Part shown: positions 1-64,000 of the stretch, piece after piece
Numbering within the stretch: the stretch's first letter is position 1
How the letters are laid out: each line of letters opens with the position of its first letter
NCBI GenBank assembly: GCA_937872095.1
Contig: CALMNW010000022.1
Span: 52,424 to 116,423 of the forward strand
Reading direction: 5' to 3'
DNA length: 64,000 nt
DNA from: an uncultured Verrucomicrobiota bacterium
GTDB lineage: Bacteria; Verrucomicrobiota; Kiritimatiellia; CAIQIC01; Lenti-01
The notes under the pieces: generated by a model
Database searches by the model: none
What the model was told of the DNA's origin: nothing
Seen by the model: the letters and a program-made list of their open reading frames with translations, nothing else
Program-made: the position numbers and the translations under genes

Positions 1-1
1 T

Positions 2-1396
2 CCCCAGATCTACCCGCAACCGGGCTGGGTCGAGCACGATCCCGAGGTTCTCTGGGAATCGCAGCTCGCCGTGCTGCTCGAAGCCATCGAACGCGCCGGT
101 TGCGGCCCGTCCGCCGTGGCGGCCGTCGCCGTGGCCAACCAACGCGAAACCGTCGTCGTCTGGAACCGCCGCACGGGCCAGCCGATCCACAACGCCATCG
201 TCTGGCAATGCCGCCGCACCGCCGACCGCTGCGAAGAGCTCAAGGCCCGGGGGGTTGTGGATCGAATCCGCGATAAAACCGGCCTCGTCCTCGACGCCTA
301 TTTTTCCGCCACGAAAATCGAATGGATCCTCGACCACGTCGACGGCGCCCGCGCCGCCGCCCGCCGCGGCGAGCTGCTGTGCGGCACGATCGATTCCTGG
401 CTGATCTGGAAATTGACCGGCGGCCAACGCCACGTCACCGATTTCACCAATGCCTCGCGGACGATGCTGTTCGACGTCCACGCGCTGCGCTGGGACGACG
501 AACTGCTCGACCTGTTCGGCATTCCCGTTTCCATGCTGCCGGAAGTCGTGCCGTCGTCCGGCCCCGCGGCCGTCTGCGCGCTGCCGGGCTGGAATCCGCG
601 CCAACCGGCCGTCGCGGGCATCGCCGGCGACCAGCAGGCCGCCTTGTTCGGCCAAGGTTGCTTCGAGCCGGGCCAAGCCAAGAACACGTACGGCACCGGT
701 TGCTTCCTGCTGATGAACGTCGGCGCGGACCCGGTGGTCTCCCGCCACGGGCTGCTGACCACCCTCACTGCCCAGACCCGCCCCGGCGCGCCGGCCTACG
801 CCCTCGAAGGCAGCGTCTTCATCGGCGGCGCCGTCCTCCAATGGCTGCGCGACGAACTGAAAATCCTCACCCACGCGGCGGATTCCGACCCCATCGCCCG
901 CTCGATCCCCGACACCGGCGGCGTCTATCTGGTGCCCGCCTTCGCCGGCCTCGGCGCGCCGCATTGGGACATGTACGCGCGCGGCGCGCTCCTCGGCCTC
1001 ACGCGCGGCACCGGCCGCGCCCAGATCGTGCGCGCCGCGCTGGAGTCCATCGCCTACCAGTGCGCCGACGTCGCCGCCGCCATGGCCGCCGACGGCGGCC
1101 GACCGCTCGCGGTGCTGCGGGCGGACGGCGGGGCCGCCGCCAACGATTTCCTCATGCAGTTCCAGGCCGATCTGCTCGCTTGCCCCATCGAACGCCCGGC
1201 ATGCATGGAAACCACCGCCCAAGGCGCCGCGGCCTTGGCCGCGCTGGACCTCGGCTGGCACACGCCGCAAACCCTGGCCGCGCGCCCCGCCGAAAAGACC
1301 TTCGTGCCCGTCCTCTCCGCGGAAAACCGCCAAACCCGGCTCGCCGGCTGGCGCAAGGCCGTCGCCCGCGCCGCCGATTGGGCGCGGAATCCATAG
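2..1396 (+). CDS. glpK: Glycerol kinase, 5'-truncated by window edge
   Basis: Open frame from base 2 ([14 protein letters not shown]...) through FGGY-kinase motifs ([50 protein letters not shown]); stop at 1396. Confidence 0.95.
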
Positions 1397-1436
1397 ACCG
1401 ACCGTCAATTGGAGATTGAAATCCGCGGAACAGACG

Positions 1437-2792
1437 ATGAAAATCCCCGACATGAAGCCGAAGGCCCTTGTTTGCCTGCTTTTATGGATCGGCCCAGCCG
1501 CCGGGGCCGTCGTGCCGGCCAATTTCGCCCACGTGCGCGACGTGACCGGCCCCGACCGAAGCGCGCCCGCGTTGGCCGAAATCCGCCTCGATGCCGCCGT
1601 CCTGGCCGACACCCGGACCGGGTTTCCCGACCTGCGCCTGTTCGACGACCGCTACCGCGAAATTCCTTTTCTCGTCGAACCGCTCGTCGAACCGCGCGAG
1701 CGCATCGTCCGCCAGCCCGTCGCCGCCCACGTCGGCGTAATCTACGAACTGTCCGGCAACCGCTTCGAAATCCGTTGCGACCTGGACCCCGGCGAGCCCA
1801 TGGCCAACGCCGTCGAAATCCGCACTCCCTTGCGCGATTTCATCCGCACCGTCCGGATCGCCGGCAGCGCCGACGGCCAGTTTTGGCAGGCGCTCGCGGA
1901 AGCCGAAATCTACGATTATTCCCGTTTTCTGGACTTCCGCCGCACGGTCGTGTCCCTGCCCACGAACGATTGCCGGTCGTTCCAGATCGAAGTCTCCAGC
2001 GTGGCCGCCGACCGCGCCGAACCTTTCGCCCGCCTCGTCGAGGCGGACGGCCAGGAGCCCGAGCGCGCCGAAACCATGCGCCAGGCGCCGTTCCAGATCG
2101 GAAGCATCGTGTTCTGGCAGACCGCCGCGGACGGGACCGAAAACGAACCCGTCCTGCAAGAGTGGCCGCCGGCAGACGTCGAAACCACCCGCTATCCCGC
2201 CGCCCGGACCACCGAATTCCTGCTCGCGACCCGGCGCGCCCCTTTGACGCAAGTCGAACTGGAATCCCCCGTGAGCGATTTCAACCGCCTGGTCACCGTC
2301 CAGGTTCCCAACGGCGAACGCTGGCGCACCGTTGCCGACGGCATCATTTCCCGCATCTCCGTGCCGGAGTTCGCCACGAACGCCTTGGCCGTCCGCTTTC
2401 CCGAGCAGCGCGCGGAGCGGCTGCGCGTCGTCGTGCAGCATGCCAACGAGCGGGCCGTCAAATTCAGCGGCATCCGCGCCTTCGGCCCGAGCTATCGCCT
2501 CGTCTGGATCGCCGAACCCGGCGCCCGCTACCGCCTCGCCTGCGGCGCCGAGCTCGTCGAAGCCGGCGATGCCGACGGCGCGCCGATTCAAGCCGCTCTG
2601 GCTGCCGGCGGCGTGCCCCAGCCGTGGCAACTCGCGCCGCCGGAGGGCGAGGAGCCGTTGCCGGTGATCGCGGGCGGCCCGTCGTTCTCCGACTACGTGC
2701 CCGGCGGAATCCTGCTCGGCCTCGGCGCCGGCGCCTGGTATTTCGCCGCTCGTGCCCGCAAGAAAAGCCAACATGCGCACGGCTGCCGCTGA
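1437..2792 (+). CDS. Secreted/membrane-anchored DUF3999-like protein
   Basis: N-terminal signal peptide, beta-rich body, C-terminal TM helix plus RARKK; DUF3999 assignment by recall of layout. Confidence 0.6.
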   Translation: MKIPDMKPKALVCLLLWIGPAAGAVVPANFAHVRDVTGPDRSAPALAEIRLDAAVLADTRTGFPDLRLFDDRYREIPFLVEPLVEPRERIVRQPVAAHVGVIYELSGNRFEIRCDLDPGEPMANAVEIRTPLRDFIRTVRIAGSADGQFWQALAEAEIYDYSRFLDFRRTVVSLPTNDCRSFQIEVSSVAADRAEPFARLVEADGQEPERAETMRQAPFQIGSIVFWQTAADGTENEPVLQEWPPADVETTRYPAARTTEFLLATRRAPLTQVELESPVSDFNRLVTVQVPNGERWRTVADGIISRISVPEFATNALAVRFPEQRAERLRVVVQHANERAVKFSGIRAFGPSYRLVWIAEPGARYRLACGAELVEAGDADGAPIQAALAAGGVPQPWQLAPPEGEEPLPVIAGGPSFSDYVPGGILLGLGAGAWYFAARARKKSQHAHGCR

Positions 2793-2819
2793 AGCGCGGC
2801 CGCGCCCAAGGAGGTCGCC

Positions 2820-3389
2820 ATGAGAAAAATCCTGTTGCCGCTGGCCGTTCTCCTGTGCGGCGCCGGCTGCGTCGTCCAATCCCTTCAGCCCTGGCTTTCC
2901 GACGAAACCCGCGTGGACGAACCGTCGCTGCTCGGCACGTGGCACGATGCCAAGGAAAAGGCCACGGCGTTCTTCAGCGAATCGGACGATTCCAACTACG
3001 ACTACAACGTCTTGATGGTAACGGACAACAAGAACACCGCACGCTTTACCGCCAGCCTCCACAAATTGGATGAGCAGTACGTGCTGACCGTCGGCCCGGA
3101 CGATCCGGACAATCTCAACGGCGTCGTGTTGCTGCCGGGCTATCTCCTGTTGAAAGTCGAATTGGACGTCGATTCGCTGAAGCTCTACGGCATCGAACTG
3201 GACACCTTCCGCGAGCGCGCGGAGAAAGCGCAGGTGACGCTGGTGCCCGAATCGAAGGACAGCGGCGACATCCTCGCCGGCGGCACCGCCGAGGTCGAGG
3301 CCTTCGTGCGCGCCCAATTGGCCGATCCGGAGTTCTTCGACGCAAAGCCCCTGTATTCCTTCCGCAAGCTCCCGGCCGCGACCCCTTAG
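2820..3389 (+). CDS. Putative lipoprotein, unknown function
   Basis: MRKILLPLAVLLCGAGC lipobox; AAGGAGG-like RBS upstream. Confidence 0.6.
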   Translation: MRKILLPLAVLLCGAGCVVQSLQPWLSDETRVDEPSLLGTWHDAKEKATAFFSESDDSNYDYNVLMVTDNKNTARFTASLHKLDEQYVLTVGPDDPDNLNGVVLLPGYLLLKVELDVDSLKLYGIELDTFRERAEKAQVTLVPESKDSGDILAGGTAEVEAFVRAQLADPEFFDAKPLYSFRKLPAATP

Positions 3390-3391
3390 AA

Positions 3392-3434
3392 AAATATCAT
3401 ATTTCATTATTGACATATATCAGATATGATATAT
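3392..3434. promoter_or_regulatory. Putative ArsR-type operator region: two AT-rich inverted repeats
   Basis: AAATAT-C-ATATTT (3392-3404) and ATATATCA-GATA-TGATATAT (3415-3434) immediately before the ArsR gene in otherwise GC-rich DNA; TTGACA at 3410-3415. Confidence 0.6.
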
Positions 3435-3768
3435 GTTCACGGGCATGAAAACGAACGTCCAACCTTGTCCCCAGGATCTCTCGATCGCGGATCTGGCCCG
3501 AATGGCGAAGGTGCTCAAGCTCCTCGCCCATCCGTACCGCCTCAAAATCGTCGACGTGCTCGAATCGGAGGACTCCGCCCCCGTCCACGCGCTCGTGGAC
3601 CGGCTGGACCTGCCCCAGGCCGTCGTCTCCAACCACCTGAAGAAAATGCTCCGCGCCGGGCTCGTCGAATCCGAACGCCGCGGCAAGGAAGTCTGGTATT
3701 CCCTCGGCGACCGCCGGTCCCTCACCATTTTGAACTGCATGAGAGCCAAAAAAGGAGCCCGTTCATGA
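3433..3768 (+). CDS. ArsR/SmtB-family winged-helix regulator
   Basis: LKLLAHPYRLKIVDVLE...QAVVSNHLKKMLRAGLVESERRGKEVWYSL. Confidence 0.9.
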   Translation: MFTGMKTNVQPCPQDLSIADLARMAKVLKLLAHPYRLKIVDVLESEDSAPVHALVDRLDLPQAVVSNHLKKMLRAGLVESERRGKEVWYSLGDRRSLTILNCMRAKKGARS

Positions 3769-5114
3769 AACAAGCCATCGCCCATTTCTTCGCGGCCGCC
3801 CTGCTGGCCGCGCCCGCCGCGCCAGCCGTCACCCTGGACGACGCCATCCAGGCCGCGCTCGACAACTCCCCCACCCTGCAGGCCGCCGAAAGCCGCATCG
3901 ACTCCGCCGAAGCCATGCTGAGCCAGGCGAAATCCTATTACTATCCGTCCATTGGCCTCTCCGCCACCTACGCCCGCAGCGACAATCCCCCGCAGGCGTT
4001 CATGATGACGCTCAACCAGCGGCAATTGAACATGCAGGATCCCGCGTTCAATCCGAACGAGCCCGACGACGTCGACAACCTGCGCGGCAGCATCGGCGCC
4101 CAGTGGCGGCTGTTCGATCTCCAGCGCGCCGCCGGCAAGAACATGGCCCGCTTCGGCGCCCTGGCCAGCGCGGAAGCCTTCGCCGCCGCCCGCAACCAGC
4201 TCGTGCACGACGTCGTCCGCGGCTTCTACGGCCTCCTGCAGGCCCAGGCCTTCGCCGACGTGCAAGCCCAGGCCGTCAAAAGCATCGAGGAAAGCCTGCG
4301 CATCGCCCGCGAGCGCTTCGACGCCGGCGGCGCCGTCAAGACCGACGTCCTCAATCTCGAAACCCAGCTCGCTCAGGCGAACGAAGACCTCATCAAGGCC
4401 CGCAACGGCGCGCAATTGGCCCTCGCCGCCCTCAACGCCGCCATCGGCTCGGATCTCGTCGCGGCCGACACCGTCGAAGCGCCGGATACCGCCGTTCTCG
4501 ACGCCCCGCCGCCGAAATGCACGGAGGAGCTGGCCTTCGAAAAGCGGCCCGAATTGCGCGCGGCCCGCCTGATGCGCCAGATCAAGGAACAGGACGTGAA
4601 AAAGGCCCAGGGCGGCTATGCCCCCACCGTCAGCGCCTTCGCTTCGCTCGACGAAGACAGCGGGAACGCTTCCGATTTCGAGCAAAGCTACATGGCCGGC
4701 CTGCAGGCGGAAATCAACGTCTTCGACGGCGCCCGCACCCGCGCCGCCGTCCGGGCCGCGAAGGCCGAACTCGCCGCCGCGCGGGCCGACGAAGCCAAAG
4801 CCCGCCTCAACCTGCGCCTCGACCTCCAGCAGGCTTTCCTCGGCGTCCAGGAAGCATGGGAACGCCTCGGCGTCGTCCGCAAGAGCCTCGAAACGGCCCG
4901 GGAAGCCCATCGCATCGTGCAAGAGCAATATCAGCAGGGTGCGGCCGACGTTTCCATTTTGCTGCAGACGCAGGTCGGCGTCACCGCCATGCAGACGCGC
5001 GCCGCCGCCGCCCAGTACGACTACCTGACCGCTCTCTCGAACCTGCAGCGCGCCAAAGGCGAGCTGGCCGAGAGCGCCCAGAAGTCAGAGGTCGGAGGTC
5101 AGAGGTCGAAATGA
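3765..5114 (+). CDS. TolC-family outer membrane efflux protein
   Basis: ATG overlaps end of ArsR gene; TLDDAIQAALDNSPTLQAAESRIDSAEAML coiled-coil architecture. Confidence 0.92.
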   Translation: MKQAIAHFFAAALLAAPAAPAVTLDDAIQAALDNSPTLQAAESRIDSAEAMLSQAKSYYYPSIGLSATYARSDNPPQAFMMTLNQRQLNMQDPAFNPNEPDDVDNLRGSIGAQWRLFDLQRAAGKNMARFGALASAEAFAAARNQLVHDVVRGFYGLLQAQAFADVQAQAVKSIEESLRIARERFDAGGAVKTDVLNLETQLAQANEDLIKARNGAQLALAALNAAIGSDLVAADTVEAPDTAVLDAPPPKCTEELAFEKRPELRAARLMRQIKEQDVKKAQGGYAPTVSAFASLDEDSGNASDFEQSYMAGLQAEINVFDGARTRAAVRAAKAELAAARADEAKARLNLRLDLQQAFLGVQEAWERLGVVRKSLETAREAHRIVQEQYQQGAADVSILLQTQVGVTAMQTRAAAAQYDYLTALSNLQRAKGELAESAQKSEVGGQRSK

Positions 5115-5162
5115 TTCCCGTTTGAACATTGGATATTGAATATTGAACATTGAACATTGACT
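5079..5162. repeat. Heptamer tracts: (CAGAGGT-type) x4 then (ATTGRAY-type) x6
   Basis: CAGAAGT CAGAGGT CGGAGGT CAGAGGT CGAAATG (5079-5113, coding tolC tail) and TTTGAAC ATTGGAT ATTGAAT ATTGAAC ATTGAAC ATTGACT (5121-5162). Confidence 0.9.
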
Positions 5163-5187
5163 CCCACTTCACATCGGAGGTCCAACC

Positions 5188-6234
5188 ATGAAAAACATCG
5201 CCATTCACTTCAAAAAACATCTCAAGCTGGTCATCGGCATCGTCGGCCTGGCGGCCGTCATCGCCTGGTCCGGCGGATTCCTGGCCAAGAAGGTCAAGCC
5301 CGGCCAATTTGAGCATCCCGCCGGCATCGCGGTTCCCGCCGAGGCGGCGACTTTCGCGGTCCAGGTCGAGAACGCGCCCGTGCGCGTCGAAGTCGTCGGC
5401 ACGACCGCCTCCGAAGAAAAGATCAACCTCAGCGCGCGCATTCCGGCCTATGTCGGCGAAATCTTCGCCTCCGCCGGCGACCGCGTGAAAAAAGGCCAGA
5501 AGCTCGTGGCGCTCGACGACCGCGACATCCGCCAGCAGCTCGCCGGCGCCGAAGCCCAGCTCAACCAGGCCCAGACCGAATACGAGCGCGCCAAGCAGCT
5601 CTTCGAGAAGGAAGCCACCACCCAGCAGGCGCTGACCGCCGCCGAATCCATGTATGCCGGCGCCCGCGCCCAGGTCGAACAGGTCAAGGTCATGCTGACC
5701 TACGCGCAGGTCGAATCGCCCATCGACGGCATCGTCACCGAGCGCCGCATCGAGGCGGGCGACCTCGCCAACCCCGGCATGCTCCTGCTGGCCGTCTACG
5801 ATCCGCTGCGCATGCGCCTCGAAGCCCCCGTCCCCGTCCGCCTGGTCGATCGCCTCGCGCTCGGCCAGGAGGTCGACGTCGCCCTCGAGCGCCCGGCGCG
5901 CGTCCTCAAGGGCCGCGTTTCGGAAATCGTCAGCGAAGTGGATTCCTCCAGCCGCACGCAGCTCGTCAAGGTCCACCTCGACGGCGTCGAAGGCGACGTC
6001 CTGCCCGGCACCTTCGGCCGCCTGTGGGTCGACGCCGAATCCCGCGCGGCGATCTTCGTTCCCGCCTCCGCCGTCGTCCAGATCGGCCAGCTCGCCTTCG
6101 TGCAGGCGGTCCGCGACGGCCGCGCCGTCCGCCGCCTCGTAAAGACCGGCCCCGCCCGCGACGGCCAGATCGAAATCCTCTCCGGCCTCCGCGCCGGCGA
6201 CGTCGTCCTCGTGAACCCGATCCTGGAGGGCTAG
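5188..6234 (+). CDS. RND efflux periplasmic adaptor (membrane fusion protein)
   Basis: GEIFASAGDRVKKGQKLVALDDRDIRQQLAGAEAQLNQA..., ESPIDGIVTERRIEAGDLANPGM. Confidence 0.93.
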   Translation: MKNIAIHFKKHLKLVIGIVGLAAVIAWSGGFLAKKVKPGQFEHPAGIAVPAEAATFAVQVENAPVRVEVVGTTASEEKINLSARIPAYVGEIFASAGDRVKKGQKLVALDDRDIRQQLAGAEAQLNQAQTEYERAKQLFEKEATTQQALTAAESMYAGARAQVEQVKVMLTYAQVESPIDGIVTERRIEAGDLANPGMLLLAVYDPLRMRLEAPVPVRLVDRLALGQEVDVALERPARVLKGRVSEIVSEVDSSSRTQLVKVHLDGVEGDVLPGTFGRLWVDAESRAAIFVPASAVVQIGQLAFVQAVRDGRAVRRLVKTGPARDGQIEILSGLRAGDVVLVNPILEG

Positions 6235-6238
6235 TCCC

Positions 6239-9200
6239 ATGATGGAAGAACGGAAACATTCCTTCACCTCGTCGATCCTGCAGGCGTTCCTGAAGGGGAA
6301 CCTCTCGATCCTGCTGATCTTCATCAGCCTCGCGGCCGGCGCGGCCGCCCTCCTCATCACCCCGCGCGAAGAGGAACCCCAGATCGTCGTCCCGCTGGCC
6401 GACGTCATGGTCATGATGCCCGGCAGCTCCGCCGAAGAAGTCGAACGCCTCGTTTCCTCGCGCCTCGAAAAGCTGCTCTACCAGATCGACGGCGTCGAAT
6501 ACGTCTATTCGATGTCCCGCCCCGGCATGTCCGTGGTCACCGTCCGCTTCTTCGTCGGCGAGGACCGCGAGGACAGCCTGATCAAGGTCTACAACAAGAT
6601 CTTCCAGAACGTCGATCAGACCACGCCCGGCATCGCCGGCTGGGTCGTCAAGCCGATCGAGATCGACGACGTGCCCATCGTCAACGTCTCCCTGCACGGG
6701 GCCGGCACCGACACGCACGAGCTCTATCGCGTCGCCGAAGAGGTCGCGCAGAAGCTGCAGGGCATTCCCGACAGCGCGCGCATCACCATCCACGGCGGCG
6801 AAAAGCGGGCCGTCCACGTCTATCTCGACGTCGAGCGTCTCGCGGCCTACGGCCTCTCCCCCATGGAGATCGCCGGCGCCCTCCAGATGTCCAACGCGCA
6901 GGCCGAAAGCGGTTCCTTCTCCCAATCCGATTCTTCCATCGTGGTCGAGGCCGGTCCCTTCCTCCAGGACGTGGGCGAGGTCCGCAACCTGATGGTCGGC
7001 GTCTACCAGAACCGGCCCGTCTATCTGCGCGACGTGGCGAACGTCGAAGACGGCCCCGATGAATTGAACACCTACACCCGCCTGGGCGCGGGCCCCGCCG
7101 CCGCGCAGATCCAGCTGGGCATGGAACCCGGTCAGGTCGATCCCGCCGTCACCATCGCCGTCGCCAAGAAGAAAGGCAGCAACGCCGTCCGCGTGGCCCA
7201 ACAGGTCGCGGCCAAGCTCGACGAGCTGCGCGGCACCGTCATTCCCGACGGCATCCAGGCGACCATCGTCCGCGACTACGGCCACACCGCCAACGAAAAG
7301 GTCAACGACCTCGTCATGAACCTCGGCATGGGCATCCTGACCGTCGTCGGCCTGATCGCCCTCTCCATGAGCTGGCGCGAAGGCGTCATCGTCGGCCTGG
7401 CCATTCCCATCACCTACTCCCTCACCCTGCTGTTCAACTACCTGCTCGGCTACACCATCAACCGCGTGACCCTCTTCGCGCTGATTCTCGCGCTGGGGCT
7501 CCTCGTCGACAATCCCATCGTCGGCGTGGAAAACATCTCGCGATTCCTCTCGATGAAGAAGTACCCGCGCCTGCAAGCCGTCGCGCTCGCGATGGAAGAG
7601 GTCATGCCGCCCATCCTGCTGGCGACGCTGTCCATCATCGTCTCGTTCATCCCGATGTTCTTCATCAGCGGCATGATGGGCCCCTACATGGCGCCCATGG
7701 CCCTCAACGTGCCGCTCACGATGATCAGCTCCCTGCTCGTCGCCCTCGCCATCACGCCCTGGGTCTCCAGCAAGCTGCTCAAGGACACCGCCGCCGAAGT
7801 CGCGGCCTACGACGTCACGACCACCGGCACCTACCGCGTCTATCGCCGCCTGATGGAACCGTTCGTGTCTTCCCGCGGCCGCAGCACCGTCCTGATGTTC
7901 GTCGTCGCCGGCCTTTTCGGCTTCTCGATCTTCCTCGCCGCCTCCGGGCGCGTCCCGCTGAAGATGCTGCCGTTCGACAACAAGAACGAGATGCAGATCG
8001 TCGTGGATCTGCCCGCCGGTTCCACGCTCGAAGCCACCGACGCCGTCGTGCGCGAAGTCGAACAGTACCTCCAGACCGTTCCCGAGGTCGTCGATTTCGT
8101 CTCCACCGTCGGCGCCGGCTCGCCGATGGACTTCAACGGCCTCGTGCGCCACTACTACCTGCGCCAGGGGCCGAACCTGGCCGACGTCCGCATCAATCTC
8201 CTGCCCCGCCAACAGCGGGAAATGGGCAGCCACGCCATCGCCCTGCGCATCCGCAAGGACGTCGAGGCCATCGCCGCCCGGACCGGCGCCAAGCTCAAGA
8301 TCGTGGAAGTCCCGCCCGGACCGCCCGTCCTCTCCACCGTCGTCGCGGAAATCTACGGCCGCCCCGACCAGAGCTACGCCGAGCTCGTCGCCGCGTCCGA
8401 AGCCCTCCAGGCGCGCATGTCCGCCGCGCAGGGCGTCGTCGATATCGACGACTCCGCCGAGGAAAACCAGCAGAAGCTGTTCTTCCGCGTCGACCGCGAG
8501 AAGGCCGGCCTCAACGGCATCTCGACCGAGGACGTCGTGCGCATCCTGCGCATCGCCCTCAGCGGCATGCCCGCCGGCACCGTCCACGCCCCCCGCGAGC
8601 AAAACGAGCTGCCCATCGTCCTCCGGCTGCCGCGCGAAAAGCGTTCCGATCCCGAACGCCTGAAGACGCTCATGGTCAAGGGCCGCATGGGCAACAGCGT
8701 CCCGCTCGGCGAACTCGGCGCGTTCGAGACGGACGTCGTCGACCGCACCATCATGCACAAGAACATGGAGCGCGTGGTCTACGTCACCGCCGAAATGGCC
8801 GGCCGCGGCCCCGCCTACGCCGTCCTCGACCTGCAGGCCGACCTGGAGAAAAATCCGCTGCCGGAAGGCCTCCGCGCCGTCTGGACCGGCGAAGGCGAAT
8901 GGAAGATCACCGTGGACGTGTTCCGCGACCTCGGCATTGCCTTCTCCGCCGCCTTGCTGGCCATCTACGTCCTGCTCGTCTACGAAACCGGCTCCTACCT
9001 GCTGCCGATCATCATCATGCTTTCCATCCCGCTGACCATGATCGGCATCATGCCCGGCTTCTGGCTCCTCAACGCCCTCGGCGGCCAGACCGTCGGCGGC
9101 TATGCGGATTCCATCTTCTTCACGGCCACCGCGATGATCGGGATGATCGCCCTCGGCGGCATCGTCCAGCGCAACGCCATCATCCTCATCGACTTCATCC

Positions 9201-9451
9201 GCAGCGAAGCCGCGCGCGGGAAGTCCCTGCAGGACGCGATCATCGAAGCCGGCGCCGTGCGCTTCCGCCCGATCTTCCTGACCGCCGGCACCACCTTGCT
9301 CGGCGCCTGGCCGATCACCTTCGATCCCATCTTCAGCGGGCTGGCCTGGTCGATCATCTTCGGCCTCTTCGTTTCCACGGCCTTCACGCTGATCGTCGTC
9401 CCCGTCGCCTACGGCCTCATCTACAAGAACCAAGCTCCCACGGAGGGTTGA
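6239..9451 (+). CDS. RND efflux permease (AcrB/MMPL superfamily)
   Basis: 1070 aa; LSILLIFISLAAGAAALLITPREEEPQI, GLLVDNPIVGVENISRFL, GGIVQRNAIILIDFIR. Confidence 0.96.
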   Translation: MMEERKHSFTSSILQAFLKGNLSILLIFISLAAGAAALLITPREEEPQIVVPLADVMVMMPGSSAEEVERLVSSRLEKLLYQIDGVEYVYSMSRPGMSVVTVRFFVGEDREDSLIKVYNKIFQNVDQTTPGIAGWVVKPIEIDDVPIVNVSLHGAGTDTHELYRVAEEVAQKLQGIPDSARITIHGGEKRAVHVYLDVERLAAYGLSPMEIAGALQMSNAQAESGSFSQSDSSIVVEAGPFLQDVGEVRNLMVGVYQNRPVYLRDVANVEDGPDELNTYTRLGAGPAAAQIQLGMEPGQVDPAVTIAVAKKKGSNAVRVAQQVAAKLDELRGTVIPDGIQATIVRDYGHTANEKVNDLVMNLGMGILTVVGLIALSMSWREGVIVGLAIPITYSLTLLFNYLLGYTINRVTLFALILALGLLVDNPIVGVENISRFLSMKKYPRLQAVALAMEEVMPPILLATLSIIVSFIPMFFISGMMGPYMAPMALNVPLTMISSLLVALAITPWVSSKLLKDTAAEVAAYDVTTTGTYRVYRRLMEPFVSSRGRSTVLMFVVAGLFGFSIFLAASGRVPLKMLPFDNKNEMQIVVDLPAGSTLEATDAVVREVEQYLQTVPEVVDFVSTVGAGSPMDFNGLVRHYYLRQGPNLADVRINLLPRQQREMGSHAIALRIRKDVEAIAARTGAKLKIVEVPPGPPVLSTVVAEIYGRPDQSYAELVAASEALQARMSAAQGVVDIDDSAEENQQKLFFRVDREKAGLNGISTEDVVRILRIALSGMPAGTVHAPREQNELPIVLRLPREKRSDPERLKTLMVKGRMGNSVPLGELGAFETDVVDRTIMHKNMERVVYVTAEMAGRGPAYAVLDLQADLEKNPLPEGLRAVWTGEGEWKITVDVFRDLGIAFSAALLAIYVLLVYETGSYLLPIIIMLSIPLTMIGIMPGFWLLNALGGQTVGGYADSIFFTATAMIGMIALGGIVQRNAIILIDFIRSEAARGKSLQDAIIEAGAVRFRPIFLTAGTTLLGAWPITFDPIFSGLAWSIIFGLFVSTAFTLIVVPVAYGLIYKNQAPTEG

Positions 9452-9453
9452 AC

Positions 9454-9744
9454 ATGAAAATGCTGATGATCGTTTGTCCCGAAAACCGCCAGGAAGAAGT
9501 CCGCGCGCTCATCGCGCAGCACGACGTCCACTCCTACAGCGAGATCCCCAACGTGCTGGGCGAAGGCAAGACCGGCAAGCACCTCGGCACGCACACGTGG
9601 CCCGGCAAGTCCGTGCTCGTCTTCACCGTCGTCGCCTCCGCTAAAAAGGACGAACTCGTCCAGGCCTTGAAGGAATACCACGAAAGCCTCCTGGCCGGCG
9701 AAGGCCTCCGCGTCTTCGCGCTCCCCGTCGAATCCATCTTATAG
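9454..9744 (+). CDS. PII-like small regulatory protein linked to RND pump
   Basis: MKMLMIVCPENRQEEVRALIAQHDVHSYSEIPNVLGEGKTGKHLGTHTWPGKSVLVFTVV; ferredoxin-fold PII-like pattern. Confidence 0.7.
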   Translation: MKMLMIVCPENRQEEVRALIAQHDVHSYSEIPNVLGEGKTGKHLGTHTWPGKSVLVFTVVASAKKDELVQALKEYHESLLAGEGLRVFALPVESIL

Positions 9745-9756
9745 GAAAGGAGTCCC

Positions 9757-9927
9757 ATGACCCCCGCCCTCAAATCCATCCTCGGCGCCGCGATCGGCGC
9801 GGCCATCGGCTACGTCCTATACCGCTTCGTCGGCTGCAAGACCGGCACCTGCCCGATTACGGCCAGTCCGTGGACGTCCATGCTGGTATGGGGTATCATT
9901 GGAGCGATCGCCGCCTCCGGGCGGTGA
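9757..9927 (+). CDS. DUF6132-like small membrane protein
   Basis: MTPALKSILGAAIGAAIGYVLYRFVGCKTGTCPITASPWTSMLVWGIIGAIAASGR; not in the ORF track (<60 aa) but has RBS AGGAGT. Confidence 0.7.
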   Translation: MTPALKSILGAAIGAAIGYVLYRFVGCKTGTCPITASPWTSMLVWGIIGAIAASGR

Positions 9928-9973
9928 CCCCGACGTCGAACGGAACCCCGAAACCCAAACGAAAGGAAACAAC

Positions 9974-10690
9974 ATGGACCAACCCACCGCAACCCCCGTC
10001 TCGCTGCCGCGCATCGGCGACAAGGCCCCCGCCTTCAAGGCCGTCACCACCCAAGGGACGATCGACTTCCCGAAGCAATACGAAGGCAGCTGGGTGATTC
10101 TCTTCAGCCATCCGGCGGACTTCACGCCGGTGTGCACCTCGGAGTTCATCACCTTCGCCTCGATGGAACAGCAGTTCGCCGAAGCCAACTGCAAGCTCGT
10201 CGGCCTCTCCGTCGACGGCCTCTACAGCCACATCGCCTGGCTGCGCACCATCAAGGAAAAGATCAGCTACAAGGGCCACCAGAACGTCGAGGTGAACTTC
10301 CCCCTGATCGAAGACATCACGATGAACGTCGCCAAGGCCTACGGCATGATCCAGCCCAACGAGGACAGCACCAAGGCCGTCCGCGCCGTGTTCTTCATCG
10401 ACCCGAAGGGCGTCATCCGCGCCATGGTCTACTACCCGCTCAGCCTCGGCCGGAACTTCGACGAGCTCTATCGCGCGCTGATCGCCCTGCAGACCGCGGA
10501 TGCCTTTGGCATCGCCACCCCCGCCGACTGGCGGCCCGGCGACGACGTCATCATCGGCCCCGCCGGCTCCTGCGGCGCGGCCAAAAACCGCATGGACGGC
10601 AAGGAGGACATGGTCTGCCAGGACTGGTTCTTCTGCACCCGCAAGCTGGACAAGGAGAAGGTGCTCTCCACCGTCCTCAAGAAGAAGTAA
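9974..10690 (+). CDS. Peroxiredoxin (Prx6/1-Cys-like)
   Basis: HPADFTPVCTSEF catalytic motif; 238 aa. Confidence 0.95.
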   Translation: MDQPTATPVSLPRIGDKAPAFKAVTTQGTIDFPKQYEGSWVILFSHPADFTPVCTSEFITFASMEQQFAEANCKLVGLSVDGLYSHIAWLRTIKEKISYKGHQNVEVNFPLIEDITMNVAKAYGMIQPNEDSTKAVRAVFFIDPKGVIRAMVYYPLSLGRNFDELYRALIALQTADAFGIATPADWRPGDDVIIGPAGSCGAAKNRMDGKEDMVCQDWFFCTRKLDKEKVLSTVLKKK

Positions 10691-10757
10691 ATCCCACCCG
10701 CGTTCCGCGGGCCGCCGTTCGGCCCGCGGGGCGCCCCCCTCGGAAAGGAAACATCCC

Positions 10758-10967
10758 ATGACAGTGGAAAACGGAGTTCGCGTCTTCGCCGGCACCATGG
10801 TCCTGATCTCGGTCGCCCTCGTCTATTTCGTCAGCCCCTGGTGGCTGTTGCTCACCGCTTTCGTCGGCATCCAATTGATCCAGTCCGCCTTCACCGGCTT
10901 CTGCCCCCCCGCCTACGTCCTCCGCAAGCTGGGCTTCAAGAATGCCGCTGCCTGCGGCTGCAACTAG
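10758..10967 (+). CDS. DUF2892 (YgaP-type) inner membrane protein
   Basis: NGVRVFAGTMVLISVALVYFVSPWWLLLTAFVGIQLIQSAFTGFCPPAYVLRKLG. Confidence 0.8.
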   Translation: MTVENGVRVFAGTMVLISVALVYFVSPWWLLLTAFVGIQLIQSAFTGFCPPAYVLRKLGFKNAAACGCN

Positions 10968-11004
10968 ATTTCAAAAACAACCCTACCCCGAAAGGAAACG
11001 ACCC

Positions 11005-11322
11005 ATGAGCGCAGGAATCCTCGAACTGACCGAAAGCAACTTCGCCGCCGAAACCAAGGCCGGCACCGTCCTGGTGGACTTCTGGGCCCCCTGGTGCGGC
11101 CCGTGCCGCATGCAGGGCCCCATCTTGGAACAGGTCGTCGGCAAGGTCGCCGGCGCGAAGATCGCCAAACTCAACGTCGACGAAGCCCCCGCCGTCGCCG
11201 CGCAGTTCGGCGTCCAGAGCATCCCCACCCTGCTCGTCCTCAAGGACGGACGCATCGTGCAGCAATTCGTCGGCGTCCAGCAGGCCCCCACGCTGATCTC
11301 CGCCCTCGAAGCCGCGAAGTAG
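11005..11322 (+). CDS. trxA: Thioredoxin
   Basis: VDFWAPWCGPCRMQGPILEQ; 105 aa. Confidence 0.95.
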   Translation: MSAGILELTESNFAAETKAGTVLVDFWAPWCGPCRMQGPILEQVVGKVAGAKIAKLNVDEAPAVAAQFGVQSIPTLLVLKDGRIVQQFVGVQQAPTLISALEAAK

Positions 11323-11340
11323 ACACAACGATCGGCGCCC

Positions 11341-11371
11341 AGGCCGTCCGGCTCCCGCCGGACGGCCTTTT
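11341..11371 (+). terminator. Rho-independent terminator after thioredoxin
   Basis: AGGCCGTCCGGC-TCCC-GCCGGACGGCCT-TTTT. Confidence 0.85.
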
Positions 11372-11391
11372 TCGCTCCGCGCGGCCGGGCT

Positions 11392-11536
11392 AGAGCGAAT
11401 TCGCTTATTCTGTAGCCACGGAGCAAGACCGGCACGAGGTCGTGCCGGCTCCAAACAGCCGAATCATCCATATCTTTGGAGCCCCGACGACCTCGTCGGG
11501 GGAATGCTCACTGGCTACGGCATTTCAGAAGATGCC
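11392..11536 (+). repeat. Two-hairpin MITE/REP-like element, copy 1
   Basis: CTGTAGCCACGGAGCA...GACCGGCACGAGGTCGTGCCGG...ATCATCCATATC..GGAGCCCCGACGACCTCGTCGGGGG...TGCTCACTGGCTACGG; near-identical to reverse complement of 33376-33525. Confidence 0.88.
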
Positions 11537-12040
11537 CTACTTGCCCCGGGACTTCAGCAGGGTCTGCAGATCTTCCATCTCCGCCTGGAGATCTTCCTCG
11601 TGCTCCACTTCGTCCTGCAGGATCTGCAGCACGACGTTGTAGGTCACCGGATCCTTGTTCATCGTGGCGTTGAGCAGCTTCTTGTAGGTCATGATCGCGC
11701 ACTGCTCGCCCTGGATGTTCTGGGCCAGCACGTTCTTCACGAACGGATTGGCCGGCGCCGCGTAGCCGCAGTTGGTCAGCTTGTACCATTCTTTCGGCTC
11801 GGTGACGGGCGTGCCGCCCAGCTGGATGATGCGCAGGGCCAGCATGTCCGCATGCCGCAATTCGTCCGCCGCGTGCTGCGTCAGTTCCGCGATGACGGCT
11901 TCCTTCATCGGTCCCTTCACCACTTTGGCGCCGATCCAGTACTGGTAGTACGCCAGCCATTCGTCCGAAAACGCCTTGTTCAGCATCCCGACGAGCTTCT
12001 TGACGTCCATGTCGACGATCGCGATTCCCTTGGTTCCCAT
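11537..12040 (-). CDS. Ferritin-like/bacterioferritin-Dps-type protein
   Basis: SDEWLAYYQYWIGAKV...ELTQHAADELRHADMLALRIIQLGG...ILQDEVEHEEDLQ four-helix di-iron ligands. Confidence 0.85.
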   Translation of the reverse strand: MGTKGIAIVDMDVKKLVGMLNKAFSDEWLAYYQYWIGAKVVKGPMKEAVIAELTQHAADELRHADMLALRIIQLGGTPVTEPKEWYKLTNCGYAAPANPFVKNVLAQNIQGEQCAIMTYKKLLNATMNKDPVTYNVVLQILQDEVEHEEDLQAEMEDLQTLLKSRGK

Positions 12041-12259
12041 GCCTTCCCGTCCTTTCTGCCTTGTCGATTCCGTTCGCGTCCGGGATGTCCGGACGAAATG
12101 CATTCCGTCTTCCGACGTTTCCAAGCCTATGCCCGCGATCCGGCAGTGTCAATTCCGGGAATCCTCTTCGCCCCGCCGCCGGAAAAAAGTTGCGCTTTCC
12201 CCGTTATGATCATATGTTCATTTCATTGAATGCCCGAACAACGGGAAAGGAGAACGATC

Positions 12260-12469
12260 ATGCCGAGACGCGATGGAACCGGACCGAATGGACAGGGGCC
12301 CCGAACCGGACGGGGGCGCGGTCCCTGCCCTGCGGAAAAATCAGCTGACGCGAAGATTCAACCTGCAGACGGCCGCGGACGCGGTCTCGGCCCCTGCGGA
12401 GGGGGCGGCGCGGGCCGCGGACGCGGCGGCGGAGGCGGAGGCCGCGGCGGCTTCGGGGGCGGACGCTGA
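12260..12469 (+). CDS. DUF5320-like Gly/Arg-rich small protein
   Basis: MPRRDGTGPNGQGPRTGRGRGPC N-terminus. Confidence 0.6.
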   Translation: MPRRDGTGPNGQGPRTGRGRGPCPAEKSADAKIQPADGRGRGLGPCGGGGAGRGRGGGGGGRGGFGGGR

Positions 12470-12470
12470 C

Positions 12471-12878
12471 ATGCCGCGTCCCTTCTGCAAGCGCTTCGTC
12501 GGCTGGCAGCCGAACGTCGCACTCTTCAAACCCGCCGGCATACCCGCCGGCGAACTGGAACTCGTCGTGCTCAGCCTCGACGAGGTCGAGGCTCTGCGCC
12601 TGGCCGATCTCAACGGCCAATACCAGGAAGCCGCCGCCGACCAGATGAAAATCTCGCGCGCGACGTTCGCCCGCATCGTCGAATCGGCCCGCCGCAAGGT
12701 GGCCGATGCCCTCGTCCACGGCAAAGCCCTGCAGATCCAGATCGAACCCGGCGCCCAGCCGCCGCCCCCCGCCTCCGTTCCCGGCGCCTGCCATCGCCGC
12801 GGGTGCGGCTGCAAGGGCCACGGCCGCGGCCACGGCCGGTTCGTCGAATATCCCCATCCGAAGGAGGAATCGAAATGA
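12471..12878 (+). CDS. DUF134 HTH protein
   Basis: MPRPFCKRFVGWQPNVALFKPAGIP...ELVVLSLDEVEALRLADLNGQYQEAAADQMKISRATFARIVESARRKVADAL. Confidence 0.9.
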   Translation: MPRPFCKRFVGWQPNVALFKPAGIPAGELELVVLSLDEVEALRLADLNGQYQEAAADQMKISRATFARIVESARRKVADALVHGKALQIQIEPGAQPPPPASVPGACHRRGCGCKGHGRGHGRFVEYPHPKEESK

Positions 12879-13240
12879 AAGTCGCCATCACCTCTTCCGC
12901 CCAGACCTTGGCGGATCCCATCGACATGCACTTCGGCCGCGCCAAGGTTTTCATCTTGGCCGACACCGAAACCGGGCGGGCCGTCGCCCACGACAACGCG
13001 CAGAATCTGCACGCCGCGCAGGGCGCCGGCATCCAGTCGGCCGAAACCGTCGCCCGGCTCGGGGCCGAAACGGTCATCACCGGCAGCGTCGGCCCCAAGG
13101 CCTACCGCGCCCTGCAGGAAGCCGGAATCAAGATCGCGCTCGTGGAAGCCGTCTGCCCCGGCACCGAAGCCCTGCGGCGCTTCAAGAACGACGAACTGCC
13201 CGTGCTCGACAAACCGAATTCCGAAGGCCATTGGGTCTGA
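12875..13240 (+). CDS. NifX/NifB C-terminal-like (dinitrogenase Fe-Mo cofactor family) protein
   Basis: MKVAITSSAQTLADPIDMHFGRAKVFILAD; ATGA overlap with DUF134 gene. Confidence 0.9.
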   Translation: MKVAITSSAQTLADPIDMHFGRAKVFILADTETGRAVAHDNAQNLHAAQGAGIQSAETVARLGAETVITGSVGPKAYRALQEAGIKIALVEAVCPGTEALRRFKNDELPVLDKPNSEGHWV

Positions 13241-13247
13241 TCGTTTC

Positions 13248-14096
13248 GTGAACAGGTTTCCCGCCATCGCGATCGCCAGCGGCAAGGGCGGCACCGGCAA
13301 AACCACTGTGGCCGTCCATCTCGCCGCCGCGCTGCTTTTCCAAAAGCGAACGGTCCAGTATCTGGATTGCGACGTCGAGGAACCCAACGGGCATCTTTTC
13401 CTCAAGCCCCTGATCGATTCCGTCGAGCCGGCGGGCATTCCCGTTCCCGTCGTGGATGCCGCCCGGTGCACCTCCTGCGGAAAATGCGCGCAGGTGTGCG
13501 AATTCAACGCCATCGCGCTGCTGAAGAAACCGCTGACGTTCCCGGAGCTGTGCCACGGCTGCGGAGCCTGCGCGCTCGTTTGCCCCGTCGGCGCCATCCG
13601 CGAGGAGCCGCGCGCCATCGGTGTCGTCGAATCGGGTCAGGCCGGCGCCACGACCATCGTTCAGGGCCGGCTGACCATCGGCGAACCCATGTCGCCGCCG
13701 CTCATCCGCGCGGTCAAGGCCCGGCGAGATCCGCGGGCCATCGCCTTGTTCGACGCCCCGCCCGGCACGGCCTGTCCCTTCGCGACGACCGTGCGCGGCG
13801 CGGATTTCGTCCTGCTGGTCGCGGAACCCACCCCGTTCGGACTCCACGACCTGGTGCTCGCGATCGAAACCCTCCGGCCGCTGGGCGTGCCCCTGGGCGT
13901 CGTCGTCAACCGCGCCGACGAAGACCGCCGCGTCCAGGATTTCTGCGCAGCCAACGGCGTTCCCGTCCTGGCCGAACTGCCCGACGACCGCCGCGTCGCC
14001 GAAACCTATGCGCGCGGGGAGCTGTTGTTCGACCGCTTGCCGGAATGGCGCGGCCATTTCGAAAACCTCTGGGCTCGCATCGAGGAGCTCCTGTGA
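13248..14096 (+). CDS. MinD/Mrp-family P-loop ATPase with inserted 2x[4Fe-4S] ferredoxin domain (GTG start)
   Basis: IASGKGGTGKTTVAVHLA; CTSCGKCAQVCEF; CHGCGACALVCPVGAI. Confidence 0.93.
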   Translation: MNRFPAIAIASGKGGTGKTTVAVHLAAALLFQKRTVQYLDCDVEEPNGHLFLKPLIDSVEPAGIPVPVVDAARCTSCGKCAQVCEFNAIALLKKPLTFPELCHGCGACALVCPVGAIREEPRAIGVVESGQAGATTIVQGRLTIGEPMSPPLIRAVKARRDPRAIALFDAPPGTACPFATTVRGADFVLLVAEPTPFGLHDLVLAIETLRPLGVPLGVVVNRADEDRRVQDFCAANGVPVLAELPDDRRVAETYARGELLFDRLPEWRGHFENLWARIEELL

Positions 14097-15001
14097 AGGA
14101 ACTCGTCGTCATCAGCGGCAAAGGAGGCACCGGCAAGACCAGCTTGGTCGCCTCGTTCGCCGCGCTCGCCCGCGACGCCGTGCTGGCCGACGGCGACGTG
14201 GATGCCGCCGATCTGCACCTGATCCTCGCTCCCGAGATCCGCCGGCGCGAGGAATTCCGCAGCGGCCATGGCGCCGCCATCCGCGCCGGCGATTGCGTCG
14301 GTTGCGGCCGGTGCGCCGCCACATGCCGGTTCGGCGCGATCTCGGCCGCCGTCCGTCCGTCGGACGGCACGCGCATTTATGCGATCGACGCGGGAGCCTG
14401 CGAAGGCTGCGGCGTCTGCGTCTGGAATTGCCCCGTCCGCGCGATCGATTTTTCGGAACGGATCTGCGGCGAATGGTTCGTTTCCGACACCCGCCACGGC
14501 TCGATGGTCCACGCCCGCCTCGCGCCTGGCGCGGAAAACTCCGGCAAGCTCGTCCACCTCGTCCGCGAACAGGCCCGGCACGTCGCGGCGCAGAACGGCA
14601 GCGAGATCGTTCTCGTGGATGGCCCGCCCGGCACGGGGTGTCCGGTCATCGCCGCGATGACCGGCACCAGCGGCGTCCTCGTCGTGACGGAGCCCACCGT
14701 GTCCGGCGCGCACGATCTCGCCCGCGTGCTGGAATTGACCGCCCATTTCAAGATCCCCGCCGCCGTCTGCATCAACAAGTGGGACATCCATCCGGAGCAG
14801 GCCGACCGCATCGAGGCAACCGCCCGCGACCTCGGTGCGACGCCCGTCGGCCGCATCCGCTACGGCAAAGCCGCTACCGCCGCCCAGCGCCGAAGTCTCG
14901 CCATCGTCGAAACAGGCGATCATCCCCTCGCCGACGACGTCCGCGCCGTCTGGAAACGCTGGCTGGAAAGCGTCGGCGGCGGAGCGGAGAAAAACCCATG
15001 A
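14093..15001 (+). CDS. Second MinD/Mrp-family P-loop ATPase with ferredoxin domain (GTG start)
   Basis: VISGKGGTGKTSLVASFA; CVGCGRCAATCRFGAI; CEGCGVCVWNCPVRAI; GTGA overlap with preceding gene. Confidence 0.93.
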   Translation: MKELVVISGKGGTGKTSLVASFAALARDAVLADGDVDAADLHLILAPEIRRREEFRSGHGAAIRAGDCVGCGRCAATCRFGAISAAVRPSDGTRIYAIDAGACEGCGVCVWNCPVRAIDFSERICGEWFVSDTRHGSMVHARLAPGAENSGKLVHLVREQARHVAAQNGSEIVLVDGPPGTGCPVIAAMTGTSGVLVVTEPTVSGAHDLARVLELTAHFKIPAAVCINKWDIHPEQADRIEATARDLGATPVGRIRYGKAATAAQRRSLAIVETGDHPLADDVRAVWKRWLESVGGGAEKNP

Positions 15002-15059
15002 TCACGACCCACATCGCCGTTTTGATAAACAAATCCCGCCCCGCGGAAAGGAAACAACC

Positions 15060-15398
15060 ATGAAAATCGCCATTCCCATCGTCGACGGACAACTGTGCCT
15101 GCATTTCGGCCATTGCGCGCATTTCGCGCTGATCGACGTGGACGAGGCCGAAAAGAAGATCGTCGCCCAGCAACTCGTCGAGCCCCCGCCGCACGAACCC
15201 GGCGTGCTGCCCAAATGGTTGCACGAACAGGGCGCCACCGTCATCCTCGCCGGCGGCATGGGCTCCCGCGCCCAGCAGCTCTTCGCGCAAAACGGCATCC
15301 AGGTCGTCGTCGGCTGCCCGGCCGATCCGCCCGAGACCCTCGTCGGCGCCTATCTCGCCGGCACGCTCGTCTCCGGCGCCAACGCCTGCGACCATTGA
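15060..15398 (+). CDS. NifX/NifB-like dinitrogenase Fe-Mo cofactor family protein
   Basis: MKIAIPIVDGQLCLHFGHCAHFALIDVDEAEKKI. Confidence 0.9.
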   Translation: MKIAIPIVDGQLCLHFGHCAHFALIDVDEAEKKIVAQQLVEPPPHEPGVLPKWLHEQGATVILAGGMGSRAQQLFAQNGIQVVVGCPADPPETLVGAYLAGTLVSGANACDH

Positions 15399-15435
15399 CC
15401 AACCGCCGGCGCGGACGGAACAAGCGACGCCGATC

Positions 15436-16308
15436 ATGAAAACCCAGCTCGAATGCATCCCTTGCTTCACCCGCCAGGCCCTCGACGCCGTGGCGGAAGC
15501 GATCGACGATCCCGTCCGCCGCGAAACCCTCCTGCGCCGCCTGCTTCGTGAAATCGCAGAAACGGACTGGTCGGACTCTCCTCCGGCGATCGCCCAACGC
15601 CTGCACCGGGCGATCCGCCGGGAACTCGGCGATCCCGACCCCTACCGCGACGTCAAAACCCGCATGAACCGAATGGCCGCGCGCCTCGTCCCCGAAATGC
15701 GCGCGCGCATCGCGGCCCACCCCGATCCGCGCGAAGCCGCCGTCCGCGTCGCCATCGGCGGGAACCTCCTCGACGTCGGCGCCAAGACGCAGATCGCCGC
15801 CGAGGAGCTTCCCGCCCATCTCGAAACCATCTGGACGCACCCCCTGCGCGGCGATCTCGAAGGGCTTTTTCGCGCCGCCGATCGCGCTCGCTCCATCCTC
15901 TATCTCGCCGACAACTCGGGCGAAATCTTCTTCGACCGCCTTCTGATCGAGCGCCTGCCCGCGGAAAAAATCACCCTGTTCGTGCGCGGCGCGCCCGTGC
16001 TCAACGACGCGACGGCCGCAGACGCGGAAGCCGCCGGCCTGCCGGAAATCGTCGCCGTGCTCGACAACGGTTCCGACGCGCCCGGAACCATCCTGTCGGA
16101 CTCCTCGGAAGAGTTCCGCCGCCGGTTCGACCGCGCCGATCTGGTGATCGCCAAAGGCCAGGGCAACTACGAAACGCTTTCCGACGTCGATAAACCCATC
16201 TATTTTCTGTTTACCGTCAAATGTCCGCTCGTGGCGGAGCGCGTGGGCGAACCCGTCGGCAGTCTCGTGGCAAAACCCAGTCGGCATCTCCGGGAGAAGG
16301 ACGAATGA
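15436..16308 (+). CDS. DUF89 / ARMT1-like phosphatase
   Basis: ECIPCFTRQALDAV...YLADNSGEIFFDRLLIERL...KGQGNYETLS. Confidence 0.88.
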   Translation: MKTQLECIPCFTRQALDAVAEAIDDPVRRETLLRRLLREIAETDWSDSPPAIAQRLHRAIRRELGDPDPYRDVKTRMNRMAARLVPEMRARIAAHPDPREAAVRVAIGGNLLDVGAKTQIAAEELPAHLETIWTHPLRGDLEGLFRAADRARSILYLADNSGEIFFDRLLIERLPAEKITLFVRGAPVLNDATAADAEAAGLPEIVAVLDNGSDAPGTILSDSSEEFRRRFDRADLVIAKGQGNYETLSDVDKPIYFLFTVKCPLVAERVGEPVGSLVAKPSRHLREKDE

Positions 16309-16961
16309 ACCGTGCGTTGATTTTCAAGGAACTGCGCGCCCATGCGCCTTTCACGGCCCTGGGTGCGGGTGCCGGCATCGCGCTGCTGCTGGCGATGTTC
16401 GGCGCGGGCATTCCGACCCGATCCGCCGTGCCGCTTTTTGCCGTCCTTCATCCGCTGCACGTCTTGCTGAGCGCGCAGGCCACCACGGCCACCTGCCGCC
16501 GGCAATGCGGCGGCGGCTCGTGGCGGCTCCTGTGGGTCGGTTATCTCGGGTCCGTAGGCATCGCGACGGTAAGCGACTGCCTCATTCCCTACGTGGGCGA
16601 GTGGTTGCTGGACCTGCCCAACCGCGGACTGCACGTCGGGTTCATCGAGCATGGGTGGCTGGTCAATCCCCTCGCCCTGGCAGGCATCGCCCTCGGCGCC
16701 TGGAGCGCCAAGACCCGCGTGCCGCACGGCCTGCACGTCCTGGTCAGCACCAGCGCTTCGCTCTTCCATATCGCCATGGCGCTGGGCGGAATGCCTTCTT
16801 GGCCGACGCTGGCGGCCATCGCCTTGTTCCTGTTCCTGGCCGTCTGGCTTCCCTGCTGCACCAGCGACATCGTCTTTCCCCTGCTGTTTGCGCCGCGGCC
16901 AACGGTCCGCGGCGCTCCTCCCGAAACCAAAACGCACCACGCTTGCGAGGAATGGAAATGA
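16305..16961 (+). CDS. Uncharacterised polytopic membrane protein with HPLH and LPCC motifs
   Basis: Several hydrophobic segments; FAVLHPLHVLLSAQATTATC, WLPCCTSDIVFPLLF; ATGA overlaps on both sides. Confidence 0.7.
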   Translation: MNRALIFKELRAHAPFTALGAGAGIALLLAMFGAGIPTRSAVPLFAVLHPLHVLLSAQATTATCRRQCGGGSWRLLWVGYLGSVGIATVSDCLIPYVGEWLLDLPNRGLHVGFIEHGWLVNPLALAGIALGAWSAKTRVPHGLHVLVSTSASLFHIAMALGGMPSWPTLAAIALFLFLAVWLPCCTSDIVFPLLFAPRPTVRGAPPETKTHHACEEWK

Positions 16962-17965
16962 CCCCGAACGCCGCCATCCGCCTGTTGAACAGCGAAATCG
17001 TCCAAGTCGTCGGCTGCACCGAACCCGCCGCCGTCGCCTACGCCTTCCGCACCCTCGTCCGCCAGCTGCCGGTCGCGCCCGTCCCCGGTTCGTTCCGGGC
17101 CGAATTGCGCCTCTCGCAGGACGCCTATCGCAACGCTTCCACCGCCGTGGTGCCGCGCCTGAAGGTGCCGGGCATCCTCGCCGCCGCCGCCGCCGGCTTG
17201 GCTTCCCGCGCCGACGACTTCAACGTCTTCGCCGATTTCGATCTCCGGCGCGCCCGGGCGTTCATGAAGAACCCGTCCTGGCTGAAGATCGTTCCCGTCC
17301 GGCGCCAGGGTCTCTTCGTCCACGCGCAGCTGCCCGGGCTCCGCACGGGCATCACGCTCGCGGGACGCCACGACCGCATCGACAAGCTCGTCGTCTTCGG
17401 CCGGGATCGCACTCCGCGCGAAAAACCGCTGCCGGCCCCGCCGACGCTCGCGGAGATTTTCAAATTGGCCCGCGCGCGCGATCCGCAACTCGAGGCGCTG
17501 GCCCGCGATTTCATCCTGCGCCAGGTGCCCGCCGAAAGAGGCTACGCGCCGGAAACCCAGATTGCCCGGCGCGTCGCCGGCCGCATGTCGGGCTACGCGC
17601 ATCCCGTCATGACCCTGACCGGATCCGGCAACCAGGGCATCTTCATCGGCCTGCCCTACCGCCGGCTGTATGCTCGCCAAGGCGACGCCATTTTGCCCGC
17701 CGTCGTGTTCTCCCTGCTGGCCCAGACCACGCTTAGCGCCAAGAACGACCGATTGTCCGCCGACTGCGGACTCGCCACCAAGGCGGCGCCCGCGCTCGCC
17801 GCCGGCCTCGCTTTCGCGCGCGGCGCCGGCCCCGCCGAAATCCGCCGGATCTTCCGCAACGTCCCCGCCCGGCTCGCTGGCCTGACCTGCGAAGGCGCCG
17901 AGCCCGCCTGCGGCCGCAAAGCGCGCCGCGCCTTCCGGGCCGTCGCCGGTTTTCTTCCGGCTTGA
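16958..17965 (+). CDS. L-cysteine desulfidase/serine dehydratase-alpha-like (UPF0597/CyuA family)
   Basis: VVGCTEPAAVAYAFRT ... HPVMTLTGSGNQGIFIGLP. Confidence 0.8.
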   Translation: MTPNAAIRLLNSEIVQVVGCTEPAAVAYAFRTLVRQLPVAPVPGSFRAELRLSQDAYRNASTAVVPRLKVPGILAAAAAGLASRADDFNVFADFDLRRARAFMKNPSWLKIVPVRRQGLFVHAQLPGLRTGITLAGRHDRIDKLVVFGRDRTPREKPLPAPPTLAEIFKLARARDPQLEALARDFILRQVPAERGYAPETQIARRVAGRMSGYAHPVMTLTGSGNQGIFIGLPYRRLYARQGDAILPAVVFSLLAQTTLSAKNDRLSADCGLATKAAPALAAGLAFARGAGPAEIRRIFRNVPARLAGLTCEGAEPACGRKARRAFRAVAGFLPA

Positions 17966-18036
17966 CCGCGCTCCGCGCGATCCGCTAAATTTTTAACACA
18001 GAACGGCGCCGGACCCGGCGCCGAAGGAGGTGTCTC

Positions 18037-18735
18037 ATGGCGTGGCGATTCGTGATCCACAACCAAGCCTCGGAACCCTACGACGAGGCGGCAATCCGCA
18101 ACCTGATCGACCTGAAGCTGGTGAATGCCGGCACCTTGGCCTGGCGCGAAGATCTCGCGAACTGGACCCCCGCCGGCCAAATCCCCGAACTGGCCGCCTT
18201 GTTGCCGGCGACCGCGACCGCCGCGCCCGGCATCCCGCCCATTCCGGCTGCGGCCGCCGCTTCGGCTCCGCCTCCTCCGCCCGCAGGCGTTCCGCCGCCC
18301 CCCGCGCCCGGCGCGGCGAGCGGCATTTGGGAAGAGCGGGCCCGGCGCTTCGTGTACTGGTGCTTCCGTCCCCGCAACGGCCGCCCCTCGAAGGTCCGCG
18401 CCTACGTCGACGAAAAGCCCGGCCGGGCCATTCCCGTCGCCGCCGCGGTTCTCGCCGCCCTGGTCCTGTCGTTCGCCCTGTTCATCAACTCCTTCAGCCG
18501 GACGCCCGCTCAAGCTGGCGGAGGCAACGGCGGGGGCGGCGGCGCGCCCATGGCCGGCGGGGGCAGCGGCAACACCATGGAAAACTGGTACATCGCCCGC
18601 GACGCCCAGCGCTACAACCAGAACGTGATCGACGACGTCTACCGGAACAACCGCGACTCGTTCGACCGGCAAAGCGAAACCTACCGCCGCGCCAACTACG
18701 ACTGGTACAACGGCAACAACAACAGCGGCGACTGA
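18037..18735 (+). CDS. GYF_2/DUF4339-domain membrane protein
   Basis: N-terminal WRFVIHNQASEPYDEAAIRNLIDLKLVNAGTLAWREDLANWTPAGQIPELAALL; Pro linker; TM segment. Confidence 0.7.
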   Translation: MAWRFVIHNQASEPYDEAAIRNLIDLKLVNAGTLAWREDLANWTPAGQIPELAALLPATATAAPGIPPIPAAAAASAPPPPPAGVPPPPAPGAASGIWEERARRFVYWCFRPRNGRPSKVRAYVDEKPGRAIPVAAAVLAALVLSFALFINSFSRTPAQAGGGNGGGGGAPMAGGGSGNTMENWYIARDAQRYNQNVIDDVYRNNRDSFDRQSETYRRANYDWYNGNNNSGD

Positions 18736-18791
18736 TCCCCCGTCCCCGGCGGCGGGAATCGCGGCTTGCGGCGCCGCAGGCGGGACCCTGG

Positions 18792-18896
18792 TTTTTTCCA
18801 TGCTGTGGAAAAAAGTTTTCCACGGTATGGAAAAATCGGCCGCCGTTTTTCCACGGCGTGGAAAATTCACTCGCAATTTTTCCACGACGTGGAAAA
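18792..18896. repeat. Palindrome array A (4 units TTTTCCAnnnnnTGGAAAA)
   Basis: TTTTTTCCATGCTGTGGAAAAAA, TTTTCCACGGTATGGAAAAA, TTTTTCCACGGCGTGGAAAA, TTTTTCCACGACGTGGAAAA. Confidence 0.93.
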
Positions 18897-18941
18897 CTCC
18901 GCGGATTCCATGAATTCCCGTTTTGCCATCCGGAGCCCCCG

Positions 18942-20534
18942 ATGAACGCCGCGCAGGAAACCGCCCGGCGGCGCACGCTGGCCATCATCTCCCACCCCGA
19001 CGCGGGCAAGACGACGCTCACCGAGAAGCTCCTGCTCTACGGCGGCGCCGTCCAGCTCGCCGGCTCCGTCACCGCCCGCAAGAACCAGCGCGCCACCACC
19101 TCCGACTGGATGGAGCTTGAAAAGCAGCGCGGCATCTCCGTCAGCTCCACCGTCCTCCAGTTCGAATACCGCGATTTCGTCGTCAACCTCCTCGACACCC
19201 CCGGCCACCGCGACTTCTCCGAGGACACCTACCGCGTCCTGATGGCCGTGGACGCCGTCATCATGGTGATCGACGCCGCCAAGGGCATCGAAGCCCAGAC
19301 CCTCAAGCTGTTCGAGATCTGCCGCATGCGCGGCATCCCCATCTTCACGTTCATGAACAAGCTCGACCGGCCGGCGAAGCATCCGCTGGAGCTGATCGAC
19401 GAAATCGAAAACACCTTGCAGATGCACGTCTGCGCCATGAACTGGCCGCTGGGCGACGGCGCCGATTTCCGCGGCGTCTACGACCGGCAGGACAAGATCG
19501 CGCACTTCTTCGAGCGCACGGTCGGCGGCGCCTACCGCGCCCCCGAGGCCCTTCACGCCGTCACCGACGCCGCCGTGCGCGACCGCATGGCGCCCGACGC
19601 CTTCCGGACCCTCGTCGAGGAGTTGGAAATGCTCGACGCCGCCGGCGAAACCTTCGACGCCGCGGCCGTCCGTTCCGGCGACATGACGCCCGTTTTCTTC
19701 GGCAGCGCCATCAACAACTTCGGCGTCCAGCTCCTGCTCGATGCGTTCCTGCAATACGCTCCCCCGCCCGGGCCCCGCAAGGCCGGCGACCTCCTCGTCC
19801 CTCCCGACCATCCTTCTTTTTCCGGCTTCATCTTCAAGATCCAGTCGAACATGGACCCCAACCACCGCGACCAGATCGCGTTCCTGCGGATCTGCTCCGG
19901 CGTCTTCGCGCGCGACATGAAGGCCGTCCACGCCCGCACCGGCAAGGTCATCCGCATGTCCAATTCCCGCAAGATGTTCGCGCGCGAGCGCGAAACCGTG
20001 AACGAGGCGTTTCCCGGCGACGTCATCGGCCTCGTCGGCCATCCCGAATTCGGCATCGGCGACACGCTGACGGAAGATCCGGCCATCGCCTACGATCCGC
20101 TGCCGCAGTTCGCGGCGGAATGCTTCGCCTATCTGCACCATTCCAGCCCCGCGCAATTCAAGCGGTTCCGGGCCGGGCTCGACCATTTGCTGCAGGAAGG
20201 CGCCGTGCAGACCTTCCAGATTCCGGATTCCGGCTCCCGCGCGCCGATGCTGGGCGCCGTCGGCCCCTTGCAGTTCGAAGTGCTGCAATACCGCCTGGAA
20301 ACCGAATACGGCGCGACCACCCGGCTCGAACCGGCCCCCTGGACCATTCTCCGCTGGATCGACCCCGCCGGCGCGCCGGTCACGCCCGAAATGCTGCCCA
20401 GCAGCTGCCGGTTCGCCCTCGACGCCCGCGAGCGCCCCGTCGCGCTTTTTACCGCCGAATGGGAACTCAAGTTCTTCCAGGAGAAGAACCCCCAGGTCGT
20501 CCTCCACAAGCTGCCGTCCGGCCTGACGGCGTAA
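18942..20534 (+). CDS. prfC: Peptide chain release factor 3
   Basis: ISHPDAGKTTLTEKLLLYGGAVQLAGSV; DTPGHRDFSEDTYRVL; full-length 530 aa. Confidence 0.96.
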   Translation: MNAAQETARRRTLAIISHPDAGKTTLTEKLLLYGGAVQLAGSVTARKNQRATTSDWMELEKQRGISVSSTVLQFEYRDFVVNLLDTPGHRDFSEDTYRVLMAVDAVIMVIDAAKGIEAQTLKLFEICRMRGIPIFTFMNKLDRPAKHPLELIDEIENTLQMHVCAMNWPLGDGADFRGVYDRQDKIAHFFERTVGGAYRAPEALHAVTDAAVRDRMAPDAFRTLVEELEMLDAAGETFDAAAVRSGDMTPVFFGSAINNFGVQLLLDAFLQYAPPPGPRKAGDLLVPPDHPSFSGFIFKIQSNMDPNHRDQIAFLRICSGVFARDMKAVHARTGKVIRMSNSRKMFARERETVNEAFPGDVIGLVGHPEFGIGDTLTEDPAIAYDPLPQFAAECFAYLHHSSPAQFKRFRAGLDHLLQEGAVQTFQIPDSGSRAPMLGAVGPLQFEVLQYRLETEYGATTRLEPAPWTILRWIDPAGAPVTPEMLPSSCRFALDARERPVALFTAEWELKFFQEKNPQVVLHKLPSGLTA

Positions 20535-20617
20535 GCCGCGATTCCCCGCGCCGGGAGCGCGGTTCGGATTGCTTTCCGTCCTTCCGTTTGGTTTCATGCC
20601 CGGGTTGATTTTCCGCC

Positions 20618-22432
20618 ATGGCGAAACCCGTCCACAACTACGACGAAAGCAAGATCCAGACGCTCTCCGCGCTGGAGCACATCCGCAAGCGCACCGGCAT
20701 GTACATCGGCCGCGTGGGCGACGGCACGCAGTACGACGACGGCATCTACGTCCTGCTGAAGGAGGTCGTCGACAACGCCGTGGACGAGTTCATCATGGGC
20801 TACGGCAAGCGCATCGAGATCGCCATCCAGGGCACGAAGGTGTCCGTGCGCGACTACGGCCGCGGCATCCCGCTGGGCAAGGTGGTCGAATGCGTCTCGC
20901 GCATCAACACCGGCGCCAAATACAACGACGACGTCTTCCAGTTCTCCGTCGGCCTCAACGGCGTCGGCACCAAGGCCGTCAACGCCCTCTCGTCCGCGTT
21001 TCTCGTCCAGTCGCACCGCGACGGCCAATTCGCCGGCGCGCGCTTCGAGCGCGGGGAAATCGTCAAGGAACTCTCCGGCAAGTGCCCCGGCGCGGAAAAC
21101 GGCACCTTGATCGAATTCGAGCCCGACCCGGAAATTTTCGGCATGGCCGTCTACCAGGACGAGCTCGTCCAGCGCCGCCTGCGCCTCTACGCCTGCCTCC
21201 ACGCGGGCCTCGCGCTCGTCTACAACGGCGCCGAGATCGTGTCCGAAAACGGCCTGACCGACCTCATCCTCGAAGAAGTCGGCGAAGAAGCCGTCTACGG
21301 CCCCCTGCACCACCGCTCGCCGACGCTCGAAATCGCCTTCACGCACACCCAGCGCTTCAACGAGACGTTCTTTTCGTTCGTGAACGGCCAGTTCACCTCC
21401 GACGGCGGCACGCACCTCTCCGCCTTCCGCGAAGGGTTCCTCAAGGGCGTCAACGAATTCGCCAAGGCCAAGTTCGACGGCGACGACGTCCGCGAATCCA
21501 TGGTCGGCGCCATCGCCATCCGCCTCAAGGATCCCGTGTTCGAGTCGCAGACCAAGAACAAGCTCGGCAACACCGAGATCCGCTCCGACCTCGTCGCGCA
21601 GATCCGCGACGTCGTCGCCGACCTGCTGCACCGCAATCCCGAAGCGGCCGACGTCCTCGTCAAGAAGATCCAGGAAACGCAGGATTTGCGCAAGGAGCTG
21701 CAGACGGTCAAGAAGCTCGCGCGCGAGCGTTCCAAATCCGTCAGCATCCGCATTCCCCAGCTCAAGGACTGCAAGAGCCATCTGGACCCCCGCCGCAAGC
21801 GCGGTCTCGACAGCATGCTGTTCATCACCGAGGGCCAATCCGCCGCCGGGTCCATCACCTCGTGCCGCAACGTCGCAACGCAGGGCGTGTTCACCCTCCG
21901 CGGCAAACCGCTGAACGTGGCGGAACTCAACCGCGCGATCATGTACACCAACGAAGAGCTCTACAATCTCATGCGCGCGCTCAACATCGAGGAATCCCTC
22001 GACGGCCTGCGCTTCCAGCAGGTCATCATGGCCACCGACGCGGACGTGGACGGGCTGCACATCCGGAATCTGCTGCTGACGTTCTTCCTGCGCTTTTTCG
22101 AGCCGCTCGTGCTGGCCGGGCACCTCTTCATCCTCGAAACGCCGCTCTTCCGCGTGCGCAACAAGAAGGAAACGCGCTACTGCTATTCCGAGGAAGAGCG
22201 CGACGCGGCGATTTCCGGCCTGCGCGGCGCCGAAGTCACCCGCTTCAAGGGCCTCGGCGAAATTTCGCCGGGCGAATTCAAGCATTTCATCGGCCCCCAG
22301 ATGCGCCTGACGCCGGTGCAGGTCGCCCACGAACACAAGATCCCCAACCTGCTGCGCTTCTACATGGGCCGCAACACGCCCGAACGGCGCCAATTCATCA
22401 TGGACCACCTCCGCGTCGCCGCGGAAGACTGA
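20618..22432 (+). CDS. Type IIA topoisomerase ATPase (B) subunit, GyrB/ParE family
   Basis: LEHIRKRTGMYIGRVGDG, EVVDNAVDEFIMGYG, VGLNGVGTKAVNALS, MLFITEGQSAAGSI, QVIMATDADVDGLHIRNLLL. Confidence 0.93.
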   Translation: MAKPVHNYDESKIQTLSALEHIRKRTGMYIGRVGDGTQYDDGIYVLLKEVVDNAVDEFIMGYGKRIEIAIQGTKVSVRDYGRGIPLGKVVECVSRINTGAKYNDDVFQFSVGLNGVGTKAVNALSSAFLVQSHRDGQFAGARFERGEIVKELSGKCPGAENGTLIEFEPDPEIFGMAVYQDELVQRRLRLYACLHAGLALVYNGAEIVSENGLTDLILEEVGEEAVYGPLHHRSPTLEIAFTHTQRFNETFFSFVNGQFTSDGGTHLSAFREGFLKGVNEFAKAKFDGDDVRESMVGAIAIRLKDPVFESQTKNKLGNTEIRSDLVAQIRDVVADLLHRNPEAADVLVKKIQETQDLRKELQTVKKLARERSKSVSIRIPQLKDCKSHLDPRRKRGLDSMLFITEGQSAAGSITSCRNVATQGVFTLRGKPLNVAELNRAIMYTNEELYNLMRALNIEESLDGLRFQQVIMATDADVDGLHIRNLLLTFFLRFFEPLVLAGHLFILETPLFRVRNKKETRYCYSEEERDAAISGLRGAEVTRFKGLGEISPGEFKHFIGPQMRLTPVQVAHEHKIPNLLRFYMGRNTPERRQFIMDHLRVAAED

Positions 22433-22446
22433 ACCGCCGGCCAACG

Positions 22447-22486
22447 AAAACGGCCCGGGCGCGCGCCCGGGCCGATTCCCGTTTTT
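22447..22486. terminator. Putative bidirectional terminator
   Basis: 24-bp perfect palindrome CGGCCCGGGCGCGCGCCCGGGCCG (22451-22474) between convergent genes, with A-tract before and T-tract after. Confidence 0.65.
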
Positions 22487-22495
22487 CCGCCGGTC

Positions 22496-23200
22496 TCAGA
22501 AGCTCCGGGCGTACAGTTTGGCGAACCGCGGCAACTTGGTGTCCAGCGTGGGCCGCGCGTAGGCGGAATCCTCCATCACGCGGAAAATCTGGATTTGGCC
22601 GGCCGCGCGCGGCGAATCCCGGCCGATGACCTCGCCGGTGACCGGCGACAGCAACGGCTCTTCGTCCACCGAAACGTAGAGCACCATGCCCGGCTCCAGG
22701 CCCGACGCCAGCCCGCGATCCAGCGAAATCGATTCCTGGCCCCGCTGGCGGGTAATGCGGCATTCGAACGGCAGCGCGTCCGCGCGGCGTTCGATGTCGG
22801 TCTGGATCGTCCGGCCCCAGCTGGCGATGGTCGCCGGCTCGAGCGAGGCCGGCGCGACGTGCGAAGCCAGCTGCTCTTTCCGCGCTTCGTCCGCCAGCGT
22901 CACCAGGACGAAAAACTGGCCGTCTTCGTTCGTCACGATCGACCCGTTGATGCGAAAGGAAAACGCCGGCAGCCGGCGCGCGCCTTCGAAATATTCGACG
23001 TAGGGCGAAGCCTTGAGCATCTTCTCCATTTCGGCGTGGTAGATCGACGCGATGGCGGTATCGCCCTTGAACGGCGGGCAGATCACGGCATGTTTCAGGA
23101 TGGCGTCCGGCGCTTGATCCGCATCCGCCGCCCAGGCCCCGCACGCCGCCAAGCCGCACGCCAGGCCGACGACGGCCCACAGTCCACTCTTCCTTGCCAT
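22496..23200 (-). CDS. Secreted protein of unknown function
   Basis: MARKSGLWAVVGLACGLAACGAWAADADQ signal peptide; followed by similarly oriented envelope genes. Confidence 0.65.
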   Translation of the reverse strand: MARKSGLWAVVGLACGLAACGAWAADADQAPDAILKHAVICPPFKGDTAIASIYHAEMEKMLKASPYVEYFEGARRLPAFSFRINGSIVTNEDGQFFVLVTLADEARKEQLASHVAPASLEPATIASWGRTIQTDIERRADALPFECRITRQRGQESISLDRGLASGLEPGMVLYVSVDEEPLLSPVTGEVIGRDSPRAAGQIQIFRVMEDSAYARPTLDTKLPRFAKLYARSF

Positions 23201-23224
23201 GTCCTGCTCCTTCGGTTGCCGGCC

Positions 23225-23740
23225 CTAGAAGGCGGCGTTCAAGATCGGAAAAAAGGGCACGGGCCCCGCCTCGACGATGTTGATCAGCCCCAGCTGGATG
23301 CCCCGCAGCGAAACCGTGCGGTTGATCAGCCCGATCTGGAAGCCCGACACGTCGTCCGCGAGGTTGAACGGCCCGATCTGGAAACCGTTCAGGTCGTGTT
23401 CCACCGTGTTGAAGATGCCGGCCTGCACGCCGGCAACCGACCCCATCGTGCTGAACAGGCCAACGCTTACGCCGACGAATTCCGCTTCGACCCAATTGGC
23501 CAGGTTCAGCTGGATGGCCGTCATCCGGTCGGACTGGCTGAACAGCCCGACGTCGATGCCCGTCACGTCGTGGTTCTCGCTGGAGGCCAGGTTCAGGCGC
23601 AGCCCCATCACCCGGGTTTCCGGGGAGAAAAGCTGCACGCCTTCGCCGCCGATGCCGATCTGGAGCGGCGTCAGGCCGATCGCCAGCGCCGGAGCCGCCA
23701 GCAGGGCGGCCAGGGAAAACGTCGCGAGGAATTTTTTCAC
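23225..23740 (-). CDS. LA_2272-type surface repeat protein
   Basis: Signal peptide plus tandem GLFS/GIFN/GFQIGLIN repeats (GFQIGPFNLADDVSGFQIGLINRTVSLRGIQLGLINIVE). Confidence 0.75.
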   Translation of the reverse strand: MKKFLATFSLAALLAAPALAIGLTPLQIGIGGEGVQLFSPETRVMGLRLNLASSENHDVTGIDVGLFSQSDRMTAIQLNLANWVEAEFVGVSVGLFSTMGSVAGVQAGIFNTVEHDLNGFQIGPFNLADDVSGFQIGLINRTVSLRGIQLGLINIVEAGPVPFFPILNAAF

Positions 23741-23741
23741 G

Positions 23742-24326
23742 TCAGCCTCCGAAGATGGAACGGGTCTTCTGCTTGCGGATTTCCTTCTCGTCCGCCCAGA
23801 TGAGGCGGCCGGACTTCAGGTCCCGCAGGTTCATCGTGAACTTGTAGTACACGTCCTTGAGGCGGCCTTGTTCCTGTTCGATTTCCGACAGGTTGGAGGT
23901 CAGCATGTAGCGCGGCGCATCCTGCTGGCCGGCCGCGATGGGATCCCGCGCCGCGGCCTGCTGGTAGGCCAGCTCCTCGCTCAGCGCCGCTTCCGTCGTC
24001 CGGTCCTGGAAGCTGAACTTGCGGGACCGGATCAGCTTCGTGCGGATGCTGTCGGTGACCGATTCCGTGTCGATGTGCTGCATGGTCTTGTTCTTGACCT
24101 TGTCGACGATCAGCAGCGGCGGGCCGTCCGTCGAAATGTTTTGGAGGACCTCGTCCATCAGCATCGAGTCGACCATCGTCGCCGCGATCTGCTGCAGGTC
24201 GGACGAACCGAAGCTCGTGCTGATCGGTTTCGACGACGTGGCGTCGCCGTATTCGACCGTGGTGGCGCAGCCCGCCAGCAGCGCCGCGAAAACCGCGGCC
24301 GCGCACAGATTCAAGATCGTTTTCAT
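23742..24326 (-). CDS. lpoB: Penicillin-binding protein activator LpoB-like lipoprotein
   Basis: LLAGCATTVEYGD lipobox; STSFGSSDLQQIAATMVDSML; ELLxx KNKTMQHIDTESVTDSIRTKLI. Confidence 0.85.
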   Translation of the reverse strand: MKTILNLCAAAVFAALLAGCATTVEYGDATSSKPISTSFGSSDLQQIAATMVDSMLMDEVLQNISTDGPPLLIVDKVKNKTMQHIDTESVTDSIRTKLIRSRKFSFQDRTTEAALSEELAYQQAAARDPIAAGQQDAPRYMLTSNLSEIEQEQGRLKDVYYKFTMNLRDLKSGRLIWADEKEIRKQKTRSIFGG

Positions 24327-24407
24327 TCGCTTCTCCTTGGGGGCGGTTTCGCCCGCCGTTGCTTCACTTTCGATATTCATAACCCCTGCCGAAACGCGGC
24401 ACAATCC

Positions 24408-24851
24408 TCACTTGACGATCCAGCGGGTTTTCTCGCCCGCGCGCACGCGCAGCTTGAAGGACGCCGCGGCGGCGTTCGGGGCGATGCCCTGGACCGTGCG
24501 CGTCTCCTTGCCGTGCAGCACCAGCGGCCGCCAGGCGTCGGTGTCGGGATCGATTTCGTTCCCGTCCGCGTCGAACCAGGCGAACTTCGACTGGGCCACG
24601 ATCGATTTGTTCTGGCGCGAGGTCAGCTTCACGCTGGCCTTCAGCATTCCGTTTTTCGTCTGGCCGACCACCATGTCCTCCACGTGGAGCTGGCGGGCCA
24701 GCTTCGCGTTGTCGATCTGCAGCACCTGCTGCAGGTTGCCGTCCGCATCCGCCTCCGCGCCCACGGTGATTCCCGATGTGTTCGGCGAGGCACATCCCGC
24801 CGCCAACGCGGCCGCCAAGGCCGCCATTCCAACGATCCATCCCCTGTTCAT
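24408..24851 (-). CDS. YcfL/DUF1425-like lipoprotein
   Basis: AALAAGCASPNTSGI lipobox; QVLQIDNAKLARQLHVEDMVVGQTKNGMLKASVKLTSRQNKSIVAQSKFAWFDADGNEI. Confidence 0.75.
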   Translation of the reverse strand: MNRGWIVGMAALAAALAAGCASPNTSGITVGAEADADGNLQQVLQIDNAKLARQLHVEDMVVGQTKNGMLKASVKLTSRQNKSIVAQSKFAWFDADGNEIDPDTDAWRPLVLHGKETRTVQGIAPNAAAASFKLRVRAGEKTRWIVK

Positions 24852-24868
24852 GCGCATTCTCCTCTTCC

Positions 24869-25954
24869 TTACTTGCTTTCCTGCTGGATCACGTTGATCA
24901 AATTCGCGTCCGCGCCGCCGTCGTCGGCGCCGCCGAGGGTCAGCGATTCGTTCGGCATGCCTTCCAGCCGAATGTAGCTGTTGCTGGCCGACTGGCCGAC
25001 GCCGCCGGCGATCGTCGTCGTGGCCTGGGCATCCGCCGCGCTTTGTTCGCGGGCGATGGCCTGCGCTTCCAGTTCGCCCTTGCGCGCGAGCCCGGCGGCC
25101 GACAGTTCCAGGGGCACGTCCAGTTCCATTCCGTCGGCGAACGCCACGCTCTTCTCCCACGTCGCGTAGCCTTCCTTGGTCACGCGCACTTCATGCACGC
25201 CCGGGCGGATCCGGAACGTGCCGGGCGCGGTGCCCATCACGACGCCGTCCACTTCCACCGCGGCGCCTTCCGCCGACGCGTTCACCTTCACGCTCGCCAA
25301 GGCGACTTCCGCCGGGCGGGCGGCTTCGATCTTCGCCAGGCTGCCCTGCACCCGGCCGGCCAGTTCCGCCGCCCCGCGGTCCAGCAAGGTGTTGACCAGA
25401 TCGCCCGTATCCATCTGCAAATAGGCGGTCTGCGCAACCTTCTCGCTCACCGGGATCACGTCGCCGTAGATCTGGGAGCCCTGGTCGCCCTCCAGCACGC
25501 GCAAGGCCAAGCGCAGCGTCGTGACCACGGATTCCTGCGTCAGGCCGTAGGCCTGGACGCTCATCTTGTTTTCGCCCAGCGAAACCAGCGAAGCGAAGAC
25601 CAGGACGTCCGCATCCATCAGCTGCGCGACCCGCAGCGCCGACGCTTCCAGCGACGCTCCGTCGACCGTACCTTCCGACTTCGCCGTTTGCAGCGCTTCC
25701 ACGCCGCGTCGCAGCGCCTGTTCCGATTCCGCGTCGCGCGATTCCACGAAACGGTCCAGCACGTCCTGCGTGCGGATCACGTCGAAACCGGCGTCCCCCA
25801 GCCGCGCGCCGACCAGATCGCCGAAGGCGTCGATTTGGGATTCCAGTTTCGCCCCGGCCCCGTTCTGCACGAACAAGGCCGCTTTCGGCGCGGCCTGCGC
25901 GGCCGTCGCGCCCAGCGCCAGCACCAACCCCATCGTTTTCCATGCCGTTTTCAT
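24869..25954 (-). CDS. PEGA-domain secreted protein (CsgG/penicillin-binding-activator-like N-terminus)
   Basis: ASVKVNASAEGAAVEVDGVVMGTAPGTFRIRPGVHEVRVTKEGYATWEKSV PEGA pattern. Confidence 0.75.
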   Translation of the reverse strand: MKTAWKTMGLVLALGATAAQAAPKAALFVQNGAGAKLESQIDAFGDLVGARLGDAGFDVIRTQDVLDRFVESRDAESEQALRRGVEALQTAKSEGTVDGASLEASALRVAQLMDADVLVFASLVSLGENKMSVQAYGLTQESVVTTLRLALRVLEGDQGSQIYGDVIPVSEKVAQTAYLQMDTGDLVNTLLDRGAAELAGRVQGSLAKIEAARPAEVALASVKVNASAEGAAVEVDGVVMGTAPGTFRIRPGVHEVRVTKEGYATWEKSVAFADGMELDVPLELSAAGLARKGELEAQAIAREQSAADAQATTTIAGGVGQSASNSYIRLEGMPNESLTLGGADDGGADANLINVIQQESK

Positions 25955-25979
25955 CGTTGCGCTCCTTCGCCTGCCATCC

Positions 25980-27449
25980 TCATGGTTGCACGAACACGTG
26001 CGAATATACAGCCAAATCCATGCGGGTGACATAAACGATAGTCGTCCGGCCCGCCTGCAAAGTTACGTCGCCCGACCAGCGCGTGCCGCCGCCGGGGGCG
26101 GTCAGTTCGACGCGCCGGTTGCCGGGATCGACCCATGCGCCAAGCACTTGGACGTGCGCCGGCAGCGTCAGCCAGCTCCGCAAATCGGCCTGTTCGGAAA
26201 GCACGTTGTAGAGCGTCACCGCCAGCCCGGCCCATTCGCCGCCGTTGCCCCCCTGGTCGTGCGCGGCCTTGGCCGCCACCGCCTTGGCCACGGCCCGCGC
26301 CACCTGCCGCGCCAAAATGCCCGGCATCTGCTCTGCCAGCGCCCGCGCCGCCAAGGCCCCCACGTTGCAGATCGGCGCCGTGCTCGCCAGCGCCTGCCCG
26401 TCCAGCGCCACGCGCACCGGCGCCGTCGGCGACGGCACCTCCGCGTAGGTCGGCAGGGCGATCGACCCGATCGAATCCGCCGACGGCAACGGATAGGCGA
26501 GGGAAATCTCCGATTTCTTCGGCACGAACCCGTCTTCGCACACCACCACCAGCCGGGCCTTCCCCGCCAGCGGATCGCTTCCGGCCGCCGGCATTTTCAA
26601 CGCGCGCGGGAAACGCCGCTCGAAATCCTCCAGATCTTCCCGCATGCCCAGCCGCTTGGCCAGCCGCACCGCATCCATTTGCAGATAGATGTTCTCCGGC
26701 GCGATCTCCAGCGCCTTCTTGACGTCGATGTAGGCGTCGTTCGCCTCCCCCAGCATTTCCCAGATCACCGACGACACGTAGAGCGTCGCCGCGTTCTGGA
26801 ACGACGACTTCACCTCGCCCGCCAGCTGGTCGAGCCCGGCATAGACTGCGCCCAGATGCGGGTCCCGCTCGTCGTCCGGCGCAGCCTCGCCTTCCTTTTT
26901 CTTCGCTTTCGCGATTTCGCGTTCGTGCCGCCGGAGCGCCTGGTCCTGCTCGCGGCTCGCCCGGCGGACTTCGACGCCGGCGCCGGTCAGGTCGCCCTGG
27001 GCCAGATAATTCAGCGCCTGGTAGTGGTGCACTAGCGTCCGCTCGTAGCTCGGGGCGCGGTACGGGATCGTCTTGTCGTTCACCAGCATCGCGCTGCCCT
27101 GCGCCGCCGCGCCCCGCGCCGATATCGCGGCCCGGTTGTCCTGGTCCTCCGTCGCGGCGATCGCCGTCGCGAACGCTGCGCGCGACGCCGCGAAATCGCC
27201 CTCCAGCTGGGCCGTGCGTCCCAATTCCATCGCGAACAGTACGCGCGACGTGCCGTTCAGGCGTTTGCCGAACGTCTTCTGGTAGTCCGGCTTCTGTCCC
27301 GTCCGCAGCGGCTCCAGCGTCGTCTGTTCCATCCCCGCCGGATACTGGCTGAACGTGCCGCAGCCCGCCGCAAGCAGCGCCAGCCAACATCCCAGAACCG
27401 GCCCGCGCCATTTTTGCAGGTTGACGGGAATGGAACGGCCTTTCACCAT
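25980..27449 (-). CDS. COG3014-like lipoprotein with TPR region
   Basis: LLAAGCGTFSQYPAGM lipobox; ERTLVHHYQALNYLAQGDLTGAGVEVRRASREQDQALRRHE. Confidence 0.82.
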   Translation of the reverse strand: MVKGRSIPVNLQKWRGPVLGCWLALLAAGCGTFSQYPAGMEQTTLEPLRTGQKPDYQKTFGKRLNGTSRVLFAMELGRTAQLEGDFAASRAAFATAIAATEDQDNRAAISARGAAAQGSAMLVNDKTIPYRAPSYERTLVHHYQALNYLAQGDLTGAGVEVRRASREQDQALRRHEREIAKAKKKEGEAAPDDERDPHLGAVYAGLDQLAGEVKSSFQNAATLYVSSVIWEMLGEANDAYIDVKKALEIAPENIYLQMDAVRLAKRLGMREDLEDFERRFPRALKMPAAGSDPLAGKARLVVVCEDGFVPKKSEISLAYPLPSADSIGSIALPTYAEVPSPTAPVRVALDGQALASTAPICNVGALAARALAEQMPGILARQVARAVAKAVAAKAAHDQGGNGGEWAGLAVTLYNVLSEQADLRSWLTLPAHVQVLGAWVDPGNRRVELTAPGGGTRWSGDVTLQAGRTTIVYVTRMDLAVYSHVFVQP

Positions 27450-27473
27450 AGACCGGAAATCATAGCACCCCCC

Positions 27474-28304
27474 ATGCCTCCGGACAGCCAAAATCTCGTT
27501 TGGATCGACGCCCACAGCCACCTGCAGGATCCGCGCCTCGCGCCGCATCTGCCGGGCGTTCTCGCCCGCGCCCGCGCCGCCGGCGTCCGCCGGCTCCATG
27601 TCGACGGCACCTGCGAGGCCGACTGGCCCGCCGTTTGCGCCTTGGCCGACGCCCATCCGGACCTGATTCTCTGCTCGTTCGGCGTTCATCCCTGGTTCAT
27701 CCGGGACCGCAGCGCCCGTTGGCTGCTGAATCTGCGCGACATCCTCGCCTCCCGCCCGGCCGGCATCGGCGAAATCGGCCTCGACGCCCGCCTGGACGAC
27801 GGTCTCGACGCCGATCGCGAAGCCGTTTTCCGCGCCCAGCTCGAGCTCTCGTACGAACTCGCCCTGCCCGCCAGCCTGCATTGCCGCGACGCCTGGGGCC
27901 CGATGCTCGAAATTCTCCTGGCCCTGCCGCCGCATCCCGTCGGGTTGCTCATCCACGCCTACTCCGGCCCCGCCAACGCCCTCGCGGCCCTCGCGGAAAA
28001 AAACGTGCACGTGTCTTTCGGCGGCACCTTGACGCGCCCCAAGAATGCCCGCGCCCGCGAAAACGCCGCGCGCGCGACCGCCGGCCGGTTCCTGCTCGAA
28101 TCCGACGCCCCCGACCTGCCGCCGACCCTGCCCGAGGACGCGGAAAAGCACTTGATCGGTGACGACGGCAAGCTGCTCTCCGAACCCGCCTACGTCCCCG
28201 CCGTCGGCCAAATCCTCGCGGATCTGCGCGGCACGACGCCCGGCGACATCGCCGCGCAAACCACCGCCGCCGCGAATCGCCTCTTCGCGAAGCTCTTGGC
28301 CTGA
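27474..28304 (+). CDS. TatD-family metal-dependent hydrolase
   Basis: IDAHSHLQDPR; CSFGVHPWF; GEIGLDAR; LHCRDAW; LLESDAPDLPP. Confidence 0.9.
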   Translation: MPPDSQNLVWIDAHSHLQDPRLAPHLPGVLARARAAGVRRLHVDGTCEADWPAVCALADAHPDLILCSFGVHPWFIRDRSARWLLNLRDILASRPAGIGEIGLDARLDDGLDADREAVFRAQLELSYELALPASLHCRDAWGPMLEILLALPPHPVGLLIHAYSGPANALAALAEKNVHVSFGGTLTRPKNARARENAARATAGRFLLESDAPDLPPTLPEDAEKHLIGDDGKLLSEPAYVPAVGQILADLRGTTPGDIAAQTTAAANRLFAKLLA

Positions 28305-28378
28305 TCGCTCCATGCCCCTCCAGTCGCCGCCCGCGTCCGATCCGTTACCGCTCTCCCGCAAAATCCATTGCGCCCCGG

Positions 28379-28513
28379 TTTTTACGTAGCGTGGAAACAT
28401 TTTTTCCACGGTGTGGAAAAATCGGGCAACATTTTTACGTAGCGTGGAAAAATCCCGCAAAGTTTTTACGTGCTACGTAAAACTCGCCGAAAGTTTTTAC
28501 GTTCCACGTAAAA
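28379..28513. repeat. Palindrome array B (5 units incl. arm-switched TTTTACGT/ACGTAAAA forms)
   Basis: TTTTTACGTAGCGTGGAAA, TTTTTTCCACGGTGTGGAAAAA, TTTTTACGTAGCGTGGAAAAA, TTTTTACGTGCTACGTAAAA, TTTTTACGTTCCACGTAAAA. Confidence 0.93.
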
Positions 28514-29143
28514 CTACCGCAGCGTGGACCAGGTCGCGCCGTCGCGCGCCTTGTAGCGGGCGATCACGCCGTTGTCGCCCGTTTTCCGGTACCAGGTGAA
28601 GCCCGCCGTCGGCGCCTTGTTGCTCAGCGCCTTCGCCTTCTGCGGGCGAGGGCCCAGGCTCCAGACCGCCCAGGCCAGCGGGCTGTTCGGCGAGTCGTCC
28701 GCCTTGCCGCTCGCTTCTTGGCACGAAGGAAAATCGGCGGGCACCCAGACGGGATAGCGGTCGGGCTGCATCGACCCGTTCATCCAATACCGCTCCGGCG
28801 CGGCGTATTTGTACGTGCTGCCGGGATGGAACGGGTCCTCGAGCAAGGTCGAGGTTTTCGTCTGCGGGTTGTGCGGCAGGTAGTTGCCGTCGGCCAGTTC
28901 CTGCGGCAATTGCAGCACTTCCTGCTGGTCGATGGCCATGCACGACACCACCACGGGCGGGTAGCTGCCGTGGTCGGCGCGGTACGCTTCCAGCGCCACC
29001 TCGACCGTCTGCAAGTCGGACACGACGCGCGCGACGCGCGCGCGCTCGACCGCGCCCAGCAGCGGCACCGCCGCCAGGGCGGCCAACAGGGCCAGCACCG
29101 CCACCGCAACCACCAGCTCGATCAATGAAAAGGCGTTCTTCAA
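28514..29143 (-). CDS. Type II secretion-like pseudopilin (TTG start)
   Basis: LKNAFSLIELVVAVAVLALLAALAAVPLL prepilin N-terminus; start overlaps upstream stop. Confidence 0.85.
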   Translation of the reverse strand: MKNAFSLIELVVAVAVLALLAALAAVPLLGAVERARVARVVSDLQTVEVALEAYRADHGSYPPVVVSCMAIDQQEVLQLPQELADGNYLPHNPQTKTSTLLEDPFHPGSTYKYAAPERYWMNGSMQPDRYPVWVPADFPSCQEASGKADDSPNSPLAWAVWSLGPRPQKAKALSNKAPTAGFTWYRKTGDNGVIARYKARDGATWSTLR

Positions 29144-30225
29144 TCGACCTTTCTCAGGCGATAGGCGCGATTGGGCGCATCGCCGTCGTCTTCGATCACG
29201 ATTACCTTGAGCGGCATGGCGTTCACTTCGCTCCAGGTCTGCAGGCCGTCGTCCGACGCCTCCAGCACGTAGCCTTCGTAGTCCGACGAGAAGCTGACGG
29301 CCATCCGGCCGGCGACGTGGGTCCCGACGTCCAGCGTCGGTCCGATTTCCTGCACGAACAGCTCGTAGCCGTTCGTATAGCCGTTTTCCTGGTTCAGGAT
29401 GCCCACGGCCGAAAACCAGGCCGAGGTGGCCGGCGGCTCGCCCAGATCCGTCAACGGCATCCGCAGCGGCAAGCTGCGGCCGGCGCCGTCGGTCGCCGTG
29501 CAGATTCGCTCGGCCCAATTGGTTTTGCCCCAGCCGTTCGTGGTCGCCAGCCGGATGCCGTCGAGGCGCACGCGCAGGCCCTGCCAATGCTCGCCGCCCG
29601 TCGCGCGCGTCGCGTCGAAGATCGCGCTGTCGTCCGCGTTCTTCAAATCCGCCAGCGTCACAGCTTCCGCCTGGGGCAGGCCCGCGTTCGCTTTCACCAG
29701 GACGACGTCGAAATCGTAGGAAGTCGCGATCCGGTGGTTTTCGTTGATGTTGCGCTTGCCGCCGTAGAACAGCGCCTTGCGGGCCGTCACTTCGATCAGG
29801 TCGCCCTTGCGGAACTTGCGGCCGTTGGCGTCGTATTGCACTCGCCGCATTTCGTTCGTCCAGTCCGCGCCGTAGTCGTTGCCGACCGGGATCCACCCAC
29901 CCATCGCCTCGTAGTTCTGGGCCATCCAGAGCGCGGTGCCGCCGCGATCGCCGGCATCGACGGCCTGGAAAAACACTTGGTACATCCCGCCCGTATATCC
30001 CATCGCCGTGGCCGTCGGATCGTAGGTCGGATCCAGCATCTCCTCCGGATCGTTCACGATCACGCCGCGGATCGCGAAGGGGAAGCTCGTCGGGCTTTCC
30101 ACCCAGGCGGTATAGCCCGTCGAATTCACGGACTGCAATTCCGCGTGCGTCATGACCGCCGTCTGCGCAGACGCCGCCGCGCCGCAGATCATCGCTCCCA
30201 GCGCCGCCATCCAGATCGTTTTCAC
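29140..30225 (-). CDS. Secreted protein of unknown function
   Basis: Signal peptide MKTIWMAALGAMICGAAASAQ; 361 aa; beta-rich with internal OB-like EVTARKALFYGGKRNINE segment. Confidence 0.6.
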   Translation of the reverse strand: MKTIWMAALGAMICGAAASAQTAVMTHAELQSVNSTGYTAWVESPTSFPFAIRGVIVNDPEEMLDPTYDPTATAMGYTGGMYQVFFQAVDAGDRGGTALWMAQNYEAMGGWIPVGNDYGADWTNEMRRVQYDANGRKFRKGDLIEVTARKALFYGGKRNINENHRIATSYDFDVVLVKANAGLPQAEAVTLADLKNADDSAIFDATRATGGEHWQGLRVRLDGIRLATTNGWGKTNWAERICTATDGAGRSLPLRMPLTDLGEPPATSAWFSAVGILNQENGYTNGYELFVQEIGPTLDVGTHVAGRMAVSFSSDYEGYVLEASDDGLQTWSEVNAMPLKVIVIEDDGDAPNRAYRLRKVD

Positions 30226-30226
30226 T

Positions 30227-30667
30227 TCAATGTCCTCGTTCGGTCGTGGTGATCGTCAATTTGCTGTGCTTGACCCCGCGCACGGCGGCCAGCCGGTCCG
30301 CCAAGGTCCGCACCTTGTCCGCCGGGCCGCGCACCGCCAGCACCTCCAGGCAGTCGTGGTGGCTCAGATGCACGTGCATGACCGAGACGATCAAGTTCTC
30401 CGCGTCGTGCTGGAGATCCGTCAGTTTCGCCTGCAGGTTGCGCGCGTGGTGGTCGTAGACCAGCGTGATGGCGCCCGCGATCTCCTGTTTGCCCCGCCGC
30501 GACCGGTGCTCGACCACGTCCGCCCGCACCAGGTCCGTCACCAGCGCCGAGCGGCTCGCCGCCCCCTTCTCCCGGACCAGCTGGTCCAGCTCCTGCGCCA
30601 GGCCGTTCGGCAGGGACAGGCTCAACCTTGCAATGCCGGCCGCCGCCGTGTTATTACGATTGTTCAT
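30227..30667 (-). CDS. nikR: NikR-family nickel-responsive ribbon-helix-helix regulator
   Basis: RLSLSLPNGLAQELDQLVREKGAASRSALVTDLVR RHH domain; VMHVHLSHHDCLEVLAVRG Ni-site motif. Confidence 0.92.
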   Translation of the reverse strand: MNNRNNTAAAGIARLSLSLPNGLAQELDQLVREKGAASRSALVTDLVRADVVEHRSRRGKQEIAGAITLVYDHHARNLQAKLTDLQHDAENLIVSVMHVHLSHHDCLEVLAVRGPADKVRTLADRLAAVRGVKHSKLTITTTERGH

Positions 30668-30678
30668 GTTGGTAATAA
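30651..30678. promoter_or_regulatory. Candidate NikR operator TTATTAC-N14-GTAATAA
   Basis: Inverted repeat in divergent nikR/30683 region; spacing like known GTGTTAC-N13/14-GTAACAC NikR sites. Confidence 0.65.
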
Positions 30679-30682
30679 TGCC

Positions 30683-31312
30683 ATGAAAAACGGTTTTCTC
30701 AAGTTTATTCTGCTCTTGGCGTGTTTGGTTTCGTGCGCGGCCGCGCCCGATCCCGAGCCCGCGTTCTTCCTCGCGCAAGCCCGCAACGACCCCGAATTGC
30801 GCATCGCCGACGTCTACAAGTGGCTGTTCCACGCGACGCGCGGCGGCGAGCACGCCGTCGCCGATGAATTCGCCGTCCGCAAGTGGCTGGAAACCGAATG
30901 GGCCACGCTCGGTCCGCCGCAGCCGGGCGAACCGCTCTGGACGCCCCTGGCCGCCGACGGCCGCATTGGCCGCCTGAACCTGCGCCCCTACCGCGCGCGG
31001 GGCGGCGATCCCGATGCCCTTCTCGCCGCGTTCGTCCGGGGCGCGGCCGCCTTCGATGCCGATCCGGCCCGGTTCCGCCGCGCCTGGCTCGCCCTCGGCC
31101 GCGAGCTGAAAAAACGGCCCGTCGGCCACTTGACCGCGGCCGAATGGCGCCGGTTCGACCGCGAAATGCGGGCCCACGACTATCCCGCCTGCCACCACAG
31201 TGCCGCATACGAGCGCGCCCGCACCCCCGCCTATCGCGTCCTGCCCGCCGAACAGGCCCAACCCTTGATCCAAACCCTTGCCCGCAAGGGAAAATCAACC
31301 GTTTTCCCCTAA
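30683..31312 (+). CDS. Putative lipoprotein of unknown function
   Basis: MKNGFLKFILLLACLVSCAAAPDPEPAFFLAQARNDPELRIADVYKWLFHATRGGEHA. Confidence 0.65.
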   Translation: MKNGFLKFILLLACLVSCAAAPDPEPAFFLAQARNDPELRIADVYKWLFHATRGGEHAVADEFAVRKWLETEWATLGPPQPGEPLWTPLAADGRIGRLNLRPYRARGGDPDALLAAFVRGAAAFDADPARFRRAWLALGRELKKRPVGHLTAAEWRRFDREMRAHDYPACHHSAAYERARTPAYRVLPAEQAQPLIQTLARKGKSTVFP

Positions 31313-32677
<1,365 letters not shown>

Positions 32678-32700
32678 GCGTCCCTCGCGGTCGCTTCCCT

Positions 32701-32731
32701 CCCCTGCCGCCCCGCGGCAGGGGATTTTTTT
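32701..32731 (+). terminator. Rho-independent terminator after eno
   Basis: CCCCTGCCGC-CCC-GCGGCAGGGG-A-TTTTTTT. Confidence 0.92.
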
Positions 32732-32812
32732 GCACCCGATGGGTTTTGCCCCGCCGATTCCGGTTGCGCCCGCCCCCGCGCCGGGCCTACATTCCGATTC
32801 AAACATCCTTCC

Positions 32813-33043
32813 ATGACCTCCACCCGCCAGATTTGCATCGCCACGTATCTCGACGACATGCTCGCGGAAGTCGCGCGGACGCGGCTCGAAGCGCACGGCA
32901 TCCCCGCCTTCGTGTCGCGCGACGACTGCGGCGGCATGCAGCCGTTCATGGCGAATATGGGCGGATTTCGCCTGCTGATCGATGCCCTCTACGAAGCCGA
33001 AGCCCGCGAAATCCTCGCCGGCACGTTCCCCGAGATGGATTGA
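32813..33043 (+). CDS. DUF2007-like small protein
   Basis: RQICIATYLDDMLAEVARTRLEAHGIPAFVSRDDCGGMQPFMANMGGFRLLIDALYEAEAREIL. Confidence 0.7.
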   Translation: MTSTRQICIATYLDDMLAEVARTRLEAHGIPAFVSRDDCGGMQPFMANMGGFRLLIDALYEAEAREILAGTFPEMD

Positions 33044-33061
33044 ACCAGAACGCCGCCCGCC

Positions 33062-33352
33062 ATGCCGTCTTTGACCGGTCGAACAATCCGCAACGCCCTT
33101 CCGATCTCCATCGTTTTCCAGATGGTTCTGCTTCTATTCGCCTTTCTGGTGACGGATTGCGGAAATCTGCTGCAAATCTGGGCGGTCACAATGGCCGCAT
33201 ACTGGTCGGGAACCTTGTTGATCATGTTCCGGCGCCCTAAAACGCCGACCCGATTGGACCTGTTTTTAATCCAATGGTCTTTCCCCTTCCTCCTGATTCT
33301 GATCGCCGTTCCGCTTGTGACGTGGATCTGGAAGCTCCGCGGCCTGTTGTGA
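33062..33352 (+). CDS. Small membrane protein, unknown function
   Basis: Three hydrophobic segments; 96 aa. Confidence 0.5.
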   Translation: MPSLTGRTIRNALPISIVFQMVLLLFAFLVTDCGNLLQIWAVTMAAYWSGTLLIMFRRPKTPTRLDLFLIQWSFPFLLILIAVPLVTWIWKLRGLL

Positions 33353-33375
33353 CCACGCTGGCTTCCGATCGGCTT

Positions 33376-33525
33376 AGAGCATAATCTAAAATACCGTAGC
33401 CCTTGATCATTCCCCCGACGGGGTCGTCGGGGGCTCCAAGGATATGGATGATCGGGCTGTTTGGAGCCGGCACGACCTCGTGCCGGTCTTGCTCAGTGGA
33501 TACAGAATTAAAGAAATCGTTCTAG
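33376..33525 (-). repeat. Two-hairpin MITE/REP-like element, copy 2 (opposite orientation)
   Basis: Reverse complement aligns with 11392-11536 over ~140 bp including CCGGCACGAGGTCGTGCCGG and CCCCGACGACC(C)CGTCGGGG hairpins. Confidence 0.88.
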
Positions 33526-33559
33526 CCTCGAGCCGCGATTCCCCGCGCGGGAACCATGA

Positions 33560-35257
33560 CTACGCTTTGGGGAACCGGCAGGTGACGCGGACGCCGCCGG
33601 TGGGGCCCGGCGCGACGGACAGTTCGCCGCCGAAGACTTCGGCGCGGTGGCGCATGATGCGCAGGCCGCTGCCGCCTTCGCGGTCGGGTTTCCGGTCGGC
33701 TTCGAATCCCCGCCCGTCGTCCTCGATGGCCAGTTCCCCGCCCCGCTCGTCGTAATCCAGCGAGATGACGATGCGCGTGCCGTCGCCGTGCTTGGCGGCG
33801 TTGTTCACGGCTTCCTGGGCGATCAGGTAGAGATGCTCGGCCGTGCCCACGTCCCGGGGACGGCCTTCGCGTTCGGCGTAGAATTCGACGTCTTTCCGGT
33901 AGAGGGCGCTGGATTCCTCGGCCAGGCGCCGCAGGGCGTCCGGCAGGCCGTCTTCCGTCAGCGCGACGGGGGCGAGGCCGCGCGCGATGCGCCGCACCTG
34001 GCTCACGGCGTCTTTCAGGGTGGAGGCGATCTGGGCGGCATCGGTATCCGCGGCGCCCGTGCGCTGGCGGTAGGCGCCGAACAGGTACATCGCGCCCGTC
34101 AGCTTCTGGCCGAGCGAATCGTGCAGATCGCGGCCGATGCGGGCCTTTTCGTGCCCGCCGATCCGCAGGACTTCGTCTTCCAGCTTGCGCCGTTCCTCCA
34201 TCACCGCTTCCAGCTTGCGGTTGGCTTCGGCCAGTTCCGCGGTGCGCCGCCCCACCAGCGCCTCGATGCGCCGCGAGCGCCCGGCCAGCAACAGCAGCAC
34301 CCCCGCCAAGGCCAGCGAGAGCGCGTCGCCGATCGCCAGGATCGCTTCCGGCGCGCGCGACCGCACGGCGGCCCAATAGGTCGGATCGGCTTCGGCCACG
34401 AATCGCCATTCCTGATTGGCCAAACTGAAGTCGCGCGCGAAGCGGAACCCGCGGCCGGATTCCGTCTCGCCTTCCGTCGGTTCCAGGCGCGCCACGATGC
34501 CGCGCGCGGCATCGCCCATCGCCGACGCCAGCAGGCGTTCCGGCTGGAACAGCCCCACGGCGAATCCGACCAGTTCGCCGGCGAACACGGCCGGCCCGTA
34601 GGTGATCGGCGCGAACATGTAGCGTCCATCGCCGCCGGGCGCCGCGCCGACCGGCGCGCCGCCGAGCGCGAACACGCCCAGGGTCCGCATCGCCGAAATC
34701 GCCGCCAAATCCTCGGCGCGGGCGAGGAAATCGTATCCCGGCGGAATGCCCAGGCCGCCCGGCGGGGTCTGGTAGGTCAGCACGAAGTATTCCGCCTGCT
34801 CCGGCATGGCCTCGAATCCGCCCCGGCCATCGGACTTCACGATGGCATGCCCGGCCCCGCCCGGTTGTTCGTAGGACGCGCGCACGTCGTTCGGAATCTG
34901 CTGGGCGAAACCGTAGGCGCCCAGGATCCGCCGCTGGTAGATCATGCCCTTGCGCACGATTTCGTCGAACGCCGCCGGCGACACTTGGTCCGACAGGCTG
35001 TGGAGCTGCCGGATGGAATCGAGCACTTCCATGAACAGCTGGATTTCCCGCAGCGTGCGCGCAAACAGCTTGTCCGACGCCTGCTGGAATTCGCGCTCGA
35101 TGCGGGCGCTTTCCTGGCGGCTCTGCGACCGCGCGAGCCAGGCCGTCGTGCCCAGTCCGGTGGCCAGCACCAACGCGGCCAGCGCGACCTGCGCGCCCGC
35201 CATGCGGAGGGCCTTCGTCTTGGCCGGCGCGCGCTTTTCTGTTCGACCCGCTTGCAT
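33560..35257 (-). CDS. CHASE-domain sensor histidine kinase (HisKA_3/HATPase type)
   Basis: RIGRDLHDSLGQKLTGAMYLF; LYLIAQEAVNNAAKHGDGTRI; EDDGRGF; GGSGLRIMRHRAEVFGG; N-terminal TM/CHASE-like sensor. Confidence 0.9.
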   Translation of the reverse strand: MQAGRTEKRAPAKTKALRMAGAQVALAALVLATGLGTTAWLARSQSRQESARIEREFQQASDKLFARTLREIQLFMEVLDSIRQLHSLSDQVSPAAFDEIVRKGMIYQRRILGAYGFAQQIPNDVRASYEQPGGAGHAIVKSDGRGGFEAMPEQAEYFVLTYQTPPGGLGIPPGYDFLARAEDLAAISAMRTLGVFALGGAPVGAAPGGDGRYMFAPITYGPAVFAGELVGFAVGLFQPERLLASAMGDAARGIVARLEPTEGETESGRGFRFARDFSLANQEWRFVAEADPTYWAAVRSRAPEAILAIGDALSLALAGVLLLLAGRSRRIEALVGRRTAELAEANRKLEAVMEERRKLEDEVLRIGGHEKARIGRDLHDSLGQKLTGAMYLFGAYRQRTGAADTDAAQIASTLKDAVSQVRRIARGLAPVALTEDGLPDALRRLAEESSALYRKDVEFYAEREGRPRDVGTAEHLYLIAQEAVNNAAKHGDGTRIVISLDYDERGGELAIEDDGRGFEADRKPDREGGSGLRIMRHRAEVFGGELSVAPGPTGGVRVTCRFPKA

Positions 35258-35367
35258 CGGAACCGGAGCCTACACCCGCCCCCGTCCCTGCGCGACACGA
35301 AAATGGACGCGCAAAACAACGTTGCCCGGGACCGCCTTCCGTGACACAGTTTCGTCCACGAGACCCC

Positions 35368-35730
35368 ATGAATGCCCAACCGCCCATTCCCGTCCGCGCC
35401 GGCTTCACGCTCATCGAGGTGCTCGCCGCGCTCGGCCTGTGCGTCCTGCTCGCCACGACGGTCGCGGCCGCCGTCGCCTTCGCCGCGCGCGCAGAACGGA
35501 TGGCCGAACGCAACGGGGAGGCCGCGCTGCTGCTGCCCGCCCTCTACGCCGCCCAGCGGCTCCGCCCCGACGATCTCCCCGCCGCCCCCCGCGGCTGGCG
35601 AGTCGATTCCAGCACCGACATCCTGAAGATTTCGGACGACCTTTTGCAGGAATGGCACCTGTTCGCCCTCGCCGCCGACCGCGACGAAATCCGGCCGTTC
35701 TCCTTCCGCATCCTGGACGACGTGCCATGA
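35368..35730 (+). CDS. Prepilin-like (N-methylated) protein
   Basis: RAGFTLIEVLAALGLCVLLATTVAAAVAFAARA. Confidence 0.8.
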   Translation: MNAQPPIPVRAGFTLIEVLAALGLCVLLATTVAAAVAFAARAERMAERNGEAALLLPALYAAQRLRPDDLPAAPRGWRVDSSTDILKISDDLLQEWHLFALAADRDEIRPFSFRILDDVP

Positions 35731-37028
35731 GCGAACCCGCCCCCAAGACCCTCGTCGTGCTCGCCGCGGCCCTCGGCTGGAACCTGATCGAAAAGCACCA
35801 GCCGGCGACGAAGATCCGTTTCCGGCCGGTCGCGCCCGGCCCGCTGTCCCTGACCTGCCCCGCACAGGCGACGCTGCGCACCGCGCTGCCGCCGTCCCGG
35901 CACGGGATCGTCGCGTCCGGCTGGTTCCACCGCGATTTGGCGCGGCCCTGGTTCTGGGAGCAATCCGCCGCGCTTGTCCACGGCCGCCGCGTCTGGGAAG
36001 ACGCGCGCGCCGCCGGCCAGACCGTCGGCATGGCTTTCTGGCAACAAAGCCTGGGCGAGCGCCTGGATTGGGTCCTGTCGCCCAAGCCCATCCACCGGCA
36101 CCACGGCGGCATCGTGATGGATTGCTACAGCCGCCCCGAGCCGCTCTATGCCGAACTGTGCGCCGACCTCGGCCGCAAATTCGACCTGTTCCATTACTGG
36201 GGGCCCCTCGCGCGCGCGAAGGTCGGCCGCTGGATTTCCGCGGCGACGCTGCGGATCCTGGCCCGCCCCGACGCCCCCGACCACCTCTTCGTCTATCTCC
36301 CCTCCCTCGACTACGACCTCCAGCGCCACGGTCCCGATTCGCCGCAGGCCGCCGCCGCCCTCGCCGAAACCCTCGCCCAGATCGAGCCGCTGATCGCGGC
36401 CGCCGAAGCCCAGGGCCGCGCCTGGCTCCTGGCCGGCGACTACGCCATCGAGCCCGTCGCGCCCGGCGACGGCGCCGTGTTCCCCAACCGCATTCTGCGT
36501 GACGCCGGCTGGTTCCACACCCGCGAAACCGCGCGCATGCTCTACCCCGATTTCTTCACGTCCCGCGCATTCGCGATCGTGGACCACCAGATCGCGCACG
36601 TCCACGTGCCCGATCCGGCCGACCGGCCGCGCGTCCGCGAGCGGCTCGCGCAGGAAGCCGGCATCGCCGAAATCCTCGACGCCGCGGAGCAGGCCGAGCG
36701 CGACGTCTATTTTCCGGAACGCTCCGGGGATCTGCTGCTCGTCGCCGCGCCCGGCCGCTGGTTCGCCTATCCGTGGTGGACGGAACCGCGCCAAGCCCCC
36801 GACTACGCGAACCAGATGGACATCCACAACAAGCCGGGGTTCGATCCGTGCGAATTGTTCTTCGGCTTCCCCCCGCCGCATACGTCCCAGAAGACCGAAA
36901 AGATCCGCGGCACGCACGGCCGCTCCGGCCCGGGCCACGAAATCGCGGCGGCGGGTCTGTTCCCGGAAGCGAAGACCTTCCTCGACCTCGCCGCCGGCCT
37001 CCGGAACCGCCTTTCGCCGATGCGGTAA
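35727..37028 (+). CDS. Alkaline phosphatase superfamily (nucleotide pyrophosphatase/phosphodiesterase-like) protein
   Basis: TLRTALPPSRHGIVASGWFHRDLARP...YLPSLDYDLQRHGPDSPQ...LAGDYAIEPV...GTHGRSG metal-ligand-like motifs; ATGA overlap with pseudopilin. Confidence 0.8.
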   Translation: MSEPAPKTLVVLAAALGWNLIEKHQPATKIRFRPVAPGPLSLTCPAQATLRTALPPSRHGIVASGWFHRDLARPWFWEQSAALVHGRRVWEDARAAGQTVGMAFWQQSLGERLDWVLSPKPIHRHHGGIVMDCYSRPEPLYAELCADLGRKFDLFHYWGPLARAKVGRWISAATLRILARPDAPDHLFVYLPSLDYDLQRHGPDSPQAAAALAETLAQIEPLIAAAEAQGRAWLLAGDYAIEPVAPGDGAVFPNRILRDAGWFHTRETARMLYPDFFTSRAFAIVDHQIAHVHVPDPADRPRVRERLAQEAGIAEILDAAEQAERDVYFPERSGDLLLVAAPGRWFAYPWWTEPRQAPDYANQMDIHNKPGFDPCELFFGFPPPHTSQKTEKIRGTHGRSGPGHEIAAAGLFPEAKTFLDLAAGLRNRLSPMR

Positions 37029-37124
37029 CTCGCGGAAAGGGCGGCCGGAAGCACTTTCTTTTCCGGCCAAGGAACGGGCCCCGGGAATCCCGGGGCCCGA
37101 GCCGTTCGCATCCTCGGCCGGCCG

Positions 37125-37155
37125 GGCGTCGAGACGCCGTTCCGCCGAAACGGCG
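37125..37155. repeat. Tandem short hairpins GGCGTC-GA-GACGCC and CGCCG-AAA-CGGCG
   Basis: Direct reading; intergenic between convergent genes. Confidence 0.6.
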
Positions 37156-37163
37156 CTACTCCT

Positions 37164-37646
37164 TTAAATGGCCTCGAAAACGAGCGGGCTGATCTTGAAC
37201 GAGAACTTGCCGCTTTTCGGACCGTTGGCGCCGGCGGCGTTCCGGGCCCACACGCGCCATTCGTATTCGCCATAGCCCAGTTCCTGGACCACCGTCGTGC
37301 CGGTCAAGACCGTTTCGGCGCCGTTCACTTCGAGGACGTAGGCCACCGCGCCCGGCACCGCCGTCCACTCGAACGTCGTGTCGTACCCCGTCCCCAAGAG
37401 CAGGAGCACGTTGGCTTCCCAGCCATTCACCGGAGAAACGAGCTGCGGCGCAACCAGCGCCGGGGGCGTCTCCACCACGTTGGTGACCACCACCGTGGTG
37501 CCGTTCACCACGTTGGTCACCACCACGACCGTGGTGCCGCCGTCCGAATCGTCGTCGTCGCCGCCCCCGCAACCGATCGCCGCAAAAGCGACGCCAACCG
37601 CCACCAGGCCGACCACCATTCCCTGCCACCATCTACGCGCATTCAT
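37164..37646 (-). CDS. Lipoprotein with TTVVVTNVVN repeats and FN3-like domain
   Basis: AIGCGGGDDDDSDG lipobox; GTTVVVVTNVVNGTTVVVTNVVETPP; TTFEWTAVPGAVAYVLEVNG...YEWRVWARN. Confidence 0.7.
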   Translation of the reverse strand: MNARRWWQGMVVGLVAVGVAFAAIGCGGGDDDDSDGGTTVVVVTNVVNGTTVVVTNVVETPPALVAPQLVSPVNGWEANVLLLLGTGYDTTFEWTAVPGAVAYVLEVNGAETVLTGTTVVQELGYGEYEWRVWARNAAGANGPKSGKFSFKISPLVFEAI

Positions 37647-37762
37647 GGGTTACCTCCTGTTTACTGTTCCGGACCACCTTCGAGGGTAATGCGCGACCGA
37701 CAACCTGACAAGCAACACTTTCCGCTATTTTCGGCCCGTCCGGCGCGGGCGGGGGACAAACG

Positions 37763-37788
37763 AAAACGCGCGGGCCGGAGCCCGCGCG
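37763..37788 (-). terminator. Terminator of rplT operon (minus strand)
   Basis: CGCGCGGGC-CGGA-GCCCGCGCG with T-tract on minus strand (AAAA at 37763-37766). Confidence 0.75.
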
Positions 37789-37814
37789 TCGCGCAGCGAT
37801 CTGGAAACCGCCGG

Positions 37815-38192
37815 TTACTTCTTCGCCTTCTTGGCGATGGTCGCCTTGCTCTTGGCGATCTTGGCGATGGAGGCGAAGCCTTCCGGATCGTGGATCGCGA
37901 TTTCGGACAGCATCTTGCGGTTCAATTCGATGCCGGCCTTGCTCAGGCCCTCGATGAACCGGCTGTAGCTGACGTCGTTGAGCTTGCAGGCGGCGGACAG
38001 GCGCACGATCCAGGTGCCGCGGTAATCGCGCTTTTTCATCTTGCGATGCGTATAGCTGAGTTCCATCGCGCGATCGACGGCCTCGGTGGCGATGCGAAAC
38101 AGCTTGCTGCGGCTTCCGTAGAAGCCCTTGGCTTGGTCGAGACGGCGTTTGCGGCGCTTGCGGCTCGCCACGGCATTGGTGGTTCTGGGCAT
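37815..38192 (-). CDS. rplT: 50S ribosomal protein L20
   Basis: KRRKRRLDQAKGFYGSRSKLFR...YRGTWIVRLSAACKLNDVSYSRFI. Confidence 0.97.
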   Translation of the reverse strand: MPRTTNAVASRKRRKRRLDQAKGFYGSRSKLFRIATEAVDRAMELSYTHRKMKKRDYRGTWIVRLSAACKLNDVSYSRFIEGLSKAGIELNRKMLSEIAIHDPEGFASIAKIAKSKATIAKKAKK

Positions 38193-38215
38193 GGGTTTTC
38201 TCCTCTATCCTGACG

Positions 38216-38419
38216 TTAAACGCCCAACTCGAGCGAAAGGGACTTGGCGAACTTGCCGCCGGCCTGCACGTTCTGGCGCAGGCGCCGCTTCTGCTTGCGG
38301 GTCTTGCTGGCGGCCAGATGGCGCCGCCCCGGCTTCTTGTGCAACACCTTGCCGGTCGCCGTTTTCTTGAAGCGCTTGGCCACCGCCTTGCGCGTTTTTT
38401 TCTTCACTTTCGTTGCCAT
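38216..38419 (-). CDS. rpmI: 50S ribosomal protein L35
   Basis: KTRKAVAKRFKKTATGKVLHKKPGRRHL. Confidence 0.95.
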   Translation of the reverse strand: MATKVKKKTRKAVAKRFKKTATGKVLHKKPGRRHLAASKTRKQKRRLRQNVQAGGKFAKSLSLELGV

Positions 38420-38551
38420 GGTTCCGTTGTCCTCGCGTCCGGGTCCGGACGAAACGCCCGGTCCCTCTTTCCGATCTTTTCAAAACAGACGGCGACTTGT
38501 ACGGGATTTGCCCCCGCCCGTCCAGCCAAATCCGCCGTCCTCCGGCGCTTT

Positions 38552-39133
38552 TCAGGCGGGGGGCGGCGCCTTGACCGCCTTCCGCGCCTTCAGATTGGGC
38601 ATGAGCACCATCAGGATGTTCTTCCCCATCAGCTTGGGCGCCTGCTCCACGGTGCCGAGCTCGCGGACGTCCGCCAACACGCGGTTCATCAGTTCGAACC
38701 CCAGCTCCTTGTGGGCGTTTTCGCGGCCGCGGAAGAACAGCGAGACCTTGACGCGGTGGCCTTCCTCGAGAAATTCCTTCATGTGGCGCAATTTGACGTC
38801 GTAGTCGTGGTCGCCCACGGAGGGATGCAGCTGGATTTCCTTCACGCGCGCCGCGGAGGCGTTCCGGCGGTTCTGCTTTTCTTTTTTGCTCTTGTCGTAC
38901 AGAAACCGGCCGTAATCCATGATCCGGCAGACCGGGGGCCGCGCCGTCGGGGAAATTTCCACCAGATCCAGCCCGGCCGCGCGGGCCTGGCTCTGCGCCT
39001 CGTAGGTGGCCACGACGCCAATCTGTTCGCCGCCCGGGCCGATCAGAAAGACCTCGGGCACTCGGATTCGCTGGTTGGTTCGCGTGGGAAATCCGCCGCG
39101 CGGATCTCGGGGGTTGGTTTGGTGCAGGGCCAT
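38552..39133 (-). CDS. infC: Translation initiation factor IF-3
   Basis: NQRIRVPEVFLIGPGGEQIGV...PPVCRIMDYGRFLYDKSKKEK...KVSLFFRGRENAHKELG. Confidence 0.97.
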   Translation of the reverse strand: MALHQTNPRDPRGGFPTRTNQRIRVPEVFLIGPGGEQIGVVATYEAQSQARAAGLDLVEISPTARPPVCRIMDYGRFLYDKSKKEKQNRRNASAARVKEIQLHPSVGDHDYDVKLRHMKEFLEEGHRVKVSLFFRGRENAHKELGFELMNRVLADVRELGTVEQAPKLMGKNILMVLMPNLKARKAVKAPPPA

Positions 39134-39179
39134 TCTTTCCTTGTGGTTCGGAAGCTCGAAGCCGCTCCGTTTGGCTTTT

Positions 39180-40916
<1,737 letters not shown>

Positions 40917-41221
40917 GAAACTGGGTAGAATCCTTCCTAAAAGGCCCAAAACCTACCCCCGCGCCCCCGCAAAGTCAATGCTGGCAAGTCCCTTGCTTCC
41001 CGCTGGCGAAGGTCGCCGGTTCCCCGCCCCCCGCCGGCAGAAAAGGGGATTGTTTTATAAAACGATACCCGTCGTGCGGAAGCCCGCCCATCCGGTCGCC
41101 ACGGCAGCGGCTCCATGCGCGGACGCAAAATTTTCCATGGCGGGCTTGACAATCCGGCGGAACGGTGTTTCTATATGCAGAAACATCGCCCGAAAAAGAT
41201 CCCGTGAACCCAGGAAAACAC

Positions 41222-42721
41222 ATGCTGCTCGAGACCTTCCCGCCCCGCGAGGAATTCCGTTCCCTGCTGGCCGATTCCACCGTCGTCCCCGTCGGCGCCC
41301 GCATCCTGGCCGACACCGAGACGCCCGTTTCCGTGCTGGCCCGTTTCGCCCCCCGCCACCCCCACCTGTTCCTCCTGGAAAGCGCCGAGGGCGGGGAACG
41401 CTGGGGCCGCTATTCCTTCATGGGCGTCACCGCCCGCGCCACCGTGACGGTGTTCCGCAACGACGTCGTCGTCCGCCAAGGCATCGAGGAGAAGCGCATC
41501 CCCCACCAAGGCGCCCCCCTCGCCGTCCTGCGCGACCTGATGAAACCCTACAAGCTGGCGCATCTGCCCGGCCTGCCCCGCTTCTGCGGCGGCCTCGTCG
41601 GCTACTTCGCCTACGAAATGATCCATTTCTTCGAACCGCGCGTGCCGAACAAGCTGCCGCCCGAGCGCCCCATGGCCGAGTTCGTCATCCCCGACACGCT
41701 GCTCATCTTCGACAACGTCAACCACACGCTCACCGCGCTGGCTTTGGCTTTCAAAGAAGACGGCGAGGCCGACGCCCTCTTCGACGCCGCCACCGCCCGC
41801 GTCCAGGAACTCCTCGCCACCTTGGCCCAGCCGGTCCCCGCAGGCTCCCCCACCGGCAAGACCCCCATCCGTCTGCCGCAGGCCGTTCATCCGCCGGAGT
41901 ACTTCAAGGGCATGGTCGACAAGGTCAAAAACCACATCTACGAGGGCGACGTCATCCAGTGCGTGCTGTCGCAGTCCTTCGTCGGCCCCGCGCCGGACGA
42001 TCTCGTCAGCCTCTACCGCGCCCAGCGGCACGTGAACCCTTCGCCGTATCTGGTCTTTCTCAAGGCGCAGGACAGCACCCTCATCGTTTCCTCCCCGGAA
42101 ACGATGATCCGCCTCGATTCGCGCATCGCCACGCTCCGCCCCATCGCCGGCACCCGCCCCCGCGGCGCCACCGAGCAGGAGGACCGCAAACTCGCCGACA
42201 GCCTGCTCCAGGACGAAAAAGAGCGCGCCGAACACCTCATGCTGGTCGATCTCGGCCGCAACGAGCTCGGGCGCGTCGCCCGGCCCGGCACCGTCCAGGT
42301 CACCGACCTCATGATCGTCGAGCGCTACTCGCACGTCATGCACCTCGTTTCCAACATCACCGCCGACATCGAACCGGGGCACGACGCCTTCGACCTCTTT
42401 GCGGCCTCGTTTCCGGCCGGCACGCTTTCCGGCGCGCCCAAGATCCGCGCCATGGAGATCATCGCCGACCTCGAAAACGAACCGCGCGGACCCTACGGCG
42501 GCGCCGCGGGCTATTTCTCCTTCGACGGCAACATGGACTTCTGCATCTGCATCCGGATGGCCGTCGCCGAACACGGCCGCCTCACGATCCGCGCCGGCGC
42601 CGGCATCGTCGCCGATTCGGATCCGGACTACGAGCACCGCGAAACCCAAAACAAGGCCGCCGCCATGTCCCGCGCCCTCGAACTGCTCCAGACCGCCCAG
42701 AAAGCCGAACGGAAACCCTGA
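41222..42721 (+). CDS. trpE: Anthranilate synthase component I
   Basis: VFRNDVV..., EGDVIQCVLSQSF, IAGTRPRGATEQED, SFPAGTLSGAPKIRAMEII. Confidence 0.96.
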   Translation: MLLETFPPREEFRSLLADSTVVPVGARILADTETPVSVLARFAPRHPHLFLLESAEGGERWGRYSFMGVTARATVTVFRNDVVVRQGIEEKRIPHQGAPLAVLRDLMKPYKLAHLPGLPRFCGGLVGYFAYEMIHFFEPRVPNKLPPERPMAEFVIPDTLLIFDNVNHTLTALALAFKEDGEADALFDAATARVQELLATLAQPVPAGSPTGKTPIRLPQAVHPPEYFKGMVDKVKNHIYEGDVIQCVLSQSFVGPAPDDLVSLYRAQRHVNPSPYLVFLKAQDSTLIVSSPETMIRLDSRIATLRPIAGTRPRGATEQEDRKLADSLLQDEKERAEHLMLVDLGRNELGRVARPGTVQVTDLMIVERYSHVMHLVSNITADIEPGHDAFDLFAASFPAGTLSGAPKIRAMEIIADLENEPRGPYGGAAGYFSFDGNMDFCICIRMAVAEHGRLTIRAGAGIVADSDPDYEHRETQNKAAAMSRALELLQTAQKAERKP

Positions 42722-42745
42722 TCTCTGATCACGATGGCCTCAACC

Positions 42746-42773
42746 CTGAACTCTGACCTCTGACCTCTGGAAA
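42746..42773. repeat. Heptamer tract CTGAACT CTGACCT CTGACCT CTGGAAA
   Basis: trpE-trpG junction; reverse orientation of CAGAGGT family. Confidence 0.85.
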
Positions 42774-42778
42774 CTCTT

Positions 42779-43384
42779 ATGATCCTGATGATCGACAACT
42801 ACGATTCCTTCACCTACAACCTCGTGCAGTACCTGCGCGAAATGGCCGCCGACGTGCAGGTGTTCCGCAACGACGCGATCGGCGTCGCCGACATCGAGAA
42901 GCTCGCGCCGTCCGCCATCGTGATTTCCCCCGGCCCCGGCCGGCCCGAGGACGCCGGCGTGTCGTGCGACGCGATCCGCGCCTTCGCGGGCAAGATTCCG
43001 CTGCTCGGCGTCTGCCTCGGCCACCAGGCCATGGGCCTCGTCTTCGGCGGCCAGGTCGTTCACGCCAAGAAACTCATGCACGGCAAAGTGTCCGAAGTCG
43101 CCTGCGACGGCCAGGGCATCTTCAAGGGCCTCGACAGCCGGCCCTTCAAGGCCATGCGCTACCATTCCCTCGCCCTCGCGCCGGAATCCATCCCCGACTG
43201 CCTCGCCGTTTCCGCCACCGCCGTCGACGACGGCGAAATCATGGGCATCCGCCACAAGCAACTCGCCGTCGAAGGCATCCAGTTCCACCCCGAATCCATC
43301 ATGACCCCCGTCGGCAAGCGGATTTTGCGGAATTTCCTGAAAAATTCCGAGAGCGCAGAGGTCAGAGGTCCGAAATCGGAATGA
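42779..43384 (+). CDS. trpG: Anthranilate synthase component II (glutamine amidotransferase)
   Basis: [49 protein letters not shown]. Confidence 0.97.
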
Positions 43385-43460
43385 AATGGAGACCCGACGC
43401 CCTCGTCGGGCGCCTTCACTTGAACATTGGATATTGATGATTGGATATTGGATATTCGGA
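43356..43460. repeat. CAGAGGT x2 (trpG tail), hairpin CCCGACG-CCCT-CGTCGGG, and ATTGRAT-type x6 tract
   Basis: CAGAGGT CAGAGGT at 43356-43369; CTTGAAC ATTGGAT ATTGATG ATTGGAT ATTGGAT ATTCGGA at 43419-43460. Confidence 0.88.
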
Positions 43461-43482
43461 TCGATTGTTTGAAAGGACCGCC

Positions 43483-44499
43483 ATGAACGTTTCCGCCCTC
43501 CTCAAGAAACTCATCGCCCGCAAGGACCTCACCGAAGACGAAGCCTTCGAGGCCATCCACGGCATGCTTTCCGGCGAATTCACCGAAGGCCAGATCGGCG
43601 CCTTCCTCGGCACGATGTCCGCCAAGGGCGAAACCATCGACGAAATCGCCGGCGCCGCCCGCGCCATGCGCGCCGCCGCCACCCGCCTGCAGTCGCTCGC
43701 GCCCGACACCCTCGACACCGTCGGCACCGGCGGCGACGGCGGCATGACCTTCAACGTGTCCACCACCGTCGCGTTCGTCGCCGCCGGCGCGGGCGCCGTC
43801 GTGGCCAAGCACGGCAACCGCGCCAGCTCCGGCAAGAGCGGCAGCGCGGACTGCCTCGAATGCCTCGGCTTCAACCTCGCCGCCGCGCCGGAACTCATGG
43901 AACAGGCGCTCAACGAAATCGGCATCGCGTTCATGTTCGCCCCGTCGTTCCACAAGGCCATGCGCTTCGCCGGGCCCGTCCGCAAGCAGATGGGCGTGCG
44001 CACGCTTTTCAACCTGCTCGGGCCCCTGACCAATCCCGCCGGCGCCCCCTGCCAGCTCCTCGGCGTCTTCGCCCCCGAACTCACCGAAACCTTCGCCGAA
44101 GTGCTCAAAAAGCTCGGTTCCCGCCGCGTGCTGGTCGTCCACGGCCACGACGGCATGGATGAAATCACCCTCACCACCACCACGCGCTGCTCGGAACTCC
44201 AGGACGGCCGCATCAAGACCTACGACATCGATCCCGCCGTCTATTTCGAGGACTATTGCACCAACGAAGACCTCGCAGGCGGCGCGCCCGCCGACAACGC
44301 GGCCATCACCCGCGGCATCCTCGAAGGCAAAATCGCCGGCCCCAAGCGCGACATCGTACTGATCAATTCCGCCGCTTCCCTGCTTTCCGCCAACCGCTGC
44401 GCCGACCTCGCCGAAGGCATCCGCCAGTCCACCCAGGCCATCGACTCCGGCGCCGCGCTCGACAAACTGGAGAAATTGGTCGCCTTTTCCCGCACCTAA
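43483..44499 (+). CDS. trpD: Anthranilate phosphoribosyltransferase
   Basis: DTVGTGGDGGMTFNVSTTVAFVAAGAG, KHGNRASSGKSGSADCLE, FNLLGPLTNPAGAPCQLLGV. Confidence 0.97.
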   Translation: MNVSALLKKLIARKDLTEDEAFEAIHGMLSGEFTEGQIGAFLGTMSAKGETIDEIAGAARAMRAAATRLQSLAPDTLDTVGTGGDGGMTFNVSTTVAFVAAGAGAVVAKHGNRASSGKSGSADCLECLGFNLAAAPELMEQALNEIGIAFMFAPSFHKAMRFAGPVRKQMGVRTLFNLLGPLTNPAGAPCQLLGVFAPELTETFAEVLKKLGSRRVLVVHGHDGMDEITLTTTTRCSELQDGRIKTYDIDPAVYFEDYCTNEDLAGGAPADNAAITRGILEGKIAGPKRDIVLINSAASLLSANRCADLAEGIRQSTQAIDSGAALDKLEKLVAFSRT

Positions 44500-44505
44500 A
44501 CGCTT

Positions 44506-44549
44506 TCATCCTGTTCATCCTGCTAAATCCTGTTAATCCTGTCTCAAAT
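44506..44549. repeat. Degenerate ATCCTGTTN tandem tract
   Basis: ATCCTGTTC ATCCTGCTAA ATCCTGTTA ATCCTGTCT at trpD-trpC junction. Confidence 0.85.
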
Positions 44550-44552
44550 CCC

Positions 44553-45353
44553 ATGTCTTTCTTGGATCAAATCCTGACCGCCAAGCGCGACGAAATCGCC
44601 GCCGCGCGGCATCTCAAGCCGCAGGCCGAGGTGGAACGCCTCGCCGCCAAGCGGGAGGATTTCCGCGGCTTCGCGGAATCGCTCGCCCGGCCCGGGGTCC
44701 GCGTGATCGCCGAAATCAAGCGCGCCTCGCCTTCGCGGGGCGACATCCGGCCCGACCTGCATCCCGGCGATCTCGCCCTGGCCTACCAGGACGGCGGGGC
44801 CGCCGCGATTTCCGTGCTGACCGAACCCGCTTTTTTCAAGGGATCCGCCAAGGATCTCAAGCGCGCGCGCGACGTCGTCGAACTGCCCGTCCTGCGCAAG
44901 GACTTCATCCTCGATCCGTACCAAGTCTACGAAACCGCCGCGATGGGCGCCGACGCCATGCTGCTCATCGTCCGCATCCTGGACGACGACCAGTTGGCGT
45001 CGCTGCTCTCCCTCGCCCACGGCGTCGGTCTCGAAACCCTCGTCGAAATCCACGACGAAGCGGATGCCCGGCGCATCGCGGGCCTGGACGCGCCCGTCGT
45101 CGGCATCAACAACCGCGACCTCGCCCATTTCCAGACCGACGTGGATCGCGCCGCGCGCCTCGCCGCCCTCCTGCCGCAAGGCGCCGCCGTCGTCGCCGCC
45201 AGCGGCGTCCGCGACGACGCCGATGTCCGGCGTTCCCTCGCCGCCGGCATCCGCCGGTTCCTCGTCGGCGAAACCCTTGTCAAAGCCCCCGATCCCGCCG
45301 CCCTGCTGCGCCAATGGTCGTCGATTGCAGTTCCCAACCTCCTGAATTCATGA
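44553..45353 (+). CDS. trpC: Indole-3-glycerol phosphate synthase
   Basis: VIAEIKRASPSRGDI, SVLTEPAFFKGS, PVLRKDFILDPYQVYE, VGINNRDL. Confidence 0.97.
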   Translation: MSFLDQILTAKRDEIAAARHLKPQAEVERLAAKREDFRGFAESLARPGVRVIAEIKRASPSRGDIRPDLHPGDLALAYQDGGAAAISVLTEPAFFKGSAKDLKRARDVVELPVLRKDFILDPYQVYETAAMGADAMLLIVRILDDDQLASLLSLAHGVGLETLVEIHDEADARRIAGLDAPVVGINNRDLAHFQTDVDRAARLAALLPQGAAVVAASGVRDDADVRRSLAAGIRRFLVGETLVKAPDPAALLRQWSSIAVPNLLNS

Positions 45354-45354
45354 T

Positions 45355-45396
45355 TCTCAATGTTTTTTAATTCTTAATTTTTAATTCTTACTTCTT
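45355..45396. repeat. Degenerate TTAATTY heptamer tract
   Basis: TTAATTC TTAATTT TTAATTC TTACTTC at 45367-45394, immediately before trpF ATG. Confidence 0.85.
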
Positions 45397-46068
45397 ATGT
45401 TCCTCTCCCACGTCAAAATCTGCGGCATCACCCGGCGACAGGACGCGGTACTTTGCGCCGAGGCCGGCGCGGGCGCCCTCGGCGCGGTCTTCTATGCGAA
45501 GAGCCCCCGCAACGTCGAACCGGCCGCCGTCCGCAAGCTGTTCGAAGGCCTGGATCCCCGCATCGCCCGCGTCGGCGTTTTTGTCAACGCCTCCGTCGAC
45601 GTCATGGTCCGGACCGCCCGCATCGCCGCGCTCGACACCGTCCAGATGCACGGCGAAGAAACGAAGGAAAAGATCGCCGCCGTCCTCCGCGAAGGCTTCC
45701 ACGTCGTGCAGGCCATCAAGCGCACCGGCCCGGAACTGCTGGCCGCCGCCCGCGCCTTGCCCCCGCAGATCGGCCTGCTCGTCGAATGCGGCCGGGGCGC
45801 CCTGCCCGGCGGCAACGGCATCGCCTGGAACTGGAGCAAAGCCGCGCCCCTTGCCCAGTTCCGCGCCTTCGCCATCGCCGGCGGACTGAATCCCCAGAAC
45901 CTGGCCCTGGTCGCGCGCGACAGCCTCGCCGCGGGTTTCGACGCCAGTTCCGGCGTCGAATCCGCCCCGGGCATCAAGGACGAAGCCGCCGTCCGCGCAT
46001 TCCTCCGCACTGCGAAGGAACTGCCCATGGGCCCCCATCCCTTCTCCTGGAAAGGTACGTCGTCGTGA
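45397..46068 (+). CDS. trpF: Phosphoribosylanthranilate isomerase
   Basis: VKICGITRRQDAVLCAEAGAGALGAVFYAKSPRNV, VQMHGEE, FAIAGGLNPQN, DASSGVESAPGIKD. Confidence 0.96.
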   Translation: MFLSHVKICGITRRQDAVLCAEAGAGALGAVFYAKSPRNVEPAAVRKLFEGLDPRIARVGVFVNASVDVMVRTARIAALDTVQMHGEETKEKIAAVLREGFHVVQAIKRTGPELLAAARALPPQIGLLVECGRGALPGGNGIAWNWSKAAPLAQFRAFAIAGGLNPQNLALVARDSLAAGFDASSGVESAPGIKDEAAVRAFLRTAKELPMGPHPFSWKGTSS

Positions 46069-47135
46069 GCCAGCCCCGCCTTGAAAACGTCAACATCGAG
46101 TCCGTCGCCCCGCTCGCCACCCCGCGCGAGATGAAGGCGGCCATTCCGCTCACCGCGGCCGCCATCGCCACCGTCGCCCAGGGCCGCGAAACCATCGAAC
46201 GCATCCTCGACGGCGAGGATCCGCGCCTGTTCGCCGTCGTCGGGCCCTGCTCCATCCACAATCTCGACGCCGCCGAGGAATACGCCCTCAAGCTCAAAGC
46301 CCTCGCCGACGAAATCGCCGACGCGATCTATCTTGTCATGCGGGTCTATTTCGAAAAACCGCGGTCGGCCCTCGGCTGGAAGGGTCTCATCAACGATCCC
46401 TACATGAACGACACCTTCCACATCGAGGAAGGCATCCGCATGGCCCGCCATTTCCTGTTCCGCGTGGCCGAAATCGGCCTGCCCGCGGGCACGGAGCTCC
46501 TCGACGTCCTCATGCCGCAGTACATCGGCGATCTCGTTTCCTGGAACGTCATCGGCGCGCGCACCGCCGAAGCCCAGACCCACCGCGAGATCGCCAGCGG
46601 CATTTCCACGCCCATCGGCTTCAAGAACGGCACCGACGGTTCCCTCGACGCCGCCATCAACGGCGTGCGCTCCGCCATGGGCCCCCACCACTTCCTCGGC
46701 GTCACCGAAGACGGCCTGCCCGCCGTCTTCAGCACCACGGGCAATTCCTATCCCCACGTCGTGCTCCGCGGCGGCAAGCAGCCCAACTACGACGCCGCCA
46801 GCGTCGCCGCCTGCGAAAAGGCCCTCCGCGACGCCCACCTGCCCCCCAACGTCGTCGTCGATTGCTCCCACGGCAACTCCGGCAAGAAGCCCGAGCGCCA
46901 AGGCCTCGTGCTCCAGGACGTCCTCGCGCAGATCGAAGCCGGCAACCGCTCCATCCGCGGCTTCATGCTCGAAAGCAATCTCGAAGGCGGCAACCAGCCC
47001 ATGCTCGCCGATCCCCGGCAACTCAATCCGCGCTGTTCCGTCACCGACGCCTGCATCGACTGGCCCACCACCGCCGCCCTCCTGCGCGAAGCCCACGCCC
47101 GGCTCGGCAAGCTGAGCCGGCAGAAGTCCAAATGA
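46065..47135 (+). CDS. 3-deoxy-7-phosphoheptulonate synthase (class I, AroG/F/H type; GTG start)
   Basis: [66 protein letters not shown] overlap with trpF. Confidence 0.97.
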
Positions 47136-47157
47136 AAACGCAATTTCCAATCAACCC

Positions 47158-47199
47158 ATTGAACATTGGATATTGGATATTGAATATTGGATATTCGGT
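47158..47199. repeat. ATTGRAY heptamer tract x6
   Basis: ATTGAAC ATTGGAT ATTGGAT ATTGAAT ATTGGAT ATTCGGT at aroF-trpB junction. Confidence 0.9.
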
Positions 47200-47235
47200 C
47201 CTCCTGCCCACCCCCACCGCTACCCCCCTCCCCCT

Positions 47236-48465
47236 ATGACAAAGCTCATCGGCCAATACCCCGACGCCACCGGCCACTTCGGTCCCTACGGCGGCCGCTT
47301 CGTCGGCGAAACCCTCATGTCCGCCCTCCTCGACGTCGAGGCCGCCTGGACGTCCGCCAAGAACGACCCCGCGTTCATGGCCGATTTCCGCGCCATGCTG
47401 CGCGACTACGCCGGCCGGCCCACGCCCCTCGACTGCGCCGAACGCCTCTCCGCCCACGTCGGCGGCGCGCGCCTCTGGCTCAAGCGCGAGGATTGCACGC
47501 ACACCGGCGCGCACAAGATCAACAACGTCGTCGGCCAGGGCCTGCTCGCCCGCCGCATGGGCAAGAAACGCGTCATCGCCGAAACCGGCGCCGGCCAGCA
47601 CGGCGTGGCCACCGCGACCATCGCCGCCCGCTTCGGCTTCGACTGCAAGGTCTTCATGGGCGCGGAGGACATCCGCCGCCAGGCGCCCAACGTCCGCCGC
47701 ATGGAACTGCTCGGCGCGCAGGTCGTCCCCGTGACCTCCGGCACCAGCACGCTCAAGGACGCGATGAACGAAGCCCTCCGCTACTGGTCGAGCGCCAGCG
47801 ACGACACGTTCTACGTCATCGGCACCGTCTCCGGCCCGCATCCCTATCCCGAAATGGTCCGCGACTTCCAGCGCGTCCTCGGCGACGAAGCCCGCGCGCA
47901 GTTCCTCGAAAAATGCGGCCAGCTGCCCGACCTGCTCGTCGCCTGCGTCGGCGGCGGCTCGAACGCCATGGGCCTGTTCTATCCCTTCCTCGACGATCCC
48001 TGCGAGATGATCGGCGCCGAAGCCGCCGGCGACGGCCTCGACACGCCGCGCCACGCGGCCTCGCTTTGCGGCGGCTCGCCCGGCGAACTCCACGGCGCCC
48101 TGACCTATCTCCTCCAGAACGACGAAGGCCAAATCCACGAGGCCTGGTCCATTTCCGCCGGCCTCGACTATCCCGGCGTCGGCCCCGAACACGCCCTGCT
48201 CCACGATTTGAAACGCGTCCGCTACGAAGGCGTCACGGACCAGGAAGCCGTCGCCGCCTTCCAGGCGCTTTGCCAGTTCGAAGGCATCATCCCCGCCCTC
48301 GAAAGCTCCCACGCCCTCGCCGCCGCCTTGCGCGAAGCGAAAAAGCGCCCCGCGACGCAAAACGTCCTCGTCAACCTCTCCGGCCGCGGCGACAAGGACC
48401 TCGACCACGTGACCCGGTACCTGAAAGAAGTCGGAGGTCAGAGGTCGGAGGTCGGGAAAGAATGA
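47236..48465 (+). CDS. trpB: Tryptophan synthase beta chain
   Basis: [64 protein letters not shown]. Confidence 0.98.
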
Positions 48466-48600
48466 TCCCCCGATCCACCAATCGCGGCCCGTCTCCCTCC
48501 GTCCGGTTTTCCACGCTATGGAAAACTTTTTTCCACGGTGTGGAAAAATTTCAATCCCCTCCCCCCTGAACTCCGACCTCTGAACTCTGACCTCTATAAA
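48425..48600. repeat. trpB-trpA junction composite: CAGAGGT tract, palindrome array C, inverted CAGAGGT tract
   Basis: AAGAAGT CGGAGGT CAGAGGT CGGAGGT (48425-48452); TTTTCCACGCTATGGAAAA (48507-48525) and TTTTTTCCACGGTGTGGAAAAA (48527-48548); CTGAACT CCGACCT CTGAACT CTGACCT (48566-48593). Confidence 0.9.
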
Positions 48601-48605
48601 ACGCC

Positions 48606-49406
48606 ATGAACAGAATCACCGCCGCCTTCCAACGCCTCGCCAAAGAGAACCGCAAAGCCCTCGTCGGCTACTTGACCGCTGGGGACCCGAATCCGGAAAC
48701 GAGCTTCGAGATTCTTCGCGCCGCCTGCGGCGCCGGCATCGACGTCCTCGAACTCGGCGTACCCTTCTCCGATCCCACCGCCGACGGCCCCGTCATCCAG
48801 GAAGCTTCCCAGCGCGCCCTCAAAGCCGGCATGACGCTGACCAAGACCCTCGATTTCGCCGCGCGCCTGCGCCGCGAGTCGGACATCCCCATCATGCTGT
48901 TCGGCTACTACAACCCCCTCTTCAAGTACGGCCTCGACCGCCTCGCCAAGGCCGCGTACGCGGCCGGCGTCGACGGGCTGCTCGTCGTCGATCTCCCGCC
49001 CGAGGAAGCCGGCCCGCTGCGCGCCGCGCTGAAGGACACCGACATCCAGATCGTCTTCCTCGTCGCCCCCACCACGCGGCCCGACCGCGTGCAGAAGATC
49101 GCGCGGGAAACCGGCGGATTCCTGTATCTCGTCACCAAGGCCGGCACTACCGGCGAAGGCGGCTTGGATTACGAAGCCATCCGCAAACACGCCGCGGAGG
49201 TCAAGGCCGTCAGCCCCCTGCCCGTCTGCCTCGGCTTCGGCATCCGCAACGGCGCCGACGCCCACCAACTCGCGCCCATGGCCGACGGCATCATCGTCGG
49301 TTCCACCCTCTGCAACGTCATCGGCTCCGCCCCCGACGCCCCCGACCTCCCCGCGCGCATGGTCGCCAAGATCCGCGACCTCCGCGACGGCCTCGACGCG
49401 AATTGA
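48606..49406 (+). CDS. trpA: Tryptophan synthase alpha chain
   Basis: LVGYLTAGDPNPETSFEIL, LELGVPFSDPTADGPVIQEAS, GLLVVDLPPEEA, LGFGIRN. Confidence 0.97.
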   Translation: MNRITAAFQRLAKENRKALVGYLTAGDPNPETSFEILRAACGAGIDVLELGVPFSDPTADGPVIQEASQRALKAGMTLTKTLDFAARLRRESDIPIMLFGYYNPLFKYGLDRLAKAAYAAGVDGLLVVDLPPEEAGPLRAALKDTDIQIVFLVAPTTRPDRVQKIARETGGFLYLVTKAGTTGEGGLDYEAIRKHAAEVKAVSPLPVCLGFGIRNGADAHQLAPMADGIIVGSTLCNVIGSAPDAPDLPARMVAKIRDLRDGLDAN

Positions 49407-49448
49407 CATCCATTTGCCGCGTTGCTAAGGTGGCGGCGAGGTGAACGC

Positions 49449-50042
49449 ATGAAGTTGTTGCGCGATTTTTCGTGGCGAGCCATCGCCATTTTCCAGCTTG
49501 TCGCGCCGGCCGCGTTCGCCGCCGACTTGTCCGAAAACCTCCTGCTCAATCCTTCGTTCGAGTATGAAACCGCCGCCGATTTTCACGGCGGCGTTTATTG
49601 GACGTTGAATCATCCCGACGTTCACGGCGACGCCTACGGTTCCGCCCGGCGCGAAAACTGGCGGGCGCAGGACGGCTTCTACGCCATGGCCATCCGCGGC
49701 ACGTGGGCCAATGCCGGCGACGCCGGCGGCGCCTGGCAGGAAATCCCGGTCTTTCCGGGCACAACCTACCGTTTTTCGGCCTGGATCTGGGCCGATGCCG
49801 TCTGGACCGCGGCCACCTGCGAAATCAAAATCGAATTTTGGAACGACGACCGCTCGCAACGACTCGCGACCGTCCGTCGCCCGTTGACGGACGTCGGCGA
49901 ATCCTGGCGGGAGGAGACCCTCGAAGCCGTCGCCCCCGACGAAGCCGCCTGGGTCCGCGCCGTGGTCCACGTTTCGGGCGCGGGACCCGAAGGCGCTTTG
50001 CTGATCGATTCACTGGCCCTTCGCACGGAGGACAAACCATGA
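49449..50042 (+). CDS. Secreted carbohydrate-binding-module-like protein
   Basis: Signal peptide; NLLLNPSFEYETAAD ... YRFSAWIWADAVWTAA jelly-roll (CBM4/9-like) pattern. Confidence 0.65.
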   Translation: MKLLRDFSWRAIAIFQLVAPAAFAADLSENLLLNPSFEYETAADFHGGVYWTLNHPDVHGDAYGSARRENWRAQDGFYAMAIRGTWANAGDAGGAWQEIPVFPGTTYRFSAWIWADAVWTAATCEIKIEFWNDDRSQRLATVRRPLTDVGESWREETLEAVAPDEAAWVRAVVHVSGAGPEGALLIDSLALRTEDKP

Positions 50043-52243
50043 CGCTGCTGTCGCTGTTGCTTGCGGCCCTGTTGGCCGGCGCCACGTTCGGCGTCCGCAA
50101 TTCCATTTCGACGTCGGCACCCGCGCCAACCGAGAAAACCGAACGCGAATCGACGAAATGGGAATTGCCCGACTGCATCGACACCGCCACCCAGCAGGAC
50201 CTCTCGCTCCAAACCGCCGCTTCGTTGTCGCGACAATTCAAGGAAGCCTGCCAAGCGCACGGCGTTTCCAATTCCGACGTCGAATCCAATCTTTTCGCGT
50301 TTTTCGACGATTGCGCGGCCTTTTTCGCGCAACAGCCCGACCGGAAAAACAGCGTTGATTTGCTGCAACAAGCCGAAACCCTGCGCGCCGCCCCTTGCGA
50401 CGAACCCGGCCTGATTTACTGCCAAGGTCGTTTGTTGCAGGCCTCCGGCCAGCCCGCGCAGGCGCTGGACCATTTTTTCCAAGCCGCCGCGCTTTTCGAC
50501 CGGTTCGGATATCCCGCCGTCCTGAAAGCCCGCAACGCCGTCAGCATCGTCTTCTCGCTCGGACGACTCGACGATGATCCACCCGCCGAACAAAGCAACG
50601 CCTGGAAATCCCGCGCCCGGGAATATGTCGCCCAAGCCATCGCCCAAGGCCCGTTAGAGCCCGAAGACTTCCGCCCGTTCTACGAACTCATCAAGGACAA
50701 CGGCGAAAGGATCTTCGACAAACGCGACAACGACGGCCATCGCCTGCTCGTCGCGCGCATCGCGGAACTCGGCGGCAGCGAGACCTGGCTCGGCCAGTTG
50801 CTCGCCGGCCGCGACCACTACGACCAAGCCTGGGATTTCCGCGGCAGCGGCCTTGCCAGCACCGTTACGTCCGAAGGCTGGCAAGGATTTCGCGACCATC
50901 TGGCCCAGGCCGTTCCTCACCTGCAAGCCGCCCGCGAACGGCAACCCGGCTTTCCCGAACCCACCCAACTCCTGCTGGCGATCGCCGGTCTCGGGCACTA
51001 CCCCGGCCCCGAGTCCCGCTTCGAGCTGTTCCGGCAAATCGTGTGCGCCCAAATCGATTATTGGCCCGCTTATCGCTCTCTGATCTGGTATTCCCGACCC
51101 CGCTGGGGCGGTTCCGCGCGAAAAACCCTCGATATCGTCCGCATGGCCTCCGAAAGCCAGCGTTTCGACACCGCGGTTCCCGAATTCGCCATCCGGTTGT
51201 ACAAGATCGCCTCGGACGACCAGGCGATGTATCCCGGTGCCTATGCCGTTCTCGGCTGCACGAACACCTTGTGGCGGGATGCCGACGGCTGGGACACGTT
51301 CCGCCGCGTTTACGAAGGCTATCTCCGTTATCCGCACCCCATCCCGTTCGAACGCGCGCTGCTGGCGCGCAACTACCTCGATTACGCCCACCAATTCGAC
51401 CGTCCCGACGAATTCCTCCGCATCGCCGCGGAACGAACGGCGGACGGTTCGATCGATCCGAATGACTTCGCCCGCTTCTGCGGCTATTCCATCGATCTGG
51501 CCGCCGCAAAGGCCCGGCTCCAGACCGAACGCCCCAAGGCTTGGGCACGTCTCCGCCAAGCTTGCGAGACGGGCGACGTCTCGCAGGCCACAACCGCCCT
51601 GAACGAACTCGCCGCCGCCGCGCCGGAAGCCGACGCCTATCTGGAACATCTCCGGCGCACCCTCCGGATCCGCACGCAACTCGAGCCCGAACGCGATTGG
51701 CAGGATTGCGCCGCCATTCCCGGCTTAGGCCTCTGGATCCAACGCAAGGGCTCCTGGCGTCCCGCTTTGGACGGCGCGTTCCTCGGCGCCACCGATTGCG
51801 ACCGCAACATGCTCCTCGTCCATAGCTCCGTCCCCGGCGGATGCGAAATCGCCGCCGACGTCGAAATTCTCGAAGTTCCCGAGGGCGAAGCGCCCAATGT
51901 CGGCCTGATCGTCGCCCGCAGCCCCTCCACGTTCGCCGCGCTCACCCTTTATCCCGAGCAAAACGAAATCCGCCTTTCGCGGGGCAAAGACAAATACAGC
52001 CGCACCGCGCCGCTGCCGCCCGCTTCCGGTTCCGGACCGCGGCGCCTGCGCCTGCGCTTCGCGAACGGCCTCTTCGACGCATGGATCGACGGTACCCCTT
52101 GTTTCACCGCCCAGTCATTGCCCAAAATGGACGCGGGCATATCCGTTCGCCCGGGACTCGGGGCCTTCTACAAGAGCGAAAACGCCCGTTGTCTCTTCCG
52201 CAACGTCCGGCTCCATCCGACGGCCTCCTTCGAGTCCCCCTGA
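50039..52243 (+). CDS. Large secreted protein, TPR-like body with C-terminal LamG/DUF1080-like fold
   Basis: 734 aa; N-terminal hydrophobic segment; C-term FLGATDCDRNMLLVHSSVPGGCEIAADVEILEVPEGEAPNVGLIVAR...RLRLRFANGLFDAWIDG; ATGA overlap. Confidence 0.65.
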   Translation: MTLLSLLLAALLAGATFGVRNSISTSAPAPTEKTERESTKWELPDCIDTATQQDLSLQTAASLSRQFKEACQAHGVSNSDVESNLFAFFDDCAAFFAQQPDRKNSVDLLQQAETLRAAPCDEPGLIYCQGRLLQASGQPAQALDHFFQAAALFDRFGYPAVLKARNAVSIVFSLGRLDDDPPAEQSNAWKSRAREYVAQAIAQGPLEPEDFRPFYELIKDNGERIFDKRDNDGHRLLVARIAELGGSETWLGQLLAGRDHYDQAWDFRGSGLASTVTSEGWQGFRDHLAQAVPHLQAARERQPGFPEPTQLLLAIAGLGHYPGPESRFELFRQIVCAQIDYWPAYRSLIWYSRPRWGGSARKTLDIVRMASESQRFDTAVPEFAIRLYKIASDDQAMYPGAYAVLGCTNTLWRDADGWDTFRRVYEGYLRYPHPIPFERALLARNYLDYAHQFDRPDEFLRIAAERTADGSIDPNDFARFCGYSIDLAAAKARLQTERPKAWARLRQACETGDVSQATTALNELAAAAPEADAYLEHLRRTLRIRTQLEPERDWQDCAAIPGLGLWIQRKGSWRPALDGAFLGATDCDRNMLLVHSSVPGGCEIAADVEILEVPEGEAPNVGLIVARSPSTFAALTLYPEQNEIRLSRGKDKYSRTAPLPPASGSGPRRLRLRFANGLFDAWIDGTPCFTAQSLPKMDAGISVRPGLGAFYKSENARCLFRNVRLHPTASFESP

Positions 52244-52288
52244 TTCGCCCCGGCCAAACCTTTGCGGCGCGGCAAATCGCGGCCCGCG

Positions 52289-52311
52289 ATTTTTCCACGC
52301 TATGGAAAAAT
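52289..52311. repeat. Palindrome D: ATTTTTCCA-CGCTA-TGGAAAAAT
   Basis: Single unit of array family, upstream of tpx. Confidence 0.88.
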
Positions 52312-52381
52312 CCGGCCGGCCGGTTGAATCCCGGCGCCCATCGCGTATATTGGCCCCACATCATCCAACGGAGAAACCAAC

Positions 52382-52882
52382 ATGGCGACCATCACGTTCA
52401 AGGGCAATCCCATCCACACCTCGGGCAATCTGCCCGCAAAAGGCGCAACCGCCCCGGACTTCAAACTGACGAAAACGGACTTGTCCGACGTCTCGCTGAA
52501 GGATTTCGCGGGCATGAAGAAAATCCTCAACGTCACGCCGAGCTTGGACACCGGCGTCTGCGCGACGTCGGCCAAGAAGTTCAACGAAGCCGTTTCCAGC
52601 CTCGGCGACGTCGTCTTGCTGAACGTTTCCGCCGATTTGCCGTTCGCGGCGGGCCGTTTCTGCGAAAGCAACGGTCTGATGAACGTCGTGGCGCTCTCGA
52701 CGTTCCGCTCGCCGGATTTCGCCCAGGCCTATGGCGTGCGGATCGTCGACGGTCCGTTGGCCGGCCTGACCGCTCGCGCCGTCGTGGTTCTCGATGCGCA
52801 GAACAAGGTGCTCCACGCCGAACTCGTTCCCGAAATCGCGCAGGAGCCGAACTACGAGGCCGCGCTGGCGGCAGTCCGCTGA
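52382..52882 (+). CDS. tpx: Thiol peroxidase (atypical 2-Cys peroxiredoxin)
   Basis: [60 protein letters not shown]. Confidence 0.95.
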
Positions 52883-52895
52883 CCGGAGGCAACCC

Positions 52896-53270
52896 ATGAC
52901 CGACGACCTGTGCGCCATCGCCGAAAACCGCGGCGTCCCCGCCATCCGGCGGCACGTCTTCCTGTGCTGCGACCAAACCAAGCCCAACTGCTGCACGAAG
53001 GAACAAGGACTCGCTTCGTGGGATTACCTGAAGAAGCGGCTTGAGGAACTGAAGTTGACCGGCGACGGCGGCATCTACCGGACCAAGGCCAATTGCTTCC
53101 GCATCTGCCAAGGCGGGCCCATCGCCGTGGTCTATCCGGAAGGCGCTTGGTATCGCGGCTGCACGCCCGAAGTGCTCGAGCGCATCATCCAGGAGCACCT
53201 GATCGGCGGAAAACCGGTCGCGGAATATCTCATCGCCCGGCGTCCCCTGCCCGCCCCGTCGGCGGACTAG
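52896..53270 (+). CDS. Thioredoxin-like [2Fe-2S] ferredoxin
   Basis: [33 protein letters not shown]...[40 protein letters not shown]. Confidence 0.9.
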
Positions 53271-53350
53271 GCGCGCGCGGGCCGGCCGCGAAAGCCTCTC
53301 CGGACCGCTTTGCCATTGTTTTCGCCGGGCGGCTCCGCCATATTTTCCGC

Positions 53351-54400
53351 ATGAACGCCTTTCGCGCCTTCCGCCTTGGCCTCGTCGCCATGGGAATCGC
53401 AGCTCTGTTCTGGACCGGTTGCGTCCACGTGCCGACCGGGCCACGGCCCGTGCCGCCGCCTACCGCGCCGCCCGTCCCCTTGAATCTTCCGCCCGTCGTT
53501 CCGCCGCCCGCGCCGCCCCCGCCTCCGCCGCCAACCGAGCCGGCCGTCCCCGTCGACGTCGCGTTCGCCATCCAGGTCCGCCTCGACCGGGAGAATATCA
53601 GTTGCGGGGGCATCGATGGCCGCTGGGGCGCCAAGAGCGAAAAAGCCCTCGCCGCCTGGCAGAAGAAAAACGGCCAACCCGCCGCCGGACAAGTCGACGA
53701 ATCCGTCGTCGCCGCTCTCGGCGACACCAACGGCGTCATGACCTCCTATTCCGTCGCGGCCGCCGACCACGCCGCGCTCACGCCCTATCCCTCCTCCTGG
53801 CTCGAGCGCTCCCGGCAGGAGCGCATGGGATATTCGTCCATCGAAGAGATGCTCGCCGAAAAATTCCACGTCTATCGCGCCACCTTGCGCCGCCTGAATC
53901 CCGGCGCGGCCTGGCCCGATCCGCCCGCCGGCACCGTCGTCGCCGTCCCTTCCGTGGCGACCAAGCCCCTGCCGCCGCTGTCCAAAATCGAAATCCGCCT
54001 GGCGCAAAAAACCCTCCGCGCCTACGACGCCGACGGAAAGCTGGTCGCCCAGTTCCCGTGCTCCATCGCGGCCGACAAGGCCAAGCGGCCGGAAAACCAA
54101 ACCCTCCGCGTCGTGCTTTGGGCGGAGCGGCCCGAATACACCTTCGATCCCGACCTGTTCGCCGAAGATCCCGAAGCCGTCGCCATCGGCAAGCGCCTTC
54201 GCATCCCGCCCGGCCCGAACAACCCCGTCGGCCTCGCCTGGATCGGCCTCGACCGGCCCGGCTACGGCATCCATGGCAGCCCGGCGCCCGAAGACATCAG
54301 CAAGACCGAATCGCACGGCTGCTTCCGCCTGACGAATTGGGATGCGCTCAAGCTCGTGCGCGCCGTCCGCAAGGACCTCCCCGTCATCGTCCTCCCCTAG
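53351..54400 (+). CDS. L,D-transpeptidase with peptidoglycan-binding domain, lipoprotein
   Basis: GIDGRWGAKSEKALAAWQKKNGQP; GIHGSPAPEDISKTESHGCFRLTNWDA YkuD motif; Pro-rich linker. Confidence 0.92.
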   Translation: MNAFRAFRLGLVAMGIAALFWTGCVHVPTGPRPVPPPTAPPVPLNLPPVVPPPAPPPPPPPTEPAVPVDVAFAIQVRLDRENISCGGIDGRWGAKSEKALAAWQKKNGQPAAGQVDESVVAALGDTNGVMTSYSVAAADHAALTPYPSSWLERSRQERMGYSSIEEMLAEKFHVYRATLRRLNPGAAWPDPPAGTVVAVPSVATKPLPPLSKIEIRLAQKTLRAYDADGKLVAQFPCSIAADKAKRPENQTLRVVLWAERPEYTFDPDLFAEDPEAVAIGKRLRIPPGPNNPVGLAWIGLDRPGYGIHGSPAPEDISKTESHGCFRLTNWDALKLVRAVRKDLPVIVLP

Positions 54401-54409
54401 GGACGCGGA

Positions 54410-55630
54410 TCAGTCCGGCACCGACACCCCGACGCGATAGGCGCGATTCCCCTCGAAATCCGACTCGTCCTCCAGCGCCATCGCCGCGCCCGTCCCCGGC
54501 CGGCTCGTGACGGACGACCATTCGCCCGCGGCGAGATCGCCGCAGGCGTCCAGCGAATAGACCCGGCCCGTCGACGTCGCGAAAACGGGCGCCGGCCGGT
54601 TCGTCGGCGAGAGGCCGGCGATCGCGAAGCGCGCGCCGGCGTTCGTCGGGGCGCTGTCCAAGACGAATTCCTCCCAATCGGTCATGCCGTCGCCGTCGAA
54701 ATCGTTCGTGCCCCCGCCGAAGCGGTCGATCCCGCCGTGGCGTTCTTCCCAGACGTCGGCGATTTCGTCGCGGTCGCGGTCCGCGCCCAGCCGGCACCAC
54801 AGGGCCCAGGCCGCGTAGGCCTTGAGGTTCGCGTTCAACGGCTGGCTGTGCGCCGCTCCGCAGTCGTACCAATCGACGTTCTGCACGTGCGCATCTTGCC
54901 ATTCCGTCGCCCAGTTGCCGATCGCCGCGCCGCCCGCGCCCGCGTAGACCGAGCAATCGTCTCCGACGTATTCATAATAGGTTCCGTCCGGATCGTGGTG
55001 TTCGACGTCGTTGAAATCGTAGAGAATCCGGTCGTTCGTCGCGCACCAGGCGCGGATCGCCGCGCACGCGGCCTTGTTGGCCGCGTCGTCCCAGATGTCG
55101 ACGTGCCCCGTCATGTAGACGAACGCCACGTGCGGATAATCGCGCTCGAACGTCGCCATCGGCTCCAGATACTCGTTGGTCAGCGTTCCCGCCGAGTACT
55201 TGTCGTCCATCTGCCCGCACCACGACCAGATCACGACGTTCACGTCGGCGTTCGCCGGATCGTCCAGATAGTTGCTCGTGCAGACGACCCAGTCGGGATA
55301 GTAGCCCACGTCGTTGCACAGCGCATAATCGTGCAGATCCAGCGCGCCGCCGCTGCCGCCGTTGTTCCACGCGAAGGCGTCCGCCGGCAGCGCCAAGCCC
55401 TTGCCCCCGCCGTTGGCGAACCCCACCAGCCCCGACATGCCGTCCGTCAGCTGGCTGCCGTGCGACGTGTGGCCATACGCGATGTGGAGAGACGCCTTCG
55501 CCCGCTCGATCTGCGGCTGCGTCAGCTGCGCGACGTCCACGTCGCGGTGGTCGATCAAGACCGGCGCCGCCCCGCACGCGCCCGCGGCGAGAATCGCCGC
55601 CGCCAAACCGATCCGGATTCCCGCGCTCAT
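54410..55630 (-). CDS. Secreted protein with GHTSHGSQ motif and C-terminal calcium-binding-type repeat
   Basis: LHIAYGHTSHGSQLTDGMSGL; DRDRDEIADVWEERHGG..NDFDGDGMTDWEEF. Confidence 0.7.
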   Translation of the reverse strand: MSAGIRIGLAAAILAAGACGAAPVLIDHRDVDVAQLTQPQIERAKASLHIAYGHTSHGSQLTDGMSGLVGFANGGGKGLALPADAFAWNNGGSGGALDLHDYALCNDVGYYPDWVVCTSNYLDDPANADVNVVIWSWCGQMDDKYSAGTLTNEYLEPMATFERDYPHVAFVYMTGHVDIWDDAANKAACAAIRAWCATNDRILYDFNDVEHHDPDGTYYEYVGDDCSVYAGAGGAAIGNWATEWQDAHVQNVDWYDCGAAHSQPLNANLKAYAAWALWCRLGADRDRDEIADVWEERHGGIDRFGGGTNDFDGDGMTDWEEFVLDSAPTNAGARFAIAGLSPTNRPAPVFATSTGRVYSLDACGDLAAGEWSSVTSRPGTGAAMALEDESDFEGNRAYRVGVSVPD

Positions 55631-56745
55631 TCTTTCTTCCTCGTGCCGGGATCCGTCTCCGGAATCTGCGGGCGCCCGAACAGGAACCGCAGCCAATGCG
55701 GCGTCATGCGCGCCCAGGCCTCTTCGTTGTGCTCCGCCCAGCTCTCGATGCGCACGGCGAGATTCTTTTCGGGAAAGCCCATGCCCTTCAGCACGTTCGC
55801 CATCTTCAGCGTTCCGTCCAGCAGCTTCGCCTCGAGTTCGCCCGCGCCGCCGCACGACAGGAACAGCCGCAGATCCGGCAGGTTGCCCCGGGACGCTTCC
55901 ACCATCCGGAAGCATTCCGGATCGTAGCGGTCCGCGAAGGCCGGCGACAGGCACGCCGCGCCGAAATACACGTCCGGCCGTTTCCACGCCGCGTAGAACG
56001 AGATCAATCCGCCCATGCTCGAGCCGGCGATGGCCGCACGCTCCGGCTCCGTCCGCCAGGTGGCATCCACCAGCGGCTTCAGTTCCTCGACCAGGAACCG
56101 CAGGTAGGCGTCGCCCTTCCGCGCGGGGGAGTATTCGTCGAACCGCTCGTCGGTGCAGTCGGCCGCCACCACGATGAACGGTTCCAGTTCGCCGTTGAGG
56201 ATCATGTCCTGCGCCAGTTCGTCCACCTGCCAGTCCTTGCCCCAGGTGGACGTCGACGGATCGAAGACCTGCCGTCCGTCGTGCATGTAGAGCACCGGAT
56301 AGCGCTTCGTCGGCCGCGCGTCGTAGCCCGGCGGAAACCACACGATCACGTCGCGGTCCCGATCCAGGAATTTCGAATGGATCTGCGGCAAACGCCGGTA
56401 ATCCCCCGTGATGCCCGGCTTCACCTTCGCCAGGCGATCGTCTTTCCAGCCCGCCACGCGGATCTCGACCGCGCCCCCCTCGACGGGCCGCAGCACGTGG
56501 TTCGTCATGAGCTTCCCTTGCGCGTCCACTTCTTCCGTTTCCCAGCTTCCGCGCGTGACCTTGAATTCGACCGGTTCGGCCGTGCGCAGCGACACCGTCG
56601 CTTCCCAGCGCGTGTCGGCCGTCCGGGTCATGGGCACGGCGGAAACGTGCCAGCGGCCCAGTTCTTCCGAACTGCCTGTCAGAAACACCTGTTCGCCCAC
56701 CCCCAGCGATATCGCCGTCTGCACCACCACCAGCATCCGCATCAT
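55627..56745 (-). CDS. CBM20-like plus enterochelin-esterase/feruloyl-esterase-like hydrolase
   Basis: GEQVFLTGSSEELGRWHVSAVPM starch-binding-like; YPVLYMHDGRQVFD; AIAGSSMGGLISFYAAWKRPDVY. Confidence 0.85.
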   Translation of the reverse strand: MMRMLVVVQTAISLGVGEQVFLTGSSEELGRWHVSAVPMTRTADTRWEATVSLRTAEPVEFKVTRGSWETEEVDAQGKLMTNHVLRPVEGGAVEIRVAGWKDDRLAKVKPGITGDYRRLPQIHSKFLDRDRDVIVWFPPGYDARPTKRYPVLYMHDGRQVFDPSTSTWGKDWQVDELAQDMILNGELEPFIVVAADCTDERFDEYSPARKGDAYLRFLVEELKPLVDATWRTEPERAAIAGSSMGGLISFYAAWKRPDVYFGAACLSPAFADRYDPECFRMVEASRGNLPDLRLFLSCGGAGELEAKLLDGTLKMANVLKGMGFPEKNLAVRIESWAEHNEEAWARMTPHWLRFLFGRPQIPETDPGTRKKE

Positions 56746-56889
56746 GTCCGCTCCTTGCCCACGGGCGCGCCCGCACCTTCCGTTTATGCCGGATTTTCCG
56801 CCGCCTGTAAACGCCGGAGCCGTTCTTCCGCATTGCGGCCCCTCCCCCCCTGCGCTATGCTCGGCGGAAATTTCAAGGAGATCGCTTCC

Positions 56890-57696
56890 ATGATCCATCC
56901 CACCGCCATCGTCGAGCCCGGCGCGCAGCTCGGAACCGACGTCCAGATCGGCCCCTACGCCTACGTCGCGGCCACAGCCCGCCTCGGCGACGGCTGCGTC
57001 CTCGCCCCCCATGCCGTCGTTCTCGGCCATACCACGCTCGGTGCGCGCTGCAAGGTCCATTCCGGCGCCGTCATCGGCGATTTGCCCCAGGATCTGTCGT
57101 TCAAGGACGAGCCGACCTACGTCGTCGCCGGCGACGACTGCACGTTCCGCGAAGGCGTCACCGTCCACCGCGGCACCAAGCCGGGCACGACCACCCGCAT
57201 CGGCAACCGCGTCTTCATGATGGCCAACTCGCACGCCGCGCACAACTGCGAGGTCGGCGACCAGACCATTCTCGCCAACGGCGTCCTGCTGGCGGGCTAC
57301 GTCGTCGTCGGCGAACGCTGCTTCTTCGGGGGCAATTCCGGCGTCCACCAGTTCTGCCACGTCGGCCGTTTTGCCATGGTCGGCGCCGCGCACATCGTCA
57401 CCAAGGATCTCCCGCCTTTCTGCATCGCGCCGACCAGCGGCAACGCGCTCGTCGCCGGCCTCAACGTCGTCGGCCTGCGCCGCGCCGGATTCACCGCCGA
57501 ACAGCGCGCCCAGATCAAGCAGGCCTTCAACCTGCTCTACCGCTCCGGACTCAACGTCTCCCAGGCCCGCGAGCGCCTGCGCGCCGAAGCCGCCAACCCG
57601 TTCGCGGGCGAATTCGCCGAATTCCTCGCCCAGGCCAAGCGCGGCATCTGCCGGCCTTCCTTCGACGTCTCCGGCGCCGACGAATCCGATGCCTGA
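56890..57696 (+). CDS. lpxA: Acyl-[ACP]-UDP-N-acetylglucosamine O-acyltransferase
   Basis: IHPTAIVEPGAQLGTDVQIGPYAYV hexapeptide repeats; IGDLPQDLSFKDEPTYV; HVAHNCE-like SHAAHNCEVGDQ; GLRRAGF. Confidence 0.95.
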   Translation: MIHPTAIVEPGAQLGTDVQIGPYAYVAATARLGDGCVLAPHAVVLGHTTLGARCKVHSGAVIGDLPQDLSFKDEPTYVVAGDDCTFREGVTVHRGTKPGTTTRIGNRVFMMANSHAAHNCEVGDQTILANGVLLAGYVVVGERCFFGGNSGVHQFCHVGRFAMVGAAHIVTKDLPPFCIAPTSGNALVAGLNVVGLRRAGFTAEQRAQIKQAFNLLYRSGLNVSQARERLRAEAANPFAGEFAEFLAQAKRGICRPSFDVSGADESDA

Positions 57697-58558
57697 AACC
57701 CCGTCCATCCGAACCGCGCTCGGGGGCTTTCCCGATTACGAGCTCATCGACTCCGGCCGCCGCTGCAAGCTCGAGCGCTTCGGACCCGTGACCGTCATCC
57801 GCGGCGAACCCAAGGCCTGGTGGGAACCCACCCTGCCGCCGGCCGAATGGGACCGCGCCCAGGCCGTCCACGACGAAGACGACGGCTGGGATCTGCGCCC
57901 CGGCTGCCCCCGCGAATGGACACTCCGCTACGGCGACCTGACCTTCCTCGCCCGCATTTCGGAAACCAGCAAACATCTCGGCGTCTTTCCCGAACAATCC
58001 CCCCATTGGCGCGCGATCCAGCAGACCGCCGCGCCCGGCGCGCGGCTGCTGAATCTATTCGGCTACACCGGCGCCGCCACCCTCGTCGCCGCCGCCGCCG
58101 GCTGGCAGCCCACGCACGTCGACGCCTCCAAGCCGGCCACCGCCTGGGCCCGCGAAAACCAAGCCGCCTCGCGTCTCGACGACAAGCCCATCCGCTGGAT
58201 CGTCGAAGACGCCGTCAAATACGTCCGCCGCGAAGTCAAGCGCGGCTCCCGCTACGACGGCATCCTGCTCGATCCGCCCGCCTTCGGCCGCGGCCCCGAC
58301 GGCAACGTCTGGAAGGTCGAACGCCAGCTGCCCGAACTGCTCGAGCTTTGTCACGAAGCCTTCTCCGAAAAACCGCGGTTGCTGCTCCTCACCACCTACA
58401 ACGTCGAAGCGTCCGCCCTCATGCTCCGCAATCTCGTCGCCGATTTGATGAAACCCTACGGCGGGCAGATCGAAGTCGGCGAACTCGCCCTGCCCCATTC
58501 CTCCGCCCCCGACCGCCTCCTGCCCCTCTCCATCTACGCCCGCTGGACCGCCCGTTGA
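57689..58558 (+). CDS. Class I SAM-dependent methyltransferase (RlmI/RlmK-like)
   Basis: LLNLFGYTGAATLVAAAAGWQPTHVDASKPATAWARENQ; ILLDPPAFGRGP. Confidence 0.9.
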   Translation: MPETPSIRTALGGFPDYELIDSGRRCKLERFGPVTVIRGEPKAWWEPTLPPAEWDRAQAVHDEDDGWDLRPGCPREWTLRYGDLTFLARISETSKHLGVFPEQSPHWRAIQQTAAPGARLLNLFGYTGAATLVAAAAGWQPTHVDASKPATAWARENQAASRLDDKPIRWIVEDAVKYVRREVKRGSRYDGILLDPPAFGRGPDGNVWKVERQLPELLELCHEAFSEKPRLLLLTTYNVEASALMLRNLVADLMKPYGGQIEVGELALPHSSAPDRLLPLSIYARWTAR

Positions 58559-58566
58559 CCGCCGCC

Positions 58567-59523
58567 ATGAAGACCTTGCGCGACATCGGCGAAAATCGAC
58601 TCCTGCGGCACCTCCTGCCGCGGCTGCCGCAGCGTCCCGAAGTGGCCGTCGGCCCCGGGGACGATTGCGCCGTCGTGCGCGTGCCCGGTTCCGCCGACGA
58701 CTGGCTGTTCACCACCGATCCCGTCATCGAGCGCCGCCATTTCCTGCCCGAAACCCCCGCGCGCCTCGTCGGCCGCAAGGCCATCGCCCGCGCCGTTTCC
58801 GACGTCGCCGCGATGGGCGGCACGCCGCTGTGGATCCTCGTCGATCTCGTCGCGCCCGCGGCCACGCCCCTCGCCCGCATTCGCGGCCTCTACGCCGGCC
58901 TGGCCGCCGCCGCGCGGAAATGGGACCTCGCCATCCTCGGCGGCGACACCGCCGAGGGCGACGCTCTCGAACTGCATATCACCGGCGTCGGCCGCATCCC
59001 GCGCGGCACCGCCGTCCTGCGTTCCGGCGCGCGCCCCGGCGACCTCGTCTACGTCACCGGCGCCCTCGGCGGCGCCTACCTGCCCGGCTGCCGCCACCAC
59101 CTCGCGTTCGAACCGCGCCTCGCCGCCGGCCGCTTTCTCGCCGAACGGAAATTCGCAACCGCGCTGATGGATCTTTCCGACGGCCTCGCCGCCGATCTGC
59201 CGCGCCTGCTCGACGCTTCGAAGCGCGGCGTGCGCCTCGAAGCCGCCGCCATCCCGCTCTCCCGCGCCGCGCGCAAGACCCAGCAGCCCCTGCACCACGC
59301 CCTGTGCGACGGCGAAGATTTCGAACTGCTCTTCACGGTGTCACCCAAAAACCGTGCGCGCTTCGAAACCGCCTGGAAACGGTCTTTTCCGAAACTGCCC
59401 GCCGTCCGCATCGGCGAAATTCTCGCCGACCCGAAACGCCGCCGCCTCCATTTTCCCGGCGGACCCGCGGTGCCTCTCCAGGCCGGCGGCTACCAGCACT
59501 TCCTCGTCCACAAAGGCCGCTAA
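58567..59523 (+). CDS. thiL: Thiamine-monophosphate kinase
   Basis: GPGDDCAVVRVPG, TTDPVIERRHF, AVSDVAAMGGTPLWILVDL, GGDTAEGDAL, MDLSDGLAADLPRLLDAS, DGEDFELLFTV. Confidence 0.94.
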   Translation: MKTLRDIGENRLLRHLLPRLPQRPEVAVGPGDDCAVVRVPGSADDWLFTTDPVIERRHFLPETPARLVGRKAIARAVSDVAAMGGTPLWILVDLVAPAATPLARIRGLYAGLAAAARKWDLAILGGDTAEGDALELHITGVGRIPRGTAVLRSGARPGDLVYVTGALGGAYLPGCRHHLAFEPRLAAGRFLAERKFATALMDLSDGLAADLPRLLDASKRGVRLEAAAIPLSRAARKTQQPLHHALCDGEDFELLFTVSPKNRARFETAWKRSFPKLPAVRIGEILADPKRRRLHFPGGPAVPLQAGGYQHFLVHKGR

Positions 59524-59524
59524 C

Positions 59525-60628
59525 ATGACCCACGTCGCTTATCCCGTCGAACTGGAAACCCACTGGCTGCAAGTCGCACAGGCCGAAACCCGCGCCACCA
59601 CCATCCGCGACGTCCTGCGCCGCCTGCTGCCGGACATCCAGCGCCTCGCCGATCGCTTCACCGTCGCGCGCCCCGCCGACGGGATCGCGACGCCCTATCT
59701 GCGCGACACGCGCGCCTGCGCCGCCTATTCGCTGTTCTACGCCCCCCAAACCCATGCCCGCATCGCCCACGTCCTCGCCGAACTCCCGCCCTTCCCCGAA
59801 ACCGCGCAGCCGCTGCGCGTTCTCGATCTCGGCGCCGGCACCGGCGCCGCCTCTTGGGCGCTCCTCGACCATCTCGGCCGCCGCCCCGTCGCCCTGACCG
59901 CCTGGGACCACTCCCGCCCCGCGCTCCGTTGCCTGCACGAACTGTTTGCCGCGCTGCGCCGCGCCCGCTGGCCCGAAGCCACGCTCCGCACGAATCCGGA
60001 ACCCCTCGAAAATTTCGTTGTTTCCTCCGAAAAATTCGACGTCGTCCTGCTCCACTACGTCCTCAACGAATTGTCCCCCTCGGCCCGCCGCACCTTGCTG
60101 GCCCGCGCCGCGCGCTCGCTCGCTCCCGGCGGGCGGATCATCCTCTGCGAGCCGCTGGTCCACGAAGCCGGCGATTTCATGCGCGAGCTGCGGACGCAGG
60201 CACTGGCCGACCTCGGCTTGCACGTCCTCGCGCCGTGTCCCCACGAACAAGCCTGCCCGCTCGGCGAACCCTGCCACGACGTCCGCACCTGGAAGATTTC
60301 GCAAGCTCTCCAGATTTTGAACGCCGCCCTCCACCGCGATCTCCGCCACCTCGCGTTCGCCTTCCTCGTCCTCACCCCCGCGGAGCGCGAGCCGGCCCAG
60401 ACGATCCGCGCCCGCGTCGTCGGCTCTCCCGCCCACGCCAAGGGCCAAACCCTTTGTCCCGCTTGCTGTTCCGACGGCCAGATCCATCGTCTCCAGCTGC
60501 TTCACCGCGATTTCGACACCGCCGGCCGCAAGGACCTCCGCCATCTCGAACGCGGCCAAATGCTCCGCCTCGACTCTCTCAAGCCTCTCGGCGATCCGGC
60601 CCTCGTCCGCGCCGTTCCGGCCCCCTAG
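59525..60628 (+). CDS. Rsm22-like small-subunit methyltransferase family protein
   Basis: VLDLGAGTGAASWALLDHL; VVLLHYVLNELSPSARR; CPHEQACPL; CPACCSDGQIHRLQLLHRD. Confidence 0.8.
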   Translation: MTHVAYPVELETHWLQVAQAETRATTIRDVLRRLLPDIQRLADRFTVARPADGIATPYLRDTRACAAYSLFYAPQTHARIAHVLAELPPFPETAQPLRVLDLGAGTGAASWALLDHLGRRPVALTAWDHSRPALRCLHELFAALRRARWPEATLRTNPEPLENFVVSSEKFDVVLLHYVLNELSPSARRTLLARAARSLAPGGRIILCEPLVHEAGDFMRELRTQALADLGLHVLAPCPHEQACPLGEPCHDVRTWKISQALQILNAALHRDLRHLAFAFLVLTPAEREPAQTIRARVVGSPAHAKGQTLCPACCSDGQIHRLQLLHRDFDTAGRKDLRHLERGQMLRLDSLKPLGDPALVRAVPAP

Positions 60629-60688
60629 CTTGCATCCATCCCGACTCCGTGATATTTTGCTTTTTGCTTAATCGCAGGAGGATTTTTC

Positions 60689-60967
60689 ATGAAAAAAATC
60701 GCGCTGGCTCTCGCTTTTCTGTTGCTCTTCGTCCTCGCCGCCGCGGCCGTCGATTTCGACATGCAACCCGTCAAATCCTCGCTCCTCAACAAGGTCGGCT
60801 ACGATCCCGAAACCAAAGTGCTCGCCGTCCAGATGAACTACAGCTCCGACGTCTATCTCTACCAAGACGTCCCCCAGTCCGTCTTCGACGGCCTCCTGGC
60901 CGCCGATTCCAAAGGCTCCTACTACGTGAAGAACATCAAAGGCAAATACCCGACGGAACGGAAATAG
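60689..60967 (+). CDS. Secreted KTSC-domain small protein
   Basis: Signal peptide; QPVKSSLLNKVGYDPETKVLAVQMNYSSDVYLYQDVPQSVFDGLLAADSKGSYYVKNIKGKY. Confidence 0.85.
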   Translation: MKKIALALAFLLLFVLAAAAVDFDMQPVKSSLLNKVGYDPETKVLAVQMNYSSDVYLYQDVPQSVFDGLLAADSKGSYYVKNIKGKYPTERK

Positions 60968-60987
60968 CTTTTTTCCGGCTGCTTCCG

Positions 60988-61016
60988 GCGCCGCGCTTTG
61001 CGCGGCGCTTTTTTTT
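60988..61016 (+). terminator. Rho-independent terminator
   Basis: GCGCCGCG-CTTTG-CGCGGCGC-TTTTTTTT. Confidence 0.93.
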
Positions 61017-61030
61017 GCGGGCGATTCGCG

Positions 61031-62392
<1,362 letters not shown>

Positions 62393-62396
62393 GCGC

Positions 62397-64000
62397 CTAC
62401 TCCTTCGCCTTCTCTTCGCGCCGCGTCTTCGCGTCGTCGCGGCTCATCTGGCCGAGCACGAGCCGGTATTCCATCGGCAGCACCTTGATGAACGAATCTT
62501 TCCACCGCGCCCAATCGGCCAGGATTTCCTTGGCCCGCGGGCTGCCGGTCCATTTCGCGTGTTGCTCGATCATGCCTTTCAGCTCGCGCTCGTCGTCCGG
62601 ACCCAGCATTTCCAAGTCCACCATCTCGAGGTTGCAGCGGGCGTCGAACAGCCCCGTCTCGTCCAGCACGTAGGCGATGCCGCCGCTCATGCCGGCGGCG
62701 AAGTTCACGCCCGTGGGTCCGAGGATCGCCACGCGGCCGCCGGTCATGTATTCGCAGCCGTGGTCGCCCACGCCTTCGACCACCGCCCAGGCGCCGCTGT
62801 TGCGCACCGCGAACCGCTCGCCCGCGCAGCCGTTCAGATAGACTTCGCCGCAGGTCGCGCCGTAGAGCAGCACGTTGCCCGCGATCGTGTTCTGGGCCGG
62901 ATCGTAGTCCGTCCCCGGCGCCGGCGTCACCGCGATGCGCCCGCCGCTGAGGCCCTTGCCCAGATAGTCGTTGGCTTCGCCCCGCAGCGTCAGCGTCAGG
63001 CCCTTGGCCGCGAACGCGCCGAAGCTCTGTCCCGCCGAGCCTTCGAATTCGAGCGCGATCTGCCCGTCGGGCAACCCCGCATGCCCGTGTTCCCGCGCGA
63101 TGCGGCTCGAAATCAGCGTGCCGACCGCGCGGTCCGTGTTGCGGATGCTCCGCTTCAGCGCGGCCGGCTTCTTGCCCGCCAGCGCGTCCGCCAGCTGCGG
63201 CAGCAGCTCGTAGTCCAGCGCGCCGGAAATCGGCGACGGCTGCGGCGCCGTGAACCGGCACGCTTCCGGCTGCGCGTCCACCCGGTGGAAAATCGCGCTG
63301 AAATCCAGCCCCTTGGCCTTCCAGAACGTGACGGCCTTGTTGACGTCCAGCAGGTCGGAGCGCCCGACCATCTCGTCGAATTTCCGGAAGCCCAGTTCGG
63401 CCATGAGCTCGCGCGTCTCGCGCGCGATGAACCGGAAGAACTGGATCACGTATTCCGGCTTGCCCGCGTAGCGCTTGCGCAGCTCGGGATCCTGCGTCGC
63501 CACGCCGAACGGACAGCCGTTGGTGTGGCACTTGCGCATCATCATGCAGCCGCAGACCACCAGCGGCGCCGTCGCGAAACCGAATTCTTCCGCGCCCAGC
63601 AGCGCGCCGACGACGACGTCCCGCCCGGTCTTGATCTGGCCGTCGGTCTGCACCCGGATGCGGTCGCGCAGCCGGTTCAGCACCAGCGTCTGCTGCGTTT
63701 CCGCCAGACCCAGTTCCCACGGCGCGCCCGCGTGCTTGATGCTCGAGAGCGGCGAGGCGCCCGTGCCGCCGTCGTAGCCGCTGATCAGCACGCGGTCCGC
63801 CCGCGCCTTCGCGACGCCCGCGGCCACCGTGCCCACACCGAGCTCGGAGACCAGCTTCACGCTGATTTCCGCCTCGTCGTTCGCGCAGCGCAGATCGTAG
63901 ATCAGCTGCGCGATGTCTTCGATGGAATAGATGTCGTGGTGCGGCGGCGGCGAAATCAGCGTCACGCCCGGCGTCGAATGCCGCACGCGCGCGATGTCCG
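62397..64000 (-). CDS. gltB: Glutamate synthase large subunit, C-terminal part (truncated by window edge)
   Basis: [67 protein letters not shown] glutamate synthase C-terminal repeats. Confidence 0.96.

Follow-up and report, generated by a model that had tools for sequence, protein, structure and literature searches.

How did a TolC-like outer membrane efflux protein, TrpG, TrpB, and DAHP synthase, all encoded in the window (the whole analyzed stretch of 64,000 nucleotides from an uncultured Verrucomicrobiota bacterium), come to end in similar peptides? The initial annotation had proposed a repeat element that is placed preferentially at gene 3′ ends or replaces them.

Heptamer-coded C-termini

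Direct reading of the window sequence revealed four CAGAGGT-type heptamers at the end of the TolC gene, followed by CGAAATGA, which holds the stop codon; sequence and translation of this tract in the TolC frame are exactly as first annotated (Table 1). Three to four tandem heptamers of this type plus a stop close each of the TolC, TrpG, and TrpB genes, and the TrpG and TrpB C-termini derive from the same kind of tract as that of TolC. The tail attributed to four proteins corresponds to full arrays in these three, but to only two degenerate heptamer units at the DAHP synthase end. The AAATGA/GAATGA stop context, listed initially as a further shared feature, is present but not an independent one because it is supplied by the altered last heptamer unit (CAGAATG or CGAAATG, plus A).

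Table 1 Positions of genes, tails, and heptamer arrays in the window
Feature	Position	Strand	Description
TolC-like outer membrane efflux protein gene	3765..5114	+	OEP family, PF02321; frame ending in the tail
TolC tail	5079..5114	+	CAGAAGT.CAGAGGT.CGGAGGT.CAGAGGT.CGAAATGA with stop; predicted QKSEVGGQRSK*
Second heptamer family	5122..5160	+	TTGAACATTGGATATTG..., stop-bearing strand; spacer between TolC gene and next gene
CAGAGGT array	42738..42769	-	CTGACCT on plus strand, stop-bearing; 9 nt before trpG start
TrpG tail	43356..43384	+	CAGAGGT.CAGAGGT.CCGAAAT.CGGAATGA; AEVRGPKSE*
ATTGGAT-family array	43420..43456	+	spacer downstream of trpG
DAHP synthase end	47121..47135	+	CAGAAGTCCAAATGA, RQKSK*; two-unit relic (plausible)
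ATTGAAT/ATTGGAT-family array	47157..47195	+	before trpB
TrpB tail	48426..48465	+	heptamer-coded end; also 5′ arm of predicted long-range hairpin
Inverted CAGAGGT-type array	48563..48595	-	10 nt before trpA start; 3′ arm of TrpB-tail hairpin

A search with a three-unit CAGAGGT-type pattern (≤2 mismatches) gave 51 matches in the 3.33 Mb draft genome versus none with the reversed-pattern control. These counts and the 7-base periodicity in three tails speak against coincidence or ordinary charged C-termini, to which the two-unit tail of DAHP synthase would conform; the chance that this accounts for the tails is negligible, and for TolC, TrpG, and TrpB coincidence was excluded.

Alignment with orthologues identifies the tails as repeat-derived extensions. 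The TolC orthologue from the same genus in G001 ends ...KGELAD* without a tail, while those in G002 and G003 carry the tails QNPEFKIQDSE*, from CAGAATT-like units, and NSEARGQRSE*, respectively. TrpB ends ...KEHGAP* in G001 and G006, without a tail, and has heptamer tails in G003, G004, G009, and G012. Outside its own family, TrpG mostly ends ...NFLAL* or similar, and tails of similar length but with different units were found in ten family members. Orthologues of congeners have either no tail or one built of other heptamers (CAGAATT, CAGGGTT). The suggested replacement of gene 3′ ends applies slightly at TrpB, where about five residues are affected; otherwise the tails extend the proteins. 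For DAHP synthase, a full tail (RQNSEARIQDSE) was present in G009 from the same family and RQNPK in the congener G006, a tail built of TTCAACG-type units was observed in a more distant genome (L115), and other orthologues had none. Given RQNPK* in the congener and the full tail in G009, the DAHP synthase end is plausibly a relic rather than an array.

Other repeats were also observed in the window. Short dyads of the type TTTTCCACG(C/G)TATGGAAAA, of about 22 to 31 bases and arranged in tandem, occur at 18794–18896, 28413–28471, and 48507–48551; many relatives have them downstream of trpB and trpG too, and the TrpB frame of G003 continues through one of them (...RFGFPRHGK*). Between trp genes lies a 9-base repeat of the ATCCTGTTA type (44508–44551), and related ACAGGATTAACAGGATT repeats come after DAHP synthase in G003 and G004. 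A heptamer array of TTAATTCTTAATTTTTAATTC (45364–45397) runs right up to the start codon of the gene that follows.

Reading frames, abundance, and placement of the arrays

Three-frame translation of CAGAGGT arrays yields QRSEVRG, RGQRSEV, and EVRGQRS, i.e., one and the same cyclic heptapeptide in all frames, because 7 is coprime with 3 and three units make seven codons. The opposite strand reads TSDL*PL, with a TGA stop in every frame because the 7-base period passes all three frames within 21 bases. The distinction between one open and one stop-bearing strand holds for CAGAGGT, ATTGAAT, CAGAATT, and CAGGGTT; it is absent from the stop-free units CAGGGGA and CCGAAGT. Any open-strand array lying over a gene end gives the same tail, and in-frame targeting is therefore unneeded. 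The tail shared by unrelated proteins, which had been taken as a sign of targeting or of a tag, is a similarity forced by period 7.

This also weighs against a functional peptide tag (a degron, a targeting tail, or an interaction tail) selected on several proteins. Residues are indeed shared between the tails, and TrpG tails of similar length are kept in ten relatives. However, within the genus, orthologues have no tail or a different peptide, internal loops contain this peptide as well, and the tailed proteins are unrelated in function and location (outer membrane TolC, cytosolic TrpB). Peptide-level conservation of the tails across orthologues, by which a functional C-terminal tag would be recognized, was not found, and a test of codon phase versus heptamer phase in the few available TrpG tails did not separate selection from its absence (p = 0.35). 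A selected tag is considered very improbable.

The placement of the arrays was evaluated in 459 kb of own-genome sequence (the window plus two large contigs, picked regardless of array position). Among periods of 4 to 15, period 7, together with its multiple 14, was the sole short period concentrated in spacers. In this sample, 20 of 20 spacer arrays were located in spacers between co-directional genes, a class that makes up 70% of the spacer bases. With genes predicted by a dicodon-based caller that had been trained on the own genome, the 81 arrays from own-genome stretches selected partly by pattern comprised 68 intergenic arrays, 10 inside genes, and 3 tails. The arrays represent a class of heptamer tandem repeats with exact or near-exact 7-base units, many loci per genome, and predominantly intergenic location; the ATTGAAT/ATTGGAT family had 179 matches in the genome and none in the controls.

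Inspection of nearly all genome matches to CAGAGGT together with their surroundings showed that, among them, solely TolC, TrpG, and TrpB have tails of at least three units; one further array touched a stop codon (C96). The preferential placement at gene 3′ ends put forward initially does not hold as a general rule, as CAGAGGT arrays lie mostly in spacers between co-directional genes, with three tails and at least three internal arrays: for this family, gene 3′ ends are one tolerated place among several and not a preferred site. CAGAGGT-type arrays also fall within called genes in antisense orientation (C76, 27724–27758, and C26, 15517–15550, both G000).

The CAGAGGT-type pattern was detected in 41 of the 56 genomes of relatives searched, and a narrower version of it in 63 of 289 genomes from across the phylum. 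TrpB relatives, at up to 94% identity, come from metagenome genomes that bear the labels Kiritimatiellae, Lentisphaerae, or Verrucomicrobia, and the bacterium is accordingly placed in Kiritimatiellae. A literature search on spacer repeats of Kiritimatiellae retrieved nothing. In G016 and G006 (L247, L253, L255, and L239), spacers of several hundred bases consist largely of mixed heptamer arrays, with CAGGGGA, GGACGGA, CTGTCCC, CCGAGGT, and ATTGGAT families side by side. Further heptamer families within the order, of the TGTTCGA, CGAACAT, ACGAGAC, and GACCAAT types, were observed in G017, with arrays at L210 2220–2262, L215 4060–4178, and L221 8343–8393. The G017 families suggest that it is the period that is conserved, not the sequence.

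In-frame inserts, pairing, and orientation

At least three arrays lie in frame inside conserved genes, namely those of a GlcD-like FAD oxidase (insert DQRSEVGGQRSG), a BPD_transp_1 ABC permease (insert KKGAEVRGQRSEK), and RseP (Peptidase_M50); some arrays called inside genes in G017 may result from gene-calling errors and were left out. The GlcD-like loop is built of CAGAGGT units in G000, CAGGAGA/CAGGGGA units in G006, CAGAGGT followed by ACCACC-type units in G002, and CAGAGGC-like units in G004, and it is short or unrelated in G001 and in more distant relatives. The RseP loop contains an inverted pair in each of three genomes, of CCGAAGT-type units in G000, CAGGGGA/CAGGAGA units in G002, and CAGGGTT-type units in G004, whereas no heptamer pair was found in G001. 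The site is kept while the unit changes, with the two arms changing together. Such site persistence despite unit turnover, seen at a few loci, is the most interesting part of the system.

Inverted pairs at homologous sites with units differing per species, in RseP in frame in three congeners, and in-frame inserts in several unrelated genes are also what would be expected from a MITE-like or RAYT/REP-like mobile palindrome, whose arms would be the ends of a transposable hairpin inserting into spacers and tolerated coding sites. No fixed element body or length was recognized, though, and most arrays are single or of mixed families, which renders a mobile palindrome decidedly unlikely.

The inverted arms could alternatively act at the RNA level, by forming an mRNA hairpin around an operon spacer and thereby controlling processing, stability, or translational coupling between neighboring genes; the tail would then be just the stretch of the 5′ arm that falls within the upstream gene. 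For the TrpB tail paired with the array before trpA, a structure with z = −6.0 was predicted, and for the RseP array, a hairpin with z = −3.1. Of the 81 own-genome arrays, 15 had a strong inverted partner at a distance of up to 200 nt, versus 1 with a direct partner. The preference of the arrays for co-directional spacers would suit such a function, as would the stop-bearing strand being in sense in 20 of 25 own-genome arrays that adjoin start codons. In contrast, the TolC spacer (z = +1.8) and the TrpG spacer (z = −0.1) were predicted to fold no better than shuffled sequences, and the matching of arms at one locus versus those of other loci reached only p = 0.07 in the own genome and was absent in G006 and G016. 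Many arrays have no partner at all, G016 favors direct pairs, opposite to the own genome, and the orientation bias at start codons did not recur in G006, G016, or G017. An RNA-level function as the origin of the tails is therefore regarded as rather unlikely; the predicted structures make an RNA role possible for some arrays, and it is unneeded to explain the tails.

A separate rule of outward orientation, with the open strand at the left and the stop-bearing strand at the right spacer edge, was rejected: it gave p = 0.0065 in the own genome and failed in G006, G016, and G017.

Origin of the tails and comparison with known systems

The tails are probably the coding overlap of a repeat of otherwise noncoding type, i.e., a tolerated by-product and not a designed tag. 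Short tandem heptamer arrays of several families populate the genus, mainly in spacers between co-directional genes. Where a CAGAGGT-type array covers a stop codon and its open strand is in sense, the reading frame runs on and adds about 10 to 13 residues of cyclic QRSEVRG until a stop is met, often in an altered last unit (CAGAATG plus A). By the same logic, an array entering a tolerant internal loop gives an in-frame peptide insert, and both tails and loop inserts would persist since they are harmless, their neutrality being the assumption made here. For the spread and rewriting of the arrays, our preferred guess is replication slippage combined with template switching between inverted arms. 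The tail position is kept in ten TrpG family members, which is longer than might be expected of a purely neutral relic and counts against this reading. A more far-reaching reading is that sites such as the trpG 3′ end and the RseP surface loop keep an array or inverted pair over genus or family divergence while the unit is exchanged en bloc in the two arms, so that a hairpin-templated, site-persistent process would diversify proteins via lineage-specific loops and tails; this we consider unlikely.

A noncoding repeat whose period is not a multiple of 3 can supply one and the same peptide whatever the gene and the frame, and such repeats can readily give rise to C-terminal extensions and loop inserts. 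Annotators are thus warned not to take shared tails for functional tags. Different heptamers at the same site in sister species provide a natural series for how arrays spread and change, for which no explanatory study was found in the literature.

Seven-base tandem units scattered in spacers are also known from heterocystous cyanobacteria as STRR (short tandemly repeated repetitive) heptamers, from which the present arrays differ in phylum and units. REP/BIME and other bacterial intergenic palindromes occupy operon spacers near gene 3′ ends and can form mRNA hairpins; unlike these, the arrays described here have 7-base units and no fixed REP consensus.

The TAACTGA heptamer direct repeats of marine Beggiatoaceae, Cyanobacteria, and Bacteroidetes are mainly intergenic, with stops in all frames of one strand and the other encoding LSVISYQ; some overlap stop codons or adjoin protein ends, e.g., that of MurG, and insertions were proposed to succeed mainly at protein peripheries (MacGregor 2015, PMC4679880). 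Together with the Rickettsia palindromic elements, they are the nearest precedent. The present arrays share with them the tandem heptamer build, the mainly intergenic location, the coding asymmetry, and the overlap of stops. They differ in the unit (double TAACTGA units were absent from own-genome stretches totaling about 0.87 Mb with overlaps counted), in the many coexisting families with units varying between congeners at one site, and in the inverted arms and internal in-frame inserts in conserved genes. A further trait by which TAACTGA repeats are recognized, the stop-bearing strand in sense directly before start codons, was seen in 20 of 25 own-genome arrays next to starts and did not recur in the three relatives.

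Rickettsia palindromic elements are in-frame palindromic repeats of about 150 bp in protein genes, with a conserved peptide-coding sequence (reviewed in PMC10969869). The inserts in the GlcD-like protein and RseP, the latter palindromic, are similar in being in-frame insertions relative to orthologues and at tolerated sites. However, the arms are mostly 20 to 60 bp long, the unit is variable, and the arrays are often single and mostly in spacers; there is no conserved body of about 100 to 150 bp, and the arrays are therefore not assigned to these elements. Overall, the feature is real; its core logic is ordinary and has published precedent, and the diversity and site persistence of the arrays are unusual.

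Follow-up and report, generated by a model that had tools for sequence, protein, structure and literature searches.

The described systems that come closest to the palindromic arrays reported here are the REP and BIME elements of enterobacteria, Pseudomonas and Stenotrophomonas, the Rickettsia palindromic elements (RPEs), the parS sites of ParB/Noc, and the repeated sites of NrdR and of plasmid iterons. REP elements are high-copy extragenic palindromes which form composite arrays, typically lie after genes, carry a terminal GTAG/CGTC tag and are linked to RAYT transposases, and in BIMEs they alternate in orientation. RPEs are palindromic repeats maintained in frame within coding genes. The half-site TTCCAC occurs in some parS sequences, and Noc has many sites per genome. 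NrdR boxes about 31 bp apart and plasmid iterons about 22 bp apart are bound cooperatively on one helix face. For BIMEs, binding by IHF, DNA gyrase and Pol I has been reported (PMC2817692).

The window, the whole stretch of 64,000 nt analysed here (C22:52424-116423), comes from G000, a Kiritimatiellia MAG of 3.33 Mb. Between a gene with a GYF_2 domain and prfC, it carries a row of four palindromic units (array A), and the three further loci named by the first-pass annotation are real, corresponding to array B (28380-28513), array C (48507-48547) and a single unit D (52291-52309). The units and the neighbouring genes are as follows:

18037-18735, plus strand: GYF_2 domain gene (Pfam PF14237), its stop codon 58 bp 5' of array A
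18794-18812, no strand: array A unit 1, TTTTCCA-TGCTG-TGGAAAA, centre 18803
18816-18834, no strand: array A unit 2, TTTTCCA-CGGTA-TGGAAAA, centre 18825, 22 bp past unit 1
18847-18865, no strand: array A unit 3, TTTTCCA-CGGCG-TGGAAAA, centre 18856, 31 bp past unit 2
18878-18896, no strand: array A unit 4, TTTTCCA-CGACG-TGGAAAA, centre 18887, 31 bp past unit 3
18942-20534, plus strand: prfC (RF3; Pfam PF16658), array A lying between it and the GYF gene
27414-28304, plus strand: TatD DNase gene (Pfam PF01026), its stop codon 75 bp 5' of array B
28380-28398, no strand: array B unit 1, hybrid TTTTACG-TAGCG-TGGAAAC, with one arm mismatch
28402-28420, no strand: array B unit 2, CCA/CCA
28433-28451, no strand: array B unit 3, hybrid TTTTACG-TAGCG-TGGAAAA
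28464-28482, no strand: array B unit 4, ACG/ACG
28495-28513, no strand: array B unit 5, ACG/ACG
28514-29896, minus strand: pilin-like ORF with N_methyl motif (Pfam PF07963), its end abutting array B, its start position uncertain
47236-48465, plus strand: trpB-type PALP gene (Pfam PF00291), 5' of array C
48507-48525, no strand: array C unit 1
48529-48547, no strand: array C unit 2, 22 bp past unit 1
48606-49409, plus strand: trpA (Pfam PF00290), 3' of array C
52291-52309, no strand: single unit D, 47 bp past a stop codon and ahead of a redoxin gene

Each unit comprises 19 bp, TTTT-N11-AAAA, and is built of two inverted half-sites of 7-9 bp. The first-pass annotation had described near-perfect palindromes; many units depart from perfect symmetry, positions 8-12 often being asymmetric. 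Its count of the centres and steps of array A (22, 31 and 31 bp) is exact. Array B occupies the convergent gap between tatD and the pilin-like ORF, where five units follow one another at steps of 22, 31, 31 and 31 bp and TTTTCCA and TTTTACG half-sites are mixed. Within the window, TTTTCCA-N5-TGGAAAA was observed 8 times and TTTT-N11-AAAA-N12-TTTT-N11-AAAA 5 times, against 0.00 expected from shuffled windows in both cases. The genome-wide pattern search that had been proposed as a check returned 179 TTTTCCA-N5-TGGAAAA units in the 3.33 Mb of G000 as compared to 0 for the reversed-pattern control. Orthologue comparison placed an array 5' of prfC also in G001-G004 and G012, and the trpB/trpA gap of G001 holds one in the same place as array C. 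A second, genome-specific repeat is present at positions 18754-18768 of the window, GGGAATCGCGGCT in G000 and CCGGCGCGGGAAGGCGCCG in G001, and recurs in many intergenic gaps of these two genomes, often beside arrays and also where there are none. Array C is flanked on both sides by GAGGTCGGAGGTC-type sequence in inverted orientation (48435-48460 and 48567-48595), a motif with further copies elsewhere in G000.

TTTTCCA-type units are common within the genus, family and order to which G000 belongs, with a maximum of 720 per genome, are patchy elsewhere in the class and are represented beyond it by stray matches only; in a scan of named genomes, the matching stretches bore titles such as Kiritimatiellae, Lentisphaerae, Verrucomicrobia and uncultured bacterium. 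A phage element was rejected, since all viral contigs of the collection together gave a single match. The first-pass annotation had named no matching family, and none was found, with 0 matches to Rfam covariance models at gathering score in the window and nothing relevant found in the literature on Kiritimatiellia and palindromes.

Where linker sequence is free, the spacing of the units is held to two or three helical turns. The histogram of centre-to-centre distances suggested by the first-pass annotation contains only 22, 30 and 31 bp for neighbouring units in the 764 kb of G000 read in detail, and in G001, which belongs to the same genus, neighbours lie 21-22 or 30-31 bp apart over 1.1 Mb. 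A pattern allowing every gap of 2-14 bp (spacing 21-33) was used to scan 116 named stretches, in which neighbour distances were 21-22 (n=53), 29-32 (155), 41-43 (5), 51-53 (17) and 61-63 bp (6), the last three classes making up most of the distances outside 21-22 and 29-32, with zero neighbours at 23-28, 33-40 or 44-50 bp. Distances near 52 and 62 bp may reflect a decayed unit hidden between two others. In another family, f22, whose arms read TTTTCCGA-N3-TCGGAAAA, 54 of 56 pairs have exactly 12 bp between units (31 bp centre to centre) with gaps of 1-31 allowed, namely all 29 pairs of G337 and 25 of the 27 pairs of G192. The f22 linker sequences are unrelated and yet this distance is kept, which argues that the geometry is selected and not merely inherited. 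With the same gaps allowed in G006, a member of the same genus as G000, all pairs among those listed (most of 76) fall at 30-32 bp. The arm-agnostic TTTT-N11-AAAA pair pattern has its spacing preset to 30-32 bp and hence was left out of these spacing claims. Whole-turn spacing together with free linker sequence, by which a helically phased array is recognised, is found here, with steps of 22 and 31 bp that are close to, and not exactly, 21.0 and 31.5 bp.

Many units of G000 and G001 are asymmetric: a CCAC[GA] half is paired with a CCAT[TAG] half or, in G000 alone, with ACGTA. Where two such units are neighbours at 31 bp, they have the same orientation in 55 cases and the opposite one in 1, and are therefore direct, head-to-tail repeats. 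Once oriented, the 12-bp linkers of f1 are similar between arrays and partly conserved (ACTTT-S-GGC-S-GRT), so that an initial view that all linkers differ is true of f22 and was abandoned for f1. Given this partial conservation and the head-to-tail units, tandem duplication may account for part of the 31-bp regularity in f1; it is not applicable to f22. The 22-bp doublet is usually found at the closing end of the array (8:2, 5:1). Arrays have no preferred orientation relative to the gene upstream (8:11, 5:8), and their orientation has no link to GC skew or replication strand.

The arms vary with lineage, being TTTTCCA in most genomes, TTTTACG in G006 and TTTTCCGA in f22. Within the genus, G001, G004 and G005 have CCA units only, G003 has CCA units and 22 CCA/ACG hybrids, and the 764 kb read of G000 contain 55 CCA/CCA, 19 hybrid and 7 ACG/ACG units. 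In G006 the ACG type is dominant, with 158 ACG units vs 16 CCA units, and a CCA-type search found no array at prfC. Loss of the system in G006 was considered and dropped, since the arm-agnostic search recovered 82 pairs, nearly all TTTTACG, meaning that the arms had switched. The series from CCA through hybrid to ACG across the genus indicates that half-sites switch singly, which is what binding by a dimer would lead one to expect. The prfC tree did not resolve the placement of G006 beside G000 or the order of events.

When arrays were placed with a strand-aware gene model in G000 and G001, they were found in co-directional and convergent gaps, at a median of 31 bp (G000) and 33 bp (G001) past the stop codon. 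Of 70 arrays, 6 were called divergent, some of these being gene-calling errors; the numerous divergent or intra-ORF placements in early gene calls were mostly due to antisense ORFs, and most of them were removed by this model. The same position 3' of genes was seen at many loci inspected in other families. Between orthologous gaps of G000 and G001 array positions turn over and some gaps are empty. As a point against protein sites, the confinement of arrays to gene 3' ends might mean no more than that insertions are tolerated there.

At least one gene is read through its array. It is a sugar-nucleotidyltransferase gene, which in G000 contains four units in frame, and at least eight relatives (at least nine genomes including G000) carry an array of 2-7 units at the same place of the orthologue, while the orthologue of G013 is without it. 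Spacings within this gene are, for example, 22+31+31+22+30+22, and the units listed keep to 22, 30 or 31 bp except for one 127-bp step over a foreign insert. The 35 units in nine orthologous genes have 0-2 arm mismatches each, and the preservation of the arms although dS is about 0.5-1.7 was counted in favour of protein sites. The coding part beyond the array has dN of about 0.12-0.31 and a dN/dS of about 0.1-0.25, showing that it is translated and hence that the array does not stop transcription; the arrays between trpB and trpA in G000 and G001 carry the same message. In nine species or more, the nucleotidyltransferase (L268-L279) tolerates the array-encoded insert of 20-60 residues, always at one position. 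A repeat, CTATAGCGCCGCGC...GGCGAGCGAGCG, forms an in-frame insertion inside the G002 copy of this array (L276) and also borders arrays of G000 (C14:56010 and C14:87200).

As compared to the described systems, the arrays share with RPEs a palindromic repeat in frame inside a coding gene; however, this is the one known in-gene case, arrays being otherwise intergenic, and the unit is much shorter and arranged in phased arrays. A TTCCAC half-site in common with some parS sequences and many sites per genome recall Noc, whereas the arms CCAAG, CCAAT, ACG and CCGA do not fit and arrays take the place of single sites. ParB/Noc, an idea that came from this half-site, was rejected: an extra paralogue was not found in carriers, and 55 of 57 genomes, with units or not, have one strong HTH_ParB match, a single chromosomal-type ParB being nearly everywhere. 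Repeated sites at about 31 or 22 bp are in common with NrdR boxes and iterons, which are few sites at one promoter or origin in contrast to the hundreds of loci after genes observed here. In copy number, extragenic position after genes and composite arrangement the arrays resemble REP elements. Unlike REPs, however, they have fixed two- or three-turn spacing, arms that vary by lineage and no RAYT link; the units are not edged by a GTAG/CGTC tag (the sequence there, in oriented linkers, is ACTTT...GAT, AAG or CTT), and asymmetric units run head to tail and not in the alternating orientation of BIMEs.

This REP/BIME likeness underlies the main rival explanation, that of selfish repeats, in which non-autonomous palindromes are copied by a transposase and tolerated after genes, with the spacing inherited from the copied module. 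It accommodates the high copy number and extragenic 3' position, the composite build of the arrays, whose oriented linkers are conserved in f1, the turnover of positions between G000 and G001 with some orthologous gaps empty, the spread of new half-site variants and the mobile-element-like ends that adjoin some arrays. On the other hand, counts of PF01797 (RAYT/Y1) do not track units (2 in G000, 2 in G017 with 720 units, 0 in G010 with 72 units), a unit was nearby at only 1 of 18 Y1 loci checked outside G000, and RAYT transposases were rejected as drivers on both counts. The missing edge tag and the exact 31-bp distance across unrelated f22 linkers speak against copying as well. A REP-like origin is on balance unlikely, and such a repeat population could also hold together with protein sites.

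An RNA multi-hairpin element of 3' UTRs or a transcription terminator would suit arrays that begin about 31-33 bp past stop codons, and the predicted fold of the array A transcript is strong (-61.5 kcal/mol, z -7.2; second folding test z -4.5). However, low folding energy is not telling, because any palindrome or palindrome array folds well. On the sense strand U.G was not preferred over C.A (30:24, p=0.50), and positions 9/11, with GT 31 vs AC 21 (p=0.21), gave no pairing-preserving bias. Complementarity between units 31 bp apart in G001 was below shuffled expectation, and inter-unit pairing exceeded expectation only in the pooled set of named stretches, in which many symmetric units are present and the shuffling mixed genomes that differ in their cores. 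Neighbours that are asymmetric and point the same way spoil inter-unit hairpins, the arrays point either way with respect to the gene at random, and a ten-bp period of the linkers would have no meaning in a single-stranded RNA. The multi-hairpin RNA which the first-pass annotation had offered as one option, with pairing inside a unit or from unit to unit, was rejected in view of the negative wobble and covariation tests despite low folding energies. Terminators were likewise rejected, as terminator-like hairpins are neither enriched nor depleted at arrays (Fisher p 0.28 and 1.0), one array is contained in a gene that is translated and under purifying selection, and the trpB/trpA gap holds another; the earlier remark that the spacing is too regular for ordinary terminators thus holds. 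An RNA or terminator function is highly improbable. Operators of an ordinary regulon, that is local repressor or activator sites, would explain dimer-like palindromes, some of them 5' of genes such as prfC, but up to 720 units per genome lie 3' of unrelated genes, and convergent gaps and coding sequence are occupied rather than promoters. This reading is disfavoured, its probability being very slight.

The units are probably cooperative operator arrays for a putative dimeric, sequence-specific DNA-binding protein whose specificity evolves. Each 19-bp unit would be the site of one dimer, and dimers would sit side by side on one helix face, spaced by two turns (22 bp) or by three (29-32 bp), with neighbouring units presumably bound cooperatively. 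RNA polymerase would pass the arrays, and the role would be neither promoter control nor termination. From a geometry that is fixed while the sequence is replaceable, from single half-site switching, indifference to direction and maintenance inside a gene, we infer a dimeric protein on phased sites, and position at gene ends together with copy number suggests a structural role of the BIME kind, possibly anchoring or supercoil control. The first-pass annotation had raised a multi-site protein-binding array as its other option, and this part is supported by the class-wide two- or three-turn spacing, free arms and linkers, random orientation and half-site switches; its cognate protein was not found, with RAYT and ParB ruled out and no gene family recurring beside arrays as a possible binder.

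A broader proposal is tentative and rather doubtful, namely that the arrays constitute a class-wide, undescribed chromosome-organising system, in which a putative nucleoid-type protein binds hundreds of phased gene-end arrays, and its specificity would be exchanged along with all of its sites, one half-site after another, among close relatives (from CCA by way of hybrids to ACG, with CCGA elsewhere). If one protein binds the arrays, they would represent a global DNA-organising system specific to a class rich in uncultured members and a natural experiment on the joint change of specificity in a protein and its hundreds of sites, the old (CCA), mixed (hybrid half-sites) and new (ACG) states all being found in one genus. 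The conserved two- and three-turn spacing predicts that adding a half-turn to a linker should break function. If the arrays are instead a REP-like family, they would even so add to the extragenic palindromes a new kind that does not depend on RAYT.

G056, of the same class, has 63 Y1 (IS200/RAYT-type) transposase matches, far above its relatives. In G000, arrays at contig breaks are bordered by a shared sequence, CACACGCTTTCGGACATTCCCAA, that looks like the end of a mobile element, as though arrays were the target of an IS; the contig starts are the following:

C13:1-70: CACACGCTTTCGGACATTCCCAA site (L036)
C14:1-70: CACACGCTTTCGGACATTCCCAA site (L024)
C34:1-57: CACACGCTTTCGGACATTCCCAA site (L052)

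Another such end, GGGACAGCCCTGG, interrupts a unit near C16:18930.

Follow-up and report, generated by a model that had tools for sequence, protein, structure and literature searches.

In canonical BIMEs, REP/PU units are arranged in alternating orientation. REP elements are palindromes of 20–40 bp that occur in high copy number in intergenic regions and carry a tag, GTAG or CGTC, that is left unpaired at one of the ends (PMC3733652), and gene conversion was proposed for their evolution (Higgins 1988 review, as cited in PMC3116915). How such repeats are rewritten is a question that has been open since the description of REPs. Here we describe palindrome arrays from the genome of an uncultured Verrucomicrobiota bacterium. 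In the literature we found no description of the motif, of Kiritimatiellae repeats like these, or of such palindrome arrays.

The window, a stretch of 64,000 nt, is part of the genome G000; G001 and G006 are genomes of related species, G006 that of a sister species. The units of the arrays are named by their arm words (c for CCAC, a for ACGT, t for CCAT), with the letter of the left arm first and that of the right arm second. The window contains the following features:

18793..18897, + strand: array A, same repeat family, four units, steps 22-31-31, all c-type (CCAC/CCAT)
27414..28304, + strand: TatD-family hydrolase, convergent neighbour (TIGR00010, E=3.7e-36, below the curated cut-off of the model)
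28379..28513, + strand: array B, polarity +, 22-bp head step at the 5′ end, spacers ending in ..AAAG before the next T run
28379..28397, + strand: U1, hybrid (ac), head, first unit, TTTTT-ACGT-AGC-GTGG-AAA
28401..28421, + strand: U2, original (cc), head, second unit, TTTTT-CCAC-GGT-GTGG-AAAAA
28432..28452, + strand: U3, hybrid (ac), tail, TTTTT-ACGT-AGC-GTGG-AAAAA
28463..28482, + strand: U4, switched (aa), tail, TTTTT-ACGT-GCT-ACGT-AAAA
28494..28513, + strand: U5, switched (aa), tail, adjoining the pseudopilin stop, TTTTT-ACGT-TCC-ACGT-AAAA
28514..29149, − strand: type II secretion/type IV pseudopilin-like gene, convergent neighbour (GspG 7e-11, IV_pilin_GFxxxE 1.6e-5)
48506..48548, strand not assigned: two-unit family member, step 22, c-type

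Direct reading of the sequence and a repeat search both showed that the predicted five-unit array at 28379-28513 is real, and that its units follow a frame of 21 nt (TTTTT-4-3-4-AAAAA). The composition of one original, two hybrid and two switched units was confirmed letter by letter. Centred on the 3-nt loop, the units lie at 28389, 28411, 28442, 28473 and 28504, which gives exact steps of 22-31-31-31. The steps of 23, 30, 32 and 31 bp in the original prediction contained a one-base centring error, but its rule of a 22-bp step followed by 31-bp steps holds, and is common to both arrays (22-31-31 in array A). The array begins 75 bp past the stop of the TatD-family gene, which ends at 28304 on the + strand; U5 ends at 28513 and adjoins the stop codon of the pseudopilin-like gene (TAG on the − strand at 28514-28516), so that the last unit and the convergent gene setting are both as had been described.

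Array B is one of dozens of copies of an intergenic repeat that is common to part of the bacterial class. A degenerate unit pattern, TTTTMCRYNNNRYGKAAAA, had 322 matches in the 3.33 Mb genome and none in the reversed control, and the sequence of array B had 63 matches in the genome, of which the best apart from array B itself was 94% identical. Nearly all arrays of G000 obey the 22/31 rule (96 steps of 31 bp, 47 of 22 bp), with the 22-bp step at one end followed by 31-bp steps. The same geometry is repeated in seven further genomes of the family, an extended plan (cc-22-tc-31-tc-30-cc-22-cc) occurs in relatives, and steps of 31–32 bp were found in three other families of the order. CCA-type units were present in 63 of 147 genomes of the class, with up to 720 copies; of 295 genomes sampled from the phylum, 23 had two-unit CCA arrays, and every one of these belongs to the class of the window. 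Among viral contigs one carried such an array. A search for the exact hybrid pattern in a collection with one genome per species yielded only six single matches in unrelated taxa, which were treated as chance.

Many contigs of G000 start or stop close to an array, as expected if the repeats broke the assembly. The contigs C14 and C75 open with identical sequence (CCCAAATGCCTCACCTCCTCATCACAC and its complement, oriented by polarity) beside array units, as if a multicopy element had inserted in arrays and broken the assembly.

Several other repeats were met alongside the arrays. A module of roughly 118 bp with high GC content (GCCGAGTGCCGAGCCCAAGCCG...GAGCGGCAAAAAC) lies within or beside array units at at least seven sites, among them L033 ~790-930, L018 ~625-760, G000:C101 ~1455-1580 and G006:C285:369-485; it is 86–94% identical between species and had no Rfam match in the loci tested. 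The motif GGGAATCGCGGCT is located 5′ of many G000 arrays, including one at about 18745 of the window, and AATCGCGGCT had 46 copies in sampled G000 contigs and 0–2 in samples of two relatives. At G000:C14:19547-19690 a different, AT-rich inverted repeat (CAATATTCAATATCCAATG...CATTGGATATTGAACATTG) is found where the orthologous site G001:C29:71138-71241 holds a palindrome array.

Independently of the arms, each array has a direction given by its spacers, whose approximate sequence ahead of the next T run is TC-NNNN-AAAG; the hybrids indicate the same polarity. Along it, the 22-bp head of the G000 arrays, a pair of near-symmetric units, mostly consists of cc units, and the tail of hybrids or aa units. 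In 32 arrays the first head unit was cc 19 times, ac 12 times and tc once; the second unit was cc in 28, and the third was ac in 20, aa in 10 and cc in 2. Counted by arm type, G000 has 29 aa, 71 ac, 2 ca and 60 cc units (Fisher p=2e-5), the switch of the right arm being almost confined to units in which the left arm is switched as well.

The ACGT/GTGG hybrid pairs as TTTTTACG/CGTGGAAA with two G-U pairs, in line with the predicted pairing through wobble. With RNA parameters it folds with −4.1 kcal/mol on the polarity strand and 0.0 on the opposite strand, versus −1.9 on both strands with DNA parameters; in the CCAT/GTGG hybrid the wobble that closes the loop adds about 1 kcal/mol with RNA parameters and makes no difference with DNA parameters. 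Hybrids oriented by their spacers showed G-T (G-U) rather than A-C in 147 versus 8 cases in G000 and in 17 versus 2 in G001, and tail units were CCAT/GTGG hybrids in 110 of 112 spacer-oriented units from seven other family genomes; owing to shared ancestry these counts do not represent independent events, and seven CCAA/TTGG units in the tail-unit comparison belong to other families of the order. A bridging hybrid, CCAT-AGC-GTGG, which is present in G000 and in relatives, has TAGCGTGG in common with ACGT-AGC-GTGG. Hybrids had been taken for intermediate states of an arm switch, but they are an old and stable type of tail unit, represented in this species by the ACGT-GTGG hybrid.

Covariation of the stem was analysed over 44 distinct units taken from G000 and from other genomes, those outside G000, G001 and G006 being oriented by their wobble, with a slight bias toward pairing: 97.2% of the cells were paired, 22 cells were doubly changed versus 6.3 in shuffles, and the score was 0.273 versus 0.109 in shuffles and at most 0.055 with the partner slid. 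Changes on both sides occurred at 3 of 8 pairs. This bears out the view of a co-varying stem in which pairing is kept.

As many as 32 of 35 arrays lie outside called genes, though only 9% of the sequence is intergenic. In gaps between tandem genes the arrays follow the upstream stop at a median of 30 nt, and gaps with arrays were convergent in 17 and divergent in 5 cases, versus 44 and 88 in the background (Fisher p=2e-4). This placement fits that of repeats tolerated at gene ends. Relative to tandem neighbours the polarity strand was sense in 21 and antisense in 16 cases (p=0.51), showing no preference for the transcribed strand. On the large contigs sampled (few arrays, draft contigs) polarity also showed no relation to GC skew, which lends no support to transposition of single-stranded DNA on the lagging strand with an insertion bias to its template, as in elements like IS200/IS605.

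At the site between the TatD-family gene and the pseudopilin-like gene, G006 also has an array, in which all units are ACGT/ACGT; U5 and its downstream bases are identical at both sites. Arrays were present in both species at the 12 junctions compared between G000 and G006, an occupancy that is biased by the choice of G006 contigs holding arrays. Among the sites anchored on both flanks, polarity could be assigned at six and was the same in each case, and the arm words usually differed between the species, one site being c-type in both. Three one-sided orthologous comparisons showed opposite polarity, so some sites may have been re-invaded rather than converted. About half of the comparable sites are common to G001 and G000, two species of one genus.

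For 16 of the 18 orthologous pairs of arrays, the majority of paralogues, in each of the two genomes, were more similar than the orthologue, and the spacers, too, are homogenised species by species. The arms are CCAC/CCAT in most relatives, mixed in G000 and ACGT in G006. According to whole-genome counts, which are free of the bias mentioned above, aa units (TTTTACGTNNNACGTAAAA) number 154 in G006 and 33 in G000 and are absent from 15 other family members, and CCA units number 16 in G006, 179 in G000 and 234 in G001. These comparisons show that the arrays evolve in concert at sites that were inherited, although some turnover occurs, and the switch of arm words is specific to the G000/G006 lineage.

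If the arrays acted as RNA elements, the hairpins would serve in 3′ UTRs as terminators, mRNA stabilisers or processing sites, and the G-U pairs would show selection on RNA. The position of arrays shortly after stop codons, the arm covariation, the presence of G-U instead of A-C on the polarity strand and the folding of the hybrid on this strand only, with RNA parameters, are all in agreement with this. The original prediction that the wobble favours an RNA structure was right in that G-U lies on the polarity strand, but transcription of such an RNA from the neighbouring genes is not supported. For whole arrays the fold energies are nearly equal on both strands (array B has a folding z-score of about −5 on either), since whole units also pair with one another. 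Such equality, together with a polarity unrelated to transcription, leaves a role in mRNA unsupported. The stems moreover end in A5 instead of U5, terminator-like matches are at chance level, and Rfam has no family for them (0 matches at E<=0.5 with 4227 models at five array loci). An RNA role for the arrays is unproven, and we consider it unlikely. A somewhat better but still doubtful candidate is a dimeric DNA-binding or nucleoid protein that would bind each palindrome on one face of the helix, at 22 and 31 bp, and that would have caused the genome-wide change of arms when its specificity was altered in the G000/G006 lineage. The step lengths, close to two and three helical turns, are kept across families, the words were changed genome-wide and in a lineage-specific manner at old sites, and palindromic symmetry comes with covariation. 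A palindrome whose symmetry is maintained for a dimer would also covary, and the hybrids alone argue against a simple symmetric site: most family members have asymmetric hybrids as tail units, which break such a site but keep single-strand pairing. Spacers homogenised by species argue for copying of whole arrays and not for selection on the arms alone, and a candidate protein was not identified. That the hybrids are neutral debris, simple recombinants of two unrelated palindrome families, would fit the presence in G000 of two discrete words, CCAC and ACGT, and of few single-step intermediates between them. This is very improbable, as the hybrids hold fixed positions and one orientation, the bridging form shares its sequence with the ACGT hybrid, and CCAT/GTGG hybrids exist where ACGT is absent.

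We favour, with a probability of roughly 0.6, the view that array B is a dispersed intergenic array of phased palindromes with a BIME-like layout and no REP tags, which is homogenised within each genome and rewritten in place. Such arrays may have spread as non-autonomous copies and settled where they are least harmful, at the 3′ ends of genes, and recombination or gene conversion between arrays could then rewrite them in place with their orientation kept. During copying or binding the hairpin or palindrome would be recognised, most probably in the form of single-stranded DNA or RNA of the polarity strand, and this recognition would keep pairing and phase; we infer it as the simplest reading of the conservation of both. 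Binding of a nucleoid or topology protein is compatible with these steps and could be the selected function, 22 and 31 bp corresponding to two and three helical turns. A copying enzyme was not found: the loci of Y1 transposases showed no enrichment for arrays. No clean pair of an empty and a filled site with target duplication was obtained, and mobility is therefore inferred. A more speculative extension, which we regard as tentative and rather doubtful, is that a trans-acting factor reads the phased palindromes chromosome-wide, and that in the G000/G006 lineage the factor changed along with the arrays as these went from CCAC to ACGT words; G000 would then be half-switched, and the wobble hybrid would mark the direction of the array. 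G001, G000 and G006 form a natural series in which a palindrome repeat of high copy number was re-lettered genome-wide at inherited sites with geometry and pairing kept, and this makes rewriting by gene conversion, renewed mobilisation and co-evolution with a binding protein testable.

Two Y1_Tnp (RAYT-like) genes were found in G000 at L009:1300-2060 and L050:3760-4700 (G000:C22:8347-8634 and G000:C96:15998-16195). Both are flanked by GC-rich REP-like palindromes, one set of which is GTAG-tagged (GTAGGCCGCCCCTGCGCGGGCGGC), and these constitute a separate repeat system.

With REPINs and their RAYTs the arrays share the character of non-autonomous, dispersed intergenic palindromes that are presumably mobilised in trans, but differ in that the two Y1_Tnp genes of G000 are accompanied by those other palindromes; neither of the two loci carries array units. 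Mobilisation by RAYTs was rejected as unsupported after a survey of 28 Y1 loci of the family, 2 of which had array units (0.95 units per 10 kb versus a background of 0.9–1.5). Like intrinsic terminators, the arrays are hairpins near the 3′ ends of genes and are enriched at convergent genes, but the stem is followed by A5 and not by a U tract. Terminators were rejected as well, a scan of 28200-28700 giving one terminator-like match versus 0.9 expected. None of the families found here accounts for the rigid 22/31 phasing or for the conserved hybrids that all point one way.

The closest resemblance is to REP elements and enterobacterial BIMEs. Palindromic units of 21 nt, 322 copies of one pattern and the intergenic position of 32 of 35 arrays are REP-like, but the arrays have no GTAG or CGTC tag, their units have a T run at the start and an A run at the end, and the spacers are TCNNNNAAAG-like. 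As in BIMEs, palindrome arrays are dispersed between genes with defined short and long linkers and species-specific sequence, and they form mosaics, here of 22- and 31-bp steps and of head and tail units. They differ from BIMEs in the T5/A5 ends of the stems and in a layout where a head pair precedes tail units that share one orientation and are spaced at 31 bp; within each array almost all hybrid tail units point the same way instead of alternating, and the units are not REP sequences. Since tags, linkage to a Y1 transposase and alternating orientation are all missing, we do not file the arrays as REP or BIME. They are best called BIME-like but untagged intergenic palindrome arrays, with an organisation like that of REP/BIME.
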